Positions 1 through 64,000 of a stretch of DNA of 64,000 nt are shown in pieces. The notes beneath the pieces were generated by a model. The model was not told the DNA's origin. It did not search any database and saw only the letters and a list, made by a program, of their open reading frames with translations. Every line of letters begins with the position of its first letter. The first letter of the stretch is position 1. A program made the position numbers and the translations under genes. Source of the stretch: Candidatus Omnitrophota bacterium. GTDB lineage: Bacteria > Omnitrophota > Omnitrophia > Omnitrophales > JACROU01. The stretch covers positions 320,926-384,925 of the forward strand of contig JAJDCD010000025.1 of assembly GCA_029261035.1 (NCBI GenBank), in the 5' to 3' direction.

Positions 1-151
1 AAAAGCTTCCTCAGACCAGTCGTACCAGCGTATTGTTGGAGAAGAAGATTGAGAGTAGACAGGAGGATTCAACTGCAACAAGAAAACAATAAGCAAACTA
101 TAAACAAAAATCTTTTTTATCATATTGGGATTATTATGAGTAAATCAAAAA

Positions 152-1672
152 CTACTTTGCTTTACTCAACACCTTTTCTAAGTAGTCCAAAGTTCTCAAT
201 GAGTTATCTGGAGGTAATTGTGAAAGCCGAAAGACCACAGGTTCGAGTGTTGCCACAGAATACTTTTTTATGAGTTGGGTAAATTTTCTAAGCATCTCCA
301 CATCAAAAGGATCATCGAAAAGTTCTGCATACATTCGAGCCTTACTCCATAACGCTTCATCATTACCACTTAATTGAGTTTTTAGAACCTCTAAATCTCT
401 TTGTTTCTGATCAAATGTACGAAGGCCATTATTTTTATAAGCCAAAGAAGAAAGGCTTGAGAAAGTATTCCTGCCAGAATCATTTAAACTGGTAAACACA
501 AATTCAAGAGCATCCTCTCTCTTCAACTTATAGAAACCCTCCCTTAAAAGGCCTTCTTTTATATGGTACCGCTCAGACAATTTATATAAAGACGTATTCC
601 AATAAGGTTTATTCTCACTTTCAGCTTCTTGATTTAAACTTAAGAGATATGCAAACTGAGTCTCCGAAGACCATTCATCCATATATTGACTTTCATAAAA
701 CTGATATGGGATAAGTAACACATTCTTTTTTTGATTTAAGAAAGAATCTTGTTTTAAACTAAAAGCAAAACTAATTCTAAAAGAAGGCTCTGTATTTAAA
801 CCAGAATAAGAAATAAGACTGTATTTCTTTTGAAGACGGTCTAAAATCTTTGCAACAGAAGGCATTTCTGTTTTCTTTCTCAACAAAAGAGTTCTGCTTT
901 TTTTGGCTTCTAAGTTTAATAAAGAAACGAGTTCTTGTGGAGAAATCTCCAAAAGATCCTGTCCACGTTCTTGTTGTATTTTCAGCAAATGAAAATAAAG
1001 GCGCCAAGCATTGTCATCCTCATTTTTAACAATTTCTGGAAGAAGCTCTTTATTTGTTAATAAAATCTTAGGCAGCTTAACAAAAGATGAAGATACAGAA
1101 GCTCTACTTTTCTCTTCTCTCAAGGGTAACTTATTAAAACGAGCTAATTTTTGTTTTGCTAAAAACGTAGAATCAATCCAAGTACCGGAAGCCAGATCTC
1201 CTTTTAAAAGACTACCCCCCTCTATAACATGTTTTTGATCTATAACAACCAACTGATCACTGACTCTCGAAATAGCAGAAACCCAAAATAACTGCACTCC
1301 AGAATTTTTCAACCTTTCCCAAAAGTCTTTATGAGCCTGCACTTCATATTGGGTCATTCCACTAACCCAAACTTTAACAACAATCCCTTTTTCTCTAGCT
1401 GCTAATATCTCGCGCAATAACGGAAATTCGTGGTCAAAACCCTCCAAAGAAATAAAAATAGAACTCTTTGCCTGATTCATTAATTTAGCCAGATTCAACA
1501 AATATTGATCATCACTATTGTCTCGAACAGCAATTTGAGGTGCCGATGGAACAACCGGTTGCGCTTTCGTTTTAGACACAACGCTCTCTTGAGATAAGCC
1601 AGAAGGCGTGATTCCAAAAGAAAATGCCACACATAACACTAAAATTAAATATAAAGATTTGGTCTTTTTCAT
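152..1672 (-). CDS. Exported phospholipase D-like protein with degenerate active site
   Basis: A 506-residue protein with an N-terminal signal peptide (about residues 1-27) and a phospholipase D-like fold at about residues 53-165. The segment DQLVVIDQKHVIEGG (from residue 139) lines up with the family's HxK(x)4D(x)6GS(S/G)N motif. The catalytic His and Lys positions are not conserved, although the following VVID strand and Gly pair are. The remaining 340 residues are charged and probably helical, and I do not recognise them. AGAGGA lies just upstream of the ATG. The next gene is divergent. It is probably periplasmic, and a binding rather than catalytic role is inferred from the missing residues. 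Confidence 0.6.
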   Translation of the reverse strand: MKKTKSLYLILVLCVAFSFGITPSGLSQESVVSKTKAQPVVPSAPQIAVRDNSDDQYLLNLAKLMNQAKSSIFISLEGFDHEFPLLREILAAREKGIVVKVWVSGMTQYEVQAHKDFWERLKNSGVQLFWVSAISRVSDQLVVIDQKHVIEGGSLLKGDLASGTWIDSTFLAKQKLARFNKLPLREEKSRASVSSSFVKLPKILLTNKELLPEIVKNEDDNAWRLYFHLLKIQQERGQDLLEISPQELVSLLNLEAKKSRTLLLRKKTEMPSVAKILDRLQKKYSLISYSGLNTEPSFRISFAFSLKQDSFLNQKKNVLLIPYQFYESQYMDEWSSETQFAYLLSLNQEAESENKPYWNTSLYKLSERYHIKEGLLREGFYKLKREDALEFVFTSLNDSGRNTFSSLSSLAYKNNGLRTFDQKQRDLEVLKTQLSGNDEALWSKARMYAELFDDPFDVEMLRKFTQLIKKYSVATLEPVVFRLSQLPPDNSLRTLDYLEKVLSKAK

Positions 1673-1823
1673 ATAAGGTCCTCTTTCTTAATTTAGATAT
1701 AGCTGCCTATTTTCGCTAATGTATATGGGAATATCAATCTTTTTTAATCCTTTTGGGGTGAGTCTCTGGTATCTATCATCTATAAAAGGAGTTATAAAAT
1801 AAAAATCTCAACCCTCTCTCCGA

Positions 1824-1852
1824 TTGACACCACACAAAGACAGTCCTATAAT
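1824..1852 (+). promoter_or_regulatory. Consensus sigma-70 promoter (leaderless arrangement)
   Basis: TTGACA at 1824-1829, a 17-base spacer, and TATAAT at 1847-1852: both hexamers match the bacterial consensus exactly. The predicted transcription start (about 1859-1860) coincides with the A of the ATG at 1860, so the mRNA would have essentially no 5' leader. A TTG within the -35 box is in frame but cannot be the start if this promoter is used. Confidence 0.75.
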
Positions 1853-1859
1853 TGGTGTC

Positions 1860-2522
1860 ATGGCTAATACATCTGACAGAACCTACAAACGAAAACACTT
1901 CTTTATTAAGCCCAAACTTCAGACTCACTATATTATTTACACAAGCCTCACGTTGTTCATTGTAACAGGCGCAGCCGTTTTAAGTACCTATTTTGGTATT
2001 TGGGGCTCTGTCCTTCAGGAGTTTTCATCCCCACAAATTCAAACAGCTCTTTTAAATGCCGCCCGAGCCCAGCAATACGAACAAGCCCGCTATCCCAACT
2101 CGCAACCTCAAGATGTTGGCAGCATCTCTCTTTTTAGAGAAGTTGAGCTTCTTACTGAACATCAAAAACAAGTGTGGCAAGAAATTTTAATCTCAACGCA
2201 CAACCGGTTAATAATCAAATTTATCATTCTTGTTTTCTTTATCGCCTGGGGTTCTGTTTTTCTTACGCATAAAATTGCCGGGCCTTTATATCACTTTCAA
2301 AAATCCTGCAAAGAAATTACTTCTGGAAATTTAAAGGTACGAACCCACTTAAGAAGGTTTGATGAAGCAAAAGACACCGCCGATGTATTTAATGAAATGA
2401 CAGAAACATTAGATCAATCCGTAGGAAAAATGAAAAAAATTATCACTACGGAAAAAGACTCCGAGGCTCTAAAATCAAAAATCCAAAAGGAGTTAAACCG
2501 ATTCCAAACATCAAAACTGTGA
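1860..2522 (+). CDS. HAMP-domain inner-membrane protein
   Basis: A 220-residue protein with two membrane segments (about 24-46 and 118-137). Between them is a periplasmic segment of about 70 residues, and a HAMP linker follows (about 138-192, beginning KIAGPLYHFQ). It then ends in a short charged helix. No kinase, cyclase or chemoreceptor output domain follows, so it is a HAMP-only membrane protein. The ATG at 1860 was chosen because the in-frame TTG at 1824 is inside a consensus promoter. No Shine-Dalgarno sequence is visible, in keeping with a leaderless message. Its end overlaps or abuts the downstream glucanase-like gene, so the two are probably cotranscribed. A signal-relay or stability role is inference. 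Confidence 0.7.
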   Translation: MANTSDRTYKRKHFFIKPKLQTHYIIYTSLTLFIVTGAAVLSTYFGIWGSVLQEFSSPQIQTALLNAARAQQYEQARYPNSQPQDVGSISLFREVELLTEHQKQVWQEILISTHNRLIIKFIILVFFIAWGSVFLTHKIAGPLYHFQKSCKEITSGNLKVRTHLRRFDEAKDTADVFNEMTETLDQSVGKMKKIITTEKDSEALKSKIQKELNRFQTSKL

Positions 2523-2530
2523 GAGCCTTC

Positions 2531-3937
2531 ATGAAACAACTTTTATTTTACATGATCATACTTGCTCTAACCTTGAACGCACCAGCTCAAGCTTCCACTC
2601 TTTCTTATCAACCTTCTATCGAAGATAAAAAGTTTTTAACTCAAATTCAAAGAGATTCCTTAACCTATTTCATTCAATTCACAAATGAGCGTACCGGACT
2701 CGTTAAAGATTCTTCGCGTCCAGGATCTCCTGCTTCTATTGCTAGCACAGGGTTCGGCCTACTCCTTTGGGCACTCGCCAAGGAAAATGGGTGGATGAGC
2801 TACCAAGAATCTTATAATTTAACTCTTAAATGTCTTCGTTTTTTAAAAAATAAAGCGGATCACAAAAATGGTTTCTTTTACCACATGCTCAGCACCCGTT
2901 CAGGTAAACGCGTATGGAGCTCGGAGGCCTCATCTATAGACACAGCGCTTCTTGTTGCTGGGGCTTTGTATGCCGGCAGTGTTTTTAAAGGCACTGATGT
3001 AGAAAGACTAGCAAACGAAATATACAAACGGGTTGATTGGAAATGGATGACTAACGGAACCAACCTCTTATGTCATGGCTGGAAGCCAGAAAGTGGCTTT
3101 CTTCCCTACTATTGGGATATGTATTCTGAACATCTGATTCTACAAGCTCTTGCAATCGGCTCTCCCACCCATCCTATTCCACAAGCTGCATGGAACGAAT
3201 GGGAACGCTTAGAAGGCAGTTATAATAAAAAACAAGTCATCTACTCGTTCTCTGGCAGCATATTCACTTATCAGTTCTCACATGCTTATATTGACTTTAG
3301 AAATTTATGGGATAGGGACATTAATTATTTTGATAACTCTAAGAATGCCACACTCATCAACCGAGAATTCTGTATCAGCAACAAAGAAGAAATACCTTCT
3401 TACTCCGAAACGGTGTGGGGACTGAGCGCCTGCTTAGGACCTAAAGGATACAAAGCCTACGGAGCCCCTCCTGGAAAAGCTCTTCATGACGGAACTATCG
3501 CAGTCCATTCTGCTGCAGGGTCTATCCCGTTTGCTCCTGAAGAAACCATAGACACTCTTAAGTATTTCTACAACCAATACAAAGATAATATTTACACAGA
3601 GTATGGGTTTATTGATAGCTTTAATTTAGAAATGAATTGGTGGTCCAACGAACATCTAGGCATCGATCAAGGTATTAGCATTATGATGATAGAAAATTTC
3701 TTAAGAGAAACTATTTGGAAACGTTTTATGACATTGGATTGCGTACAAAGATGGATTGAAATTTGTGAATTAAACAAAAAACCCACTACTAGAAAAGTAA
3801 CAACCAAAACTGTAGGCCCTAGAAAAAAAAGAATCCCTATAAAAGCTCGTTCAAAAACACCCACCTCTTCCTCATTAAAAACAAAGAATTCACTTACCTT
3901 AGAAGAACCCCAACTTAGAATAATTGCAGGAGAATAA
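2531..3937 (+). CDS. Secreted glycoamylase-like glycoside hydrolase (possible beta-1,2-glucanase)
   Basis: A 468-residue protein with a signal peptide ending near AQA (residue 21), followed by a glycoamylase-like (PF10091-type) alpha/alpha-barrel domain. Recognisable segments are the N-terminal DSLTYFIQFTN, the SSIDTALLVAG helix, GFLPYYWDMYSEHL with acidic residues, SYSETVWGLSA and a C-terminal DQGISIMMIENF. Characterised members of this fold include GH144 endo-beta-1,2-glucanases, so a glucan-degrading or trimming role in the periplasm is plausible. About 55 basic residues trail the domain. The ATG at 2531 is preceded by GAGAG at a suitable distance; a GTG at 2519 overlapping the upstream stop codon is the alternative start. 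Confidence 0.65.
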   Translation: MKQLLFYMIILALTLNAPAQASTLSYQPSIEDKKFLTQIQRDSLTYFIQFTNERTGLVKDSSRPGSPASIASTGFGLLLWALAKENGWMSYQESYNLTLKCLRFLKNKADHKNGFFYHMLSTRSGKRVWSSEASSIDTALLVAGALYAGSVFKGTDVERLANEIYKRVDWKWMTNGTNLLCHGWKPESGFLPYYWDMYSEHLILQALAIGSPTHPIPQAAWNEWERLEGSYNKKQVIYSFSGSIFTYQFSHAYIDFRNLWDRDINYFDNSKNATLINREFCISNKEEIPSYSETVWGLSACLGPKGYKAYGAPPGKALHDGTIAVHSAAGSIPFAPEETIDTLKYFYNQYKDNIYTEYGFIDSFNLEMNWWSNEHLGIDQGISIMMIENFLRETIWKRFMTLDCVQRWIEICELNKKPTTRKVTTKTVGPRKKRIPIKARSKTPTSSSLKTKNSLTLEEPQLRIIAGE

Positions 3938-3956
3938 AGATACAGAAACAATTCGT

Positions 3957-4071
3957 ATTTGTCATTGCGAGGTATGAAAAAGAGATGCCGTGGCAATCTC
4001 TGAAGTTAAGAGCCTAAACATTCCACCCGAGATTGCCACATCCCTTTTGTCTAGACCTTGCAATGACAGAT
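3957..4071. repeat. Dispersed palindromic repeat, GTCATTGCGAGG type
   Basis: An imperfect palindrome. The outer arms are GTCATTGCGAGG and CCTTGCAATGAC, and the inner arms are GTGGCAATCTC and GAGATTGCCAC. A shorter relative lies at 27633-27685. Elements with these words are widespread intergenic repeats in several bacterial groups. Spurious open frames across it should not be annotated. Confidence 0.75.
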
Positions 4072-4121
4072 AATTTGTTTTTAAGCTAATGACTAAAAGC
4101 TGATAGCTAATTGGATTAAAG

Positions 4122-4361
4122 TTAGGAAGGAGGGTTGAAAATACGCGACATTTTAAGAGCTACTTCATCAACAATCTCATCAGACACAAGAGTCCCATTT
4201 TGAACTCGTTCTTTCAGTTCCTCTAACCGTCCACGATTCGGTTCAGGCACATGCTCCATCTCTTTCTTAAAACGATAAACTGCCTCTAGCAAATAAAGTG
4301 CTTCCGAAACATTCCATGGGGGGCCGCTTTTAGAATCTTCTATGTCTTCAGCTTCAAACAT
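4122..4361 (-). CDS. FlgM-like small protein (candidate anti-sigma factor)
   Basis: A 79-residue acidic protein immediately downstream of fliA on the same strand. The C-terminal half (LEELKERVQNGTLVSDEIVD) resembles the FlgM pattern of an arginine/leucine helix, a short ..G.. turn and a second helix that binds sigma-28. The FlgM-specific residues are only partly present, so the call rests on similarity plus position. The ATG at 4361 was preferred over a TTG at 4445, although the GAGGA upstream is rather distant (11 bases). If correct, it would hold FliA inactive until the hook is complete. Confidence 0.45.
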   Translation of the reverse strand: MFEAEDIEDSKSGPPWNVSEALYLLEAVYRFKKEMEHVPEPNRGRLEELKERVQNGTLVSDEIVDEVALKMSRIFNPPS

Positions 4362-4518
4362 TATTAATTGTATCCTCAAAATATCTATAGCTATTAAAAT
4401 TATTATTACTGGTAGAGATACTCCTTCTACCCAACATCTCAACAAGAAATGATATTAAAAGGTATCGACTTAGTGATTGGAAACTTTAGAAAGGAGAATT
4501 AGAAGATTAAATAAACTT

Positions 4519-4585
4519 TTAAAAAAGGTGCAGTCCTCTAAGATACACAGAGGCGTTCTGTAACTATCAACATACTTGGACTGCT
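4519..4585 (-). terminator. Structured terminator after fliA
   Basis: On the minus strand GCAGTCC (4584-4578) pairs with GGACTGC (4536-4530). A second inner helix, CCTCT with AGAGG, lies within the loop. The stem is followed by a run of T (complement of 4521-4526). It lies between fliA and the FlgM-like gene, so it may attenuate rather than fully end transcription. Confidence 0.6.
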
Positions 4586-4595
4586 ACCAAAAACC

Positions 4596-5372
4596 TTAAA
4601 CTTCTAAAGGAACTTCGCCTGTTTTCTTCAAATAACTACGAAGGCGAGTTACTACTTTTGTGTGAATCTGACATACTCTAGACTCAGAAACTTTAAGGAC
4701 TTCCCCAATTTCTCTGAGGGTCAAATTCTCATAATAATAAAGAACGACAACAAGGCGTTCTTTTTCTGGAAGTTCTTGGATTGCATTAGCAAGCAAATCC
4801 TTAACTTCGTTTTGGTATACATACTTGAACTGATGCGTGATCATCGAATCTTCAATGGTTTGAAGTCGGCTAATAGGCTTATTACCATCATCGTTCTGCC
4901 ATACTTCATCCAAAGAAAGAAATGTTGTTGAATTAAGATCACTGTAGACACCATTCAAATCAGCAACACTAATGTTCAAAGCTTTTGCCAACTCTTCATC
5001 CGATGCTTGTCTACCGTTCAGTTCTTCTAACTCTTTACATTTCTTATCGATTTCTCGTGCTTTCTTACGCAAAAGACGTGGAGCCCAATCTAACTTTCTC
5101 AGTTCGTCCATAATAGATCCACGAACACGAGAAACTGCATAAGTTTCAAATTTATTACCTTGAGTCACATCATACTTTTCGATTGCATCAAACAGACCCA
5201 AGATACCGTAACTAACCAAATCTCCAAATTCAATATTTGGAGGCAAAGCAATTGCTACGCGACCAGCAACATACTTTACTAAATAGAGATACTTCTTAAT
5301 AATTTCTTCTCTCATAGCTAACGACTTTGTTCTTTTATATCCTTGCCATAGCTTTAATTCTTCTTCTTTCAT
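4596..5372 (-). CDS. fliA: RNA polymerase sigma factor of the FliA/WhiG family
   Basis: A 258-residue sigma-70 family protein of group 3. Region 2 (about 25-100) contains DLVSYGILGLFDAIEKYD for core binding and -10 recognition. Region 3 is at about 105-160. Region 4 (about 200-250) ends in a helix-turn-helix, REIGEVLKVSESRVCQIHTK, for the -35 element. Length and motifs fit FliA. The first ATG (5384) contains the GGAGG that serves the second ATG at 5372, so the shorter start is used. It should direct late flagellar and motility genes, none of whose structural members are in this window. Its neighbours are a MerR regulator upstream and a FlgM-like gene downstream. Confidence 0.88.
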   Translation of the reverse strand: MKEEELKLWQGYKRTKSLAMREEIIKKYLYLVKYVAGRVAIALPPNIEFGDLVSYGILGLFDAIEKYDVTQGNKFETYAVSRVRGSIMDELRKLDWAPRLLRKKAREIDKKCKELEELNGRQASDEELAKALNISVADLNGVYSDLNSTTFLSLDEVWQNDDGNKPISRLQTIEDSMITHQFKYVYQNEVKDLLANAIQELPEKERLVVVLYYYENLTLREIGEVLKVSESRVCQIHTKVVTRLRSYLKKTGEVPLEV

Positions 5373-5443
5373 GAACGCCTCCATGGTTTAATCTGCATTT
5401 CGTTTATAATTAAATGCCGATCTTTACTACACTGTCCTTAAAG

Positions 5444-5683
5444 TTAAACACTTCCAGATTCAAACAACTTTTTAATTTGCATCAATGTATAATTTTTTTC
5501 TTGTAACACTTTTATTTTTTCTAAACGATCAAAAACATCTTCTCCATACAATCGATGCCCTGAAGGAGTTCTTTTAGCTTCATCAATCAAACCCGCAACC
5601 GTATAGTTATGTATGGTTTGTCTTGATAACCGAGTCGCTTCCATGACTTCACCTATTTTGTAAAACTTCTCTGGCCTTGCCAT
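5444..5683 (-). CDS. MerR-family DNA-binding protein, HTH domain only
   Basis: A 79-residue protein that is almost entirely a MerR winged helix-turn-helix (KIGEVMEATRLSRQTIHNY, then the wing with SGHRLY). No effector-binding domain follows, unlike full-length MerR regulators of 130 residues or more. A strong AAGGAGGAG precedes the ATG. It lies between a TPR-like exported protein and fliA on the same strand, so it may be cotranscribed with the flagellar regulators. Its target is unknown. Single-domain MerR proteins of this kind can act as small nucleoid or promoter regulators. Confidence 0.75.
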   Translation of the reverse strand: MARPEKFYKIGEVMEATRLSRQTIHNYTVAGLIDEAKRTPSGHRLYGEDVFDRLEKIKVLQEKNYTLMQIKKLFESGSV

Positions 5684-5700
5684 ATAACTCCTCCTTAAAA

Positions 5701-6393
5701 CTAACCCAATAACCTTTTAATTTCTTTTTGTTTCTTCTTCGCTTGTTTGCTTTTAGGATCTAATACCAATACACGACTTAATAAGCGTCGTGCCTGTGAG
5801 TAGCTTCTTATTTCAACTAACTCATCTACTCGCTCTAAATAAACCTTAACTCTTCTTTCAATCTCTTCGTCAATCAAACCATCTTGTTCTTGAAGTAACT
5901 CTTTTTGTTCTTGAATAAAGCGATTTCTTAATCGATCAATTTTTTTCGAAGCTTTTACATTGGCCGGATCCAACAAAAAAACCTTCTCATACTCATCTAC
6001 AGCCAAATCATAAAGACCTTGTTCCCCCAATCGATCGCCTTCTTTCATAAAACGTTTTTTCCAAAATTTAAGATCCTTAGAGGTCATTTGATCTTTTAGA
6101 GCTAAAATCTTTTCCTCAGTCATCCGAGGTTCTTCAATCCTTAAACTAGATAAGTAAAGAGCCTCTCTAAACAACTTTCTCGCTTCTCGAAAACGCCCTT
6201 CTTTATAAGCTTGGTTTGCATCCTGAATCTTTTTATCCGACTCTATTTCTATAGATTCGTTTACATCGAGCAGGAATTCATCCACTCTAGACTCGGGCTC
6301 CAATCCATAAACAGAAGGAGTCTCAAACCCCAATAGGGCTACTATGACAAAGAACAATATTGAGCAAGTATTTCTCAGTAATATAATATACAT
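5701..6393 (-). CDS. Exported TPR-like helical repeat protein
   Basis: A 230-residue protein with a hydrophobic N-terminus (about residues 8-25, likely signal peptide). Helical repeats follow, each with features of tetratricopeptide units: ANQAYKEGRFREARKLFREA, a second unit with GLYDLAVDEYEKVFLLDP, and a third with SYSQARRLLSRVLVLDP. This points to a periplasmic protein-protein interaction scaffold. No Shine-Dalgarno sequence is visible before the ATG, so the start is less certain. It lies between csrA and merR in a run of same-strand genes, which suggests but does not prove a link to flagellar assembly. Confidence 0.6.
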   Translation of the reverse strand: MYIILLRNTCSILFFVIVALLGFETPSVYGLEPESRVDEFLLDVNESIEIESDKKIQDANQAYKEGRFREARKLFREALYLSSLRIEEPRMTEEKILALKDQMTSKDLKFWKKRFMKEGDRLGEQGLYDLAVDEYEKVFLLDPANVKASKKIDRLRNRFIQEQKELLQEQDGLIDEEIERRVKVYLERVDELVEIRSYSQARRLLSRVLVLDPKSKQAKKKQKEIKRLLG

Positions 6394-6587
6394 AATGTAA
6401 AGTACATTTTGTAAACCATGAGTAGACTATTAAAGATATCGAGATAAGTCAACTCGGTTTTTACCTTTTTTTAGTTAATTTTAGGCAGACCACTACCAAT
6501 AGTGGATAAGCTGCAATAGACCCACTATGCATAGGTTTTATTTTTGAGGAATTTTTTGGATTTTCTTAGAAAATTGCTTATGAGGAA

Positions 6588-6839
6588 CTACTTATTCTCG
6601 TCTTTAGAATCGTCTTCCTTCAATTTTTCTTCTAATTTTTTCTCGTCAATATGTCCTGTTTTTGAAGACTGATGGTTTTCTTTACGAATAGCATCGTAAA
6701 CTTCTTTGCGGTGAACAGAGATTTCTTTAGGAGCAGAAATGCCTAACTTCACATACTCCCCCCTTACTTCAACGATCTTAACTTCGACATTTTCTCCAAT
6801 AATAATGCTTTCATTTGTTTTTCTAGAAAGAACTAACAT
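6588..6839 (-). CDS. csrA: Carbon storage regulator CsrA
   Basis: An 83-residue protein. The first 60 residues are canonical Csr[21 protein letters not shown], the [13 protein letters not shown] core and the [10 protein letters not shown] helix. CsrA dimers bind GGA motifs in mRNA leaders and typically repress flagellin translation. The last 20 residues are a Lys/Glu/Asp-rich tail beyond the usual family length. AAGGATGG precedes the ATG. It lies 31 bases downstream of fliW, whose product antagonises CsrA by direct binding, the common gene pairing in non-gammaproteobacteria. Confidence 0.95.
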
Positions 6840-6870
6840 AGTATCAATCCATCCTTGGTCCGTATTTTAT

Positions 6871-7359
6871 TTAAGAGCCAACAGTCACAATCGATGACTG
6901 GCTCTTCTTTAGCTTATCTTTTCCGTTCTTAAGGGTCTCTTTAATAACATGCTGTATAGAATACTTTTCGTCCAAAATAATTTGAAAGCCTAAACGCTTC
7001 TTTGTATCAATAACTACAGGGCTTTTCAAATTAACACTGATAGGATCGTAAGATTCACTTACTGTCACTAAAGATAAAAATACTTGTGTCTTGTCATCGA
7101 ATGAATCTAAGAGAGGTGCGTTTTCTGCAGTAAGCTTTGGTGAGAAGAAGTCAACAACCTGAGTTGGCTCTACAACCAAAAAACATAGGTTTGGATTCTG
7201 AACAGATTGAAGCCACAAGAACAAATCCTTGTCTGCTTTATCAATAAGTATAAATTCTTTAAAACCCTCAAACCCTATTAAACCTTGAGGAAAAGAGATT
7301 ACATGACTCGGCTCTATCTCAACTTTATTGAACCGTGTCGTTTGTATTACTGGTGACAT
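6871..7359 (-). CDS. fliW: Flagellar assembly factor FliW
   Basis: A 162-residue protein with FliW family signatures: an N-terminal beta strand, ISFPQGLIGFEGFKEFILI, the hydrophobic FLWLQSVQNPNLCFLVVEP segment, and PVVIDTKKRLGFQIIL near the C-terminus. FliW binds CsrA and, alternatively, flagellin, so that free flagellin releases FliW to inhibit CsrA. The gene is directly upstream of csrA on the same strand. The ATG has GGGG at a workable distance. The flagellin gene is not in this window. Confidence 0.92.
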   Translation of the reverse strand: MSPVIQTTRFNKVEIEPSHVISFPQGLIGFEGFKEFILIDKADKDLFLWLQSVQNPNLCFLVVEPTQVVDFFSPKLTAENAPLLDSFDDKTQVFLSLVTVSESYDPISVNLKSPVVIDTKKRLGFQIILDEKYSIQHVIKETLKNGKDKLKKSQSSIVTVGS

Positions 7360-7540
7360 CGCTCGCCCCTTTTTGTTATAAAAACCCTAAAACCTAGGAT
7401 TTACACATTATGGGAAACTTAATCGTCTAACCATGCTACAAACTTAAGATATCTTGCCTTTTAACCTTAAATCAAAATCATAAAATCGATCATGAAAAAA
7501 AGGCTCAAGAACCATCCCTTGTTCCTATTTGAAATTACTT

Positions 7541-8542
7541 TTAACTTACACTCTCTTCAAAAACACCCATTTTTCTAAACTTATCATAACGCAATTCTGT
7601 AATATCTTTTTTTGGAATTTTGCTCAGTTGATTTAAAGAATCAACAATAACATCTTTCAATGTATTTGCCGTTGTTCCAAAATCTCGATGAGCTCCACCT
7701 AAAGGCTCTTTAATCACACCGTCAATCAGCCCTAAAGATAATAAATCATAAGCGGTCATCTTAAGGGATTCCGCAGCCTCAGGAGCTCTCGCATTATCCT
7801 TCCAGAGAATCGCAGCGCAACCTTCTGGAGAAATAACAGAATAGTAAGCATTTTCCATCACATAAACATGATCCGCAACTCCAATACCTAGGGCTCCACC
7901 AGAACCACCTTCCCCAATCACAATAGCAACAATAGGAGTATGAAGATCAGCCATATCTTTTAAGTTACTTGCGATAGCCTCAGCCTGACCTCTTTCTTCA
8001 GCCCCAATACCAGGATAAGCCCCTGGAGTATCAATAAAACTCACAATAGGAAGACCTGCTTTCTCGGCAAGCTTCATAACTCTAATAGCTTTCCGATATC
8101 CTTCGGGATGAGCAGAACCAAACATTCTAAGCAAATTCTCTTTAGTATCCCTTCCTTTTTGATGCCCTACGACACATACTTTTCTACCCTCAATCATGCC
8201 AAAACCAGCAATAAGCGCTTTATCATCACTAAAACGTCTATCCCCATGAATCTCAACAAAATCATCCACAAAAGAATCAATATAATCTTGAGTATAAGGT
8301 CTTAAAGGATGACGAGCTACTTGAACTTTTTGCCAAGGAGACAAGTTGTCATAAACCTCTTTCAACTGTTTTGTTAATTTTTTTTCTACACTCTTAATCT
8401 CATCAGAAAGATCAATTCCTTCTTTTGAATGCTCCCGAAGCTCCACAACGGTCTTCTCTAGCTCTACAATAGGTTTCTCGAAAGGCAAAGAAGAATCAAA
8501 TAAAGTTCGATTCGAATTAACTGTTTTTTTAGTTTCGTTCAT
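7541..8542 (-). CDS. accA: Acetyl-CoA carboxylase carboxyltransferase subunit alpha
   Basis: A 333-residue protein of normal AccA length. With AccD it transfers carboxylate from carboxybiotin to acetyl-CoA, giving malonyl-CoA for fatty acid synthesis. Visible features: the N-terminal helical segment with LEKTVVELREHS, the HPLRPYTQDYI segment, DRRFSDDKALIAGFG, and the oxyanion-hole glycines in EGGSGGALGIGVADHV followed by YSVISPEGCAAILWK. GGAT lies before the ATG. It follows the L,D-transpeptidase gene by 21 bases, so the two are probably in one operon. accD is not in the window. Confidence 0.95.
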   Translation of the reverse strand: MNETKKTVNSNRTLFDSSLPFEKPIVELEKTVVELREHSKEGIDLSDEIKSVEKKLTKQLKEVYDNLSPWQKVQVARHPLRPYTQDYIDSFVDDFVEIHGDRRFSDDKALIAGFGMIEGRKVCVVGHQKGRDTKENLLRMFGSAHPEGYRKAIRVMKLAEKAGLPIVSFIDTPGAYPGIGAEERGQAEAIASNLKDMADLHTPIVAIVIGEGGSGGALGIGVADHVYVMENAYYSVISPEGCAAILWKDNARAPEAAESLKMTAYDLLSLGLIDGVIKEPLGGAHRDFGTTANTLKDVIVDSLNQLSKIPKKDITELRYDKFRKMGVFEESVS

Positions 8543-8563
8543 AATTATCCTATATCTTTAAGG

Positions 8564-9544
8564 TTAAGCTGCAACAATGACTTGAGTTCCCTGAGGAATC
8601 AACTCATACAACTCTTCTACATCTTGATTCAACATACGCACACAACCAGATGTTGAGTGCTTCCCAATAGACTCAGGACTCACCGTTCCATGAATGCCAT
8701 AACCTTTTTTAGAAAAACCCAACCAACGCGTTCCAAGTAAATTATCAGGACTATTAGGAGGGACCACAGCACCCGCTTTATACCAAGTAGGGTTTTTTAA
8801 TTTATTCACAACCGTAAACGTACCTTCAGGAGTATTAGAACCACTTGCTCCTGTAGCAACGACATAACGTTTAAACAACTGTTCATTCAACAAAACCTTC
8901 ATTACGTTTTCAGACTTATCAACTAATACTGAAAAATTCCCTTTGAGCACTCTTAACTTTTGATCTGGGAAAATAGTGTCTTGCTCTAAACTATTCATCT
9001 TTTTAATTAGAGAAATAGGAGTGTCATATTTTTTAGCAATCTTATAAAGACTATCCCCCGGTCGAACCGAATAAACTTCAATATCCGAATACTCTTTATC
9101 CGAAAACAAAAGCTTCACATTAACTTCACTGATCTTTTCTTCAATCTGTTTTTTGTCAGAAGAAGAATAAACCTGGTTTAAACGACTAAAAAGTTTTGTT
9201 CTCGCTTGCTCTAAATTTCCACCTTCAATCAATCTCAAAACCTGAGAAGGAACAGCGGGTTCCGGAGCAACTGCTGTTGTTGATGAAGATGTGCCTGTGC
9301 TCGTAGCAGGTGCCGAAGTGGTTGTTGTTATCATTGTCGTAGTAGTTGTCTTCTGGGGTACTGTGGCAGAAGGACTTGTATACGTATATGGATCAGCTGG
9401 CTTCGAGTCTGCATAATATGGATCTTGTTGATAATCAGAATTATCTGAGCTATAAGTGTCCCAAGAATCAGATTGAGCAAATGCCGTTGTTTCTGCTACA
9501 AAGAACATGAAGACCAAAACCATTATTAACTTCAAATATTTCAT
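8564..9544 (-). CDS. Periplasmic L,D-transpeptidase with LysM domain
   Basis: A 326-residue exported protein. In order: a signal peptide (about 1-23), an Asp/Tyr/Ser-rich linker, a striking Thr/Ser/Ala/Pro-rich low-complexity stretch, a helical segment, a LysM domain (VYSVRPGDSLYKIAKKYDTP) and a C-terminal YkuD catalytic domain. The last carries HGTVSPESIG and STSGCVRM with the catalytic Cys near residue 301. It should form 3-3 peptidoglycan cross-links or attach proteins to peptidoglycan, with LysM for glycan binding. The first ATG (9562) lies before an AGGAGA that serves the ATG at 9544, so the shorter form was chosen. Confidence 0.9.
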   Translation of the reverse strand: MKYLKLIMVLVFMFFVAETTAFAQSDSWDTYSSDNSDYQQDPYYADSKPADPYTYTSPSATVPQKTTTTTMITTTTSAPATSTGTSSSTTAVAPEPAVPSQVLRLIEGGNLEQARTKLFSRLNQVYSSSDKKQIEEKISEVNVKLLFSDKEYSDIEVYSVRPGDSLYKIAKKYDTPISLIKKMNSLEQDTIFPDQKLRVLKGNFSVLVDKSENVMKVLLNEQLFKRYVVATGASGSNTPEGTFTVVNKLKNPTWYKAGAVVPPNSPDNLLGTRWLGFSKKGYGIHGTVSPESIGKHSTSGCVRMLNQDVEELYELIPQGTQVIVAA

Positions 9545-9568
9545 TTCCGTTCTCCTAGTCATCGAACA

Positions 9569-10018
9569 TTACACACAAAATAAAATCGAAATAATTATTC
9601 CTAAAAAAGCACCCACAAAAACTTGTAACGGAGTATGTCCCAAAAGTTCTTTAATCCGTTGTTCTTCCAGCTGTTGTCCTTTAGACAACTCATCTACAAT
9701 TTTATTCAAAATAATTGCTTGCTTCCCTACGTTTCTTCGTACGCCAGCAGCATCAAACATAATAATAAGGGAATAACAAAGTGTTATTCCAAAAGGCAAA
9801 GATTGAAATCCATAATAAAGCCCTGTCACGGTTGCCAAACTAGCTACTGCAGCCGAATGAGAGCTGGGCATTCCACCGGTATCCAAAAACCACCTAAAAT
9901 CGATTTTCTTTTCCCGTATCACACCTTGAAGCACTTTAAGGGTCTGAGCCAATAACCATGCTGAAATAACAGCATAAAAAGCCCGTATTTCCTCGAAAGG
10001 AGGCATCTCATTTACCAT
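9569..10018 (-). CDS. Divergent PAP2-family membrane protein (DUF212/YuiD-like)
   Basis: A 149-residue membrane protein with about four hydrophobic segments and the family motifs DTGGMPSSHSA, FDAAGVRRNVGKQA and LGHTPLQVFVGAFLG. These resemble the phosphatase motifs of PAP2 lipid phosphatases in divergent form. The substrate is unknown; a lipid-phosphate role is suggested by family resemblance only. It is the first gene of the run leading to the L,D-transpeptidase and accA, with a gap of 24 bases to the chosen transpeptidase start, consistent with an envelope-related operon. Confidence 0.85.
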   Translation of the reverse strand: MVNEMPPFEEIRAFYAVISAWLLAQTLKVLQGVIREKKIDFRWFLDTGGMPSSHSAAVASLATVTGLYYGFQSLPFGITLCYSLIIMFDAAGVRRNVGKQAIILNKIVDELSKGQQLEEQRIKELLGHTPLQVFVGAFLGIIISILFCV

Positions 10019-10206
10019 AATAACCTGTCTAAAGCCTAATATAGGAAGTTAATTGTTGATTTATAATAAAATTTATGCTAAATATTAATATAATTAATAC
10101 TTCATATTAAAAATCTGTAACTTTTTGCAAAGATTATAGTACAGCTAATAGGCTAAATCAAGCAACAATAATTGTACGAAACCCTTCTAAATTAAGGAGA
10201 AATTTA

Positions 10207-11736
10207 ATGATTTCAAAGGTCAACAGTGCCACTTGTTTAGGCATCCACTCATATCCGATTGATATTGAGGTCGATGTCAGCTCAGGACAACTCCCGGGCT
10301 TCGCAATTGTTGGCTTACCGGATACGGCTATCAAAGAATCAAAGGAGCGCGTTCGCTCTGCCATTAAAAATTGTGATTATCAGCTTGGCTCTAAAAATAT
10401 TATCGTTAACCTAGCCCCTGCTGACATGAAAAAGGAAGGCCCCTCTTTCGATCTTGCTATTGCCATTGGTATCTTAGCATCTTCAGGGATCATAAACCCT
10501 CAATTTTTAGAAGAGTTCATTTTTCTGGGTGAACTTGCTTTAGACGGAACTCTCAGACACATCCCAGGATCCCTCTCCACAGCAACCTCTTTTGCAAATA
10601 AAAACAAAACACTCATCCTTCCCTCTGAAAGCGCCAAAGAAGCTGGCTTAGAAAAAAATATTTGTGTTTATGGTGCAAAAAATTTAAAAGAAGTCGTTAA
10701 ATTCTTAAATAAAGAAGGCTCTCTTAAAAAATTCTCAACAGACATCACTTCTTTTTTCTCGGATGAAAAACAGAACCCATTCGACTTTGCTGAAGTAAAA
10801 GGACAAGAGGTAGTAAAGCGCGCTTTAACAATCGCCGTCAGTGGCTTCCACCATGTCCTTATGATTGGACCCCCAGGCTCTGGAAAATCCATGCTCGCAA
10901 AACGCATCCCCAGTATTTTTCCTCCTCTTGAAGTAAACGAATGTTTAGAAATGGTTCAGATTCACAGCCAAAGCAAAACCCTAGGGCCCAATCAAGCAGC
11001 CTTTAAAGCTCTCCGCCCTTTTCGTTCGCCTCACTGCAGCATTTCTGCAGCTGGATTGATTGGTGGAGGAACATATCCTCGGCCCGGCGAAGTGAGTATG
11101 GCTCACCACGGTGTGTTATTTTTAGATGAATTTCCAGAATTTAGAAGAGATGTCATCGAATCGTTAAGAAGCCCTTTAGAAGATCGAGTCGTAACCATCT
11201 CTAGAGCCAAACAGAAACTCTCATTCCCCTCAAACTTCATGATGATCTGTGCCATGAACCCGTGTCCCTGTGGGAATCTGGGTTCAAAGAATAAAGAGTG
11301 TTCCTGCTTAACCTACAAAGTCAGTCAATACCGAAACAAAATATCAGGACCTCTCCTGGATCGAATAGACATCCACGTAGAAGTTCCACAAGTCCCTTAC
11401 GATCAACTCAGCAACAAAAGAAAATCAGAATCATCCGCAGAAATTAAAAACAAAGTAGAAAAAGCTAGAAGCCTTCAGCAAGAACGATACAAGAAATTAA
11501 ATTTCTCATACAACTCTCAAATCCCCGATAAATATTTACATGAATTTTGTTGCTTAGACCCATCTGCAGAAAAATTATTAAAACAAGCCATCAACGAACT
11601 CGGCATCAGTGCCAGGGCTTACACCCGCCTCATCAAACTCTCAAGAACCATCGCCGACTTAGAGTCTTCCCCTTCCATCACCGAAGACCACATCCAAGAA
11701 GCCATCCAATACCGTTCCCTAGATCGGAACTGGTGA
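10207..11736 (+). CDS. comM: ComM/YifB-family AAA ATPase
   Basis: A 509-residue protein of normal family length. The N-terminal Lon-like/ChlI fold shows GQLPGFAIVGLPDTAIKESK and LAPADMKKEGPSFDLAIAIG. The magnesium-chelatase-like AAA+ core has Walker A GPPGSGKSMLAKR and Walker B VLFLDEFPEF. A zinc-like cysteine set is present in CPCGNLGSKNKECSC, and the C-terminal domain ends in the ARAYTRLIKLSRTIADLE region. ComM is a hexameric helicase that promotes branch migration during natural transformation, so it implies, without proving, competence for DNA uptake. AAGGAGA precedes the ATG. REP palindromes begin just after the stop. Confidence 0.92.
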   Translation: MISKVNSATCLGIHSYPIDIEVDVSSGQLPGFAIVGLPDTAIKESKERVRSAIKNCDYQLGSKNIIVNLAPADMKKEGPSFDLAIAIGILASSGIINPQFLEEFIFLGELALDGTLRHIPGSLSTATSFANKNKTLILPSESAKEAGLEKNICVYGAKNLKEVVKFLNKEGSLKKFSTDITSFFSDEKQNPFDFAEVKGQEVVKRALTIAVSGFHHVLMIGPPGSGKSMLAKRIPSIFPPLEVNECLEMVQIHSQSKTLGPNQAAFKALRPFRSPHCSISAAGLIGGGTYPRPGEVSMAHHGVLFLDEFPEFRRDVIESLRSPLEDRVVTISRAKQKLSFPSNFMMICAMNPCPCGNLGSKNKECSCLTYKVSQYRNKISGPLLDRIDIHVEVPQVPYDQLSNKRKSESSAEIKNKVEKARSLQQERYKKLNFSYNSQIPDKYLHEFCCLDPSAEKLLKQAINELGISARAYTRLIKLSRTIADLESSPSITEDHIQEAIQYRSLDRNW

Positions 11737-11751
11737 CCTAACCCCAGTATC

Positions 11752-11834
11752 AGTGTCCCCAAGGTGACAGTCACTTTCGGGACACCCATTAGCTTATTAG
11801 TTTTTGGTGACTGTCACTTTAGTGACTGTCACCA
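11752..11834. repeat. REP palindromes upstream of the transposase gene
   Basis: Three copies of the 11-base palindrome GTGACAGTCAC or its complement are present: 11764-11774, 11807-11817 and 11822-11832. The first is inside outer arms GTGTCCC (11753-11759) and GGGACAC (11779-11785). They match those after the transposase and at other sites in the window. Confidence 0.85.
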
Positions 11835-11860
11835 TCAACAACATAAAAAGGAGTAGAGAA

Positions 11861-12454
11861 ATGCCAAGAACAGCAAGATACATTGAAGATCAATGTTTCT
11901 ATCATGTAATATCAAGATCTATTAACGAAACTTACATATTTAAAGATGATACAGATTTTAAGCTATTTTCAAAACTAGTCCTTAGAGCAAAAAAGAAATT
12001 CTCAATCAAAATATTTCACTATGTCTTTATGAATACTCACTTCCACTTTGTTTTACAAGTTATTAACAAAGAAGATTTATCAAAGTTCATAGCTTGGATT
12101 AAATGGAAATATACTCATTGGATGAAGAAAAAATATGATTGGAAAGGACCTTTATGGAGAGAACGTTACAAAAGCATCCCTATCGAAAACGAAAATTACC
12201 TTTCAGCATGTGGAATATACATAGAATACAATCCTGTAAGAGCTGGGATCTGTAAAAATGCTGAAGCCTATCCTTATAACAGCTATAGCAAGTTTTTAAA
12301 CAAAATTCATGACCCATTAACTGATGATTACATTAATTCATCTAATGAAGACCCCATCATTCCAATGACTGGGCACAAAGAACTATTGAAAACATTCTTT
12401 TCTAAGTCCCCTGCTATTGGTGATCCAGAGTTTATGGATGAAGTAATTAGGTAA
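11861..12454 (+). CDS. REP-associated tyrosine transposase (RAYT, Y1_Tnp)
   Basis: A 197-residue HUH-type single-strand transposase. It begins PRTARYIEDQCFYHVISRS as in the family, has the metal-binding HUH signature NTHFHFV (His60 and His62), and has the nucleophile candidate Tyr123 in IEYNPVRAGI. RAYTs process REP hairpins and are usually single, domesticated genes flanked by the REPs they recognise, exactly the arrangement here. The ATG at 11861 follows AAAAGGAG; the longer open frame starting at 11804 would translate the REP itself and is rejected. The gene is on the same strand as comM and has no inverted-repeat boundaries of a classical insertion sequence. Confidence 0.93.
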   Translation: MPRTARYIEDQCFYHVISRSINETYIFKDDTDFKLFSKLVLRAKKKFSIKIFHYVFMNTHFHFVLQVINKEDLSKFIAWIKWKYTHWMKKKYDWKGPLWRERYKSIPIENENYLSACGIYIEYNPVRAGICKNAEAYPYNSYSKFLNKIHDPLTDDYINSSNEDPIIPMTGHKELLKTFFSKSPAIGDPEFMDEVIR

Positions 12455-12493
12455 TGCCTGTCCCAAAAGTGACTGTCACCAAAGGGACAGGCA
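12455..12493. repeat. REP palindrome directly after the transposase stop codon
   Basis: Outer arms TGCCTGTCCC (12455-12464) and GGGACAGGCA (12484-12493) enclose the core palindrome GTGACTGTCAC (12469-12479). It starts on the base after the RAYT stop codon and could also act as a transcript-end hairpin. Confidence 0.88.
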
Positions 12494-12497
12494 TGCT

Positions 12498-12719
12498 TTA
12501 TCGATCTAGGTAGTAGAACTTACCATCATATTCTTCAGTGGGTTGGGAGTAATCAATGTAGTTTTCATACTCCGCTTGAACTTCGTTGGAAACGTATTCT
12601 TGCTTTAGTTGAAACGTTACAACCATTCCCGACAAGGCTGATTTTGAGTAAGCAGTGTGAGTGAATAATAAAAAGAATAAACTCACACAAATTGTTTTGA
12701 TTAGAAAATTATGCTGCAC
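12498..12719 (-). CDS. Small exported protein of unknown function
   Basis: About 73 residues from a GTG at 12719 (a TTG at 12725 is possible). A hydrophobic stretch (ICVSLFFLLFTHTAYS) resembles a signal peptide with cleavage after AYS. The mature part is about 45 residues rich in Tyr, Glu and Asp. It begins inside the last codons of the phosphatase-like gene on the same strand, so translation is probably coupled to it. No family is recognised and no clear Shine-Dalgarno sequence is seen, so the existence of the gene is moderately supported by its signal peptide and coupling. Confidence 0.4.
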   Translation of the reverse strand: MQHNFLIKTICVSLFFLLFTHTAYSKSALSGMVVTFQLKQEYVSNEVQAEYENYIDYSQPTEEYDGKFYYLDR

Positions 12720-14517
12720 GGGCAATCGCTAAATCCGCTTCGTGAGATTGAACTAGAGCTAAGAGAGTTGCTTGAACAACAGAAAAGAATCCATCTACTT
12801 TTCTTAACCCATACTTCGTTAGGAAAGCAAGAGGGTTTTGGGATTGTGTGTAGAGTAAAGCTACTCCTAAGAGGCCGTTCTCATCATTGGGATATCTAAA
12901 CTTATTGTCTCCCACTAAAGTAAAATCCTCTGATGGCTCAATCGTGCGAGATAGATGTAGGTTATATTTAGCTCTGCGTATTCCTTTTGCTGCTTCCTTT
13001 GCAGATTGTGGTGTGAAATAAATATTTGGAAGATTAAGCAATGGGTGTTTGTCATACGAACCTGAATGAGTCACCACCACTTGTAACTGCCCTAGATTTC
13101 TTCCTGCTAGTTTGAAGATTTCATCCAGTTGTTCTGGTGAGAAAAATTTAATATCTTCTCTATGAACAAATACGTTCACTGGTATCTCAAGATCATCCAA
13201 GACATATACGGAAGCATCAGATGAACTAACACCTTTTCCCAGACTCTTCGCACTAATTTTTTCTGTTACCCCTAAAACTTCTTCAAGAAATATGGGATCT
13301 TCTTTTTCCAGACGGACAATATCACTTTGTAATGCTTTTAAAATACGTGCTTTTTCGCTCTTTGGGCTAAGAATAATTGTTGGCAATTTAAATTCGCCCT
13401 GATTCTTTGCTTTAATTTCAGGTAAATTTAATTGTGTGATGTCACTACCATAAATGTCATAGGCCGCTCCTCCCATAAGTCGCACAAAATGGATTCCAAG
13501 AATAACGTCCCAAATATTGGCATAACTATGAGGAAAAAGAAAAATATTAGAAGCAAACTTATGCTTTTGAACTTCTTCTAAAGATTGAATTGCTAATAGA
13601 GATTGAACTAAGGCTGCTGAAGGAGCTTCCTTAACCTTACCAGAAAATAAGGCTAATAAATTTGTTAATTTAGGTACTAAAAGACGATGGGATGGAAAAC
13701 TTAATTTCATCTCCTCTACTCCTTGTTCTAAGTTAAGAGGAATTTCTTTTCCATTCACACTCACAGATTTTTCTGAGTAACTTTTTCCTTCCACAATTAA
13801 ACCTTTCTCGGAAAGAGCTTTATACATAGGAGCATAAAGCAAACTTCTTACAGGCGTTCCTTTATACAAGACTGAAAAAGCAATCCCAAACAAACCTCTT
13901 TGATCAACTTGCTCTACCTCAGCACCATGAGTCCGAAATGTTCCATCAGCAAAATCTTGTTCTAATTTCTCTGCCAACTCTGGAGCTTTATGAGGTTCTA
14001 GCCTTAATCGGTAAAGTAAATACAATAAAAATGGAGGCGTTCCGTCTATAGGATCAACCACAAAAGTAATATCATTATTTGGATCAAAGGAGCTATCTTC
14101 TTCTTCACCGATAACATTTACAGAACCTGGTTCAAACTGTGATTCAATTAATTCCCGTATAAACCTTTCGACCGCTTTATCCACTGGAGTTACAGGAGTG
14201 TCTCCTTTCACCCCTTCATCTGCTTTAATTTCCAACATAATCTTTTGAGGGTCGCTGAGAAAACCTTCTATAATCGAAGCCGCATTTTCTTTGATGGATG
14301 AAAATACCGTTTCAATCTTTTTTATATCTAGTTGGCTTATTCCACCCAAACTGCTTGCCGATGAAGAAATAAGCGCTTGCTCAAAAAAGGACTGAGGTCT
14401 AGCTGCGTAGACTGGAGACGCATAGGAAAAGATATTAAAAAGGATAAAGAAACAGGACACACTAATAGCGATGAATTTATGCAAATACGACCTCTGTTGT
14501 TTGAGTGGAAATTTCAT
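12709..14517 (-). CDS. Exported inositol-monophosphatase-like protein with extra C-terminal domain
   Basis: A 602-residue protein with a signal peptide (to about VYAA, residue 39). An inositol monophosphatase superfamily domain follows: TPVDKAVERF, metal-binding VIGEEE (about 136-140), DPIDGT (155-160) and NIWDVILGIHFVRLMGG (about 334-350), the usual WD..AG..L..EAGG motif in altered form. Between them lies an insertion of about 100 residues. A further domain of about 200 residues (400-602) has no family I recognise. The metal ligands look intact, so hydrolysis of a phosphate monoester in the periplasm is plausible. Cytosolic IMPases are about 260 residues, so both the export signal and the added domain are unusual. 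AAGGAG lies 12 bases before the ATG. Confidence 0.65.
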   Translation of the reverse strand: MKFPLKQQRSYLHKFIAISVSCFFILFNIFSYASPVYAARPQSFFEQALISSSASSLGGISQLDIKKIETVFSSIKENAASIIEGFLSDPQKIMLEIKADEGVKGDTPVTPVDKAVERFIRELIESQFEPGSVNVIGEEEDSSFDPNNDITFVVDPIDGTPPFLLYLLYRLRLEPHKAPELAEKLEQDFADGTFRTHGAEVEQVDQRGLFGIAFSVLYKGTPVRSLLYAPMYKALSEKGLIVEGKSYSEKSVSVNGKEIPLNLEQGVEEMKLSFPSHRLLVPKLTNLLALFSGKVKEAPSAALVQSLLAIQSLEEVQKHKFASNIFLFPHSYANIWDVILGIHFVRLMGGAAYDIYGSDITQLNLPEIKAKNQGEFKLPTIILSPKSEKARILKALQSDIVRLEKEDPIFLEEVLGVTEKISAKSLGKGVSSSDASVYVLDDLEIPVNVFVHREDIKFFSPEQLDEIFKLAGRNLGQLQVVVTHSGSYDKHPLLNLPNIYFTPQSAKEAAKGIRRAKYNLHLSRTIEPSEDFTLVGDNKFRYPNDENGLLGVALLYTQSQNPLAFLTKYGLRKVDGFFSVVQATLLALVQSHEADLAIARAA

Positions 14518-14629
14518 ATAAAGTAATAACTCCTTAGAATAAAGAATTTAAGTCTAACATAGATTTTCAGGCATTCAAGGGACTAAGGAAAATAAGTCTA
14601 AACGATTATTTTAAGAGGGGTTAGGGCAC

Positions 14630-14653
14630 TGGATTCCCGCCTATGCGGGAATG
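14630..14653. repeat. Palindromic repeat, CCCGC...GCGGG type
   Basis: GGATTCCCGC and GCGGGAATGAC flank a four-base loop. It is a member of the dispersed intergenic family also seen at 14719-14748 and 15455-15511. Confidence 0.7.
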
Positions 14654-14660
14654 ACATAAA

Positions 14661-14689
14661 AGGGACAGTCCCAAGTGGGGACAGTCCCT
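14661..14689. repeat. REP palindrome pair, GGGACAGTCCC variant
   Basis: Two copies of GGGACAGTCCC (14662-14672 and 14678-14688) lie head to tail. The outer AAAAGGGAC and GTCCCTTTT form a perfect longer stem. It is a variant of the GTGACAGTCAC family in which the arms carry GGG/CCC. Confidence 0.8.
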
Positions 14690-14718
14690 TTTACTTTTAA
14701 ATTAATACGTGAAAGACA

Positions 14719-14748
14719 CTGGATCCCGCATCAAGTGCGGGATGACAG
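14719..14748. repeat. Palindromic repeat, CCCGC...GCGGG type
   Basis: GGATCCCGCA and TGCGGGATGAC surround a short loop, downstream of the small exported peptide gene on the minus strand. Confidence 0.7.
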
Positions 14749-14754
14749 AGGCTT

Positions 14755-14889
14755 CTACGATACTACGTCTTCTACGTCTACGGTTTCTGCTGGGGCTTTT
14801 TGGGCTGTGCCGCAGGCAAGTGCAGATGTACTATAAACGGTTAGAAATGTAAATAGTACCAACACTAAACTAAGTGATAATTTTTTCAT
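14755..14889 (-). CDS. 44-residue exported peptide or lipoprotein
   Basis: A short gene with GGAG six bases before its ATG. It encodes MKK, a hydrophobic signal sequence, and a cleavage region SALAC with Cys26, followed by only 18 residues (GTAQKAPAETVDVEDVVS). Either signal peptidase I (after ALA) or lipoprotein processing at the Cys is possible; the lipobox is imperfect because Ala stands at -3 and Leu at -2. It lies just downstream of the exported MsrB gene on the same strand. Function is unknown. Confidence 0.5.
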   Translation of the reverse strand: MKKLSLSLVLVLFTFLTVYSTSALACGTAQKAPAETVDVEDVVS

Positions 14890-14909
14890 TTTTGTCTCCT
14901 TGTTATTTT

Positions 14910-15434
14910 TTATACTTTCTTAAAATTAAGAGAAGCTGAATTAATGCAATAACGTTGTCCTGTGGGTTCCGGACCATCTGGAAACACATGCCCTAAATGG
15001 GCTCCACAACGGGCGCAATGCACTTCGGTTCTGGCCATAAATAATTTGTTATCTGTTTCGGTTCCTACATTTTCTTTTGAAACCGGTTCCCAATAACTAG
15101 GCCATCCGGTTCCAGAGTCATACTTCGTTTCTGAACTAAAAAGGTCGAGATCGCAAGCAACACAGGTATACATCCCTTTTTCTTTATTGTCATGGTACTT
15201 CCCTGTAAAGGCTCTTTCTGTTCCCTGCTCACGAGTCACATGGTACTGTTCTTTTGTGAGTTGGCTTTTCCACTCTTTGTTGGTCTTTTCTATTTTTTCC
15301 ATAACAACCTCTTTTCCAGATGAAGCGTCATAAAAGACTTTTGAATTCTCTAATTCTTTAGACCCATAACTAGGATAAATATTCAATCCTCCTACTAGCA
15401 ATACTAACACAACCCATAAGCTTATTTGTCTCAT
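14910..15434 (-). CDS. msrB: Exported peptide-methionine (R)-S-oxide reductase
   Basis: A 174-residue MsrB with an N-terminal signal peptide (about 1-23, hydrophobic then YPSYGS). The enzyme domain shows two zinc CxxC pairs (YTCVACD and VHCARCG), SGTGWPSYW, HLGHVFPDGPEPTGQRYC and the catalytic Cys in RYCINSASL. It repairs methionine-R-sulfoxide, here in the periplasm judging from the signal peptide. The start at ATG 15434 has AAAGGTG upstream; a GTG three codons earlier is less likely. No MsrA domain is fused and none is nearby. Confidence 0.92.
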   Translation of the reverse strand: MRQISLWVVLVLLVGGLNIYPSYGSKELENSKVFYDASSGKEVVMEKIEKTNKEWKSQLTKEQYHVTREQGTERAFTGKYHDNKEKGMYTCVACDLDLFSSETKYDSGTGWPSYWEPVSKENVGTETDNKLFMARTEVHCARCGAHLGHVFPDGPEPTGQRYCINSASLNFKKV

Positions 15435-15594
15435 AAAACACACCTTTGTCTGTCTGGATTCCGCCTACTTACCGGCAGGCAGGCATCAAGTACGGGATGA
15501 CAATACTCCTTTTATATAAATCCTAAACCAAACCCACTTTCTCATTAACGCCTTTATCCCCACCCATAATATAAAACCCTGTAAACAATAAAGC

Positions 15595-15622
15595 GTTTCG
15601 TTATTTAGTCCAATAACGAAAC
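15595..15622 (-). terminator. Hairpin, probable terminator of the ABC-F/S4 operon
   Basis: GTTTCGTTATT (15595-15605) and AATAACGAAAC (15612-15622) form a perfect 11-base stem with a six-base loop. On the minus strand the stem is followed by GCTTTATTGTTT, which is T-rich but not a clean T-run. Confidence 0.45.
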
Positions 15623-15703
15623 TCCTTAGACCCAAGGTAAAATAAGGGCTCGATGCCCTTCTTTTACCAACCTCTACACCCCCACAAACATTTACAACTT
15701 AAA

Positions 15704-15787
15704 GGAAAACGGTGTGTCCCCGCCGCGAGTTCACAAAAGTGCCATTCACTTTTGTGCTGTCTGAGCGCCGGGGATACACCGTTTTCC
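15704..15787. repeat. Large two-level palindrome
   Basis: Outer arms of 19 bases (15704-15722 and 15769-15787) pair with a single G-T wobble. An inner perfect 10-base stem CACAAAAGTG/CACTTTTGTG (15732-15741 and 15747-15756) sits in the loop. It resembles a miniature mobile element or a strongly structured repeat, and it lacks coding potential. Confidence 0.75.
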
Positions 15788-15864
15788 GACACACCCCTAA
15801 ATTCCCAAGATTCTTCACTCCGTTCAGAATGACAAACACCTTCCACACTCTGTATACTTTACGT

Positions 15865-16071
15865 TTATTGAACCAAAACAGTTTGGTCTGCTAATTGGAC
15901 TTTTTGTCCTTTTCTAATTTTAGCAGATTTTCTAAGCTCAACCTGATCATCGACCTTTACTTGCCCTTCAGATATAAGCGTTTTGGCCATACCACCAGAT
16001 TCGCAAAGGTTTGTTGTTTTAAGTAATTTATGAAGTTCAATAAAGTCGGATTTCAGCTCAAAAGAAATCAT
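15865..16071 (-). CDS. S4-domain RNA-binding protein (YbcJ-like)
   Basis: A 68-residue protein consisting of one S4-like fold: FIELHKLLKTTNLCESGGMA, then LISEGQVKVDDQVELRKSAK, and a final beta strand. Members bind structured RNA and are often linked to ribosomes. The ATG overlaps the ABC-F stop region by 4 bases, so the two genes are translationally coupled, and a shared role on the ribosome is a reasonable inference. Confidence 0.85.
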   Translation of the reverse strand: MISFELKSDFIELHKLLKTTNLCESGGMAKTLISEGQVKVDDQVELRKSAKIRKGQKVQLADQTVLVQ

Positions 16072-17684
16072 GCGTGAAACGACGCTCTTTTCTTCTTGAG
16101 TTGTTCATCTAAAAGGTAATCGTCAAATGCCGTCTCAGGACGATCAATAAAGTCGGTGGGTGAAATTTCGATAATACGGTCCGCAATGGTTTGTATAAAC
16201 TGGTGATCTTGTGAGGTGAAAATAACAGTTCCTTGATATTTTTCCAAAGCCTGGTTTACAGCTTGAATGGACTCCAAGTCTAAATGGTTTGTAGGTTCAT
16301 CCAAAATAAGAACGTTCGCCTGTTCTAACATCATCTTCGCAATTAAGCAACGAACACGCTCTCCTCCAGAAAGAACTTTTACACTTTTTAAAGTCTCTTC
16401 CCCAGTAAAAAGCATCTTCCCTAAAAACCCACGGACAAATTTCTCATCAGTATCGGAGGAGTACTGCCTTAACCAATCGACTAGATTTAAATCAACATCA
16501 AAAAAATGTTTGTTGTCTTTCGGAAAATAAGATGTTTTAACCGTTTTACCCCAACGGTGATTTCCATTATCCGGCTCTAGTTCATTAACTAAAATACGCA
16601 ATAAAGCAGTCTTCGCTCTTTCATCTCTTCCTAAAAGAACTATTTTATCCCCTCTATTGACTCTAAATGACAGATTGTCAAACATAGGTTCAGCATCAAC
16701 AGACTTCGACAAATGACTCACGTTTAAAATTTCGTTACCCACTTGTTTATCAAATTCAAAAACAATATGAGGATACTTTCTAGATGAAGGTTTAATGTCA
16801 TCAAGAGTAAGCTTTTCTAATAATTTTTTTCTAGACGTCGCTTGCTTTGCTTTAGAAGCGTTAGCACCAAAACGTGCAATAAATTCTTTAAGCTCTCGTC
16901 TTTTATCATCTGTTTTTTTGTTCTTTTCTTGTCTTTGTTTCAGTGCTAATTCGCTCGATTCATACCAAAAAGAATAATTACCTGTATAAAGCTGTATCTT
17001 CATAAAGTCGACATCCGCAATCTGAGTACAGACCTTATCTAAAAAGTGTCTATCATGAGAAACAACAATAGCTGTATTTTTAAAATCTAATAAAAAATCC
17101 TCTAACCACATACACGTCTCTACATCCAATTGGTTTGTAGGCTCATCCAAAAGAAGAACATCTGGGTTTCCAAATAATGCTTGTGCTAGCAGGACACGAA
17201 CCTTTTGATTTGCCTCCAACTGACTCATCTGAATTTCGTGTAACGCATCCTCTATTCCTAAATCACTTAATAGCTTGGCCGCCTCAGCCTCTGCATTCCA
17301 CCCATCCATTTTCGCAAAATCCGATTCTAATTCAGAAGCACGGATTCCATCTTTGTCTGAGAAGTCCGTCTTTGCATATATTTCATCCTTCTCTTTCATG
17401 ATTTCAAATAGTTTGCGGTGCCCCATCACGACAGTCATTAAAGCCGTATACTCATCATAAGCAAATTGGTCTTGTTTTAAGACAGAAATTCTTTTTCCAG
17501 ACTGAATAGAAACATCTCCAGCTGAAGGTTCAATTTCTCCAGAAAGAATCTTAATAAACGTAGACTTCCCTGAACCATTAGCTCCAATTAAGCCATAGCA
17601 ATTTCCTTCATTGAACATAATGTTCACATTCTCAAACAAGGTTCGCTCGCCAAATTGTAATGTTAATTCTCTAGTTGATATCAC
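16068..17684 (-). CDS. ABC-F family ATPase (YbiT-like)
   Basis: A 538-residue soluble protein with two ABC domains and no membrane segments. Domain 1 has Walker A GANGSGKST and LLLDEPTNQLD. Domain 2 has a degenerate Walker A (GRDERAKTA), the signature LSGGERVRC and LILDEPTNHLD. A charged linker joins them (about 245-305). These are the features of ABC-F translation factors that bind the ribosomal E site. Length and the N-terminus (ISTRELTLQFGERTLFENVN) fit the YbiT group best. The second Walker A departs from the GxxGxGKS/T consensus, which is unusual for the group. It is followed by the coupled S4 protein gene. Confidence 0.85.
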   Translation of the reverse strand: MISTRELTLQFGERTLFENVNIMFNEGNCYGLIGANGSGKSTFIKILSGEIEPSAGDVSIQSGKRISVLKQDQFAYDEYTALMTVVMGHRKLFEIMKEKDEIYAKTDFSDKDGIRASELESDFAKMDGWNAEAEAAKLLSDLGIEDALHEIQMSQLEANQKVRVLLAQALFGNPDVLLLDEPTNQLDVETCMWLEDFLLDFKNTAIVVSHDRHFLDKVCTQIADVDFMKIQLYTGNYSFWYESSELALKQRQEKNKKTDDKRRELKEFIARFGANASKAKQATSRKKLLEKLTLDDIKPSSRKYPHIVFEFDKQVGNEILNVSHLSKSVDAEPMFDNLSFRVNRGDKIVLLGRDERAKTALLRILVNELEPDNGNHRWGKTVKTSYFPKDNKHFFDVDLNLVDWLRQYSSDTDEKFVRGFLGKMLFTGEETLKSVKVLSGGERVRCLIAKMMLEQANVLILDEPTNHLDLESIQAVNQALEKYQGTVIFTSQDHQFIQTIADRIIEISPTDFIDRPETAFDDYLLDEQLKKKRASFHA

Positions 17685-17719
17685 GAAAAACTCCTAATGG
17701 GAAATTTTAAGACTAAAAT

Positions 17720-17767
17720 AGTGACAGTCACCTTGCTCTGCCTGATGGCAGGCAGGTGACAGTCCCT
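17720..17767. repeat. REP element at the end of the cyclophilin gene
   Basis: GTGACAGTCAC (17721-17731) and GGTGACAGTCCC (17755-17766) bracket an inner stem TGCCTG/CAGGCA. It lies immediately downstream of the cyclophilin stop codon. Confidence 0.85.
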
Positions 17768-17768
17768 A

Positions 17769-18383
17769 TTATCCGATGATGGTGACCTTGTTCATCACAA
17801 CATCTTCAAGAGGACGATCTTGAGCATCACGATCAACACCTGCAATTTTATTCACAACATCAATACCCTCTGTTACCAGCCCAAAAACAGAATGGTTGTT
17901 ATCTAAATGAGGTGTAGGAACTTGAGTAATAAAAAATTGACTTCCATTTGTATTTGGCCCTGAATTAGCCATTGAAAGAATGCCTGGCTGATCATGGCTT
18001 AACTCCGGACTAAACTCATCTTCAAAAGAATAACCTGGGCCGCCTCGACCTGTGCCGGTTGGATCCCCTGTTTGAACCATAAAATTTGGAATAACACGAT
18101 GGAAAATAATTCCATCATAAAATCCTTTATTGGCTAATTTCACAAAGTTCTCAACTGTTTTGGGTGTTTGCTCTGCATACAAGTCCAGAACGATATCCCC
18201 TAATGTGGTCTCAATTTTAGCTTTCACGATTTTCTTCCCTTCTATATTAACTAACGGTTTTGTTGCTTTAACTACAGTGGCCGTACGAATCGCTTCTTCC
18301 TTAGGTGTTGGTGAATCAAACCATGTAAAGGTTGAACAACCAGCCAATAGAATACAACTCATTATTAGACTTAAACGTTTCAT
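17769..18383 (-). CDS. Lipoprotein peptidyl-prolyl isomerase, cyclophilin type
   Basis: A 204-residue protein with a lipoprotein signal peptide (lipobox LLAGC, Cys16) and a cyclophilin domain. Recognisable segments are [52 protein letters not shown] and [11 protein letters not shown]. The FHR, QTGD and SQFFIT active-site segments are intact. The short C-terminus is typical of bacterial PpiB-type enzymes. It should catalyse proline isomerisation of secreted proteins at the periplasmic face. The gene is bracketed by REP palindromes on both sides. AAGGAGATC precedes the ATG. Confidence 0.92.
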
Positions 18384-18446
18384 AAGGATCTCCTTTAAAA
18401 TGGAGGGGTATTATACTGAAAACACGGAGAAATGCAAAGGAAGGTA

Positions 18447-18496
18447 TAGTGACTGTCACTTGCCTGCCATTAGGCAGAGCTAAGTGACTGTCACTA
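18447..18496. repeat. REP element upstream of the cyclophilin gene
   Basis: GTGACTGTCAC at 18449-18459 and 18484-18494 surrounds TGCCTGCC..GGCAGAG. It is a near mirror of the element at 17720-17767. Confidence 0.85.
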
Positions 18497-18529
18497 TTGA
18501 TGTTTGAGAGTGAATAATTAAACCAATGT

Positions 18530-18557
18530 GGTAACAGTCACTAAAGTGACAGTCACC
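18530..18557. repeat. REP element after the PII gene
   Basis: GTAACAGTCAC is followed by GTGACAGTCAC (18546-18556), ending just before the stop of the PII gene on the minus strand. The first copy has one mismatch. Confidence 0.75.
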
Positions 18558-18567
18558 CAACAACCCA

Positions 18568-18885
18568 TTATACAGCTACCATACCACGTTCTTTAGTTCG
18601 AACTCTAACAAGGTCTTCCATATCAAATACAGCTACCTTACCGGCACCCAATTGATCCGATTCACAAGACTGACAAATCACTTCGACCAAATCATCTACT
18701 TCGTGATCATTGCAAAAGAGTTCCACTTTGGTTTTCGGCAAATAGAGGTAAGACTCTGGACGAGATTGTTCGTTTCCAAAACCCTTTACTTGACTTACGG
18801 TCATCCCAGAAACCCCAAACCGTCTTAAAGCCAATTCTAAATCTTTGAATTTTTTATCTGGAATAATACATTCAATCTTCTTCAT
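18568..18885 (-). CDS. PII-family nitrogen regulatory protein
   Basis: A 105-residue PII protein: MKKIECIIPDKKFKDLELAL, the GMTVSQVKGFG segment, LPKTKVELFCNDHEVDDLVE, a B-loop with LGAGKVAVFD and RVRTKERG at the C-terminus. PII trimers sense 2-oxoglutarate and ATP/ADP and control ammonium uptake, glutamine synthetase or their regulators. Compared with E. coli GlnB, the T-loop between the Gly-rich strand and LPK is about five residues shorter, so usual uridylylation and partner contacts may be changed. A near-consensus sigma-54 promoter lies upstream at 18969-18984. Type III glutamine synthetase lies nearby at 22.3 kb. Confidence 0.85.
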   Translation of the reverse strand: MKKIECIIPDKKFKDLELALRRFGVSGMTVSQVKGFGNEQSRPESYLYLPKTKVELFCNDHEVDDLVEVICQSCESDQLGAGKVAVFDMEDLVRVRTKERGMVAV

Positions 18886-18929
18886 AAACTTAAGCCTCCC
18901 TACAAAATTGATTATTATTTACAAAATTG

Positions 18930-18993
18930 ATTCGTTTTTGGCACAAATCACAACTCTTTCTTTATAAGTGCAATCTCTGTGCCAAAAACGAAT
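18930..18993. repeat. 16-base perfect inverted repeat around the PII promoter
   Basis: ATTCGTTTTTGGCACA (18930-18945) and TGTGCCAAAAACGAAT (18978-18993) are perfect complements separated by 32 bases. The right arm contains the -24 element of the PII promoter. Confidence 0.85.
18969..18984 (-). promoter_or_regulatory. Sigma-54 promoter of the PII gene
   Basis: On the minus strand TGGCAC (18984-18979), five bases AGAGA, then TTGCA (18973-18969): an exact match to the -24/-12 consensus and spacing. The expected start is near 18958, about 73 bases before the PII ATG. An enhancer-binding protein of the NtrC type would be required; none is encoded in this window. Confidence 0.8.
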
Positions 18994-19014
18994 TATTTGG
19001 AGGTAAAAGGTTCT

Positions 19015-19233
19015 TTATTTTCTATGCTCTTCTGAAGGAGGTAACGAGTCTGGCGTATAACGATTATGCGCCTTTTGTTCTGAAGGCAGCTCCTTCAACA
19101 TCTTAGCTTCTTGCTTTGAGATTTGCTTCAAACACATCTTACGACGTGTCGGATCCAATAACGAAACTTTAAACAGAAGTCCTTTTAACTCAAGAATTTC
19201 ATCAATTTCAAAACCTATTTTTTCTTCTTCCAC
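19015..19233 (-). CDS. Small acidic protein of unknown function
   Basis: A 72-residue protein. A strong AAGGAGG five bases before a GTG at 19233 favours that start over the ATG at 19257, which lies inside the end of the upstream FkbM gene. The sequence has an N-terminal beta-rich part (FEIDEILELKGLLFKVSLLD) and a charged, basic C-terminus. No family is recognised. The close spacing to the FkbM methyltransferase suggests cotranscription. Confidence 0.55.
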   Translation of the reverse strand: MEEEKIGFEIDEILELKGLLFKVSLLDPTRRKMCLKQISKQEAKMLKELPSEQKAHNRYTPDSLPPSEEHRK

Positions 19234-19243
19234 GACAACCTCC

Positions 19244-20044
19244 TTACTTGTTTTCATCTAAAACAAAAACCTTATCTGCCAATAAAAAAGATTTTTCTTC
19301 TACAAAAATCATATCTACCTGCCACAAAGCATTATCTTGTGGTCTTCTCCAAAAAGTACAAACGTCATAAGCAACAAAACCATGTGTTTTCATGAAGGAA
19401 GTAACTTCTTCAATTAGTGGAGCTCCTTTATTAATCGGAATAAGAGAAACCTCCATCAAAACAACTTCCACAGACTTTAACGTGGATGCAGCCCCTTTAA
19501 ATACTTCTAGTTCAAAGCCTTGAACATCAATTTTTAACAAATCCACATTTGAAAAATTCTGTCCCTCCAACAAATCATCTAGTGAGATAACTGTTTTATT
19601 AATAATCGTACGCGCCACATTACTTTGCTCTTCAAAAACTGAAGACCCTGTTTCCATTTCAAAAAACGAGATGTCTTCTCCACTCTCAGGCCCTAACAAA
19701 TTAGAGACATAAGAAACCGTCTCCGGATATGCTTTAACCACCTGTTCAAGAAAACCTTTTTTGCTTTCCTGAGGTTCCACCATCAACACATGAGAGTTTG
19801 GCCATATTTTTTTTATTTGCTTTGTCCATTCTCCTTGAAATGCTCCAATGTCTAATATGTTTTTGGGGCTAAATCCGATTTGTTTCAGATTTTCTAAACT
19901 CCAATCCATAGATGCCACTTGAGCATATTTTGAATGAGAAGAGAAGGTTTCTTTTTCACAAATTTCTCTAAAAACTAAGTCTTTAACTCGAATAGGAATA
20001 AGTTTTAATAAAATTTGTTTTAATACTGCTTTAATAAAAACCAT
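19244..20044 (-). CDS. FkbM-family SAM-dependent methyltransferase
   Basis: A 266-residue protein with a class I methyltransferase fold of the FkbM type: ILDIGAFQGEWTKQI (SAM-binding glycine loop), VLMVEPQ (acidic ribose ligand), TVISLDDLL, and DLLKIDVQGFELEVFKGA, a hallmark of the family. Members methylate hydroxyls on sugars, lipids or natural products. The acceptor here cannot be told from sequence. An N-terminal segment of about 50 mixed residues precedes the domain. The ATG at 20044 is used with GGTGA upstream (a TTG lies one codon earlier). No sugar transferases are adjacent. Confidence 0.88.
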   Translation of the reverse strand: MVFIKAVLKQILLKLIPIRVKDLVFREICEKETFSSHSKYAQVASMDWSLENLKQIGFSPKNILDIGAFQGEWTKQIKKIWPNSHVLMVEPQESKKGFLEQVVKAYPETVSYVSNLLGPESGEDISFFEMETGSSVFEEQSNVARTIINKTVISLDDLLEGQNFSNVDLLKIDVQGFELEVFKGAASTLKSVEVVLMEVSLIPINKGAPLIEEVTSFMKTHGFVAYDVCTFWRRPQDNALWQVDMIFVEEKSFLLADKVFVLDENK

Positions 20045-20115
20045 CAAATCACCCCATAAATAAACTAAAAATATTATCTCTCAAACAGGTCTTCTCTGCA
20101 ATCATTCTTGGCAAA

Positions 20116-20385
20116 TTAATCGGGAATATTTTTGTACTGATCTAACCACTTATAAAGTCGGTAAAAAATTAGGGCAGGGATATAAAGAATAATGATAAAT
20201 AAATAATTGAGAGGTTTAAGAAGATCAAAAAATTCCTTCACCTGAAACCAAAACTCCTGCATATTACGAATATCCCAGGTATAACCCGTAATACTTAAAA
20301 CAACAATTAAAGCCGATATTAACAGCCACAAAAAACATAAGGAATAACATAATCGGGATAAGTAAACCATTGTTTTACTGCTCAC
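20116..20385 (-). CDS. Small two-span membrane protein, unknown function
   Basis: An 89-residue protein with two strongly hydrophobic segments (about 12-33 and 59-76) separated by an aromatic-rich loop. The start is a GTG at 20385 with GGAG seven bases upstream, lying inside the end of the flavoprotein gene (11-base overlap). The alternative ATG at 20370 has no better ribosome site. Coupling suggests a membrane partner for the oxidoreductase, an inference from arrangement only. Confidence 0.55.
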   Translation of the reverse strand: MSSKTMVYLSRLCYSLCFLWLLISALIVVLSITGYTWDIRNMQEFWFQVKEFFDLLKPLNYLFIIILYIPALIFYRLYKWLDQYKNIPD

Positions 20386-21376
20386 CCTGAGTCTCCTTCA
20401 AAAGTTTGTTTCTCTTTTCTGTCCGAACCTTAACATCAATATCATCGAGGGCATCCACCGCCATATCCCAGGCGGTATATATCTGTTTTTTCTTCCCAGC
20501 AACCAAATCTCCAACAGCGTAAAAACCACTCACAGAAGTCTCCCCTTTTTCGTTAGTCACCAAATGTTCTCTATCATTAAGTGTAACACCTAACTGTTTT
20601 GCTAAGTCATTGTAAACCATTGTCCCCAATGCAACAAAGGCCGTAGTCACATCTATTTTTTTCTCTCCCAACATAAATCCTTCAAGCCCCTTATCTTTAG
20701 GATCTCCAAGAATATCTGTAATTTCTTCCTCTCTTACAGGGATTTGATACAAATCTAATAATTGAGATAACTCCTCTGAAGTCTCAAACGATTTTCCATG
20801 AGATAGAACGTAAATATGAGGAAGGTTATAGCGCTCCTTCAGCATCACAGCAATCCAACCGCTCACTGCTTTTTCTCCAATGACAGCACAGTTTTTTCCA
20901 GCCGTTCTATGGCCATCACAACGAATACAATACAAAACATCATTTCGATTTGCATATGGGAGAATAGGGTCAATAGAACCTTGAATGAGGGGTTGAACAT
21001 CCATTGTGCCCGTACACAATACTACATACTTTGCTTGAAAAGAAGTTCCATCCGTCGTGTTCAGAATAAAAATATCTCCGTTCTTCTGAATTGATTCCAC
21101 CTTCTTTTTTTCAACAGATAAAAAGCTTTTGAGATCCTCACTCTTATTTATAAATTGTGTCACTTCTCGTGTTGTTGAAGAAATAGGTCTTTTCTTATCA
21201 AAAAATCCTGGAATATTATCCACTTCACTTACCCATGTTGCCCGGCTTTTTTTATTTGTTTTTGGATCTCCAAGAAAAACAAGGGTCTCTAAATGGTTCA
21301 ACACAGAACGCAACAAAGCCATTTGACCCGCAGCACCACCCCCTATCACAGCAACTTCATAAATCTTTGTACTCAT
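20375..21376 (-). CDS. Thioredoxin-reductase-like FAD/NAD(P) oxidoreductase
   Basis: A 333-residue flavoprotein. The FAD-binding VAVIGGGAAGQMALL is at residues 8-22, and a CxxC pair (Cys150-Ile-Arg-Cys153, then DGH) occupies the redox position of bacterial thioredoxin reductase. The second dinucleotide motif, CAVIGEKAVSGWIA, replaces the usual GGGxSA with GEKAVS, so NADPH binding may differ. The C-terminal FAD motif GFYAVGDLVAGKKKQIYTA is followed by the usual helix. It could reduce a thioredoxin-like protein or another disulfide. The start at ATG 21376 has GGAGGAAGTT directly upstream; the longer frame from 21403 is rejected. Confidence 0.82.
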   Translation of the reverse strand: MSTKIYEVAVIGGGAAGQMALLRSVLNHLETLVFLGDPKTNKKSRATWVSEVDNIPGFFDKKRPISSTTREVTQFINKSEDLKSFLSVEKKKVESIQKNGDIFILNTTDGTSFQAKYVVLCTGTMDVQPLIQGSIDPILPYANRNDVLYCIRCDGHRTAGKNCAVIGEKAVSGWIAVMLKERYNLPHIYVLSHGKSFETSEELSQLLDLYQIPVREEEITDILGDPKDKGLEGFMLGEKKIDVTTAFVALGTMVYNDLAKQLGVTLNDREHLVTNEKGETSVSGFYAVGDLVAGKKKQIYTAWDMAVDALDDIDVKVRTEKRNKLLKETQGEQ

Positions 21377-21431
21377 AACTTCCTCCAGAGCACATTGTAA
21401 CATTGAAAAAAAGAGGTTAGGATACTTTTAT

Positions 21432-21680
21432 TTATCGAACGCAACGGAAGATAATATGTTCTTTTTGAATTAAAGAGGATAGAGCTTCTAAAAGCTCATT
21501 TGGAATTTCTCCACAACTAACTTCAGACTCCCCGTTGCCAAACCGCTCACCCATACTGCGAATAAAGCGTTGGCAATCATCACAGTCTCGGATATGCTGC
21601 TTGAGCAACTTTTCTTCTTGAGACTGAGGATCTCTTTTCCAATACCCAAATATAAGACAAGCCATTTCACTACACGTCAT
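21432..21680 (-). CDS. Small zinc-finger-like (ZAS/zf-HC2-type) protein
   Basis: An 82-residue protein with the motif HxxxCxxC (KQHIRDCDDCQRF, His29 with Cys33 and Cys36) and an upstream Cys3 that could be the fourth ligand. This matches zinc-binding anti-sigma domains, but without the usual membrane segment. The N-terminus MTCSEMA and the segment GEIPNELLEAL recur in the next gene upstream (21833-22075), showing that the two arose by tandem duplication. No ECF sigma factor is present in the window. GGGAGAAG precedes the ATG. Confidence 0.6.
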   Translation of the reverse strand: MTCSEMACLIFGYWKRDPQSQEEKLLKQHIRDCDDCQRFIRSMGERFGNGESEVSCGEIPNELLEALSSLIQKEHIIFRCVR

Positions 21681-21832
21681 GGAACTTCTCCCTCATTTAA
21701 ACTATACCACTTATCAATAAGGGCAAAGCTGTCCTCTGAAGAAACTAACACCTTATATATAGTCTGTGAAATAAGATAGAGGTATTACGAGAGTAAGGGC
21801 CGCAAAATAATCGCTCTCAAATCAAACTTCTT

Positions 21833-22075
21833 TTAACAAGCGATTGGTATAGAAGCTTTGCGAATCAAGGGTGTAATTGCTTCCATTAATTCGTCCGGGA
21901 TTTCCCCATAACTCATGTTTAATTCACCCTTCTCATAACAACGCCTCATCTTTATAAGAAATGCTTGGCATTGCTTTGAAGAACGAATCAAAGAATGAAT
22001 TTGGATTTCTTCTTTGGTAGAAGGCTTTTTCTTACAGTACCAATAAACAACCTGAGCCATTTCATGACAAGTCAT
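21833..22075 (-). CDS. Paralogue of the zinc-finger-like protein with lost ligands
   Basis: An 80-residue protein that aligns with the downstream neighbour (MTCHEMAQ, then HSLIRSSKQCQAF, then GEIPDELMEAI). The first Cys of the HxxxCxxC motif is Ser here, so zinc binding is probably weakened or lost. The start at ATG 22075 has GGAGG eight bases upstream. The pair may form a heteromeric or antagonist couple; this is inference. Confidence 0.55.
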   Translation of the reverse strand: MTCHEMAQVVYWYCKKKPSTKEEIQIHSLIRSSKQCQAFLIKMRRCYEKGELNMSYGEIPDELMEAITPLIRKASIPIAC

Positions 22076-22137
22076 AGTCACCACCTCCATTAATATTATC
22101 GACTTTTGGAGGCTTATGGTTGAGTGGTCAGGATTTT

Positions 22138-22185
22138 GGTGACAGTCACTTTGCTCAGCCTTACGGCAGGCCAGTGACAGTCACC
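22138..22185. repeat. REP element downstream of glutamine synthetase
   Basis: GTGACAGTCAC at 22139-22149 and again at 22174-22184 surrounds CAGCCTTACGGCAGGC. The composite structure matches 17720-17767. Confidence 0.88.
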
Positions 22186-22187
22186 AA

Positions 22188-22223
22188 ACAAAAAAGGGCG
22201 GTTCGAATAAACGAACCGCCCTT
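22188..22223 (-). terminator. Terminator of the glutamine synthetase gene
   Basis: AAGGGCGGTTCG (22194-22205) and CGAACCGCCCTT (22212-22223) form a perfect 12-base stem with a six-base loop. On the minus strand it is followed by a run of T, giving a textbook intrinsic terminator. Confidence 0.9.
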
Positions 22224-22271
22224 AGCATTTTTATCTGTCTTCAGACTTCCGTCCTCTGACTTCTGTTTTCC

Positions 22272-24383
22272 TTATGACTGAAACAACATTTGTGAGTATG
22301 TTGGTACTGGCCACAAACGTGCTGGAGCGATGTCTTCAATCGCATCGATATCCGCTCGAAGAGATTCTGCTGTTGTTTTAACTTTGTCTCTGTAAATTTT
22401 CGCTTGAGACTCTAAGTCCGTAGCTTTTTGAGCTTTTTTTGTAGCAGACTCAAGTTCTGCAAGTTTTACTGTAGCAGACTCTAACAAGTCAGACACTCTT
22501 TTCAGAAGATCTTTTTGAACGCTTGCTTTTCCAGAAGCTGCTTTAAGCTTAGCAATCGTATCTGCCAACTCAGATGTAATACGAATTGCCGCTGGGATAT
22601 ATTGTCTTTTAACCATTGTAATTGCTGCTTGAGCTTCGATGTTAATTGTTTTGCAATAATGCTCTAAATAGATTTCGTATCTTGAACCCAATTCTTCTCT
22701 AGATAGAACTTTATATTTACCAAACAACTTAATCGCTTCTGGCGTATTCATATAAGGTAAAGCAAGAGGTGTATTTTTTATATTAGCAAGACCCCGCTTC
22801 TTCGCTTCTTTTACCCATTCATCCGAATAGTTATTACCATTAAAAATAACTCGGCCATGCTTCTTATACGCCTCTTTAATGATCGATGCTGCTTCTTTAT
22901 TAATATCTTTCTTGCTTACCTTTTCAAGACGAGTAGCAATCTCATCAAACGCTTCAGCCGCAATCGTATTTAATACAACATTTGCACCTGAAATAGAAGC
23001 AGAAGATGGCATCATACGAAACTCAAACTTGTTCCCTGTAAATGCAAAAGGAGAAGTTCTGTTTCGGTCCGTGTTGTCTTTAGGTAATTTAGGAAGAGAA
23101 TCAGCCCCAATACTCAAGAAAGATTGTCCTTGAGATGTGTACTTTTTACCTTTAGATATACAGTCCAAAATCTCTGTTAATTGAGTTCCCATAAAGATAG
23201 AAATAATGGCAGGAGGCGCTTCATTCGCACCCAAACGCAAATCATTTCCTGGATTAGCAGCAGAAGCACGAAGCTTATCGGCATGTCTATCAATTGCTGT
23301 AATCACAGCACTTAAGAAAACAAGGAACTGTTCGTTATCATGCGGAGTATTACCTGGTTCTAGCAAATTCTGACCATCATTGGTAGCTAAAGACCAGTTG
23401 TTATGTTTACCAGATCCATTGACACCATCAAATGGTTTTTCATGTAGCAAACAAACCAAACCATGTCTTAACGCCATTTTTTGCATTGTTTCCATAACCA
23501 ACTGATTGTGATCAGAAGCAATGTTCGTTGTAGAAAAAACAGAAGCCATTTCGAATTGCGCTGGAGCTACTTCGTTATGCTTTGTTTTTGCAGCAACGCC
23601 CATTCTCCAAAGTTCCACATCAAGATCTTGCATAAACGCAGAAACACGATCACGAATAGCACCAAAATATTGGTCTTCCATCTCTTGCCCTTTTGGAGCA
23701 TTTGCCCCAAAAAGAGTTCTTCCAGAAGTAATTAAATCTAAACGTTGATCATAATATTTCTTATCGATAAGAAAATATTCTTGCTCTGGTCCAACGGTTG
23801 AAAATACACGTTCGGAAGTCGTGTTTCCTAAAGCTCTCAAAACACGAAGCGCTTGTTTAGAAACAGCTTCCATGGATCTCAATACAGGTGTTTTTTTATC
23901 CAAAGCTTCTCCTGTATAAGAACAAAAAGCCGTAGGAATACAAAGTGTTACATTACCAACACCATCTTTCTTCAAGAAAGCTGGTGAAGTACAATCCCAT
24001 GCAGTATAACCACGCGCTTCAAAGGTTGTTCTCAAACCACCGCTAGGAAATGAAGATGCATCTGGCTCCCCTTGTACTAACTGAGCTCCAGAAAATTCCA
24101 TAATAATACTTCCATTACCATTTGGAGAAATAAAGGAGTCGTGCTTTTCAGCAGTAGCACCTGTTAAGGGTTGAAACCAATGACTGTAGTGAGTAGCTCC
24201 TTTTTCAAGAGCCCAATCTTTCATCGCGCTGGCAATTACATCTGCAACTTGAGGAGGCAAAGTAGCTCCCGTATCAATGGTTTTCTTGATTGATTTATAA
24301 GTTTCTTTAGGTAATCTTTGTTGCATTAACTTTAAATTAAATACATTTGATCCATATAACTTAGCTACGTCTTTATCTGACAT
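22272..24383 (-). CDS. glnN: Type III glutamine synthetase
   Basis: A 703-residue enzyme, the length of GSIII (about 700-730), not the 450-470 of GSI. The N-terminal family segment includes [19 protein letters not shown]. Catalytic motifs present are [10 protein letters not shown], the ammonium and glutamate site [29 protein letters not shown], and [18 protein letters not shown]. It condenses glutamate and ammonia with ATP in the cytosol as a dodecamer. GSIII occurs in Bacteroidota, cyanobacteria and PVC relatives. The gene has its own terminator and a promoter at 24525-24553. The nearby PII protein may regulate nitrogen flow through it. Confidence 0.95.
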
Positions 24384-24524
24384 TTTTCTTCCTCCAATTA
24401 CATTTTATTAATAAAATAACAAAAAATCTGATAGATCTTTTTGCTTAGGCCAATAGGTGGCTCAAAAGCAAAACATTGAGCTTATCAGGATACTACTAAG
24501 ATTTATTTCCTACAAGAGTTTTTT

Positions 24525-24553
24525 ACTATACAAAAATGATGTCTTATCTACAA
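24525..24553 (-). promoter_or_regulatory. Probable promoter of glnN
   Basis: On the minus strand: TTGTAG (24553-24548), a 17-base spacer, TATAGT (24530-24525). The start would be near 24519, giving a leader of about 135 bases. No sigma-54 element is visible here, unlike at the PII gene. Confidence 0.55.
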
Positions 24554-24555
24554 AA

Positions 24556-24583
24556 TTGTAACAAAACACAGACCTCCTATAGT
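24556..24583 (+). promoter_or_regulatory. Probable promoter of the barrel-lipoprotein operon
   Basis: TTGTAA (24556-24561), a 16-base spacer, TATAGT (24578-24583). The start near 24590 would give a leader of about 107 bases. Confidence 0.5.
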
Positions 24584-24697
24584 AAACATGCGTCTTGCCT
24601 TATTTTAATCGCAATAACCGTGCCTATCTAAAAAATAGGTGAAAACTTAATCAATTTTATGTAACATACTGTCGTTAAAACTAATTACAAATTAACT

Positions 24698-26041
24698 ATG
24701 CATAAATTATTTCTAAACACTCTCAACTTTGTTCTCGTTTTTAGCATCATCTTCAGTGGCTCTCCTTCTCTTTTTGCAGAAGCAACCACTCCGAATGTCC
24801 GCGGCATTGAACAAGAAGAAACCAAAACTTTAGACACCACATTAGCTGCTCTTTCTGCAGGACTTTACCTTCCTAGAAAACTCGTGGACGGTACTTTTTT
24901 TGGTGCAGCAAAAACAGCTAAAGTTGTAAGCGATCCTGACTTCATTCGTAAAGTTGAAGACATCCTTTATATATACAAAAGAGACCTTGCTTGGTTTCCA
25001 ACATTTTCTTGGCAATCCGGTTATCGCCCTAATTATGGTGCAGGTATTTACTATAGTAAAAATGGTGTCAAATCACTGACACGCTTTTCTTTAAACGATT
25101 CTGATTATTATTCTTTCAGCACAAAAGCCTCATACACTCAATATTTTGGTCGAGTTAAATGGAAAACATCTGTAGCGGGTTTATATGAAAAGCGGGATGA
25201 CCGGAGATTCTACGGCATCGGATCTTCCCCAATGGCTGATACAAGAAACGTCTTTTTATCCCCCGAAGATTTTGGTGTCTTCACCGAAGAACGTAGAAAA
25301 TTAGAATGGAGTTCTTCTATCTATCCTGCAGAAAAATGGGGCTTCACTTATTTGGGCTATTACCAACGAAGAGGTCTTTTAGCTTCAGGCAAAGGCGACA
25401 ACGATCTTCGAGATCGTTTTAGAGTGTCTGCCATTCAAGGTTTTAATAATGCTCCTATCACACAAATATATAACGAACTCTCTTTTAAAGTTGATACTCG
25501 TGATAATGATAAAATGATTTCTAGAGGATTTAGAAGTGAAGTTTATTCAGGCATTTCTGTTGGGCTTGAAAATAATGACTCTGACTTTGTTCGTTTCGGT
25601 GCTGATGTTGCTGCCTTTATTCCAGTTATAAAAGAAAATCGTGTTCTTGTTCCTCGGATTGTATTTAATGGTGTTAACGAGTTTGATGACAGGAACCCAA
25701 TTCCTTTTACAGAATTTCCAAGAAACAGAACCTTTAGAGGCGTTTCTGATAAAGATTTAATTCGTAGTGATAAATTAGCTTTTGTTCCTTCTCTAGAATA
25801 TCAATGGCCTTTATCTCATGTACTTTCAGGTCATATATTTATAGACACGCTTATCGTTGGGCCTACTATTAGTGATTTAGGTTGGGATGATGGGCTCTGG
25901 GCCGCTGGTGTTGGCGTTGATTTTCATTATAGGGAAAGAGAATTCGGACGAGCTCAATTTGCTGTAGGCTCCGAAGGATTTCAATTTACATTTACTATTG
26001 GAACCCCTCTTCGATCTAACAGTCGATCAGATTGGAAATAA
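24698..26041 (+). CDS. Omp85-type outer-membrane beta-barrel without POTRA domains
   Basis: A 447-residue protein with a signal peptide (about 1-27, ending SLFA). A linker of about 60 residues follows, then a barrel resembling the BamA/TamA C-terminal domain (bacterial surface antigen). Typical features are alternating strands, NELSFKVDTRDNDKMISRGF, the tongue-like segment FTEFPRNRTFRGVSDKDLI with the RGF/RGV hairpin, and a terminal GSEGFQFTFTIGTPL strand. The sequence is too short for POTRA domains, so it is neither BamA nor a TpsB transporter. It overlaps or abuts the following lipoprotein gene; the pair is probably one operon. Confidence 0.78.
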   Translation: MHKLFLNTLNFVLVFSIIFSGSPSLFAEATTPNVRGIEQEETKTLDTTLAALSAGLYLPRKLVDGTFFGAAKTAKVVSDPDFIRKVEDILYIYKRDLAWFPTFSWQSGYRPNYGAGIYYSKNGVKSLTRFSLNDSDYYSFSTKASYTQYFGRVKWKTSVAGLYEKRDDRRFYGIGSSPMADTRNVFLSPEDFGVFTEERRKLEWSSSIYPAEKWGFTYLGYYQRRGLLASGKGDNDLRDRFRVSAIQGFNNAPITQIYNELSFKVDTRDNDKMISRGFRSEVYSGISVGLENNDSDFVRFGADVAAFIPVIKENRVLVPRIVFNGVNEFDDRNPIPFTEFPRNRTFRGVSDKDLIRSDKLAFVPSLEYQWPLSHVLSGHIFIDTLIVGPTISDLGWDDGLWAAGVGVDFHYREREFGRAQFAVGSEGFQFTFTIGTPLRSNSRSDWK

Positions 26042-26043
26042 AG

Positions 26044-27618
26044 ATGAATAAAATAAACTCCACCCTTGTTGTCTTATGCTTAGTCTTTCTAGTTTCTGGC
26101 TGTGCAAATAAACACTATGTTTTCAGTGATACAAGTCCCGTCAAAACCTTAAACGACATGCAAGCTTCCCCATTACCTACAACAAATGATTTTGACTTCG
26201 CAGAAAATGCAGTAACTTCTGCCGGAAGATATCCTATCTCAGGTCATTTAGATCTAAGAAGAGCTAGTCGCAGTGCTGATGTAAACTCAATGGATCAAGT
26301 TCCAAATTCAACCTGGTACAACGCGAGATTGGGTTACACAGATATCAGCCCTAACGATTTGCTTCAAGGACCTATTTCTATTGGGGCTCCTCAAAAACCT
26401 ATTACTGTAATTAAAACTAAAAAAATTGGTGATAGCAAAGGATTTATTGTTAAGGACAGTAAAGGAAATAAATATTTAATCAAATTTGATCCTGCAGAGT
26501 ATCCATTACTTCAAACAACAAACAACTTAGTTGTGAATCGCCTTTTTTGGGGTTTCGGTTTTAATGTCCCTGAAGATTTTATTTTTTATTTCAAACGCAA
26601 TGATTTAAATGTAGATTCCAATATCAATGAGTCTGATGTGGACTCACTGCTTTTCGAAGTAGGTGCGGATAAAACAGGCCAGTATAGAACTACTGCAAGT
26701 TTATTGATTGAAGGCACTGTCCTAGGAGGAACACATCAAAAAGGAGTTCGTAAAGGGGATCTGAACGATAGAGTACCTCATGAGAACCTCCGTTCCCTAA
26801 GATCTCTTCGTGTCTTCTGTGCTTGGCTTGACCATACCGGAATGAGAACCGATAACTCTTTAGATGTTTATACCGGAACTGCGGGTAATGGTTACACAAA
26901 ACACTACCTTCTTGATTTTGGTGAAACTCTAGGAGCACATGGGGTAGAAAAAGGCCGCCCTTGGGATGGTCATGAACACTACTTCTCTTTAAAAGACTCT
27001 ATAATAAAATTTGCAGAACTAGGTCTATTTGTCCAACCTTGGGAAAACAGGGATCCAAAATCGAGCACACCTAAAGATTACTATCAAGTAGAAAATTTTA
27101 GTTTTGAAAAATGGAAAGAGTCACTACCTTTTCAACCCATACAAAAAAGCCAACCCGACGACGACTACTGGGCTGTAAAAATTTTAGCATCTGTTACACG
27201 GGAACATCTCGAAACATTATTTAATGCAACGAACAATCCTCAAAAAGAATACCTAAACTATTTAATCGAAACCTTAGTTTCTCGCAAACAAATCATATTA
27301 AACGAAGTTCTTTCTTCCGTATCTCCTGTTGAAAGTACAGGTATTACTAACGGAGAACTTCAAATCACAAATATGGGTCAGAAAATTTTAGGTGGATTAG
27401 ATAATATTAGTTACAAAATAAATTTCTATAATGAGAAGAATAAAAAAATATCGGAAACCCTTTTACTTGAAAACCAATCTACAAATTTCAGTATTCCTAT
27501 AAACACCTCAAGCAATTACCTACGTGTTGATGTCCGAGTTTGGAAGAATGGAAAGAAAGCGCCTCGATCTGCAGAATTTCATATCCGCAACAATAAACTC
27601 GTTGGCGTTGTTCATTAA
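26044..27618 (+). CDS. Lipoprotein with atypical kinase-like fold (HipA/FAM20-like motifs)
   Basis: A 524-residue lipoprotein (lipobox LVSGC, Cys20). Motifs resembling an atypical kinase appear in the right order. These are YLIKFDP with Lys147 as candidate ATP ligand, then NRLFWGFGFNVPEDFIFYF (as in HipA-like N-lobes), WLDHTGMRTDN (residues 261-271, candidate catalytic Asp263 and Asn271), and LLDFGETLG (289-297) as a DFG-like metal motif. The C-terminal 100 residues look like a beta-sandwich. I do not recognise a named family. Cotranscription with an Omp85-type barrel suggests a complex at the outer membrane. ATG 26044 follows the barrel stop closely; kinase activity is inferred only. Confidence 0.5.
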   Translation: MNKINSTLVVLCLVFLVSGCANKHYVFSDTSPVKTLNDMQASPLPTTNDFDFAENAVTSAGRYPISGHLDLRRASRSADVNSMDQVPNSTWYNARLGYTDISPNDLLQGPISIGAPQKPITVIKTKKIGDSKGFIVKDSKGNKYLIKFDPAEYPLLQTTNNLVVNRLFWGFGFNVPEDFIFYFKRNDLNVDSNINESDVDSLLFEVGADKTGQYRTTASLLIEGTVLGGTHQKGVRKGDLNDRVPHENLRSLRSLRVFCAWLDHTGMRTDNSLDVYTGTAGNGYTKHYLLDFGETLGAHGVEKGRPWDGHEHYFSLKDSIIKFAELGLFVQPWENRDPKSSTPKDYYQVENFSFEKWKESLPFQPIQKSQPDDDYWAVKILASVTREHLETLFNATNNPQKEYLNYLIETLVSRKQIILNEVLSSVSPVESTGITNGELQITNMGQKILGGLDNISYKINFYNEKNKKISETLLLENQSTNFSIPINTSSNYLRVDVRVWKNGKKAPRSAEFHIRNNKLVGVVH

Positions 27619-27632
27619 TTTTTAGGAAAAAG

Positions 27633-27685
27633 TGTGTCATTGCGAGGCCATTGGTAATTGAGCCGTGGCAACCTCACAATGACGG
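27633..27685. repeat. Dispersed palindromic repeat, GTCATTGCGAGG type
   Basis: GTCATTGCGAGG at the left and CTCACAATGAC at the right, with GTGGCAACC inside. It is a shorter, diverged relative of the element at 3957-4071. Confidence 0.6.
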
Positions 27686-27739
27686 TGCTTTTAGGCAGAA
27701 TAAATGGAGACAGGTAACTTTACTCTCTCATTGCAGGAA

Positions 27740-28516
27740 TTAAACTTCTGAAATAAGATATCGTTTCAACTCTTTAGTTTTAGGACAAGAAACAAGATCC
27801 TCCACACTTCCCTGTTCTATTAAACGCCCTACACCCTCTTTAGAAGATAAGAATACAATTCGATCACTCACCCTTCTTCCTTGAGCTAGTTGATGTGTTA
27901 CAAGAATAATCGATTTAGTTTGCTTCATTTCTAAAAGAGCTTCTTCTATTTCATGCGTGGAATGAGGATCTAAGCTCGAAGTAGGCTCATCTAATAATAA
28001 AATTTCTGGATCTGCTGCTAAAACTCGAGCAAAGCACAGCCTTTGTTTTTGTCCCAAAGATAGGATAGATGCAGATTTATTCAACCTATCTTTAACTTCA
28101 TCCCACAAATGCGCTTTCTTCAAAACCTCTTCTGCTAATCCATCAGCTTCTTTTCTATCTAACTTTAAATGATGCCTTACCCCAAACAACACATTTCGCA
28201 TAATAGAACCTGGAAAAATACAAGGCTTCTGAAAAACGAGTCCAATTTTTTTTCTTAAGAAATAAATAGAATAATTTTCAAAAATACTTTTACCACAACA
28301 AGTAACATCTCCTGTCACATTCAATTTGGACTCCAAATCTGCTAAACGGTTCAAAACACGAAGCAAAGTTGACTTACCCGATCCAGACGGGCCCATCAAA
28401 GTTAAAATTTCATTAGAATATAGGTCAAAGGATACATCCTTTACTATAGGTTCATCCCCGGCTGAAACAGAAATATTTTTAACCGAAAGAACTTTACTAG
28501 AATGTAGATTTGTCAT
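27740..28516 (-). CDS. pstB: Phosphate ABC transporter ATP-binding protein
   Basis: A 258-residue ABC ATPase with Walker A GPSGSGKST, signature SLGQKQR, Walker B ILLLDEPTSSLD and switch His in LVTHQLAQG. It powers high-affinity phosphate uptake with PstS, PstC and PstA. The signature SLGQK replaces the usual LSGGQ. The ATG overlaps the pstA stop by 4 bases with GGAGG upstream. It is the last gene of the pst operon, and no phoU follows. Confidence 0.9.
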   Translation of the reverse strand: MTNLHSSKVLSVKNISVSAGDEPIVKDVSFDLYSNEILTLMGPSGSGKSTLLRVLNRLADLESKLNVTGDVTCCGKSIFENYSIYFLRKKIGLVFQKPCIFPGSIMRNVLFGVRHHLKLDRKEADGLAEEVLKKAHLWDEVKDRLNKSASILSLGQKQRLCFARVLAADPEILLLDEPTSSLDPHSTHEIEEALLEMKQTKSIILVTHQLAQGRRVSDRIVFLSSKEGVGRLIEQGSVEDLVSCPKTKELKRYLISEV

Positions 28517-29373
28517 ACTTTTGCCTCCTCATGCGCTCTAAGCCTAAACGGAAGAGCAATCCCACTAATTAAAATAACCAACATGATCAACACCAGAGAA
28601 CTTCCCCAAGCATTACTCAGAGCTTGTGGATGATAAGACTCCTGAACTAAATTAAAAATATGATAAGGCAAAGAAAGAATTGGACTTTCCTTTACTCCTG
28701 TAGGGATGGTCGCCCCAGAAAAAATGGTTGCTGTAAACATAATGGGAGCTGTTTCTCCCACAGCACGTGCCAAACCCAACAACACTCCTGATAAAAAACT
28801 GGAAAAACTCTGTGGCAAAATAATGGAAAATATAATCTGCGTCTTTCTCATCCCTAACGCCAAACCATTTTCGATATACTCTGAAGATATTCTGTTAATC
28901 CCTTCTGACAATGCAAGAGTTGTCGTTGGTAAAATCATCATTGCTAACAAGAATCCTCCAGTGAACCAAGACTTACCCCAACCTAAATATTTAACAAAAA
29001 AGAAGAATCCAAAAATCCCGAATAAAACAGAAGGAATTCCATTTAAAATATAAAGAAATAATTCCATGGTTTTTTTAACAAATGCTTTTTGAATATAGAT
29101 CGATTTAACAAGAGCAAAACCCATAGACAAAGGAAACACAATAAACAAAGTCGTTATTGCTAAAATTAAAGTCCCTAGGATTTGGTAAAAAATTCCACCA
29201 GAAATTCCACCCTCCCGCATAGGTGACAACAAAAATTCTAACGAAAGAGACTGAAAACCTTTTGATAGAAGTAATATAAATCCAAGAAAAAGTAAACTCA
29301 CCGTAATAAAACCAGATAAGTAGACTAATAAGATAAATAACTGATTCTTCCAAATTCGAATTGAACTAACCAT
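28513..29373 (-). CDS. pstA: Phosphate ABC transporter permease PstA
   Basis: A 286-residue integral membrane protein with six hydrophobic segments. The cytoplasmic EAA loop is SEGINRISSEYIENGLALGM..RKTQIIFSIILPQS in split form. PstA pairs with PstC to form the phosphate channel in the inner membrane. It overlaps pstB at its end and pstC at its start (8 bases). Confidence 0.88.
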   Translation of the reverse strand: MVSSIRIWKNQLFILLVYLSGFITVSLLFLGFILLLSKGFQSLSLEFLLSPMREGGISGGIFYQILGTLILAITTLFIVFPLSMGFALVKSIYIQKAFVKKTMELFLYILNGIPSVLFGIFGFFFFVKYLGWGKSWFTGGFLLAMMILPTTTLALSEGINRISSEYIENGLALGMRKTQIIFSIILPQSFSSFLSGVLLGLARAVGETAPIMFTATIFSGATIPTGVKESPILSLPYHIFNLVQESYHPQALSNAWGSSLVLIMLVILISGIALPFRLRAHEEAKV

Positions 29374-30310
29374 GTTGATATTTTCTCCCTAACCAATTCA
29401 CGGCTTCCCCCATAGCAACAATAACCCCAACAAAAACAAATAGAATTAAGCCTAGACCAATCATTGCAGACCAATGTGTCGGTTCTCCATAAGCAATATA
29501 AAGCTCCGACCCACCTAATTTACTCGTAATGGTTTGCCCTGCCTCAAATAAAGGCTTTAAAGAGAAAAGAGAATCAGACAATCGATTATCAGCCCTTCCA
29601 ATCACTAAATACACAGCTATCGTCTCCCCCAACGCACGCCCTAAACCCAGAAGAACCGCTGCAATAATACCGGGAATGGCTCTAGGCAATACTCCGTGAA
29701 CAAAGGTTTCCAAACGAGTTAAACCCAAAGATAAAGCCACTTCACGGTGCTCTTTGCTAACACCTCTAAGAGCATCTTCAGACAGACTCATGACTGTCGG
29801 CAAAATCATAACTGCCAAAATAACACTCGCAGTTAAAAGAGTGTCTCCACTTTCTGGAGAAAATGGAGCAAACCATTTAAAAATAAGTGGGCGCAAAAAA
29901 AGAACTCCCAACAAACCATATACAACCGAAGGAATACCCGCTAGAAGTTCGATAAAACTCTTAACATAGACCCGAATAGAATTGGGCAAAAACTCTGAAG
30001 TTAAAATTGCAGAACCTAAAGCAAAAGGTAAGCTCAACACAATAGCTAAGAATGAAACCAGTATCGTTCCATAAATCATGGAAGCAGCGCCGTATTGGTT
30101 TATGCGATAAAACCAATCTGCATCTGTAATAAAACTTAGTTGTTCTTGAAAAAAAATAGGGGATCCTTGAATCAGTAAAAAAAGGGCCATCCCACAAAAA
30201 AACAATAGACTCACTAATGTAAAAATTAACGAGAAAGCACCTGTAACACTAAATGGAAATGTGGGTTTGGATAAAATTGCTTTGGAGCTAACGAACACTA
30301 AGATACCCAT
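29366..30310 (-). CDS. pstC: Phosphate ABC transporter permease PstC
   Basis: A 314-residue membrane protein with six to seven hydrophobic segments. The EAA-loop is SEDALRGVSKEHREVALSLG, followed by RALGETIAVYLVIG, a PstC hallmark. Its first codons overlap the end of pstS by 23 bases; a GTG four codons further in is an alternative start because no strong ribosome site precedes the ATG. It forms the channel with PstA. Confidence 0.88.
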   Translation of the reverse strand: MGILVFVSSKAILSKPTFPFSVTGAFSLIFTLVSLLFFCGMALFLLIQGSPIFFQEQLSFITDADWFYRINQYGAASMIYGTILVSFLAIVLSLPFALGSAILTSEFLPNSIRVYVKSFIELLAGIPSVVYGLLGVLFLRPLIFKWFAPFSPESGDTLLTASVILAVMILPTVMSLSEDALRGVSKEHREVALSLGLTRLETFVHGVLPRAIPGIIAAVLLGLGRALGETIAVYLVIGRADNRLSDSLFSLKPLFEAGQTITSKLGGSELYIAYGEPTHWSAMIGLGLILFVFVGVIVAMGEAVNWLGRKYQHG

Positions 30311-31133
30311 ATTTCTTTACAAGCTCTTGCCCACGATCTGATAAAATAAAGTCGATAAATTCCTTTTGATAGCCTGTGGGTTTACCATTCGTAACTAAAA
30401 ATAAAGAACGAGACAAAGGGTACTCTCCGCTCATAATGGTTTCCTTCGTAGGCATAACACTCTCGCCTGTAGGAAGCTGAATGCCAATAGCTTTTATTCT
30501 TTCAGAATTTTCTGCCCAAGCATAAGACAGTTGGGTAATAGCACTATTATGAAATGCCACTTTATTTTTGGCTTCTTCATTAGCTCCAACTTCAGGGTGG
30601 GCAACTAATGGAGAATTTTTGTAGCTCCCATACGCCCAATTCGAGAAAACTTCCCACGTCCCTCTCCCAGGCTCTTTATTGTAAAAAACAACCTTGGAAT
30701 CTTGTCCTCCCAATTCTTTCCAATTAAGGATTTTTCTCTCATACAATTGTTGAATCTGTTTTTTTGACAAAAACTGGATACCCGAATCCCATACGGGTTG
30801 AGAGACAACTAAAGCAAGACCATCAATCCCTATCTTAAAAGATTCGAAATTAGCTGAAGCATATTTATTGCGATCGGCCTCGGAAATAGGTTTAGAAATC
30901 ATACCTATATCAACAAAACCTTCTCCTACAGCTGAAATCCCTCCAGAAGACCCCCCTTGGGTATCTACATAAATAGTCCATCCACGCTCTGCCCTTAAAA
31001 TCTCAGCCGCTTCCGAAATAACAGGGTTCACCGTGGTAGAACCTTGTATTTTAATTTTAACCTCACCTTCTTTAGCATTCAGAATCGAGGGTAATAGCAA
31101 AATAGCTAAAACAATCCAACCTATTTTCTTCAT
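30288..31133 (-). CDS. pstS: Phosphate-binding periplasmic protein
   Basis: A 281-residue periplasmic binding protein. The signal peptide ends near ILNA (about residue 20). It has IQGSTTVNPVISEAAEIL, DTQGGSSGGISAVGEGFVDIG with the phosphate-binding Ser/Thr/Gly residues, SKPISEADRNKY and a late GREP-like EPGRGTWEVF. It captures phosphate for PstCAB. The ATG at 31133 has GGAGGA upstream and lies within a longer frame starting at 31151. It follows arsR after a 56-base gap with no terminator seen, so they are probably one transcript. Confidence 0.9.
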   Translation of the reverse strand: MKKIGWIVLAILLLPSILNAKEGEVKIKIQGSTTVNPVISEAAEILRAERGWTIYVDTQGGSSGGISAVGEGFVDIGMISKPISEADRNKYASANFESFKIGIDGLALVVSQPVWDSGIQFLSKKQIQQLYERKILNWKELGGQDSKVVFYNKEPGRGTWEVFSNWAYGSYKNSPLVAHPEVGANEEAKNKVAFHNSAITQLSYAWAENSERIKAIGIQLPTGESVMPTKETIMSGEYPLSRSLFLVTNGKPTGYQKEFIDFILSDRGQELVKKYGYLSVR

Positions 31134-31189
31134 ATCTCCTCCAAGAATCAAAGAATCAAAATTCTTTGATGGATTTTAAACAAAAAAAA

Positions 31190-31498
31190 TCAATCCTTAA
31201 ATTTCACTTCACAACAACCTAGCTGCAATGTCTGTTGCTGACTCTCATTCAAACTACTTTTAACCTGAGGGCAAAGCTGATAAAAAATCTTATGGCCTTC
31301 TCTTACAGAAGAAATTAAGCCAGCTGTTTTTAAAATTTTTAAGTGATGAGAGACATGCGATTGAGTTAAGTTTAGTTCAGACATTAAATCTGTTACACAT
31401 TTTTCATCTTTAAATAAGGAATGCAAAATATCTAATCGGATTCGATCAGCTAAAGCTTTGAATAACTCAGCACTATCTTTATTTTTCAAATCTGCCAT
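31190..31498 (-). CDS. ArsR/SmtB-family repressor
   Basis: A 102-residue winged-helix regulator: FKALADRIRLDILHSLF, an ELNLTQSHVSHHLKILKTAG recognition helix, and a wing VREGHKIFYQL. A Cys appears in KCVTDLM and a vicinal Cys pair near the C-terminus (LGCCEVKF), which are candidate metalloid or metal ligands. It precedes pstSCAB on the same strand and its own promoter (31549-31576) carries a palindrome near the start site, so autoregulation plus control of phosphate uptake is plausible. Sensing arsenate or arsenite to adjust phosphate transport is an inference. Confidence 0.85.
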   Translation of the reverse strand: MADLKNKDSAELFKALADRIRLDILHSLFKDEKCVTDLMSELNLTQSHVSHHLKILKTAGLISSVREGHKIFYQLCPQVKSSLNESQQQTLQLGCCEVKFKD

Positions 31499-31548
31499 TC
31501 AACTTGTCCTTTTCGATTTTTAAAAAATCTATTAAAAGATAAGTTCTG

Positions 31549-31576
31549 AGTATAGCGAGCTCATTTTTGTTGTCAA
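31549..31576 (-). promoter_or_regulatory. Promoter of arsR-pstSCAB
   Basis: On the minus strand TTGACA (31576-31571), 16-base spacer, TATACT (31554-31549). Downstream, 31515-31529 holds a palindrome (GATTTTT with AAAAATC) that could be the ArsR operator. Confidence 0.65.
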
Positions 31577-31588
31577 GCATCTCAAGTC

Positions 31589-31621
31589 AAAAAAAAAGGG
31601 ATGTCACTATAGACACCCCTT
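31589..31621 (-). terminator. Intrinsic terminator of the fasciclin gene
   Basis: On the minus strand GGGGTGTC and GACATCCC form a stem (one G-U pair) around TATAGT. It is followed by nine or more T. It lies 20 bases after the fasciclin stop. Confidence 0.85.
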
Positions 31622-31641
31622 TAAGTTAATCAGTTAAATGC

Positions 31642-32139
31642 TTAGCCTTTTGCTGGAACAATCACGTTATCGATAACATGAATAATACCATTCGATGTCA
31701 CGATATCTGTTTTAACAACCTTTGCTCCATCAACCATAACACCTGCATCTGTCACATTAATTTCAATAGCAGAGCCTTGTAAAGTTTTAGCTGAGCTAAG
31801 ACCCACAACTTGTTCTGCTTTTACACTACCTGAAACCACATGATAAAGCAAAATTTGCTTAAGCTGCTCTGGTTGAGCAATTAGAGATTCTAAAGTTCCC
31901 TTTGGCAATTTTGCAAAAGCTTCATCTGTAGGCGCAAATACAGTAAAAGGACCTTCTCCCTGTAATGCGTCAACCAAACCTGCTACTTGAAGTGCTTTAG
32001 CAAGGGTATTAAATTGACCTGCTTCAACAGCAGTTTCTACGATATTTTTCTTTTCCATTCCAGCTTCAACTTCATCTGCAGGAACTGCAACAGCTCCACA
32101 AAGAAGCGCAAGCATTAAAGTCATCATCTTAATTTTCAT
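31642..32139 (-). CDS. Exported fasciclin-domain protein
   Basis: A 165-residue protein with a signal peptide (about 1-20) and a single FAS1 domain: FNTLAKALQVAGLVDALQ, the H1 motif GPFTVFAPTDEAFAKLP, the conserved LLYHVVSG, and the H2-like NGIIHVIDNVIVP. Single FAS1 proteins are secreted or periplasmic and linked to adhesion or surface binding, without a defined biochemical activity. AGGAGGAAG precedes the ATG. It has its own strong terminator, so it is probably monocistronic. Confidence 0.92.
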   Translation of the reverse strand: MKIKMMTLMLALLCGAVAVPADEVEAGMEKKNIVETAVEAGQFNTLAKALQVAGLVDALQGEGPFTVFAPTDEAFAKLPKGTLESLIAQPEQLKQILLYHVVSGSVKAEQVVGLSSAKTLQGSAIEINVTDAGVMVDGAKVVKTDIVTSNGIIHVIDNVIVPAKG

Positions 32140-32231
32140 TGATACTTCCTCCTATTAATTTGCAGCTCTTTTGGCTGCTTTACCCTTTTCTACGCCACCT
32201 AACACCATCCGGATTGCCCCTCGCTTCCTCC

Positions 32232-32276
32232 CTAAGGGGCAAGGCGCCCCTTAGTAGGCTCTTAATATGTTAAAAT
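32232..32276 (+). promoter_or_regulatory. Hairpin and -10 element before the metallopeptidase gene
   Basis: CTAAGGGGC (32232-32240) and GCCCCTTAG (32246-32254) form a perfect nine-base stem over the expected -35 position. A -10-like TAAAAT lies at 32271-32276. The ATG at 32284 is then seven bases downstream, the same spacing as at the leaderless gene at 1860. Confidence 0.4.
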
Positions 32277-32283
32277 GGGTTCT

Positions 32284-33300
32284 ATGGATACAAAACCTTG
32301 GTACCGTCTTAAAGAAGATGAACTCATTCATAAGAGAATTACAGAGTTTAAGCTAGAGATCCAGGGGACTCCAGTTGAAAGCTATATCACCCAGTTATAT
32401 AGTGAATTAGAAGCTCAAGGGCTCTCATTCAAGCCTCCCTGTTTCCTTGCAGATGAGTGGTTTTGCCCTGTAGGAGTTCCTGCTATTGGCATCCCTTTTT
32501 ACCTAGCTCATTCTCGTCTAAAAAAGATAGAAAACAACTATATGCTTGAAGTCGAAGGCGGCACAAAAACAGAGTTCATGAAACTCATTCGTCACGAAGC
32601 CGGCCACGCCTACTCTTATGCCTATAATTTATACAAAAAGTGGAAATGGAGACGCCTCTTCGGCTCTGCATCGCAAGAGTATTTAGACACCTACCGACCT
32701 CGACCCTACAGTAAATCTTTTGTTCTTCATCTAGATAATTGGTATGCACAAAGTCATCCTGATGAAGACTTCGCTGAAACTTTTGCTGTTTGGTTAACAC
32801 CTAAAATGAAATGGAAAACAAAATATCGAGGGTGGAAAGCTTTAGAAAAACTAGAATACGTTGATGAGTTAATGAATTCCATAAAAGGAAAAGATCTGAA
32901 AAGAAAGCCCGAAGAAAATCTTGTTTCACATTCAGGATTAAACATCAAACTTAAAACTTACTACAAAAGAAAAACAAAAGAATACGAACAAGACTCCCCT
33001 GATTTTTTCGACAAAGACCTTAAACGACTCTTCACTGATCTTTTAGAAGAAAAATCTAATTTAAAAGCTTCCCATTATTTAAAAAAATATCGGCGTAAAA
33101 TAACCCCCTCCGTTTCTTTTTGGACTAAAGAAAAAAAGTATATTATCCAACAACTTATGGATAACCTTATTGCTCGCACAGATCAATTAAATCTTTATAT
33201 ACGTAAAGATATGGCCGATATTGATATAAATATTACCTCTTATATCACAACACTTGTAACGACGTATTTATTTACAGGAAAGTTCAAAAGGTCAAAATGA
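32284..33300 (+). CDS. Putative zinc metallopeptidase paired with ATP-grasp ligase
   Basis: A 338-residue protein without a signal peptide. The zinc-binding HExxH is in LIRHEAGHAYSY (His104, Glu105, His108), and a candidate third ligand is Glu165 in EDFAETFAVWL, the gluzincin arrangement. A helical, basic C-terminal half follows with no recognised domain. The ATG at 32284 is preferred to 32275, which lies inside the -10-like element. The stop overlaps the start of the ATP-grasp gene (ATGA), so the two products probably act together: one likely forms and one likely cleaves peptide-type bonds. The substrate is unknown. Confidence 0.65.
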   Translation: MDTKPWYRLKEDELIHKRITEFKLEIQGTPVESYITQLYSELEAQGLSFKPPCFLADEWFCPVGVPAIGIPFYLAHSRLKKIENNYMLEVEGGTKTEFMKLIRHEAGHAYSYAYNLYKKWKWRRLFGSASQEYLDTYRPRPYSKSFVLHLDNWYAQSHPDEDFAETFAVWLTPKMKWKTKYRGWKALEKLEYVDELMNSIKGKDLKRKPEENLVSHSGLNIKLKTYYKRKTKEYEQDSPDFFDKDLKRLFTDLLEEKSNLKASHYLKKYRRKITPSVSFWTKEKKYIIQQLMDNLIARTDQLNLYIRKDMADIDINITSYITTLVTTYLFTGKFKRSK

Positions 33301-34316
33301 GTGGAAACGAAAAAATCTTAGTCGTCTTTGACACATCAAATCCCACTACCCTTGATCAAGATTTCTCTGAAAATCTCAAAGATCCAGGATGGGAAACAGA
33401 AAAGAATGTTTGCAAAGCCTTAAAAACATTAGGTCATCCGTTTGAACTTCTAGGGGTTTACAATGAAACAAAAATTATTGCAGAAAAAATAAAACAATTT
33501 GAACCTACAATGATTTTAAATCTAGTGGAACGCTTTAATGACACCGCTTCTCTAGACAGAGATATCGCTTCTTATTTTAAATTACAAGGCATTCCCTACA
33601 CCGGTTGTGGTGCTACCGGTTTAACGCTATGCAAGAATAAAGGGCTCTCAAAAAAAATCTTAAGCTACCATCGAATTCGAGTCCCTGAATTTCTAATTAT
33701 TCCAAAAAAAACTAAAATCTACCGCCCAAAAAAACTACGCTTTCCTATTTTAATTAAACCCTTACAAGAAGAGGCTTCGTACGGAATTTCTCAAAACTCC
33801 TTTGTTGAAAATGATCAAGATTTTAATGAGCGTATTCAATTTATTCATGAAAAAATGAATCAAGATGCCATAGCCGAAGAATACATACACGGCAGAGAAA
33901 TCTATGTGAGTATTTTAGGAAACAAACGCCTCGATGTCCTTCCTTTCCGAGAACTCACATTCACACGAGTGCCAGACGACGAGCCTAAAATCGCAACCTA
34001 TAAAGCAAAATGGGATGAGAAATATAGAAAAAAATGGGGGATTCGTAATCGGTTTGCTAAAAATATTTCAGATTCTTTAACAGAGAAAATTAATGCCACC
34101 TGTAAGAAAATCTATCATTTACTTGCCATTCGCGGTTATGCGAGATTAGACATGCGCCTAACAGAAAACAACGAACTTGTCTTCATTGAAGCGAATCCTA
34201 ATCCTATTTTAGCTGAAGAGGAAGATTTCTCTGAATCCGCAAAAAAAGCAGGCATTCCCTACCCAGACCTAATCAAACGCATTCTAAATTTAAGCCGTTA
34301 TGAGGAAGTAGAATAA
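33297..34316 (+). CDS. ATP-grasp ligase, D-Ala-D-Ala-ligase-like
   Basis: A 339-residue protein. An N-terminal Rossmann-like part has VERFNDTASLDRDIASYF. Next come LQGIPYTGCGATGLTLCKNKGLS (split family motif), ILIKPLQEEASYGISQ as the ATP-binding loop, AEEYIHGREIYVSILG, and the magnesium-binding RLDMRLTENNELVFIEANPNP. The motifs match D-Ala-D-Ala-ligase family enzymes, but the serine and tyrosine pattern of true Ddl is not obvious, so the substrate is open. Its start overlaps the metallopeptidase stop by four bases. A short REP remnant forms its terminator. Confidence 0.75.
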   Translation: MSGNEKILVVFDTSNPTTLDQDFSENLKDPGWETEKNVCKALKTLGHPFELLGVYNETKIIAEKIKQFEPTMILNLVERFNDTASLDRDIASYFKLQGIPYTGCGATGLTLCKNKGLSKKILSYHRIRVPEFLIIPKKTKIYRPKKLRFPILIKPLQEEASYGISQNSFVENDQDFNERIQFIHEKMNQDAIAEEYIHGREIYVSILGNKRLDVLPFRELTFTRVPDDEPKIATYKAKWDEKYRKKWGIRNRFAKNISDSLTEKINATCKKIYHLLAIRGYARLDMRLTENNELVFIEANPNPILAEEEDFSESAKKAGIPYPDLIKRILNLSRYEEVE

Positions 34317-34361
34317 CAAAAAAAGGTGTTAGCGACTGAAGTGACAGTCCCCTTTTTTTGT
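34317..34361 (+). terminator. Terminator containing a REP remnant
   Basis: AAAAAGG and CCTTTTTTTT flank a GACTG/CAGTC stem built from a partial GTGACAGTC element. It directly follows the ATP-grasp stop codon. Confidence 0.65.
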
Positions 34362-34404
34362 TGTACAATACGCCTCTTCTATGCGTATTTTGAGAGTTCT
34401 TTGA

Positions 34405-34481
34405 GGGTCCGTAGCTCAGCTGGTTAGAGCAGTCGACTCATAATCGATTGGTCGCAGGTTCAAGTCCTGCCGGACCCACCA
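34405..34481 (+). tRNA. tRNA with anticodon CAU, probably tRNA-Ile2
   Basis: A 77-base gene with encoded CCA. The acceptor stem is GGGTCCG (34405-34411) with CGGACCC (34471-34477), discriminator A, then CCA. The D arm contains GCTC..GAGC. The anticodon stem GTCGA/TCGAT holds the loop CTCATAA, so the anticodon is CAT. The T arm GCAGGTTCAAGTCCTGC is intact. The anticodon arm plus variable region (TTGGTCG) match bacterial tRNA-Ile2, whose C34 is modified to lysidine, better than elongator tRNA-Met. Confidence 0.9.
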
Positions 34482-34496
34482 GACTACGCTAAAGGG

Positions 34497-35060
34497 CTAA
34501 CGTGCCTTTAGTTTCTTCAAGACCCAAGATCCATACAAATACAACACAATAACTAAATCTAAGACAATCTCACAAAAAGCAAACTCCATCCCATAATGTT
34601 TCGAGTCCCAATAGCTAATTGGGCTCGAAAATCGAAAATTCCAATCGAATGGAAATAACAATAAAGGACCATCATCATGATGCGTCACCACATCCACCAT
34701 ACTATGGATAAGGCAAGCAAGTAGAAACCATGCCCATCCTGAAGCAACAAAACCCTTTTTCCCTTTTCGAAACAAAATCCAAAGAAGCCCTGAGACTAAT
34801 AGGATGGGTGCATGTAGCAGATTATGTAAAAAAATCCAAATTGGATGATTGAAATAAAGAGTCCCCCAAATATGCTCACTGGCCTTTTGAATATCCCACC
34901 CTAAAAAAAATAAAAAATAAACATACGCTCCTATAGCCAAAAAATACAAAGGAATATCTGGCATGATAGAGCCCCATAAGAAGGGTTGTGTCCTAATTGG
35001 TTTTTTATTAAAGATTTTCCGGAGAGCTGCTGTCATTAAAAAGTGGGATGGCGTATTCAT
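34497..35060 (-). CDS. Membrane protein of the YdjM/DUF457 hydrolase-like family
   Basis: A 187-residue protein with about four membrane segments. Conserved polar residues fit metal binding: His6 in PSHFLMT, Asp in SIMPDIPLY, HNLLHAP, and IHSMVDVVTHHDDGP. These resemble the inner-membrane metal-dependent hydrolase family (YdjM-like, LexA-regulated in E. coli). The reaction is unknown. The C-terminus is basic. It stands alone between the tRNA and a large divergent-looking region; there is no clear operon partner. Confidence 0.65.
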   Translation of the reverse strand: MNTPSHFLMTAALRKIFNKKPIRTQPFLWGSIMPDIPLYFLAIGAYVYFLFFLGWDIQKASEHIWGTLYFNHPIWIFLHNLLHAPILLVSGLLWILFRKGKKGFVASGWAWFLLACLIHSMVDVVTHHDDGPLLLFPFDWNFRFSSPISYWDSKHYGMEFAFCEIVLDLVIVLYLYGSWVLKKLKAR

Positions 35061-35104
35061 ATACGACTAATTTATAACGAACTTCTAGAAAAAACAATGA
35101 ATCA

Positions 35105-38100
35105 TTATTCTCTAGCTACGGGTGCTTCCATAACTTCGAGAATTCTACCTCTCATGTTTCCCATAAGAATTTTTTTGAATAAATCTCTATCAATATTTCC
35201 ATCAATGATAATGGATGCTGAATGAGTGCGAACCAATCTCATGATCAAAGAACTCATTTCACGAAGAGAGAGAGCTCCATACCCACCCTCATAAGTAATT
35301 CCTTCTAAATGGGACTTTTCAACTCCAGGCAAGTTTATATATTGAGCCCCACCTTCAATGCCAAAAAGTAAACCCGCAGATTGATACGCTTCATTAAGAG
35401 CAGACATCAATCCCTTTCCACGATCATAACTTAAATCAACGTCCACTTCTTCCCCACCATCTGTTTTAATACGAACGGTTCTACCTCGAATAAGGTTATC
35501 TAGCCCCCTCTCTATTTCTGCCTGTCTGGCCGTAAGGGGTTGATAGCCTATTCCACGCTGTGCTATTGGTTCTTCTAAAAGAAACGCTCTTAAAGGCATT
35601 CCTTTAGGGGTATCTCGAGCAATAATTTCTTGCTCAACATGAGATAAGTTTTCTTTTGCAATTCTAAGCTCTTCATTGAGTTTTACTAAACTTGTTCTTA
35701 AATTTAATCTAACAGCATCAACTCTATTATAATGATTTTCTTTCATCACTTTGTCTGGGTCTAAATAAAGTCTATTTCCTATCTTCAAAATGCGCTCTGC
35801 TTCATTCTCAGCCTCTTGAATCGCTGTTTCAATTCGCTCAACTTCTGCTTCTGCCTTTTCTTTTTTATCATCTAAAGGATCTCGAGTTAGTTTTCTTTTA
35901 AATGCTTCTCTATCAATTTCTCCCTCAACAATAAAGTCAGCTCCATGTTGCCTGACAAATCTAATAACAAGCTCCCGTATGTGCCTTAAAGATAATACCT
36001 CAACCCTTTCCACACTATCATCTTGATATCCATCAAAAGCTTCTCTAAACCCAGCCATATCACGGTAACGCTCAATTCCCCTTACCTCTTCCAAAGCAGA
36101 CAAAAGTCCCTTCTCACTATCATTTCCTAGAAGAACCTCTACGCCCTCTCCATCATCGGTAATAACACGTACTTTTCTATCATCAAGTAATTCACTCAAA
36201 CCCTTTTCTATTTCAACTTGTCGATCGCTATATGCTGGGACCTCTAATCCAGCAATAGGAACGATAGGTTCCTCAATAATAGCTTTAATCGGCCGACCCG
36301 TATCTCTTTCAGTTATTTCCCTTCCTATTCGTCTCAAATCTCCTTTTGCCATCCTTAACTCTTCTGTAAGCCGCATGAGACCTTCTCTTAAGGAAGCTCT
36401 TACAGACATAATTCGTTTATAATGATTGTCCTTCATAACCCTATCCGGGTCTGAATAAAGACGCCTTCCAATATTCAACAACCTTTCAGCTTCATTCTCA
36501 ACATCTTGAATCTCTGATTTAATTCTTTCTATTTCGGCTTCTGCCACCTCTTTCTTTTCCATCAATGGATCCACTTCTGGGGTGACTGACTCTAATACCT
36601 CGATAGGCATAGCCTCAATTTCTCTTGGGCGTAAAGAGGCTATCAGATTGGCTGCAGATTCTTGATTTTCACTTTTAGTAACATCAAGACCTACGATACC
36701 TTTATCCGTTATCTTTTTCATCACCTCTACATAGACTTTATTTCCATCCACTTCATATTCTCTTGTCGATCGGTATATGGAGGAATTAGTTTCCCTATCC
36801 ATCACAATGGCATCATTATGGTAAGCTCCTGTTTGTGTTACTTCTCGATTCCCCACTAAACTCTGCACCTTTTCTAATATGAGTTTTTCAGCATCTTCAA
36901 TAGCTCCAATGACGGGCAGCTCCCTAACAATAGGCTCCAAAATAATAGGAACTTCAACAACTCGAGGCACTTCAATAACTGGAGCAACAGCGTATTCTCT
37001 TGGACGCAAAGAAGCTATAAGGCGTGCTGCCATTTCTTGATTCTCACTTTTAGTAACATCAAGACCAACAATTCCAGCAGCTGTTCTTTTTTCTTTAATA
37101 TCCAAATAAACCTTTTCGCCATTCACTTCATATTCTCTAATAGAGTCATAAATTGAGGCTCCTGACTGTCGATCTGTCATAATAGCGTCATTATAATAAG
37201 CTCCCGTTTGCTCAACATTTCTGCTTTGAAGTAAGGCTTGAACCTTTTCTAATATAAGTCTTTCGGAATCTTCAACAGACCCAATCACGGGTAGCTGAAT
37301 CAATACAGGCAATTCTATAAGAACAGGTTCTTCAACAAGAGGGGGTGCTACTTCTATTGGAGCTTCTTGTACTACAATAGCTCTTTCAATCAATGTATTC
37401 GTATCAGGATCAATTTCAATAAAACCTGAACTCGCTATTTGTCTTAACCCGGATCGAGGCTCATTAGAGCTTAATTCAGTAACCATATTAGCTCGCAATA
37501 AGATGGATGGAAAATTTTGATCCCTAATCAATTGATTAAAATCATCCAAAACAGCATTCGCCTGTCTATTCACACTCGTTGTGAAATTAGCGTTCTGCAA
37601 AGGATAATCTCTTCTCTCATGATATATTTCCCCATTCCCAAAAGTATAAATATCAAAAGATTCTATTCCTACATTTCCAGGACTATGAAAATTTCTAATC
37701 TCCAGCTTTTTAGCTTCTCCATTTGTCGTGTCATATTCAACCTTAAAAGCACGACTCATTGCGTTCGAAGCAAAACTATAATCTGTCCCTTCAAAAGCAA
37801 TCAAAGTTCCATTAATATACGTCTTCGTTAACGACTGACTCAACCCTCCACCCGCCGCATAAGACATAGATGAAATTGTAGAAGAAAATACATTTCCATC
37901 GCTATCATAATTCTCAACCGATGTAAAAATAGGTTTACCATCTAAATTATCTAAACGCATCTGTCTATTTTGTATTGTTCCGTTATTCATTCTAACAAAA
38001 AGAGATTGGCGAGACCCGTCTGGCAAAGTTAAGTTTTCTCTATATTCTTTAACTTGACCTTGATTATCCAAACGATAATTCGCAACTTCTTCTCCTTGAG

Positions 38101-39307
38101 CATCTTTAAGAATCACTTGATAAACATTCATTTCACCGGTTGTGACATCTTCATTGATATAAAATTCATAACTCTCTAGTTCAGGAAGAGCAACTCGTGT
38201 ACCTAGTTGAGTCATCGTTGCAACCAAAGCACCATTTTTACTTGAAACTAAAACTTGTGCTCCCACAGGCAATCTCAATTGCCCTACATAATCAATGACT
38301 CTTTGTTGGACTTGAGGCGTCTTTTGCCTAACAACCTCAGGGTCAAGTACGATATCCACCTCAGCCAACATAATTTGAGGCGCAGCTAATGTTAAGGGAA
38401 CAGATATAACAGGTTTTGCTTCAGGGGTAGCAACTCTTATTAGAGGCTCTATTCTTACTTCCTCTTCTTCCATGATAAGAGGCTGTAAGACCATTGGAGA
38501 TTCTTCTACTATCCTTTCTTTTGGCAGTGTAAGTACCGGAGCTCCTAATATAGGTTCTATTACTTCTATTCGTTTCTCCTCAACAGGTTCTTCCGATACA
38601 GGAAGTTCTGATTTTATCTGTTCTACCTCATCTTGTATGGACCTTGCCCTTTCAAGAATGGGTTGGATAGTCGGTTTTGAAGCAACAATTTCTTGTTGTG
38701 TACGATCAAATTTTGAAGAGAAATCTTCACTGCTTTCTACTGCGCTTAAAACCTCAACAACTTCTCCTTTTTCATTTAAATCTAACTGAACATTAAAATA
38801 GCGAATTTGCTCATTGACTGAAACTTCAAATACATCTTCTCTGTTAGAGTAAATTTTTTCCGCGGCTTCATCTTTCTTTTCTTCGACTTCTCCTTTAATA
38901 GTTCTACCCGTTAAGTTTACTCCTCTAAATTTATTCAAAGCGCCCATCACTTTTCTTCGAACATCTTTCCCTATATCTTCATCAGACAAAACATCTTTAA
39001 TCTGAGATTCGTCCATTCGAGTTAAATCAACATCCTCTGAATCAAAAGTTGCTTTTTGAAGAGGGCCTGAAGACATCCAGTTCGTACTTTCTTCTGGGGA
39101 TTTTTCAGGCTCAAAAGCCTGAATAGACTCTTCCTCTTTTTCTTTTTGAAGAGCTTCTTCTTCGACTTCTTCTTGGGATATAGTCTGGGTCTTAGGGTCT
39201 AAGGATGGATCTAGCCCTGGAGGTGCTTGGGCCAATAGATTTGAAATAGGTAAAGCTTGTTGTAAAACAAAACAAAAAATGACTATTTTTATGCAAAAAT
39301 TTTTCAT
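35105..39307 (-). CDS. Large exported protein with two sets of internal duplications
   Basis: A 1400-residue protein with a signal peptide (to about LLAQA). The N-terminal 300 residues are acidic and low in complexity with repeated EEPV/IEVIEP runs. A beta-rich segment follows (about 330-640, YD/YX-like). Then come two 98-residue repeats (37288-36995 and 36913-36620, both ending LIASLRPRE) and two repeats of about 230 residues. The latter have a coiled-coil with ENEAERxLxIGxRLYxDPDxVM, followed by a globular part. The ATG at 39307 follows GGAG; 39325 is the longer frame. No catalytic motif is visible. It may be a periplasmic or surface scaffold. Confidence 0.6.
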   Translation of the reverse strand: MKNFCIKIVIFCFVLQQALPISNLLAQAPPGLDPSLDPKTQTISQEEVEEEALQKEKEEESIQAFEPEKSPEESTNWMSSGPLQKATFDSEDVDLTRMDESQIKDVLSDEDIGKDVRRKVMGALNKFRGVNLTGRTIKGEVEEKKDEAAEKIYSNREDVFEVSVNEQIRYFNVQLDLNEKGEVVEVLSAVESSEDFSSKFDRTQQEIVASKPTIQPILERARSIQDEVEQIKSELPVSEEPVEEKRIEVIEPILGAPVLTLPKERIVEESPMVLQPLIMEEEEVRIEPLIRVATPEAKPVISVPLTLAAPQIMLAEVDIVLDPEVVRQKTPQVQQRVIDYVGQLRLPVGAQVLVSSKNGALVATMTQLGTRVALPELESYEFYINEDVTTGEMNVYQVILKDAQGEEVANYRLDNQGQVKEYRENLTLPDGSRQSLFVRMNNGTIQNRQMRLDNLDGKPIFTSVENYDSDGNVFSSTISSMSYAAGGGLSQSLTKTYINGTLIAFEGTDYSFASNAMSRAFKVEYDTTNGEAKKLEIRNFHSPGNVGIESFDIYTFGNGEIYHERRDYPLQNANFTTSVNRQANAVLDDFNQLIRDQNFPSILLRANMVTELSSNEPRSGLRQIASSGFIEIDPDTNTLIERAIVVQEAPIEVAPPLVEEPVLIELPVLIQLPVIGSVEDSERLILEKVQALLQSRNVEQTGAYYNDAIMTDRQSGASIYDSIREYEVNGEKVYLDIKEKRTAAGIVGLDVTKSENQEMAARLIASLRPREYAVAPVIEVPRVVEVPIILEPIVRELPVIGAIEDAEKLILEKVQSLVGNREVTQTGAYHNDAIVMDRETNSSIYRSTREYEVDGNKVYVEVMKKITDKGIVGLDVTKSENQESAANLIASLRPREIEAMPIEVLESVTPEVDPLMEKKEVAEAEIERIKSEIQDVENEAERLLNIGRRLYSDPDRVMKDNHYKRIMSVRASLREGLMRLTEELRMAKGDLRRIGREITERDTGRPIKAIIEEPIVPIAGLEVPAYSDRQVEIEKGLSELLDDRKVRVITDDGEGVEVLLGNDSEKGLLSALEEVRGIERYRDMAGFREAFDGYQDDSVERVEVLSLRHIRELVIRFVRQHGADFIVEGEIDREAFKRKLTRDPLDDKKEKAEAEVERIETAIQEAENEAERILKIGNRLYLDPDKVMKENHYNRVDAVRLNLRTSLVKLNEELRIAKENLSHVEQEIIARDTPKGMPLRAFLLEEPIAQRGIGYQPLTARQAEIERGLDNLIRGRTVRIKTDGGEEVDVDLSYDRGKGLMSALNEAYQSAGLLFGIEGGAQYINLPGVEKSHLEGITYEGGYGALSLREMSSLIMRLVRTHSASIIIDGNIDRDLFKKILMGNMRGRILEVMEAPVARE
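35150..36570 (-). repeat. Tandem duplication of a coiled-coil plus globular unit
   Basis: Two copies of about 230 residues (about 36570-35880 and 35880-35150). Both have a Lys/Glu-rich helix, NEAERxLxIG, RLYxDPDxVMKxNHY and a C-terminal IIxGxIDRxxFK-like end. The copies are diverged to perhaps half identity, so the duplication is old. Confidence 0.75.
36620..37288 (-). repeat. Two 98-residue repeats within the large exported protein
   Basis: Copies at 37288-36995 and 36913-36620, exactly the same length, share LILEKVQ, QTGAYxNDAI, GIVGLDVTKSENQE and LIASLRPRE. They are separated by a Pro/Val-rich linker, so the period is 375 bases. Confidence 0.85.
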
Positions 39308-39424
39308 GGGTATACTCCACTCCATTTTCTCTAGCCAGCCCCATAAATAAATCTTTTTTAAACTTGTTTAAATGTTCGCATACATATTGTTACATTGCAA
39401 ATCTTTATAGTCATTATCTGTTAA

Positions 39425-40252
39425 TTATATTGGAGATGGAAAAAGACTAATATCTCTAGGCCTTATATGGGCCAAAATATCATTCTTTCTATACTGTGGA
39501 AGGATGTACTGAGATGGTAATTCATACTTTTCAGCTAAAGAAATTCCTAAATCGAAACGATTCAAGTTCTCAGCTTCTGCTATGTGGAATATTCCCTGTT
39601 TTTTCATTTGAATTAACAAACCTACAGACTGACATAAACGATCTGCAGAAACGGGAGATCTCCACTCATCAACAAAAAGGGTGGTTTCTTTTTTCTTTCT
39701 CAACCGATTGCACAGAAAATCCTTTGGTCCTTTATTCCCCTGCAAGCTATCCCCTATAACAAGCCCTGGTCGTATAATTAAAAAAGGAAGGCCTGAATTC
39801 AAAACGGCTAATTCTGCAGATCTCTTCGTTTTGCCATAGACATGCTTTGGCTTAGGCTCATCATCAATGGTATAAGATCCTTTTTCACCATCAAAAACAT
39901 GATCCGTCGAAATAAAAATAAATCGTTCTAAATTCTTTAGGTTTGAAATTTCCTTTAAAAGGAGCTCGGTTCCTTTAACATTAACACGCTCAGCTAATTC
40001 TGGAAATTCTTCACATACATCCAAATCACAGATGGCTCGAGAGTGAATAATAATGTCAGGTTGAATTCTGTTAAGAGTTTGACGTATTTCTTTTTCAGAA
40101 TCTAAATCAATACGGAAACAGTTTTTTTCTAAAAGAAGTTTGGGGTGAGGGCTTCGATATGTGGCGTAAACATCATAACGGTCTTGAAAAAATTGAAATA
40201 AATTCCAACCAATAAGTCCATTCAGGCCGGTAATTAGTAATTTTCTACTCAT
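39425..40252 (-). CDS. RmlD-like NAD(P)-dependent sugar-nucleotide reductase family protein
   Basis: A 275-residue short-chain dehydrogenase fold of the dTDP-4-dehydrorhamnose reductase family. It has the N-terminal LLITGLNGLIGWNLFQFF, DIIIHSRAICDLDVCE, FISTDHVFDGEKGSY and the active-site YGKTKRSAE (Tyr and Lys). RVNVKGTELLL is typical. It may be RmlD itself or a relative such as a MAT2B-like protein; no rmlA, rmlB or rmlC is adjacent. The start overlaps the coiled-coil gene by four bases. The C-terminus is about 15 residues shorter than typical RmlD. Confidence 0.75.
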   Translation of the reverse strand: MSRKLLITGLNGLIGWNLFQFFQDRYDVYATYRSPHPKLLLEKNCFRIDLDSEKEIRQTLNRIQPDIIIHSRAICDLDVCEEFPELAERVNVKGTELLLKEISNLKNLERFIFISTDHVFDGEKGSYTIDDEPKPKHVYGKTKRSAELAVLNSGLPFLIIRPGLVIGDSLQGNKGPKDFLCNRLRKKKETTLFVDEWRSPVSADRLCQSVGLLIQMKKQGIFHIAEAENLNRFDLGISLAEKYELPSQYILPQYRKNDILAHIRPRDISLFPSPI

Positions 40253-40500
40253 GTATCTTTATGGGGAGAATTGTCTTTAGGTTTTTGTCTTTCTAATATT
40301 TCTTTATACTTCAAAATCTCTTCTTTAAGTTCTTCATTAATTTGAATCAACTCTGCTCGAGTTTTATCCAAATCTTCGATCTTTTCTTCTTCCTCCCCTT
40401 TAAGCTCACCTATACGCTTAGCCGATTTAATCAATAAAACCAAGCAAATACAGCCTAAAATAAAAAGTAGAAGAATCGTAATGGAGGTAAATAATGTCAT
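40249..40500 (-). CDS. Single-span membrane protein with coiled coil
   Basis: An 83-residue protein with one N-terminal membrane segment (about 4-24) followed by a highly charged coiled coil rich in Glu and Lys (GELKGEEEEKIEDLDKTR). It is coupled to the RmlD-like gene by an ATGA overlap. This resembles small membrane-anchored helical proteins such as LapA or FtsB in general form, but no named family is recognised. Confidence 0.6.
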   Translation of the reverse strand: MTLFTSITILLLFILGCICLVLLIKSAKRIGELKGEEEEKIEDLDKTRAELIQINEELKEEILKYKEILERQKPKDNSPHKDT

Positions 40501-40515
40501 AGGTGTCCTTATAAT

Positions 40516-40557
40516 AAAAAAAGGATTTAAGGGTTAAAAAACCCCTAAATCCTTTTA
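40516..40557 (-). terminator. Strong intrinsic terminator after the 28-residue peptide gene
   Basis: AAGGATTTAAGGGTT and AACCCCTAAATCCTT form a long stem with one mismatch. A T-run follows on the minus strand and a shorter one on the plus strand, so it may be bidirectional. Confidence 0.85.
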
Positions 40558-40579
40558 GCTTGCTTAGGCAGCAGGTGAA

Positions 40580-40666
40580 CTATTTATTTTTTTCTGCTTT
40601 CTTTTTTCTTTTAGCGCGAGCTTTACTTTTTTGTCTTTTTTGTCTTAGCTTTACGTCTTGTCCCAT
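40580..40666 (-). CDS. 28-residue highly basic peptide
   Basis: A short gene with GGAG nine bases before its ATG and a strong terminator 22 bases after its stop. The product is MGQDVKLRQKRQKSKARAKR followed by KKKAEKNK: almost only Lys, Arg, Gln and Ala. It resembles short basic ribosome- or nucleic-acid-associated peptides, but I do not recognise a family. It stands between the sHSP gene and the coiled-coil gene. Confidence 0.6.
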   Translation of the reverse strand: MGQDVKLRQKRQKSKARAKRKKKAEKNK

Positions 40667-40704
40667 GAAAGTAACTCCTTTGTTTTCATTATAAGTAATT
40701 TATA

Positions 40705-41322
40705 CTAATTAATATCTATTTGAACTGTTTTTTCTGGCTCTGCTTTAAGAACGGTAACCTCAAGAACTCCATTTTCAAAATTTGCGGTTACGCCTTTTTC
40801 TTTAACTGGCTGTGGTAAACGAATAATTCGCTGCGCAGCTCCTTGAATACGTTCTCTAGAAACAATTTGTCTATCATCATTGGCTTTATTTTCTGTAGAC
40901 GCCTGTTTTAATTCTGCCTGGATCAATAAAGCATTTTTCTTCAACTGAACTTGAATATCTTCTTTTTGATAACCTGGAAGGTCAATAGTCACAATATAAG
41001 TATCGATCGTTTCTTCCACATCAGCTCTAAGAGGAGATCCCATACCCGAACGACTCATCTTTTCAGCAAGCGGCCCCAAACGTTCTCCTGCTAAGGGTTC
41101 AAACATACTAAGCAAACGTTGCTGAATCTCTTTAATATCATTAAGAGGATCATAATCATCCCACTCTTCCCCTATAGGAGAACTATACGTATCCTCATCT
41201 TCAAATTCTACAGCCATCTTTTTGATCTGCTGTGTTGATTGCTGATCATCTTCCTTAGCACAAGAAGAAGTTGTCATCGATACAAAAAAGATCATTAAAA
41301 AGAGTAAGTATCTTAATTTCAT
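40705..41322 (-). CDS. Lipoprotein-type small heat shock protein (Hsp20)
   Basis: A 205-residue protein with a lipoprotein-like signal peptide (Cys21 after TTSS) and an alpha-crystallin domain at about residues 100-205: LRADVEETIDTYIVTIDLPG, ALLIQAELKQAS, and the ANFENGVLEVTV strand. The middle 80 residues are acidic and rich in Asp and Glu. Hsp20 chaperones are normally cytosolic, so a version sent to the periplasm or outer membrane is uncommon. It would be an ATP-independent holdase. GGAGG precedes the ATG. Confidence 0.85.
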   Translation of the reverse strand: MKLRYLLFLMIFFVSMTTSSCAKEDDQQSTQQIKKMAVEFEDEDTYSSPIGEEWDDYDPLNDIKEIQQRLLSMFEPLAGERLGPLAEKMSRSGMGSPLRADVEETIDTYIVTIDLPGYQKEDIQVQLKKNALLIQAELKQASTENKANDDRQIVSRERIQGAAQRIIRLPQPVKEKGVTANFENGVLEVTVLKAEPEKTVQIDIN

Positions 41323-41366
41323 GGGTTTACCTCCACGTAAAATTAGGTGTTATTGTCAAAAGCTCT

Positions 41367-41738
41367 CTAAAAAGCATTAATAAGATGTTTGACGTCAAAC
41401 GCTGCTACATATTCATCACACATCACTGAAATCACATCTAAATAAATATCAAAATCTTGATACTTTCGATTCATAGGATCAGATAAAAACACCTGCGCCA
41501 CTTGCTTTATCTTTGCTTGCTTTTTTGCAGTCACAGCTTCTTCAGGATGACCAAATTCTACTGAGCTTCGGGTTTTCACTTCAACAAAATGAAGCTCTCT
41601 TTTTTTAGAAACAATGAGGTCTATCTCACCAAAATCATTTCGGTAATTAGCTATCAATAATTTAAACTTATTTTTCTTTAAATGTTGAAGCGCTACATCT
41701 TCACCCTTACGCCCCAACTCCATTTTTGATAATGCCAT
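41367..41738 (-). CDS. yraN: UPF0102 (YraN) nuclease-like protein
   Basis: A 123-residue protein with the restriction-endonuclease-like fold of YraN: GRKGEDVALQHLKKNKF, NYRNDFGEIDLIVSKKRELHFVEVKTR (split), RSSVEFGHPEEAVTAKKQAK. Catalytic D..EVK-type residues are present. The function is unknown, possibly Holliday junction or DNA repair related. The start at ATG 41738 lies within the end of rnhB (32-base overlap) with GGAAG upstream; ATG 41723 is an alternative. The rnhB-yraN pair is common in bacteria. Confidence 0.85.
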   Translation of the reverse strand: MALSKMELGRKGEDVALQHLKKNKFKLLIANYRNDFGEIDLIVSKKRELHFVEVKTRSSVEFGHPEEAVTAKKQAKIKQVAQVFLSDPMNRKYQDFDIYLDVISVMCDEYVAAFDVKHLINAF

Positions 41739-42345
41739 CACGCGCTTCCAACGCCTTTCTAACAGGTGCAAATGTTGCACGATGTATCGGGCAAGGCCCA
41801 ATGTCTTCAATTACTTTTTTATGCCTTGGAGTCCCATACCCTTTATGCTTGTGAAATAAATATTCTGGGTATTTCTCGTGATATTTCTTCATCATTCGAT
41901 CACGTGTCACTTTAGCGACAATACTAGCTGCAGCAATCGATGCCGATTTACGATCACCCTTAATAATGTTTTGATAAGGGCAAAAAATATCTAATTTCAT
42001 AGGACCATCAACTAATAAATAATTGGGTGACAAGGGCAAGTTTTCAAAAGCAAGCTTCATAGCAAGGCGCGTGGCTTGATAAATATTAATCTTATCAATT
42101 TCTTTCTCAGAAACAACTGCCACACCTACTTGAGCTTGTTCTTGAATCAACTCAAACAAACTCTCTCTTTTTTTCTCACTTAAGAGTTTAGAATCATTTA
42201 AACCATGAATAATAAAATGCTCTGGTTTAGGAAGAACCACACAAGCGGCAACAACAGGTCCCGCTAAAGGACCTCTTCCCGCCTCATCGGTACCGGCAAT
42301 GACCTGAACACCTTTACCCCACAAAGACTGCTCAAATTGGTACAC
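41707..42345 (-). CDS. rnhB: Ribonuclease HII
   Basis: A 212-residue enzyme with GTDEAGRGPLAGPVVAACV (catalytic Asp and Glu), SKLLSEKKRE, IIKGDRKSASIAAASIVAKV, and HKGYGTPRHKK. It cleaves RNA in RNA-DNA hybrids and removes misincorporated ribonucleotides. The start is a GTG with GGAGG four bases upstream. It follows rplS after 44 bases. Confidence 0.95.
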   Translation of the reverse strand: MYQFEQSLWGKGVQVIAGTDEAGRGPLAGPVVAACVVLPKPEHFIIHGLNDSKLLSEKKRESLFELIQEQAQVGVAVVSEKEIDKINIYQATRLAMKLAFENLPLSPNYLLVDGPMKLDIFCPYQNIIKGDRKSASIAAASIVAKVTRDRMMKKYHEKYPEYLFHKHKGYGTPRHKKVIEDIGPCPIHRATFAPVRKALEARDGIIKNGVGA

Positions 42346-42389
42346 TCAACCTCCTAATAACAGAAGTCGACTTCTTAGACTTCTATTCT

Positions 42390-42722
42390 TTAAACGACTT
42401 CTTTTCTCTTCCACAAATGATACAAACGAGATTGTCTTACTTTTTTAGCTGGCTTAGATACAGTAACTTTTTCCACTGTTTGAGAGTGAAGATGAAAATT
42501 CTTTTCAACCATATCCGCTCTTACTTGTCTTAAAACAGAAAAAGTTTCTCTTGTGCCATTTCCTCTACGACGAATCACAACACCTTCGAATATCTGAGTA
42601 CGAGTCTTTTTTCCTTCAATTACTTTTTGGTAAACCTTTACTTGGTCTCCAACTTGAAACGAAGGGATCTCTTTCTTCAAATGTTGTTTTTCTATATATT
42701 GAAGTGCTTCTTGTGCTTTCAT
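42390..42722 (-). CDS. rplS: 50S ribosomal protein L19
   Basis: A 110-residue protein from ATG 42722, preceded by GAAAGGA; a longer frame to 42740 is rejected. It has PSFQVGDQVKVYQKVIEGKK, RTQIFEGVVIRRRGNGTRETF and VRQSRLYHLWKRK, all L19 hallmarks. It lies in the classical order rpsP-trmD-rplS-rnhB. It sits at the 30S-50S interface. Confidence 0.95.
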   Translation of the reverse strand: MKAQEALQYIEKQHLKKEIPSFQVGDQVKVYQKVIEGKKTRTQIFEGVVIRRRGNGTRETFSVLRQVRADMVEKNFHLHSQTVEKVTVSKPAKKVRQSRLYHLWKRKEVV

Positions 42723-42790
42723 TCTTTTTTCCTTTCTCATTACAGTTTGCCATTCTGAACCGTCTGCTCAGGATGACAATCATACAAAAC

Positions 42791-43534
42791 TTATTTCAAT
42801 AAATCAGGTCTTCTATCACCTGTTCTTTGCATTGCTTGTTGCTTTCGCCAAGATTCTATTTGAGCATGATTTCCAGAAACTAATTCCTCAGGAACTTCGT
42901 GCCCACGATATATTTTAGGTCTAGTATAGTGCGGATGATCTAAACTGTTACTTTGAAAAGATTCATACCGAATAGACTCATCATTCCCTAGCACCCCTGG
43001 GATCAGTCGTGTTACTGAATCCACTAATGCCATCGAGGGTATCTCACCCCCAGTCAAAACAAAATCACCCAAAGAAATTTCTTCATCTACTAAACACTCT
43101 CTGACGCGCTCATCAACACCTTCATAATGACCGCAAAGAAGAATTAAATGTTTTTTCTTTGATAGCTCATCTGCTTTTTTCTGCTCAAACTTTGTTCCTG
43201 CAGGCGTTAATAATATAACATGCGCTTCAGGAGAATTTTTTTTAAGCTCTTCAACACAGTTAAAAAAAGGCTCTGGTTTCATAACCATTCCAGGACCTCC
43301 ACCAAAAGGCTTGTCATCCGTTAACTTGTGTTTGCCTTCAGCATAATCTCTAAGCTGGACCAACCTGAGCTGCACAATATTTTTTTCTTGTGCAATTCGA
43401 AGCATCGACTCACCAAAAGGACCTTCAAACATTTCAGGAAATGTGGTAACCACATCCACCAAAAGAGTGGGTTCCTTTTGTTTAACGCTCTCTGCTTTTA
43501 AAACTCTCTTTTTATCTGTCAACTCACTACTCAT
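42791..43534 (-). CDS. trmD: tRNA (guanine-37-N1)-methyltransferase
   Basis: A 247-residue SPOUT methyltransferase with the trefoil-knot motif LLCGHYEGVDERV and EISLGDFVLTGGE, DKPFGGGPGMVMKPEPF and PHYTRPKIYRGHEVPE. It makes m1G37 in tRNAs reading CNN-type codons, preventing frameshifts. The first 24 residues precede the usual start (LVDVVTTFPEMF) and are a small extension. The start is one base after the rpsP stop codon, so it is coupled; rimM, commonly between these genes, is absent here. Confidence 0.95.
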   Translation of the reverse strand: MSSELTDKKRVLKAESVKQKEPTLLVDVVTTFPEMFEGPFGESMLRIAQEKNIVQLRLVQLRDYAEGKHKLTDDKPFGGGPGMVMKPEPFFNCVEELKKNSPEAHVILLTPAGTKFEQKKADELSKKKHLILLCGHYEGVDERVRECLVDEEISLGDFVLTGGEIPSMALVDSVTRLIPGVLGNDESIRYESFQSNSLDHPHYTRPKIYRGHEVPEELVSGNHAQIESWRKQQAMQRTGDRRPDLLK

Positions 43535-43535
43535 A

Positions 43536-43793
43536 CTATCGTTGCTTAGGAACTACAATTCCCTTTGTCTTAAGTAAACTCTTAACGCTTGCAGTCGCTT
43601 TAGCGCCTTCACTCACCCAGTATTGCACACGATCTGCTTTTACTTCGACCGTAGCTGGATGTGTTAAAGGATCATAATGACCTAAAAGTTCAATAAAACC
43701 ACCGTCTCTTTTAGATAATTTATGTGCCGCAACAAATCTCCACTTAGCATTATTTGTTGACCCTCTTCTTTGAAGTCTTAATGTTACTCCCAC
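43536..43793 (-). CDS. rpsP: 30S ribosomal protein S16
   Basis: An 85-residue protein: VTLRLQRRGSTNNAKWRFV, SKRDGGFIELLGHYDP, DRVQYWVSEGAKATASVKSL. All match S16. The start is GTG with GGGAGG upstream. First gene of the rpsP-trmD-rplS-rnhB-yraN run. Confidence 0.95.
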   Translation of the reverse strand: MGVTLRLQRRGSTNNAKWRFVAAHKLSKRDGGFIELLGHYDPLTHPATVEVKADRVQYWVSEGAKATASVKSLLKTKGIVVPKQR

Positions 43794-43841
43794 GTGATTT
43801 CCTCCCTAATTGGCTAATAGCTAAAAGCTAATAGACCTTTT

Positions 43842-45107
43842 TTATTCTTTTTCTCTCCAAATCTTAGCTCCCAAGGAAATTAATTTTTCTTCAATCCTCT
43901 CGTAGCCTCGATCCAGATGATAAACTCGATGTATTTCTGTACATCCTTCAGCAACTAGCCCTGCTAAAACTAAAGCAGCACTCGCTCTTAAATCTGACGC
44001 CATAACAGGAGCCCCGCTCAATCGCTTAACTCCAGTTACAACAGCCGTTGAACCTTCTAAAAAAATTCGAGAACCCATTCGATTTAATTCAGAAATATGC
44101 ATAAATCGATCTGGATAAATCTTTTCTGTTATTACATTAATCCCAGGCGTAACGGTCATCAAAGCCATCATTTGCGCCTGTAAATCTGTAGGAAATGCGG
44201 GATACGCCAATGTGGTTACATCCACAGAACGTAATGCCTTTTTCCCTGTTACTCTTAACTTTCTTTCACCAAGCCTCTTAAATGAAACGCCGGCTTCCGA
44301 CAACTTATCAATTAATGCATTATTATGCTCAGGGATACAATCCTCTAAGTAAATATCTCCATGTGTAATCGCGCTTGCCACCATGTAAGTTCCCGCTTCT
44401 ATTCGATCCGGAATCACACGGTGATGTGCTCCATGTAACTTTTGAACACCTTCAATTTCAATTAAATGCGAGCCCGCTCCCTTAACCTTCGCACCCATTG
44501 CGTTTAAAAAATTGGCTAAATCAACAATCTCTGGTTCACATGCTGCACTTTCAATTCGAGTTACACCTTCAGCTAAAGTCGCACACATCATCACATTGGC
44601 TGTCGCCAAAACGGAAGAACCAAAAGGTCCTCCTAAATAAATATCAGCACCCTTCAACTTTTTTGCTTCTGCTTGAACGTTACCATGTTCTATTTTAATC
44701 TTCGCTCCAAAAGATTCAAAACCTTTGAGGTGTAGATCAATAGGACGAAGCCCAATAACACAACCTCCCGGCATAGAAACTTCTGCTTGTTTCAAACGAC
44801 CCAACAAAGGGCCTAACAAACAAACCGAAGCACGCATCACACTCACATAACGATATGGAGCCACATGCTTAATTTGCCGACCTGGTTTTACCGTAACAAC
44901 ATCATCTTGCTGAGTTACTTTTGCGCCCAGATTTCTAAGAATACGAATCATGGTCGTTATATCTCGAAGTTGAGGCACATTTTCAATGACCGATTCTTTC
45001 TCCGTCAACAAAGTAGCAGCAAGGATAGGTAAAGCAGAATTCTTTGCGCCAGAAATAACAACATTTCCCTTAAGGCGTTTTCCCCCTTCGACAACTAATT
45101 TATCCAC
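43842..45107 (-). CDS. murA: UDP-N-acetylglucosamine 1-carboxyvinyltransferase
   Basis: A 421-residue enzyme that makes the first committed peptidoglycan precursor by adding enolpyruvate to UDP-GlcNAc. It has GNVVISGAKNSALPILAATL, MRASVCLLGPLLGR, MPGGCVIGLRPIDLH with the fosfomycin-target Cys (Cys116) retained, FPTDLQAQMMAL and EKIYPDRFMHISEL. The start is GTG with GGAG upstream. It is the last gene after prfA and prmC on the same strand (16-base gap to prmC). Confidence 0.96.
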   Translation of the reverse strand: MDKLVVEGGKRLKGNVVISGAKNSALPILAATLLTEKESVIENVPQLRDITTMIRILRNLGAKVTQQDDVVTVKPGRQIKHVAPYRYVSVMRASVCLLGPLLGRLKQAEVSMPGGCVIGLRPIDLHLKGFESFGAKIKIEHGNVQAEAKKLKGADIYLGGPFGSSVLATANVMMCATLAEGVTRIESAACEPEIVDLANFLNAMGAKVKGAGSHLIEIEGVQKLHGAHHRVIPDRIEAGTYMVASAITHGDIYLEDCIPEHNNALIDKLSEAGVSFKRLGERKLRVTGKKALRSVDVTTLAYPAFPTDLQAQMMALMTVTPGINVITEKIYPDRFMHISELNRMGSRIFLEGSTAVVTGVKRLSGAPVMASDLRASAALVLAGLVAEGCTEIHRVYHLDRGYERIEEKLISLGAKIWREKE

Positions 45108-45123
45108 AAAAACTCCGTCTACA

Positions 45124-45984
45124 CTAGTTTGTTGCTTTCACAATTCTTTCGATTCGGCAATCGTCCAAAATAATTTCAATTTGTTTAAAATTCGCTGCCT
45201 CAAGCAACCGTTTTACATCGCTCGCCTGTTTCCAGCCCACTTCGAAAAAAATCATCCCATTCGGCTTCAAAAAACTAAGCGCCCTTTGAATAATTTTTTC
45301 ATAACACTCTAAACCTGTATTTCCAGCTAGAAGAGCTTGTCTTGGTTCTTGACGAACTTCCTTAGCTAAACTATCCCACTCTTGATCTGCGATATAAGGT
45401 GGGTTAGAAACAATCACATCAAATTTTTTTAACTCTACGGATTCAAACCAACAACTCTTTAAAAGCTGCGCTCTATTTTCTAACTGTAACTGAATCGTAT
45501 TTTTATTCGCAATTTCAAGGGCTTCTTCAGAAGAGTCAACACCCAAGCCATTACTTTGATCAAAATATTTTAATAAAGACAGTAAAATACATCCGCTTCC
45601 TGTTCCTAAATCTAAAAATTCCAGCGGCTCAGTTTTACGTTTATTCAAGCGTTGTACAATCACTTCAACTAAATTTTCTGTTTCAGGTCTAGGAATGAGT
45701 ACTTGCTCATTAATTCGAAAAGAAAAATCCATAAAGTCAGCAGTTCCTTCAATATACTGTAAAGGAAAACCCGAAACTCTTTTAGCTAACAACGACAAAT
45801 AAGTTTTTTCAGAAAAATCACTTAAAAGAATAGGCGTTTTACCTATTTCTTGCTTAGAAACACCTAAGTGATGACATAGAAGACGTTCCGATTGTATTTT
45901 TGCTTCTCGAGGTTCTAAACCTCTTTCAACTAAATACTTATACCCTTTGTCAAAAAACACCTGAATATCTAAATTCAACCTCAT
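45124..45984 (-). CDS. prmC: Release factor glutamine methyltransferase PrmC
   Basis: A 286-residue protein with an N-terminal helical domain and a class I methyltransferase core: FLDLGTGSGCILLSLLK, VSNPPYIADQEW (the NPPY motif) and FFEVGWKQASDV. It methylates the GGQ glutamine of the release factor encoded immediately upstream (prfA). The start is two bases from the prfA stop. Confidence 0.94.
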   Translation of the reverse strand: MRLNLDIQVFFDKGYKYLVERGLEPREAKIQSERLLCHHLGVSKQEIGKTPILLSDFSEKTYLSLLAKRVSGFPLQYIEGTADFMDFSFRINEQVLIPRPETENLVEVIVQRLNKRKTEPLEFLDLGTGSGCILLSLLKYFDQSNGLGVDSSEEALEIANKNTIQLQLENRAQLLKSCWFESVELKKFDVIVSNPPYIADQEWDSLAKEVRQEPRQALLAGNTGLECYEKIIQRALSFLKPNGMIFFEVGWKQASDVKRLLEAANFKQIEIILDDCRIERIVKATN

Positions 45985-45986
45985 AA

Positions 45987-47072
45987 CTACGAATCAAACC
46001 CCTCACTCAACCTTTTCGCTCGGTCTTCCCTCGCTAGGGCTTGAATAACGTCGTCTAATTGGCCCTCTAGAATAGCATCGAGTGAATGTAAAGTCAATCC
46101 AATGCGATGGTCTGTTACCCTATTATCCGGGAAGTTATAGGTCCTTATCTTCCCTGAACGGTCTCCAGTACCTACCATCGAGCGTCTTTGGACAGACAAT
46201 TCTTTGTTTTTTATCTCTTGTTCATAGTCGTAAAGTCTTGCTCTTAATATCTTTAAGGCTTTATCCTTGTTCTTGTGTTGAGATTTTTCATCCTGACAGC
46301 TAACCACAAGTTTTGTAGGTATATGGGTAATTCGAACGGCAGAATCCGTCGTATTTACACTTTGCCCACCTGGCCCTGAAGAACGGTAAACATCCACACG
46401 AATGTCACCAGGGTCAATTTGGACTTCTACCTCACTCACTTCCGCCAAAACAACTACGGTCACTGCAGAAGTATGAATTCGTCCACTGGCTTCTGTTTCA
46501 GGAACTCTCTGCACACGGTGAATTCCTGCTTCAAAACGAAATACTTGAAAAGCATTCGCCCCGGCCACTTCAATCACTATTTCTTTATAGCCACCTTTTC
46601 CTGTTTCATTAGAACTTAAAATTTCAAATTTAAATCCTTTCTGAACACAATATTTGGTGTACATGCGAAATAGATCTGCCGCAAAAAGGGCCGCTTCTTC
46701 CCCTCCCGTGCCCGCACGAATTTCAATAATCGTATCTTTATCGCTATCTGGATCCGACTGTTCCAATAATTTCTCTTCTAGCTGTAGTTGAACTGTTTTT
46801 CTTTTTTTAGCGAGTGCATCTAACTCTTCTTCAGAAATATCTTTCAGTTCTTTTTCTGTTTCAGGATCTTCAAGCATGGAGTTTAGATCAGCAACTTCTT
46901 TGTCTATTTTTTTAAGCGCTTCAAAAATTTCGACAACAGGACGAATTCGCGCCAACTCTCTAGATACAGCCTGTAGCCTAGTGGTATCCTGAGCAATCTC
47001 TGGTTTGCTTAGCTCAGACTCTAACTCTCTCGCTCTTTTTTCTAATGTTTCTAGTTTATCTTGTAATGACAT
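45987..47072 (-). CDS. prfA: Peptide chain release factor 1
   Basis: A 361-residue protein with an N-terminal helical domain, the EIRAGTGGEEAALFAADLFR segment, the RF1-type codon-recognition loop with RVPETEASGRIHTSA, and GPGGQSVNTTDSAVRITH holding the catalytic GGQ. It ends translation at UAA and UAG. A terminator after rpmE separates it from the upstream L31 gene. Confidence 0.96.
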   Translation of the reverse strand: MSLQDKLETLEKRARELESELSKPEIAQDTTRLQAVSRELARIRPVVEIFEALKKIDKEVADLNSMLEDPETEKELKDISEEELDALAKKRKTVQLQLEEKLLEQSDPDSDKDTIIEIRAGTGGEEAALFAADLFRMYTKYCVQKGFKFEILSSNETGKGGYKEIVIEVAGANAFQVFRFEAGIHRVQRVPETEASGRIHTSAVTVVVLAEVSEVEVQIDPGDIRVDVYRSSGPGGQSVNTTDSAVRITHIPTKLVVSCQDEKSQHKNKDKALKILRARLYDYEQEIKNKELSVQRRSMVGTGDRSGKIRTYNFPDNRVTDHRIGLTLHSLDAILEGQLDDVIQALAREDRAKRLSEGFDS

Positions 47073-47107
47073 GCTTTCCCTTTGTTTACTAGCGTCTTCT
47101 CTAAAAT

Positions 47108-47158
47108 AAAAAAGGCCAAGAAACGATACGATTATCTATATCGTTCCTTGACCTTTAA
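47108..47158 (-). terminator. Terminator of the L31 gene
   Basis: A long imperfect stem (AAGGTCAAG..AACGATA with TATCGTT..CTTGGCCTT) on the minus strand is followed by TTTTTTAT. Confidence 0.85.
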
Positions 47159-47188
47159 GACGGCTTTCTCAAGCCTAATACTTTTTAG

Positions 47189-47746
47189 CTAAGCTTTGTC
47201 TTCTTTATTTTCTTCAGCTTTTTCTTCAGGCTTTGCTTTTTCTGGTGCTTCGTTCTTTTCTTCAGCAACAGAATCTTTCGCTGCATTTTCCGAAGCGTCC
47301 GCTTTTGGAGCTCCTTCTACTGCTACAGCTTCTTCAGCCTTAGGAGCTTCTTCTACTTTTGGTGCCGCAGCTTCTTGCTTCAGTTTTTCAGCAGCTTTTT
47401 TCTCTTCTTTCTCAGCACGCTCTTTTGCTTTCGCTTCTTCTTTACGAGCTTTCTCTAGCTTTTTCTCTTCTTTTTCTTGCTCGATGCGCTCGTGCTCTCT
47501 TGACTTCTTAGCTAACTCTTCTTCTTTTTTCTTTTTCTTTAGCTCTTCTGCATCCGCAAATTTCTTCTTAAACTTATCAATTCTACCAGCGGTATCCATC
47601 AGTTTTTGCTTACCTGTATAAAAAGGATGACAAGCAGCGCAAACGTCTATTGCTAAATTTTGTTTTGTGCTACGTGTTTCATAGGTTGCCCCACACGCAC
47701 ATTTGATTGTTGTAACCTCATATTGAGGATGAATTTCTGCTTTCAT
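47189..47746 (-). CDS. rpmE: 50S ribosomal protein L31 with long charged extension
   Basis: A 185-residue protein. Residues 1-65 are a zinc-type L31 (Cys16, Cys18, Cys36, Cys39 in CACG and [14 protein letters not shown]). Beyond about residue 66 comes an extension of about 120 residues made almost only of Lys, Glu and Ala, first coiled-coil-like, then Pro/Ala/Glu-rich. The usual L31 is 65-90 residues. GGAGG precedes the ATG. It has its own near-consensus promoter and a strong terminator, so it is a single-gene transcript between rho and prfA. Confidence 0.92.
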
Positions 47747-47779
47747 TGTCTTATTAAAACCTCCTTGAAAAAGGCGAGA

Positions 47780-47808
47780 ATTATAGCATTATGGTATGGG
47801 CATGGCAA
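47780..47808 (-). promoter_or_regulatory. Promoter of rpmE
   Basis: On the minus strand TTGCCA (47808-47803), 17-base spacer, TATAAT (47785-47780). The start would be near 47773, giving a leader of about 27 bases containing the ribosome site. Confidence 0.75.
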
Positions 47809-47859
47809 GGATAAAGACATTTGCCAGACTTACCTTAATTGCTGTTTCAGGCCTATAAA

Positions 47860-49212
47860 TTAGTCTGATTTACCTAAACTCATTAAGAATTCGGCATTCG
47901 ATTTTGTCTTAGAAATACGATCCACCAACAGCTCCATAGCCTCAACAGAACTCAGTTCGTTTAAGACCTTTCTTAAGAGCCAGACACGAGTTAGCTCATC
48001 TGGATGCATAAGAATATCCTCTTTACGCGTATTCGATTTCTTAACATCAATAGCTGGGTAAATACGTTTTTGGAATAAGCTTCGATCCAACTGAATTTCC
48101 ATATTACCGGTCCCTTTAAATTCCTCGAAAATAACCTCATCCATTCGGGAACCTGTATCTACAAGGGCCGTAGCTATAATCGTTAAACTTCCACCTTCTT
48201 CCACATTTCTAGCAGCACCAAAAAAACGTTTTGGTTTATGAAGCGCATTCGAATCCACACCCCCTGAAAGAATTTTTCCAGAATGAGGCTCTACCGTATT
48301 ATAGGCACGTGCTAAACGAGTAATACTATCCAACAAGATAACAACGTCTTTTTTGTGTTCCACAAGTCGTTTTGCTTTTTCAATAACCATTTCAGCAACT
48401 TGAAGATGTCGTTCGGCGGGCTCATCAAAAGTAGATGCAACCACTTCGCCTTTAACAGAACGGATCATGTCCGTTACCTCTTCAGGCCGTTCATCAATCA
48501 AGAGAACGATCATTGTCACCTCAGGATGATTTTGAGTAATACTATTTGCAAGCTTCTGTAAAAGAATCGTTTTACCACTATAAGGAGGCGCTACAATCAA
48601 ACCTCTTTGCCCTTTCCCTGTAGGTGTCAAAATATCCATGATACGTGTAGACACTTCATCAGGTGCATTTTCCAAAAGAAGTCTCTCATCTGGGTACAAG
48701 GGCGTTAAATCATCAAACGGAATTTTATCTTTTATTTTATCAGGAGACTCAAAGTTCACTTTCTCAACTTTCAACAAAGCAAAGTAACGTTCCCCTTCTT
48801 TAGGAGGGCGAATCTGTCCGCTAACGGTGTCCCCTTTTCTTAAACTAAATTTTCTAATCTGAGAGGGTGAAACATAAATATCATCCGGACAAGGAAGGTA
48901 ATTATAATTTGGAGACCTTAAGAACCCAAAACCATCCTGCAAAATTTCCAGAACGCCTTCTCCATACATAGCTCCGTTTTCACCGGTGCGGGATTGCAAG
49001 ATTTTAAAAATGAGCTCCTGCTTTTTTAGTCCCGGTCCAATTTCCACACCTTTCTCTTGAGCCAGTTCCGACAATTCCACCGTGCTCATTCTCTTCAACG
49101 TAGTTACATTAAAAAGAGGTTCTTTTCCTTCAGCTTCTTTCGTTTGTACAGAATCAGCAGGTTTCCCTTTTGTCCCTGTAGATTTTTTGACTGACTTTGA
49201 ATCTTTAACCAT
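47860..49212 (-). CDS. rho: Transcription termination factor Rho
   Basis: A 450-residue protein: an N-terminal basic segment, the Rho N-domain with [20 protein letters not shown], a cold-shock-like RNA-binding domain with [20 protein letters not shown], and an ATPase core with Walker [15 protein letters not shown] and Walker [17 protein letters not shown]. It forms the hexameric helicase that terminates transcription. The first 35 residues are Lys/Ser-rich and lack a known domain. AGGAG precedes the ATG. Confidence 0.96.
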
Positions 49213-49230
49213 TTTATTTCTCCTATTAAT

Positions 49231-49830
49231 TTAATTAAATATTTTTTCCCAAACGTGCTTTACTTGCTTTTGGGTATTGCTTAACGTTCGTTCATTACGA
49301 ATAACATAATCTGCTTTTTTCTTCTTCTCAGCCAAACTCATCTGAGATTTAATTCTTTTTTTTATTTCCGATGTTTCTAAACCTGTTTTTTTCTTCAATC
49401 GATCTATTTGTATCTTTTGACTTACCGCAACCACCACCGTTTTATCTACTTTTCGGTGAAAACCCGTTTCGAATAAAAGCGGAACTTCTAAAACACAAAC
49501 ACCTTTATGTTTTTTAATAAACCTGCTCAATTCCAAAAACACAAAAGGATGAATGATGGATTCTAAAATCTTTTTTTTTCGCGCATTATTAAAAATTAAC
49601 GCTGCTATCTTTTTCTTATTTAAACTACCACTCGAATTCAAAATCGAATCCGGTTTAAATGCATGACAAATCTTTTTATAAGTAGGAGTACCTTTTTTAA
49701 GAGCTTTATGTGCCAACCGATCACTATCAACAACCTTAGCTCCGAGCTGTTTAAACATGTGAGCTACAGTCGTTTTTCCTGTCCCAACACCCCCTGTCAG
49801 GCCAATCACTCTAGGCTTCTTATTCCTCAT
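49231..49830 (-). CDS. coaE: Dephospho-CoA kinase
   Basis: A 199-residue P-loop kinase: IGLTGGVGTGKTTVAHMF at the N-terminus, VVDSDRLAHKAL, and LEVPLLFETGFHRKVDKT. It phosphorylates dephospho-CoA in the last step of CoA synthesis. The start overlaps the polA stop by 11 bases. Basic residues dominate the C-terminal lid. Confidence 0.93.
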   Translation of the reverse strand: MRNKKPRVIGLTGGVGTGKTTVAHMFKQLGAKVVDSDRLAHKALKKGTPTYKKICHAFKPDSILNSSGSLNKKKIAALIFNNARKKKILESIIHPFVFLELSRFIKKHKGVCVLEVPLLFETGFHRKVDKTVVVAVSQKIQIDRLKKKTGLETSEIKKRIKSQMSLAEKKKKADYVIRNERTLSNTQKQVKHVWEKIFN

Positions 49831-52492
49831 ACCAACTCTTTCCTACCGATAAATCTACAATTAATGGTACCTTCAGTTTTAAAGCCCTTTCCATTTCTTC
49901 TGTCACCAGCTTTGTAATTTCATCCAACTCAGTCTCCGGCACATCAAATACAAGCTCGTCATGTACTTGTAAAATCATTTTTGTTTCGTATTTCTTTTCC
50001 AATAATTTTTTATCCAACTCAAGCATTGCCAATTTAATCAAGTCTGCTGCAGAACCCTGAAGAGGAGCGTTAATCGCAGCCCTTTCTGCAAATTGCCGCC
50101 TCATTCCATTGGAGCTATTAATTTCTGGAAAGTAAGCGCGGCGTCCTAATATCGTAGTAACAAAACCATTTTTCTGAGCTTTCTCTTTTTGTGATTCTAA
50201 ATATTCTTTAACATGGTCATATCGCTTGAAGTAATTTTTAATAAATTCATCTGCTTCAGGAATGCTCATGTTTAAATCTTTAGAAAGACCAAATGCTGTT
50301 TTCCCATAAATAATACTGAAATTCACCGTCTTAGCCGAATAACGCATTTCTTTAGTAACATCTTCTTCTTTTACATCAAAAAGAAGTGCTGCCGTATATT
50401 TATGTACATCCACTCCTTCTTGAAAAGCTTTACATAGATTTGGATCTTCCGAAAAATGAGCTAATAATCTTAACTCCACCTGAGAGTAATCCGCAGAAAC
50501 CAAACTTCGGTTTTTATCTCTAGGAATAAATGCCCTACGAATTTGCCTCCCTAAATCGGATTTAATCGGAATATTCTGAAGGTTTGGATTAGAGCTACTT
50601 AAACGCCCCGTAGCTGCGATCGTCTGATTAAATGATGTATGAACTAAATCGTCTTTATCAACAAGCTCGGGTAAAGCATCTACATATGTAGATTTAAGTT
50701 TTGCTCTCCCCCTATAATCTAATATTAATTTAGGAACTTCATGCTCTGCAGCCAGCTTCTCTAGTACGGAAACATCTGTAGAAAAGCCTGTTTTTGTCTT
50801 CTTCACGACCGGAAGCTCTAACTTAGTAAATAAAATCTCAGCAAGTTGTTTGGTTGAATTTATATTGAATTCTTCTCCGGAGTGCTTATAGATCTGCTTA
50901 GTGAGCTGTTCTAATTCTTTATCGAGCTTTTTAGACAATTTCTTTAGAAAATCTATATCTAATTTAATTCCATTAATTTCCATCCGTCCCAGAACCACCG
51001 ATAAAGGAAGCTCCAAATCATTCAGTAAATCTTCCCCTTCGTTTTCTTTCAAAATCTTTTTTATCTTTTTCTCAATACGAAAAACACAGTCTGCATCTTC
51101 ACAAGCATATTCATAAACTTGCTTTAAAGGAACCTCATCCATGGTGACAGAGCTTTTACCCGAACCCAACAAACCTTTCGTCGGGATCTTTCGAACCCCA
51201 AGATAATTCATCGAAATTTCATCCAAATTGTGGTTAGGTTTAGCTGGATTAATAAGATAAGAAGCAATCATCGTATCAAATGAAAGCCCTTTCATTTCAA
51301 CACCATGTTTTAGAATAACAATCCAATCATATTTAATGTTTTGTCCTACTTTTTTAATTTTTTCATTTTCGAGAATAGGCCGTAACGCTTCTATTACTTG
51401 TTCTCGAGGAAGCCCTTCCCCTTTGTGTTCTGGGTGAGAACAAGGCACATAGTAAGCTTGTAGGTCCTTAAAAGAGAAACTAAATCCCACCAAACTAGCC
51501 TGCGTTGGTTCTGTAGAAGTTGTCTCCGTATCTACTGATACTTTTTTAGCTTTTTCTAATTCAGAAACCAAATCTTTTAGCTTTTTCTCAGTATCAACCA
51601 GAATATAATCTCTATCTTCAGATTTTGCATCTGCCGTTGATTCCACACTTTTTAACAATGTTCTAAATTCAAATTTTTTATACAATTCAACTAACTTATT
51701 CTGGTTTGGCTCCTTAACTTTGAGATCTTCGAACTTAACTTTGATTGGCGCTGACGTATCAATCGTTGCCAGGTCTCTAGACATGTATGCCAGCTTTTTA
51801 TTCTCTTTTAAAGACTTCTTAACCGCTTCTCCCTTAACATCGTCTACATGCTCATATATTTTGTCCAAAGAACCAAAGTTATTCAATAAGCTAATCGCTG
51901 TCTTTTCCCCTACTTTAGGGACTCCTGGGATATTATCTGCAGCATCCCCCATCAAAGCCATAAGATCAAGCACCTTCTCTGGCCCCAACCCCTGATAACG
52001 CTCTTCTACCTTTTTCGAATCATAAATAAGACCCGCTTTATGAGGGTTATAGATAAAAATTGAAGGTGTTACAAGCTGCAAAAAGTCCTTATCCCCTGAA
52101 ACAACATATACCTTATATTTCTCTTTCGAGGCCTTAACGGCCAAGGTTCCTAAAAGATCATCCGCCTCAAAACCCTCCATTTCAAACATAGGTATATTAT
52201 AGGCCGCTATCATCTCTTTAATGAGAGGCATTTGGCTTCTTAAGTCCTCTGGCATAGGCTTTCTCTGAGCCTTGTACTCTTTATACTGCTCATGCCTAAA
52301 GGTAGGCCCTTTCACATCAAAGCAAACCCCTATTAAATCGGGCTTATCCTCTTCTATGAGCTTACGAATCATGGTTAAAACACCATATATAGCATTCGTA
52401 GGCTGACCTTTAGAGGTTATTAGGCCTTGAATAGCATAAAAAGCTCTGTAACAAAATGAATTTCCGTCTATTAGGTATATTTTTTGTTTCAT
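49820..52492 (-). CDS. polA: DNA polymerase I
   Basis: An 890-residue three-domain enzyme. A 5' nuclease is at about 1-285 (LIDGNSFCYRAFYAI, MEGFEADDLLGTLA, GVPKVGEKTAISLL). A 3'-5' exonuclease-like domain is at about 295-480, with the DTE motif in VSVDTETTSTEP. A family A polymerase domain follows (SADYSQVELRLLAHFS, FSIIYGKTAFGLSK, ILQVHDELVFDVPE). All domains look intact. It functions in Okazaki fragment processing and repair. First gene of the polA-coaE-rho run. Confidence 0.96.
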   Translation of the reverse strand: MKQKIYLIDGNSFCYRAFYAIQGLITSKGQPTNAIYGVLTMIRKLIEEDKPDLIGVCFDVKGPTFRHEQYKEYKAQRKPMPEDLRSQMPLIKEMIAAYNIPMFEMEGFEADDLLGTLAVKASKEKYKVYVVSGDKDFLQLVTPSIFIYNPHKAGLIYDSKKVEERYQGLGPEKVLDLMALMGDAADNIPGVPKVGEKTAISLLNNFGSLDKIYEHVDDVKGEAVKKSLKENKKLAYMSRDLATIDTSAPIKVKFEDLKVKEPNQNKLVELYKKFEFRTLLKSVESTADAKSEDRDYILVDTEKKLKDLVSELEKAKKVSVDTETTSTEPTQASLVGFSFSFKDLQAYYVPCSHPEHKGEGLPREQVIEALRPILENEKIKKVGQNIKYDWIVILKHGVEMKGLSFDTMIASYLINPAKPNHNLDEISMNYLGVRKIPTKGLLGSGKSSVTMDEVPLKQVYEYACEDADCVFRIEKKIKKILKENEGEDLLNDLELPLSVVLGRMEINGIKLDIDFLKKLSKKLDKELEQLTKQIYKHSGEEFNINSTKQLAEILFTKLELPVVKKTKTGFSTDVSVLEKLAAEHEVPKLILDYRGRAKLKSTYVDALPELVDKDDLVHTSFNQTIAATGRLSSSNPNLQNIPIKSDLGRQIRRAFIPRDKNRSLVSADYSQVELRLLAHFSEDPNLCKAFQEGVDVHKYTAALLFDVKEEDVTKEMRYSAKTVNFSIIYGKTAFGLSKDLNMSIPEADEFIKNYFKRYDHVKEYLESQKEKAQKNGFVTTILGRRAYFPEINSSNGMRRQFAERAAINAPLQGSAADLIKLAMLELDKKLLEKKYETKMILQVHDELVFDVPETELDEITKLVTEEMERALKLKVPLIVDLSVGKSWYEE

Positions 52493-52777
52493 GAAGATTT
52501 ATAGGGTTGGAACCAGATGAAACTGGTATCAGTACTACTTAAAAGTGCCTTTCATAATTTTGAATTTTGATAATTTTCTCTTATTTAAGAACATAATAAC
52601 TTGGAAACAATATTAATTTGATTGGAAATAGTATTTTGAAGATAATTCGTGGGATCTCAATAATTTACGCGACGTTGAACATTTCCTATATATAATGTGT
52701 AGACTAAAGTATCTGATTCCAAAAAGCAAGAATTATATTTACACTATATATATAGTCTATTTTAAAGGAGCTAATTC
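52493..52777. other. 285-base divergent intergenic region
   Basis: It contains the AT-rich palindrome ACTATATATATAGT (about 52743-52756) just before the O-methyltransferase ribosome site and a promoter-like TTTACG with TATATA (17-base spacer) around 52668-52696. Nothing else is recognisable. Confidence 0.4.
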
Positions 52778-53413
52778 ATGCACTCACTTGTAGAAGAAGC
52801 ATTAGAACAATACTGTTTAGAACACAGCACCCCTGACTCGAACCTTTTTCAGCAAATAACAGAAGAGACTCACCAATCAACAGATCTCCCTCAGATGCTT
52901 ACAGGTAATATTGAAGGAACTCTACTGAAACTCTTAGTTCAGATTTCAGGGGCAAAACTGGCATTGGAAATTGGAACCTTTACAGGATATAGCGCCCTTA
53001 AAATTGCCGAAGGACTTCCCCTTGACGGAAAGATCATCACCTGTGACATTAGTGAGAAATACACAGACATAGCCAAAGAGTTTTGGAGCCGGAGTACCCA
53101 CCTGCCCAAAATTGAATTACGGCTAGCACCTGCTTTGGAAACGATAGACAAAATAAGCGAACCCTTAGACTTTGTTTTCATTGATGCAGATAAGGAAAAC
53201 TATTCTAACTATTGGGAGTCTTGCATTCCCAAGGTACGTTCCGGAGGAATCATTGTTGCCGACAATGTGTTATGGAGCGGTCGTGTTTTAAACCCTAGCA
53301 AAAAATCAGACAAAGCAATCCATGCCTTTAATACGCTCGTAAAACAAGATAAGCGTGTGGAACAAGTTCTCCTGTCGGTACGAGATGGCATCACCATTGC
53401 CAGAAAAAAGTAA
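52778..53413 (+). CDS. Class I SAM-dependent O-methyltransferase (CCoAOMT/COMT type)
   Basis: A 211-residue protein with LEIGTFTGYSALKIAEGLP as the SAM loop, GKIITCDISEKYTDIAKEFW, the metal-binding FVFIDADKENYSNYW and GGIIVADNVLWSGRV. The set of motifs is that of the cation-dependent O-methyltransferase 3 family, which methylates catechol-like hydroxyls. The natural substrate is unknown. AAGGAG precedes the ATG. It is monocistronic or followed at 260 bases by the giant exoprotein gene. Confidence 0.92.
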   Translation: MHSLVEEALEQYCLEHSTPDSNLFQQITEETHQSTDLPQMLTGNIEGTLLKLLVQISGAKLALEIGTFTGYSALKIAEGLPLDGKIITCDISEKYTDIAKEFWSRSTHLPKIELRLAPALETIDKISEPLDFVFIDADKENYSNYWESCIPKVRSGGIIVADNVLWSGRVLNPSKKSDKAIHAFNTLVKQDKRVEQVLLSVRDGITIARKK

Positions 53414-53557
53414 ATTCACACTGACAGAGTTACCATAAAGACGAAGCCTCTTAAAAATGTACTCGAAAAATAATTTCTAAGTATAGTGGGTAAATTATCA
53501 GAACCATACCAGGACTAATGCCCCCTAAAAAAAAGGCTTTTTTTACCTAAATACCCC

Positions 53558-53586
53558 TTTAACTGCAACCGATATCTCTTTATACT
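53558..53586 (+). promoter_or_regulatory. Possible promoter of the exoprotein gene
   Basis: TTTAAC (53558-53563), 17-base spacer, TATACT (53581-53586). The -10 is good and the -35 weak. It would leave a leader of about 80 bases with a possible ACCCC/GGGGT stem next to the ribosome site. Confidence 0.35.
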
Positions 53587-53676
53587 CCCTAGTCCATTTG
53601 GGGATTGTATGGATTGAGCTAATTTGCAAGGCTAACCCCCTACTGTTAAACTTTTTATTATGGGGTAAGGAGCATG

Positions 53677-56600
53677 ATGTTCCAAACTAAACGTAAAACA
53701 CATAGAGATAAAAACGTCACTATTTTCGTAGCCGTGATCGTTTGCCTATTTTTTTCTGTAGGTTCCCTCTATGCTCTTCCTCAACAATCTGAAGTTGTTT
53801 CTGGAAATGCAAATTTCGATCAATCCGATTCCAGCACGTTAAATATCACAGCTTCTGATAATTCGATTATCAATTACTCTTCTTTCAATATCGCTCAAAA
53901 CGAAACAGTTAATTTCTTCTTACCTTCCGTCGACTCATTTTCTTTGAACCGGGTTATCGATGGTGGACAAACTCAAATTTTAGGAACACTTACGGCTAAC
54001 GGAAATTTGATCTTAGTTAATACGGATGGATTTTTCTTTGGCTCTTCTGCTGACGTTCAAGTCGGTGGACTTATTGCTTCTGGTTTAGATATCTCAAATC
54101 AAAACTTTTTGAATGGAAATTATATTTTTGGATCTATCGATGACGCACTTAATCAATCTTTATCCCAAGTTGTTAATCAAGGAACGATTGTTACCCGTGA
54201 TGGAGGTTTTGCAATTTTAGTTGCAGGTGCTGTTAGCAACGAAGGAATTATTCAAGCTCCTCTCGGAACAGCAATTCTTGCCGCCGGCGAAGTTGTCACT
54301 GTCGGAGTTTCTGCAAACAATCTTGTTTCCATCGCAATTGATGAAGCTGTTTCATCTCAAGTTCTAGATGCCGACGGAAATCCAATCTCAAATCAAATTT
54401 CAAATGACGGACAAATTACAGCTCCAAATGGTAAAGTGATGCTCAAAGCAAAAGCCATGGATGATATCTTTGACCAATCCATAAACATGGAAGGTCATAT
54501 TGAAGCCGATCAGGCTGTCATGAAAGACGGTGTGATCGAAATCTTCGGCTCAGGAGATATTTCAATGACAGGGCAAATCGATGCTCGAAAAGGCGGTATC
54601 GACATTTCAACCCCAAAGTCCGTTAACGTATCTGGAAATTATAATGCGAGTGAAAATGACTTTACTATAGAGGTAGGAAAAAACATAAATATAACAAAGC
54701 CATTAACGACCGTTGGAGACACTAACTTTAGAGCTAATGAAAGTATTTTAGTGTTATCCAACATATCCACAGAGGCTGGGGATTTATCCTTCATAGCCGA
54801 CCTAGATCAGAACGGCACAGGAGCAATCACTCAGATAGCAAACACTTCTATTGAAACCACCAGCTTCGGAGATATTACCTTTGAAGCATCTGAAGACATT
54901 TCCTTATCCCATATAAGTAGTGTCGGTTCGGTTACAGTAGAGACAGCTTCTGACCTTTATATTAAAGGTGACATTCTCTCTATAGGAAACACCGATTTCT
55001 CAGCTGCTGGGGACATACAAATAGAAGCTGATATTACGGTTCAATCAGGAAACCTCCGTATTCTAGCTGATTCTGATTTGAACGGTTCTGGCGGAATTGT
55101 CCAATTAGCTAATACAGAGATAAAAACCGTCACCTCTGGAGATATTACTCTTAAAGCTTCTGAACCTACACAACTGGAAACCGTGGTTTCTGCTGGAAGC
55201 CTTACTGTAGAATCCGCTTCCGATATCCAGATTAATGCTCCTATCACCGCAATTGGCAATAGTGAGTTCAAATCAGACAATAATATATATGTTACCTCTG
55301 ATATTACTGTAGATTCCGGTAATCTTAGTTTACTAGCAGATGCAGATTTAGATGGATCAGGCGCTTATTTACAAACAGCCGGAACCATCAAAACTACCAC
55401 ATTTGGAGATATTACCCTTACCAGCTCGGGCACGAGCAGCGTTGGAAGTGTCATCTCAGCAGGCCATCTCTATCTTAATAGTGCTGGATCCCCTGCTACC
55501 TATACTCAATTATTAGATACCAAGGTAGAAACCGCTGGATCCTTAATTATTGCGGATCAGTCTACTTATAACGCTGGAAACGCTACTTTAGAAATTGCTA
55601 AGGATTTCATCAATTTAGGTCAATTTATACCCGGCATCTCGACAGTCCATCTTATCGGACCTGCAGAAGCCATCGTCCAAGGTGATAATACATATCACAA
55701 CTTGGTCATTATCGAACCAGGAAAGACAGTCACATTTGAGTCCGGTTCCACTCAAACCATCACTGGTATTTTTACTGCCCAAGGCGGATTCGGGAAGCTT
55801 CTTACCCTAAAATCTTCCCAAGCCGAAATCCCTTGGAAAATTAATGCCACCGGTACGAGTGATTTGCAATTCGTCCGAGTTCTCAATTCTGACAATGTCA
55901 ATATCCACGGTCCACCATTGGCGCCTCTTTACAGTCAAAACGCTTTAGGTAATACAGGTTGGGACTTCTCACAGTCAGGCCCTGTCTGGACTGGCTCTAA
56001 TTCCCTTATTTGGTCTGATTCTCTTAATTGGAACGGTGGATTTGTGCCCTCGTCAGGAGACATTGTGTCTTTTTCTGATCTTTCTGGGTCAAACTCTATT
56101 TCAGACTCCCCTTTCGAAATATCTGGTTTAACTCTTAATTCTTCATATTCTGGAAATCTCTCTTTAAATAGTAATTTAGTGGTCAATGGAAATGTCAGCT
56201 TAGCTGGCGGCACTCTTGAAACAAATGGTCACTCCATTTCAGCATCTGGATCCTTCGAAACCTCTGGAACGCAAATTGATGCTTTTGGTGGATTGACGGT
56301 AGATGCTCAAACCATCGAAATCAGCGGTCAAATTATTGGGTCTGAGTTGATCCAATTTACTGGAATCGACGGAACCACATTAAAATCAGATTCCAGCATT
56401 GTGGCTCATTCTGGCACAATAGTTTTGTATAGCCCAAATGGGGATACCATCCTAGAATCTGGCTCTTCGATTGATGTCTCTTCCCCATCCGCTCAAGGAG
56501 GAACTATTCACGTCCTTGGAAACCGAGTTGGACTTATTAATGCCTCTCTCAATGCTTCTGGACCTTTAGGTGGTGGAACTATTCTAGTGGGTGGTGAATA

Positions 56601-59600
56601 TCGTGGACAAGGAGATATCCCAACAGCCAATAGAACTTATGTAGACTCCAACTCTCTAATTCAAGCCAATGCTCTAAATAATGGCGATGGTGGAAGAGTT
56701 ATTTTCTGGGCAGATGATCAAACTCAGTTCTATGGAACAGTTGAAGCTCAAGGTGGTCCTCAAGGTGGAAATGGTGGGTTCATCGAAATTTCTGGAAAAG
56801 AAAATTTAGACTATCAAGGAAATGCTAGTGCTAAAGCTCCTTTAGGAAATCCTGGAACCGTTCTTTTTGACCCAGCCACTATTGATGTAGATACTGATGG
56901 AACAGATGGAGCTAATGGTGGAACCATTGCTTTTGCAGACGCTCCAGCTGCAGAACCTTGGAATGTAACCCCTGCCCAACTGGATGCTGTGGGTGGAAAT
57001 ATTATTTTGGAAGCAACCAACGACATTAATATTAATAGTGCGATCAGCTTAACTACCAACGGTGCCAGCATCACTATGAGAGCTGGAGACGACATTACAA
57101 TTAGTGCAACAATCACAACTCGTGGTGGAGATATTAATATCACTTCTAACGATGCAGGTGGTCCTGGCAGTGGCAATGGTGAAGTACAAGTGGATTTTGC
57201 TTTAGATACGACAGGCGGTGGACAAACCGGTGGTGCTGTAACCATTACCGTCGCTGGTGGAAACCAAGAACTCGAAGTGGATGCAGGAATCACAACAGAT
57301 AGTGCTAACATTAATTTAATTTCAAATGCTACCTCTGGAAATCAAACAGACATTCGTGTTGATGCCGACCTTCTCATTAATGGAACAACAGGAAACGTAG
57401 TCATCACTCAAACTTCAGGTACAGCGGACGACATTCTTCTACGAGCTGATATTACTACAGGTGGTGGAGATATTACTATTACATGGGCTGGGGACGATGT
57501 GAATTTCAACAATGGCTTTGATGCAGACTTGACTACAGGTGCTGGTGGAGATATTACTATTACGGATAGCGGCAACCTAGGACAATCCATCTTAATTCAA
57601 GATCCAACAGGTTCTATTGCTCCAGGTGCTGGTGGAAATATTTCTTTAGATGCGGATGATATTAACCAAAATGCAGCAGGGGTTGGTTTTGCTATTACGG
57701 GTGGTGGCAACGGAACATCTGTAACTCTTTCAGCAGTTGACGACCAAACACTTCGCGCAAACTTGATTACTCAAACAGGAACAGGAACTGTTACTCTTAC
57801 TACCACCGGTGGTGGTAATAATGACATGAATTTATTAGGACCAACCGTCATTACTATTAATGAAGGCCTATTAACTATTGATTCTGATCGTCGTATTAAT
57901 GCCGTTAATGCTGGAAATGAAATTGATGCCGATGGTGATATTACCATTCAAGGTGTTCGTATTGGTAACTCAGCTGCTAATGCTGAAATCGGAATCACCG
58001 GAGATGGAAGCGCTGATAGCACACTAACCATTACCAAAATCACAAACAATGCGGATGTTACAAATATTACTTTAGCTTCTGACTTATTTAGTGACATCGA
58101 CTTAGATGTTGCTGACCGTGATGCTCCTGTAGACATCAACTTCTCTTTCAGTGGAACGGACGACATTGATATTGATAATGCTGCCGAATGGCAAATTACT
58201 AATATTGTATTAACAGGCACAGACATCGAACTCACCATTGATTTATTGGATACACAAAACTCTGATATCGATATCAATAATATTGATATGGGAACAGCTG
58301 ACTTAACCATTACCACCGTTAACAGTGACATCGATGTGGTTAATGCAACTGGTGGTATTACCACAGAAGGTGGAGATCTTACTTTTACGACAACCACAAA
58401 TGCGAATCGAGTTATTCGAATTTCTGAAGCTATCGATACCAATGGTGGAAACATTAGTTTTTCTTCTTTAAACAATGTAGTAATAAATAATGCGGCAGCA
58501 GATATTGTTACCGATGGTGGAACTTTCACTGTCGATGCGGACTCTGAAGACAATGGAACCGGAAATTTTAATATTAATGATGCTGGAGCATCTGTAACCA
58601 CCACATCAGGTGCCATTCAAATTACTTCAAATAATATTACTGTTACAGGAACTTTAGATAGTGGAACAGCCTCCACAACCCTTCTTGTTTCTGATGGTGG
58701 CACTATGGGTGTTGGTGCTACTGCGGGTGCTTGGACACTCGATGGAGCAGAACTTGAAAACATCACAGCAACCGGCTTAACAATTGGAGATACAACTAAC
58801 GGCAATATTACGGTAGATGGAATCACAGCAGCAAATAGCAACAACATTTCAGGAATTACAACTTTAGTTGCTACACAAGATAATGCTTCCGTTAACTTCT
58901 CTACAACTGCTTCTACTTTCAATGCCCTTACAGTTAACGCTGACGATGGAATTGATGTCAACGTGGATGTTACGACAGATGTTGGTGCTCTTAACTTTAA
59001 TGGTGACTTCGATAGCGCTGCAGATACCAATGACAACATTGATATTGCTGGTGGCATTACTCTTCTCTCTGCTAGCAACTTAACTCTTGCAGCAACCACC
59101 GGGGGTGTTCTCCTTAGCGGTGCTGATGCTACCACAGTAACTTTAGATGCTGATGGAGATGGACTTATAACCATTCCAGCAGTAACAGCAACTAACAATC
59201 CCAACTTAACAATTAACTCTCAAGGAAACTTAACATCTAGCACTATCAATATTGGCACCGGTGCCTTAGACATCGATATCGATAGTGACAATGATGAAAG
59301 TTTAACCACCACCTTCACTACCCTAACTTCTGGAACATTAAATGTGGATGGTCAAGGAGACAATGAAACATTTACTTTTAATAGCGCTGTTGCTACAAGC
59401 GCTGCTGGAGGAATTGATATCAACGGCGGTGCTATTAATATCAATAACACTTTTACGACCACAGGCACAGGCACCGTTACAATCACGAATGCAGGATTAT
59501 TAACCATCGCTGCTGCTGGCGACATGACTTTAGATGGTGCTTTTAACCAAGACGGCGCTGGTGCAGTTTCAACCGCTGGAAATATTGTCACCACGAATGA

Positions 59601-62600
59601 TGCCATCAGTTTTACCGGAGTTGTTACATTAACAGGAAATATTGTTCTTACTTCAGGAACAGCAACCGTAACAACCAATGCCAACTTTAACAGTGGCTCT
59701 AATGACTTAGACATTAACGGAGACTTAAGTGTCGCTGGAGGAACCTTTACTGCTCCAGCAGGTGGACAAACATTCACTGTTTCAGGAGATATCACCCTAG
59801 GAACTTTTGCAGCTAACGGAGGGACTCTTACCCTAGATGGCACTGCCGATCAAACCTTTACAACAAACGTTCAAACATTCAACAACTTAATCATTAATAA
59901 TACAGGTGGCGGTACGGCCGATGACATCATAACCAGTGGCAACCTTGATGTAGATGGCAACTTAACCATTACTCTAGGAAACCTAGACATGGATACTAAC
60001 AATAGCACTCTAGATCTAGAAGGAAATTTAACTTTAGCCAATGCCGCTCAGGCAACTTTAACTACAGATCAAAACATGAATATTGCAGGTAATGTTTTAG
60101 TCAACAATGCAGCCACACTTACTATTAATGGCGGGACTCTTACTATAGATGGTACAACCGATCAAACTTTTGACGTGGATGGTCAAGCGCTCAATAATTT
60201 AACCATTAATAACACAGGTGGCGCTGGCACAGATGACATCATTGTTACTGACACTTTAGATATTAACGGAAATTTTATTATTACCGATGGAGACTTAGAC
60301 ATTAATACGAATGACCCTGACGTAAACACTGCTGGAGATGTCACCATTGCTGCAGCAGGCTCCGTAGATGCCGGTACTGGAACTTGGACTTTTGATGGTA
60401 CAGGAACAAATACTCTTATTGCTAATTCTCAAAACTTAGGTGCTGTTACCATTGACGGTACTGCAAAAGTTATTCAACTCAGCACTGATTCTGTAACGAT
60501 CACAACACTAACTATTGGCGCCGATGATGAACTCAGTTTAGAGGCACAAGACATAACCATCACCACCCTATCCAACGATGGAACATTTAGACTTCAAGGT
60601 TCCGAAACAGTCACTTTAGCAGCTAATGATATTGACTCAGGCACTTGGATTTACGTTGGAGATAATGATGCCGTTCTAGACACTTACACAGTAAAAGATT
60701 TTGGCGGAACTGATTATTTCAACGTAGAATATAATGCTACAGATGGCTTAGACGTTTTTCAATTAGCTGCCAACCTAACAGTAGCAAACAATTCAACAAG
60801 CACCGATGGTGTTCTTGATTTGGAAGGTAATGATTTAAGCGTTACCGGAGCTTTAGTTAATGGGTCTAGCGCCACATTAGAACTTTTTGGAGATGAAACC
60901 ATCACCTTTGGTGGAGGTTCCGCTAACCTAGCTGGAGCTACTATTCGCTACACCGGCGATGGCGATGGCGCTGCTGATACTTACAATTTAACTGGTTTAA
61001 TTGCTACTCACCAAAATTTAATTGTAAACTCAACCGATGGTATTTTAGATATTTTCGAACTTAACGCTAACTTAAGCGTTCTCGTTGATTTTACCGTTAC
61101 TGCAGGAATAGTTGATTTGAACGGATTTAACTTATCCGTTACTGGAACATTTTCAAATGACGCCACCATTAGACTGCAAGGAAATGAAACAGCTACTCTT
61201 ACTCAAGACACCGACTCTGGTATTTGGGAATATGTTGGGGATGGCGATGCTCTAGCAGATACATTTACTGTAATTGATTTTGGTGGCACAGATTATTTTA
61301 ATCTTGTCATTAATGCTACAGACGGTTCCATAGATATTTTTCAATCAGCCGCAGCCAAATCAGTAGCAGGTACTCTTACTGTCACAGCAGGTATTCTAGA
61401 TATTAATGGAAATGATCTTACCGTCACTGGAATAGTAACTAACGATTCTACCATTCGCGCGGATGGCGGTGAAACAGTAACACTTACTTCCGGAAATGAT
61501 ATCGATTCAGGAACATGGGAATATGTCGGTGACGCAGATGCTGCAGCAGACACATTAGCTCTTCATGATTTTGGTGCTACTGATTTCTTCAACCTTACGA
61601 TTAATACTACGGATGCTGCTGATGTTATTCAATCAGGTGCTGCTAAAGTAATTGCTGGTGCCTTAGTTGTTTCTGGTGGTTCTCTAGATGCCAATGGGAA
61701 TACAACAACCATTACTGGACTCACAACTGTTAGCGGTGGAACATACCTAGCCTCTACTGCGACTCAAACATTCAATGGCGGATTAACTCTTACCACAGGT
61801 ACTTTCACTGGGGCTTCTGGAATTGTTGATGTAAACGGAGATTTAACTGCTAGCGGCGGAACTTTCACAGCATCTTCAACGACTACTTCTGTTTCTGGCA
61901 ACGTAAATTTGAGCGGAACCACATTTGGAGCTAATGGAGGAACATTCACTTTAGATGGGACCACGGACCAAACGTTTAATAATGGAAGCGCTACATTCAA
62001 CAACCTAATTGTTAATAATACGGGTGGTGGTACAGCCGATGACATCATTGTTTCAGGAGGAACATTAAATGTAGATGGAGCTCTAGCTGTAACAGAAGGT
62101 AACTTAGACTTAACCACCAACAGCATTGCTCTTGATGTTGAAGGATCTTTAACTTTAGCTAATGATGCGGATGCTACTTTAACCACGGACAGCAACATTA
62201 ATGCCGCTGGAGATGTTCTCGTAAATGACTTAGCTATTCTAACCGTCACTTCTGGCACTTTTATCTTAGATGGTACAGCAGACCAAAACTTTGATGTCGA
62301 TGGACAAGCCATTAATAATTTAACTCTTAACAACACCGGCGGAGGTACCGCGGATGACATCATCGTTAATGGCGGTACTTTAGATATCAACGGTGACCTT
62401 CTTATCACCTTAGGAAATTTAGATCTAACCACGAACAGCATCGCAATGGACCTTGAAGGAAACTTAACTCTTGCCGATGCCGCTCAAGCAACTTTAACCA
62501 CCAACAGTAATATGAATATTGCGGGCAACGTTCTTGTGAATGATTCTGCTACCATCACAGTTACAGGTGGCACTCTTGAACTGGATGGAACCGCAGATCA

Positions 62601-64000
62601 AACTTTTGATGTTGACGGACAAGCTATCAATAACTTAACCATCAATAACACTGGTGGTGGTACTTCGGATGACATCATTGTTGATGGAGGTGGATTAGAT
62701 GTGAATGGGAATTTAGTTATCACTCTCGGTAACTTAGACTTAACCACCAACAGTCAATCTTTAGATCTTGAAGGTGATCTTACGTTAGCCAATGCAGCTC
62801 AAGCAACTTTGACTACCAACAGTAATATAAATATTGCGGGTAACGTTTTAGTTAATGATGCTGCTACCATCACAGTTACGGGTGGCACTCTTGAACTGGA
62901 TGGAACCGCAGATCAAACTTTTGATGTTGACGGACAAGCTATCAATAACTTGACCATCAATAACACCGGTGGTGGTACCAATGATGACATTATTGTTTCT
63001 GGTGGTACTTTAGATGTGAATGGGAATTTAGTTGTCACTTTAGGTAACTTAGACTTAACGACGAACAGTATTTCTTTAGACCTTGAAGGTGATCTTACGT
63101 TAGCCAATGCAGCTCAAGCAACTTTGACTACCAACAGCAACATGAATATTGCGGGTAACGTTTTAGTTAATGATGCTGCTACCCTTTCCATCTCTGCGGG
63201 TACTTTAACCTTAGATGGTACAGCGGATCAAACTTTCGATATTGATGGACAAGCTTTGAATAACCTTACCATAAATAACACCGGCGGCGGTACCGCGGAT
63301 GACATTATTGTGAACGGTGGTACTTTAGATGTGAACGGTAATTTAGTGGTTACTTTAGGTAACTTAGATTTGACCACCAACAGCATTGCTTTAGATCTTG
63401 AAGGCGACTTAACTTTAGTAGACGCTGCTCAAGCAACTTTAACTACGAATAGTAATATGAATATCGCTGGCAATGTTCTCGTGAATGATTCTGCCACAAT
63501 CACCATTACCGGTGGCACCCTTGAACTCGATGGAACCGCAGATCAAACTTTCGATGTCGATGGTCAAGCTTTAAACAATTTAACCATCAATAACACCGGT
63601 GGTGGTACCGCGGATGACATCGTTGTTAACGGCGGTGGATTAGATGTGAATGGTAACTTGATTGTCACTCTCGGTAATTTAGACTTAACCACCAACAGTC
63701 AAACTTTAGATCTTGAAGGTGATTTAACTTTAGCTGACGCGGCTCAAGCGACTTTAACCACGAACAGTAATATGAATATCGCTGGTAATGTTCTTGTCAA
63801 TGATTCTGCCACAATCACCATTACCGGTGGCACCCTTGAACTCGATGGAACCGCAGATCAAACCTTTGATGTTGACGGACAAGCTTTAAATAATCTTACC
63901 ATCAACAACACTGGCGGTGGTACCAATGATGACATTGTTGTTTCTGGTGGTACGTTAGATGTGAATGGAAATTTAGTTGTCACTTTAGGTAACTTAGACT
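53677..64000 (+). CDS. Giant two-partner-secretion (filamentous-haemagglutinin-like) exoprotein, 3' end beyond window
   Basis: An open frame of over 3440 residues that runs off the window without a stop. The N-terminus has a signal peptide (ending SLYA, about residue 34). A haemagglutination-activity (TPS) domain follows with NRVIDGGQTQILGTL, NGNLILVNTDGFFFG and VQVGGLIASGLDI. Later there are beta-helical repeats, an autotransporter-like WSDSLNWNGGFVPSSGD (about 56010), a second FHA-core segment (about 56870-57120), and tandem repeats of about 97 and 105 residues. It would be exported through a TpsB partner, not seen here. ATG 53677 is preferred, 53674 being too close to AAGGAG. A role in adhesion is likely. 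Confidence 0.85.
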   Translation, partial: MFQTKRKTHRDKNVTIFVAVIVCLFFSVGSLYALPQQSEVVSGNANFDQSDSSTLNITASDNSIINYSSFNIAQNETVNFFLPSVDSFSLNRVIDGGQTQILGTLTANGNLILVNTDGFFFGSSADVQVGGLIASGLDISNQNFLNGNYIFGSIDDALNQSLSQVVNQGTIVTRDGGFAILVAGAVSNEGIIQAPLGTAILAAGEVVTVGVSANNLVSIAIDEAVSSQVLDADGNPISNQISNDGQITAPNGKVMLKAKAMDDIFDQSINMEGHIEADQAVMKDGVIEIFGSGDISMTGQIDARKGGIDISTPKSVNVSGNYNASENDFTIEVGKNINITKPLTTVGDTNFRANESILVLSNISTEAGDLSFIADLDQNGTGAITQIANTSIETTSFGDITFEASEDISLSHISSVGSVTVETASDLYIKGDILSIGNTDFSAAGDIQIEADITVQSGNLRILADSDLNGSGGIVQLANTEIKTVTSGDITLKASEPTQLETVVSAGSLTVESASDIQINAPITAIGNSEFKSDNNIYVTSDITVDSGNLSLLADADLDGSGAYLQTAGTIKTTTFGDITLTSSGTSSVGSVISAGHLYLNSAGSPATYTQLLDTKVETAGSLIIADQSTYNAGNATLEIAKDFINLGQFIPGISTVHLIGPAEAIVQGDNTYHNLVIIEPGKTVTFESGSTQTITGIFTAQGGFGKLLTLKSSQAEIPWKINATGTSDLQFVRVLNSDNVNIHGPPLAPLYSQNALGNTGWDFSQSGPVWTGSNSLIWSDSLNWNGGFVPSSGDIVSFSDLSGSNSISDSPFEISGLTLNSSYSGNLSLNSNLVVNGNVSLAGGTLETNGHSISASGSFETSGTQIDAFGGLTVDAQTIEISGQIIGSELIQFTGIDGTTLKSDSSIVAHSGTIVLYSPNGDTILESGSSIDVSSPSAQGGTIHVLGNRVGLINASLNASGPLGGGTILVGGEYRGQGDIPTANRTYVDSNSLIQANALNNGDGGRVIFWADDQTQFYGTVEAQGGPQGGNGGFIEISGKENLDYQGNASAKAPLGNPGTVLFDPATIDVDTDGTDGANGGTIAFADAPAAEPWNVTPAQLDAVGGNIILEATNDININSAISLTTNGASITMRAGDDITISATITTRGGDINITSNDAGGPGSGNGEVQVDFALDTTGGGQTGGAVTITVAGGNQELEVDAGITTDSANINLISNATSGNQTDIRVDADLLINGTTGNVVITQTSGTADDILLRADITTGGGDITITWAGDDVNFNNGFDADLTTGAGGDITITDSGNLGQSILIQDPTGSIAPGAGGNISLDADDINQNAAGVGFAITGGGNGTSVTLSAVDDQTLRANLITQTGTGTVTLTTTGGGNNDMNLLGPTVITINEGLLTIDSDRRINAVNAGNEIDADGDITIQGVRIGNSAANAEIGITGDGSADSTLTITKITNNADVTNITLASDLFSDIDLDVADRDAPVDINFSFSGTDDIDIDNAAEWQITNIVLTGTDIELTIDLLDTQNSDIDINNIDMGTADLTITTVNSDIDVVNATGGITTEGGDLTFTTTTNANRVIRISEAIDTNGGNISFSSLNNVVINNAAADIVTDGGTFTVDADSEDNGTGNFNINDAGASVTTTSGAIQITSNNITVTGTLDSGTASTTLLVSDGGTMGVGATAGAWTLDGAELENITATGLTIGDTTNGNITVDGITAANSNNISGITTLVATQDNASVNFSTTASTFNALTVNADDGIDVNVDVTTDVGALNFNGDFDSAADTNDNIDIAGGITLLSASNLTLAATTGGVLLSGADATTVTLDADGDGLITIPAVTATNNPNLTINSQGNLTSSTINIGTGALDIDIDSDNDESLTTTFTTLTSGTLNVDGQGDNETFTFNSAVATSAAGGIDINGGAININNTFTTTGTGTVTITNAGLLTIAAAGDMTLDGAFNQDGAGAVSTAGNIVTTNDAISFTGVVTLTGNIVLTSGTATVTTNANFNSGSNDLDINGDLSVAGGTFTAPAGGQTFTVSGDITLGTFAANGGTLTLDGTADQTFTTNVQTFNNLIINNTGGGTADDIITSGNLDVDGNLTITLGNLDMDTNNSTLDLEGNLTLANAAQATLTTDQNMNIAGNVLVNNAATLTINGGTLTIDGTTDQTFDVDGQALNNLTINNTGGAGTDDIIVTDTLDINGNFIITDGDLDINTNDPDVNTAGDVTIAAAGSVDAGTGTWTFDGTGTNTLIANSQNLGAVTIDGTAKVIQLSTDSVTITTLTIGADDELSLEAQDITITTLSNDGTFRLQGSETVTLAANDIDSGTWIYVGDNDAVLDTYTVKDFGGTDYFNVEYNATDGLDVFQLAANLTVANNSTSTDGVLDLEGNDLSVTGALVNGSSATLELFGDETITFGGGSANLAGATIRYTGDGDGAADTYNLTGLIATHQNLIVNSTDGILDIFELNANLSVLVDFTVTAGIVDLNGFNLSVTGTFSNDATIRLQGNETATLTQDTDSGIWEYVGDGDALADTFTVIDFGGTDYFNLVINATDGSIDIFQSAAAKSVAGTLTVTAGILDINGNDLTVTGIVTNDSTIRADGGETVTLTSGNDIDSGTWEYVGDADAAADTLALHDFGATDFFNLTINTTDAADVIQSGAAKVIAGALVVSGGSLDANGNTTTITGLTTVSGGTYLASTATQTFNGGLTLTTGTFTGASGIVDVNGDLTASGGTFTASSTTTSVSGNVNLSGTTFGANGGTFTLDGTTDQTFNNGSATFNNLIVNNTGGGTADDIIVSGGTLNVDGALAVTEGNLDLTTNSIALDVEGSLTLANDADATLTTDSNINAAGDVLVNDLAILTVTSGTFILDGTADQNFDVDGQAINNLTLNNTGGGTADDIIVNGGTLDINGDLLITLGNLDLTTNSIAMDLEGNLTLADAAQATLTTNSNMNIAGNVLVNDSATITVTGGTLELDGTADQTFDVDGQAINNLTINNTGGGTSDDIIVDGGGLDVNGNLVITLGNLDLTTNSQSLDLEGDLTLANAAQATLTTNSNINIAGNVLVNDAATITVTGGTLELDGTADQTFDVDGQAINNLTINNTGGGTNDDIIVSGGTLDVNGNLVVTLGNLDLTTNSISLDLEGDLTLANAAQATLTTNSNMNIAGNVLVNDAATLSISAGTLTLDGTADQTFDIDGQALNNLTINNTGGGTADDIIVNGGTLDVNGNLVVTLGNLDLTTNSIALDLEGDLTLVDAAQATLTTNSNMNIAGNVLVNDSATITITGGTLELDGTADQTFDVDGQALNNLTINNTGGGTADDIVVNGGGLDVNGNLIVTLGNLDLTTNSQTLDLEGDLTLADAAQATLTTNSNMNIAGNVLVNDSATITITGGTLELDGTADQTFDVDGQALNNLTINNTGGGTNDDIVVSGGTLDVNGNLVVTLGNLD
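59810..60440 (+). repeat. First pair of the 104-105-residue exoprotein repeat
   Basis: Two units with the anchor LDGTxDQTF (59845 and 60157, 312 bases apart) are followed by NNLxINNTGG and GNLDxDTNN-like segments. These are diverged relatives of the later array. Confidence 0.7.
60560..61680 (+). repeat. Four diverged repeats of about 94-99 residues
   Basis: Units are marked by (W/R)xYxGDxDxxxDT at about 60658, 60955, 61237 and 61528 (spacing 297, 282 and 291 bases), each followed by a FGGTDYFN- or LIATHQN-like segment. Less regular than the following array. Confidence 0.7.
61940..64000 (+). repeat. Tandem array of 315-base (105-residue) repeats
   Basis: The anchor DGTADQTFD recurs at 61963, 62278, 62593, 62908, 63223, 63538 and 63853, always exactly 315 bases apart. 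Later units are nearly identical in DNA, while the first is more diverged. The array continues past the window end. Confidence 0.95.

Follow-up and report, generated by a model that had tools for sequence, protein, structure and literature searches.

The 64,000-nt stretch of DNA analysed here, called the window below, carries on its forward strand a pair of genes encoding a β-barrel of the Omp85 superfamily and a secreted lipoprotein with kinase-like motifs (table 1). Both genes, spanning 24698–27618, lie where a sequence-only reading had described them, and the lipoprotein gene starts at an ATG two bases past the stop codon of the barrel gene. On one side, separated from the pair by a gap of 314 bases and divergent from it, is a gene whose 703-aa product reads as a type III glutamine synthetase. 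On the other side, a four-gene operon, phosphate-transport-like (pst) by sequence reading, is convergent with the pair. A function common to the pair and the pst operon was considered and rejected: the pst genes are encoded by the other strand, and the reading frames listed around an Electryonea relative (L003) include no pst-like gene. A tRNA gene is the sole Rfam match in the window at the gathering threshold.

Table 1. Coordinates of the features discussed (window positions, unless another locus is given)
Feature	Sequence	Position	Strand	Basis or remark
Glutamine synthetase type III-like gene	window	22272-24383	-	by reading
POTRA-less Omp85-superfamily β-barrel, partner gene	window	24698..26041	+	447 aa; Pfam Omp85
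Secreted kinase-like lipoprotein, probably pseudokinase	window	26044..27618	+	524 aa; kinase-like motifs
Signal peptide of lipoprotein	window	26044..26103	+	lipobox LVSGC (translation, lipobox scan)
Lipidated Cys20 of lipoprotein	window	26101-26103	+	codon in lipobox; residue +2 is Ala
Lys147 codon, β3 (ATP-anchoring) lysine position	window	26482..26484	+	alignment A7; at least 90% conserved
Asn161 codon, αC glutamate position	window	26524..26526	+	alignment
Gly266 codon, catalytic aspartate position	window	26839..26841	+	Asp in nearly all relatives
Asn271 codon, catalytic-loop asparagine	window	26854..26856	+	alignment
Asp291 codon, DFG aspartate	window	26914..26916	+	alignment
Four-gene pst-like operon	window	27740-31151	-	by reading
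tRNA gene	window	34405-34478	+	Rfam
Metallophosphatase gene (PF00149)	L092	8678-9991		Electryonea phylum
Metallophosphatase gene (PF00149)	L093	8785-10089		Electryonea phylum
Metallophosphatase gene (PF00149)	L096	8985-10322		Electryonea phylum
Gene after NTT-HEAT gene, cyclic-nucleotide-binding	L094	13340-13768		Pfam
Gene after NTT-HEAT gene, cyclic-nucleotide-binding	L093	14309-14791		by reading

The window barrel scores 25.8 bits against the Pfam Omp85 family, above the cut-off of 24, and 30 of the 31 related barrels match this family. In the PDB, the barrel profile matches the barrels of BamA and TamA (e.g., 4k3c, 2.9e-8, and 4n74, 5.7e-6). As had been proposed from the sequence, the barrel is devoid of POTRA domains: Pfam scans of 31 barrels, the one in the window and 30 related ones, gave no match to a POTRA family. 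The AlphaFold model computed from the single sequence is unusable (pLDDT 29.5). Two-partner secretion was considered for the barrel and the lipoprotein and is not preferred, since the barrel has no POTRA domain and f43, a taxonomic family of another class, retains the kinase-like protein and a translocase without a barrel.

The lipoprotein relatives share, in this order, K147, E161, the loop D266-x-[RK]-x-x-N271, and D291-F. In the window copy, K147 belongs to IKFDP, N271 ends DHTGMRTDN, and D291 lies in LDFG. In alignments of 32 and 53 members, conservation reaches 90% or more in each of the columns of K147, N271, D291, and residue 266; the five motif positions were selected after viewing the alignment. 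Because this conservation extends over 53 relatives, the motifs are not a product of chance, and the ordered set described from the sequence, whose value had been made dependent on its conservation in homologues, is real and correctly placed; its loop, however, is without the catalytic aspartate here. Measured against protein kinases, the window copy has the β3 lysine, the DFG aspartate, and N271, but neither the αC glutamate (E161N) nor the loop aspartate (D266G). Outside the clade of window-type copies, almost every relative has E or D at position 161. Most members from the class to which the window belongs have the loop D-x-R-x-x-N; in most Electryonea-phylum copies and in f43, whose copies also carry DFG, it is D-x-K-x-x-N.

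Searches of Pfam and NCBIfam with the lipoprotein gave no match of note, no kinase of Pfam or the PDB was matched at the curated cut-off, and PDB searches with the lipoprotein family returned chance matches only. Its AlphaFold model, based on a two-sequence alignment, is unusable (pLDDT 37.5). Below the threshold, HipA_2 (PF20613) is matched by 18 of the 53 members, with a best E of 0.00058; the HipA rows seen score 13–15 bits, under the cut-offs of 27 and 30.5. Where rows were seen, the sub-threshold matches to HipA_2 and HipA_C (PF07804) fall on the N-lobe region. When compared by hhalign with 40 HipA sequences, the family profile gave an 82-column local alignment (score 31.0, P 0.0036), in which lysine falls on lysine and glutamate on glutamate. 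Among 300 column-shuffled controls, three runs were set aside as end artefacts of 8–10 columns, and none of the other 297 reached 31.0. This comparison is support for a kinase fold, not proof of it; with the sub-threshold matches it points to HipA-like kinases, a relatedness that is weak at the sequence level. Neither CotH nor FAM20 was matched in Pfam scans of the 53 members with E values up to 1, and the HipA_2 search of the phylum of the window found too few sequences for a profile. The search against HipA and FAM20 suggested in the sequence-only reading thus yields a weak likeness to HipA, everywhere below the curated cut-off, and none to FAM20.

A second copy of the pair is present in the same genome on contig C24 (lipoprotein match E 1e-46), with K-E-D-R-N-D intact, and a relative with 41% identity and the same gene order was found in Candidatus Electryonea clarkiae. 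With a three-sequence profile, the kinase-like gene was identified in 46 of 97 genomes, all inside the class of the window; a larger profile detected it in the Electryonea phylum as well, in 10 of 39 genomes. It occurs in 59 of 384 genomes drawn from the phylum of the window. In another class of this phylum, genomes of the family f43 encode a shorter form of the kinase-like lipoprotein, and no barrel was found with it. Elsewhere, the barrel gene lies directly upstream of the kinase-like gene in nearly all loci with enough flanking sequence. No relatives of the kinase-like lipoprotein were found on viral contigs or on plasmids. The survey covered about 420 genomes of two phyla, and the barrel–kinase pair is conserved in both; the proposal of a new envelope system survives. 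In the taxonomic order to which the window belongs (L083–L090 and other loci), the module often follows a conserved housekeeping run reading as trmD, rplS, rnhB, and yraN.

Beside the C24 copy, on the same strand, lies a gene for a 911-aa protein of the ATP/ADP translocase family (PF03219, 1.1e-19), which also matches the solved ADP,ATP carrier 9j3n (1.8e-13). It is the only PF03219 gene of the genome and is on a contig other than that of the window. The translocases neighbouring kinase-like genes score 71–86 bits against PF03219 (cut-off 21; E 1.1e-19 to 2.7e-24), and at other loci the PF03219 domain is followed by C-terminal HEAT repeats (TLC/NTT-HEAT). The adjacent translocase gene is on the same strand as the kinase-like gene, 0–5.5 kb away, in either order; in f43 it comes first, and HEAT repeats were detected in one of the two proteins scanned. 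The NTT-like motifs EAKR and [ST]KE..Y[LIV]P are found in most, but not all, translocase copies. In most cases, over the approximately 420 genomes, the translocase and kinase-like genes are neighbours. Of the 48 genomes with PF03219 in the draw from the phylum of the window, 43 contain the kinase-like gene, compared with 59 among all 384 genomes drawn (Fisher p 8e-38, a value inflated by shared ancestry). Among the five other PF03219 genomes, two have a contig end near the gene, two encode a single-domain NTT, and one is a true exception, an f43 genome (G195) whose NTT-HEAT gene (L142) has no adjoining kinase-like gene. Both single-domain NTTs (L146 of G061 and L147 of G346) are about 480–490 aa long and come from genomes of other families; no kinase-like neighbour was seen in the stretch read. 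In the Electryonea phylum, all eight PF03219 genomes are among the ten kinase-positive ones.

At three Electryonea-phylum loci, a metallophosphatase gene (PF00149) is intercalated between the kinase-like and translocase genes, and a cyclic-nucleotide-binding gene can follow the NTT-HEAT gene (table 1). The gene next after it, in the context of L094 and L093, is response-regulator-like. On plasmids, we found distant TLC/MFS-like proteins; different genes surround those of Pantoea and Azotobacter, and for Cupriavidus this region of the record is unannotated. As the Pantoea relative sits amid oxidoreductase genes, the substrate of the superfamily is not fixed.

The state of the five residues usually follows the presence of the translocase. 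Next to a translocase gene, 46 copies are intact and one is broken, whereas in the absence of the translocase, defined as at least 5 kb of both flanks without one, two are intact and 14 are broken (Fisher p 4.6e-11); eight further copies had flanks too short to be scored. The exceptions are the copies of G030 and G003, which are intact with no translocase next to them, and that of G296, carrying N271Q beside one. This p value overstates the independence of the copies: on the tree, which contains six changes of translocase state, the independent-pairs test, with 2.6 pairs of four in the same direction and none in the opposite one, is not significant (p 0.25). According to parsimony, 13 of the 15 changes at K147, D266, N271, and D291 took place in translocase-less lineages, which represent 25% of the tree length (p 1e-6). 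In 23 control columns, the proportion is also raised, at 18 of 36 changes, and the catalytic excess over these controls has a p of 0.026. These values come from a single tree built by a quick method, in which two contig-edge copies were assigned from their sister rows, and the association of motif loss with translocase loss was tested on the very data in which it had been spotted. Between pairs of copies with lost catalytic residues, dN/dS is 0.06–0.13, and two translocase-positive pairs are saturated and give no comparison. Such values denote purifying selection, so these copies are retained for some function.

The window copy belongs to this category. With the catalytic aspartate (D266G) and the αC glutamate (E161N) lost, it is probably a pseudokinase, one of the options initially raised for it. 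No translocase was found within approximately 10 kb on its upstream side and 8 kb on its downstream side. In the tree, it falls into one group (support 100) with those of G032, Electryonea, and G110, apart from the other copy of its own genome, and this window-type group is placed next to the Electryonea-phylum copies (support 98); the two Electryonea-phylum copies of the window type keep D266. Given this separate grouping and the lack of a translocase nearby, the window copy is best read as a pseudokinase paralogue. We therefore consider the pair, as judged from its sequence, to be a divergent paralogue of a conserved envelope module, one in which catalysis is probably disabled. The loss of both residues, together with the absence of a translocase neighbour, makes an ATP-independent binding or regulatory pair of lipoprotein and barrel its most likely role.

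Taking together the observed gene pairing, translocase adjacency, conservation and loss of the motifs, and purifying selection on copies lacking catalytic residues, we estimate at a little under 60% the probability that these genes form a conserved module of the envelope, whose translocase feeds ATP to a secreted HipA-like kinase, usually accompanied by an Omp85 barrel, and that the pair of the window is an ATP-independent paralogue. The full module would comprise an inner-membrane TLC/NTT-HEAT translocase, an outer-membrane Omp85 barrel devoid of POTRA domains, and a putative HipA-like kinase whose export relies on a Sec or lipoprotein signal. The translocase would exchange cytoplasmic ATP for periplasmic ADP, a direction that we infer, and the kinase would spend this ATP on the modification of an envelope substrate. 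The barrel might hold the kinase at the outer membrane, carry it across, or be its substrate, and the secreted metallophosphatase encoded by some Electryonea-phylum operons could reverse the reaction. ATP, as pointed out at the outset, is not expected at the outer membrane; the likely answer is the translocase, found beside intact copies and missing at most degenerate ones. The intact C24 pair beside the only ATP-transporter gene of its genome suggests bacteria in which ATP leaves the cytoplasm to power an envelope kinase. In a broader form, to which we give slightly less than an even chance, some uncultured bacteria would export ATP through NTT-HEAT translocases to power a periplasmic or outer-membrane kinase, pseudokinases would arise upon translocase loss, and the translocases of Omnitrophota would be the ATP supply.

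The opposite direction of transport, in which an energy parasite uses its translocase to import the ATP of a host or prey, with the kinase-like protein and barrel as parts for uptake or surface binding, seems unlikely to us. It has precedents: the characterized NTTs of intracellular bacteria import ATP (PMC5381601; PMC10066038), and ATP scavenging during symbiosis is proposed for a class distribution similar to ours (Seymour et al. 2023, PMC10066038). Import nevertheless accounts neither for a translocase gene adjoining a gene for a secreted kinase-like protein nor for a decay of catalytic residues mainly where the translocase is absent. There is also a rather slim chance that the kinase-like fold does not serve a kinase and that the nucleotide is used for AMPylation or glutamylation or is only sensed. 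The motifs K, E, D, N, and D are also found in kinase-fold enzymes with other activities, and the position two residues past the loop aspartate is Arg or Lys in most relatives. For the intact copies, the complete K-E-D-N-D set speaks in favour of catalysis, and on sequence data kinase and non-kinase activities are not separated.

That the lipoprotein is unrelated to kinases, with coincidental motifs, and forms with the Omp85 barrel a pair for outer-membrane assembly or surface export, is very unlikely. The absence of a significant profile match for the lipoprotein would fit, as would the frequent partnership of Omp85 proteins with lipoproteins and the position of the barrel gene, which immediately precedes the lipoprotein gene at almost all sufficiently flanked loci outside f43. 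Five ordered positions are nevertheless conserved over 53–71 members, the HipA_2 and HipA_C matches recur on one same region, and the kinase-like gene is linked to a nucleotide translocase; f43 has D-x-K-x-x-N and DFG, and no barrel. It is scarcely probable, finally, that the window copy is still an active kinase with a rearranged active site in which, for example, D263 or D270 replaces D266. The aspartate preceding N271 is common to the aligned window-type copies, and D266 is kept in those of the Electryonea phylum; against this, the window copy carries G266 and N161, no translocase gene lies within about 8 kb, and the only PF03219 gene of the genome is on another contig.

Bacterial envelopes are thought to run without ATP beyond the inner membrane, and a module of translocase, barrel, and kinase would show a way round this limit. 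If confirmed, it would be a bacterial counterpart of secretory-pathway phosphorylation, and translocases so far interpreted as marks of energy parasitism would supply ATP to an envelope system. Eukaryotic secretory-pathway kinases of the FAM20C type are fed by an ATP transporter. The module would resemble them in that a dedicated ATP transporter serves a kinase located outside the cytosol; it differs by the absence of sequence matches to FAM20 or CotH and by its location in a bacterial envelope instead of the Golgi. With HipA-like kinases (PF20613, PF07804), the family shares the order of the motifs and an alignable β3 lysine and αC glutamate region. However, it is exported and has D-x-[RK]-x-x-N in place of the D-x-H-x-x-N-type loops of the HipA sequences aligned, and it is not filed as HipA. 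The window barrel fits the "noNterm" class of POTRA-less Omp85 proteins (review PMC4104836), but is in fixed pairing with a kinase-like gene, and kinases are not mentioned in that review.

The neighbouring translocases correspond to NTT-HEAT fusions, which Major et al. (2017, PMC5381601) present as widespread and uncharacterized. They share with them PF03219 with C-terminal HEAT repeats and, at some Electryonea-phylum loci, a following cyclic-nucleotide-binding gene. The word kinase is absent from that paper, whereas here the neighbour is a secreted kinase-like protein. In the open-access papers covered by our searches, neither a neighbouring secreted kinase nor a system of such make-up was found described, and the module would provide a first functional context for the NTT-HEAT family. 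In Omnitrophota, ATP/ADP translocases have been reported by Seymour et al. (2023, PMC10066038) only from Aquiviventia (11/31) and Omnitrophia (20/36), with one homologue in Gorgyraia, and were interpreted as symbiosis factors. From their distribution, these are probably the same genes. Here, nearly all translocases adjoin a gene for a secreted kinase-like protein, which suggests another role for them; the kinase module offers an alternative explanation to the scavenging of host ATP and would alter the ecological reading of these genes as a symbiosis factor.
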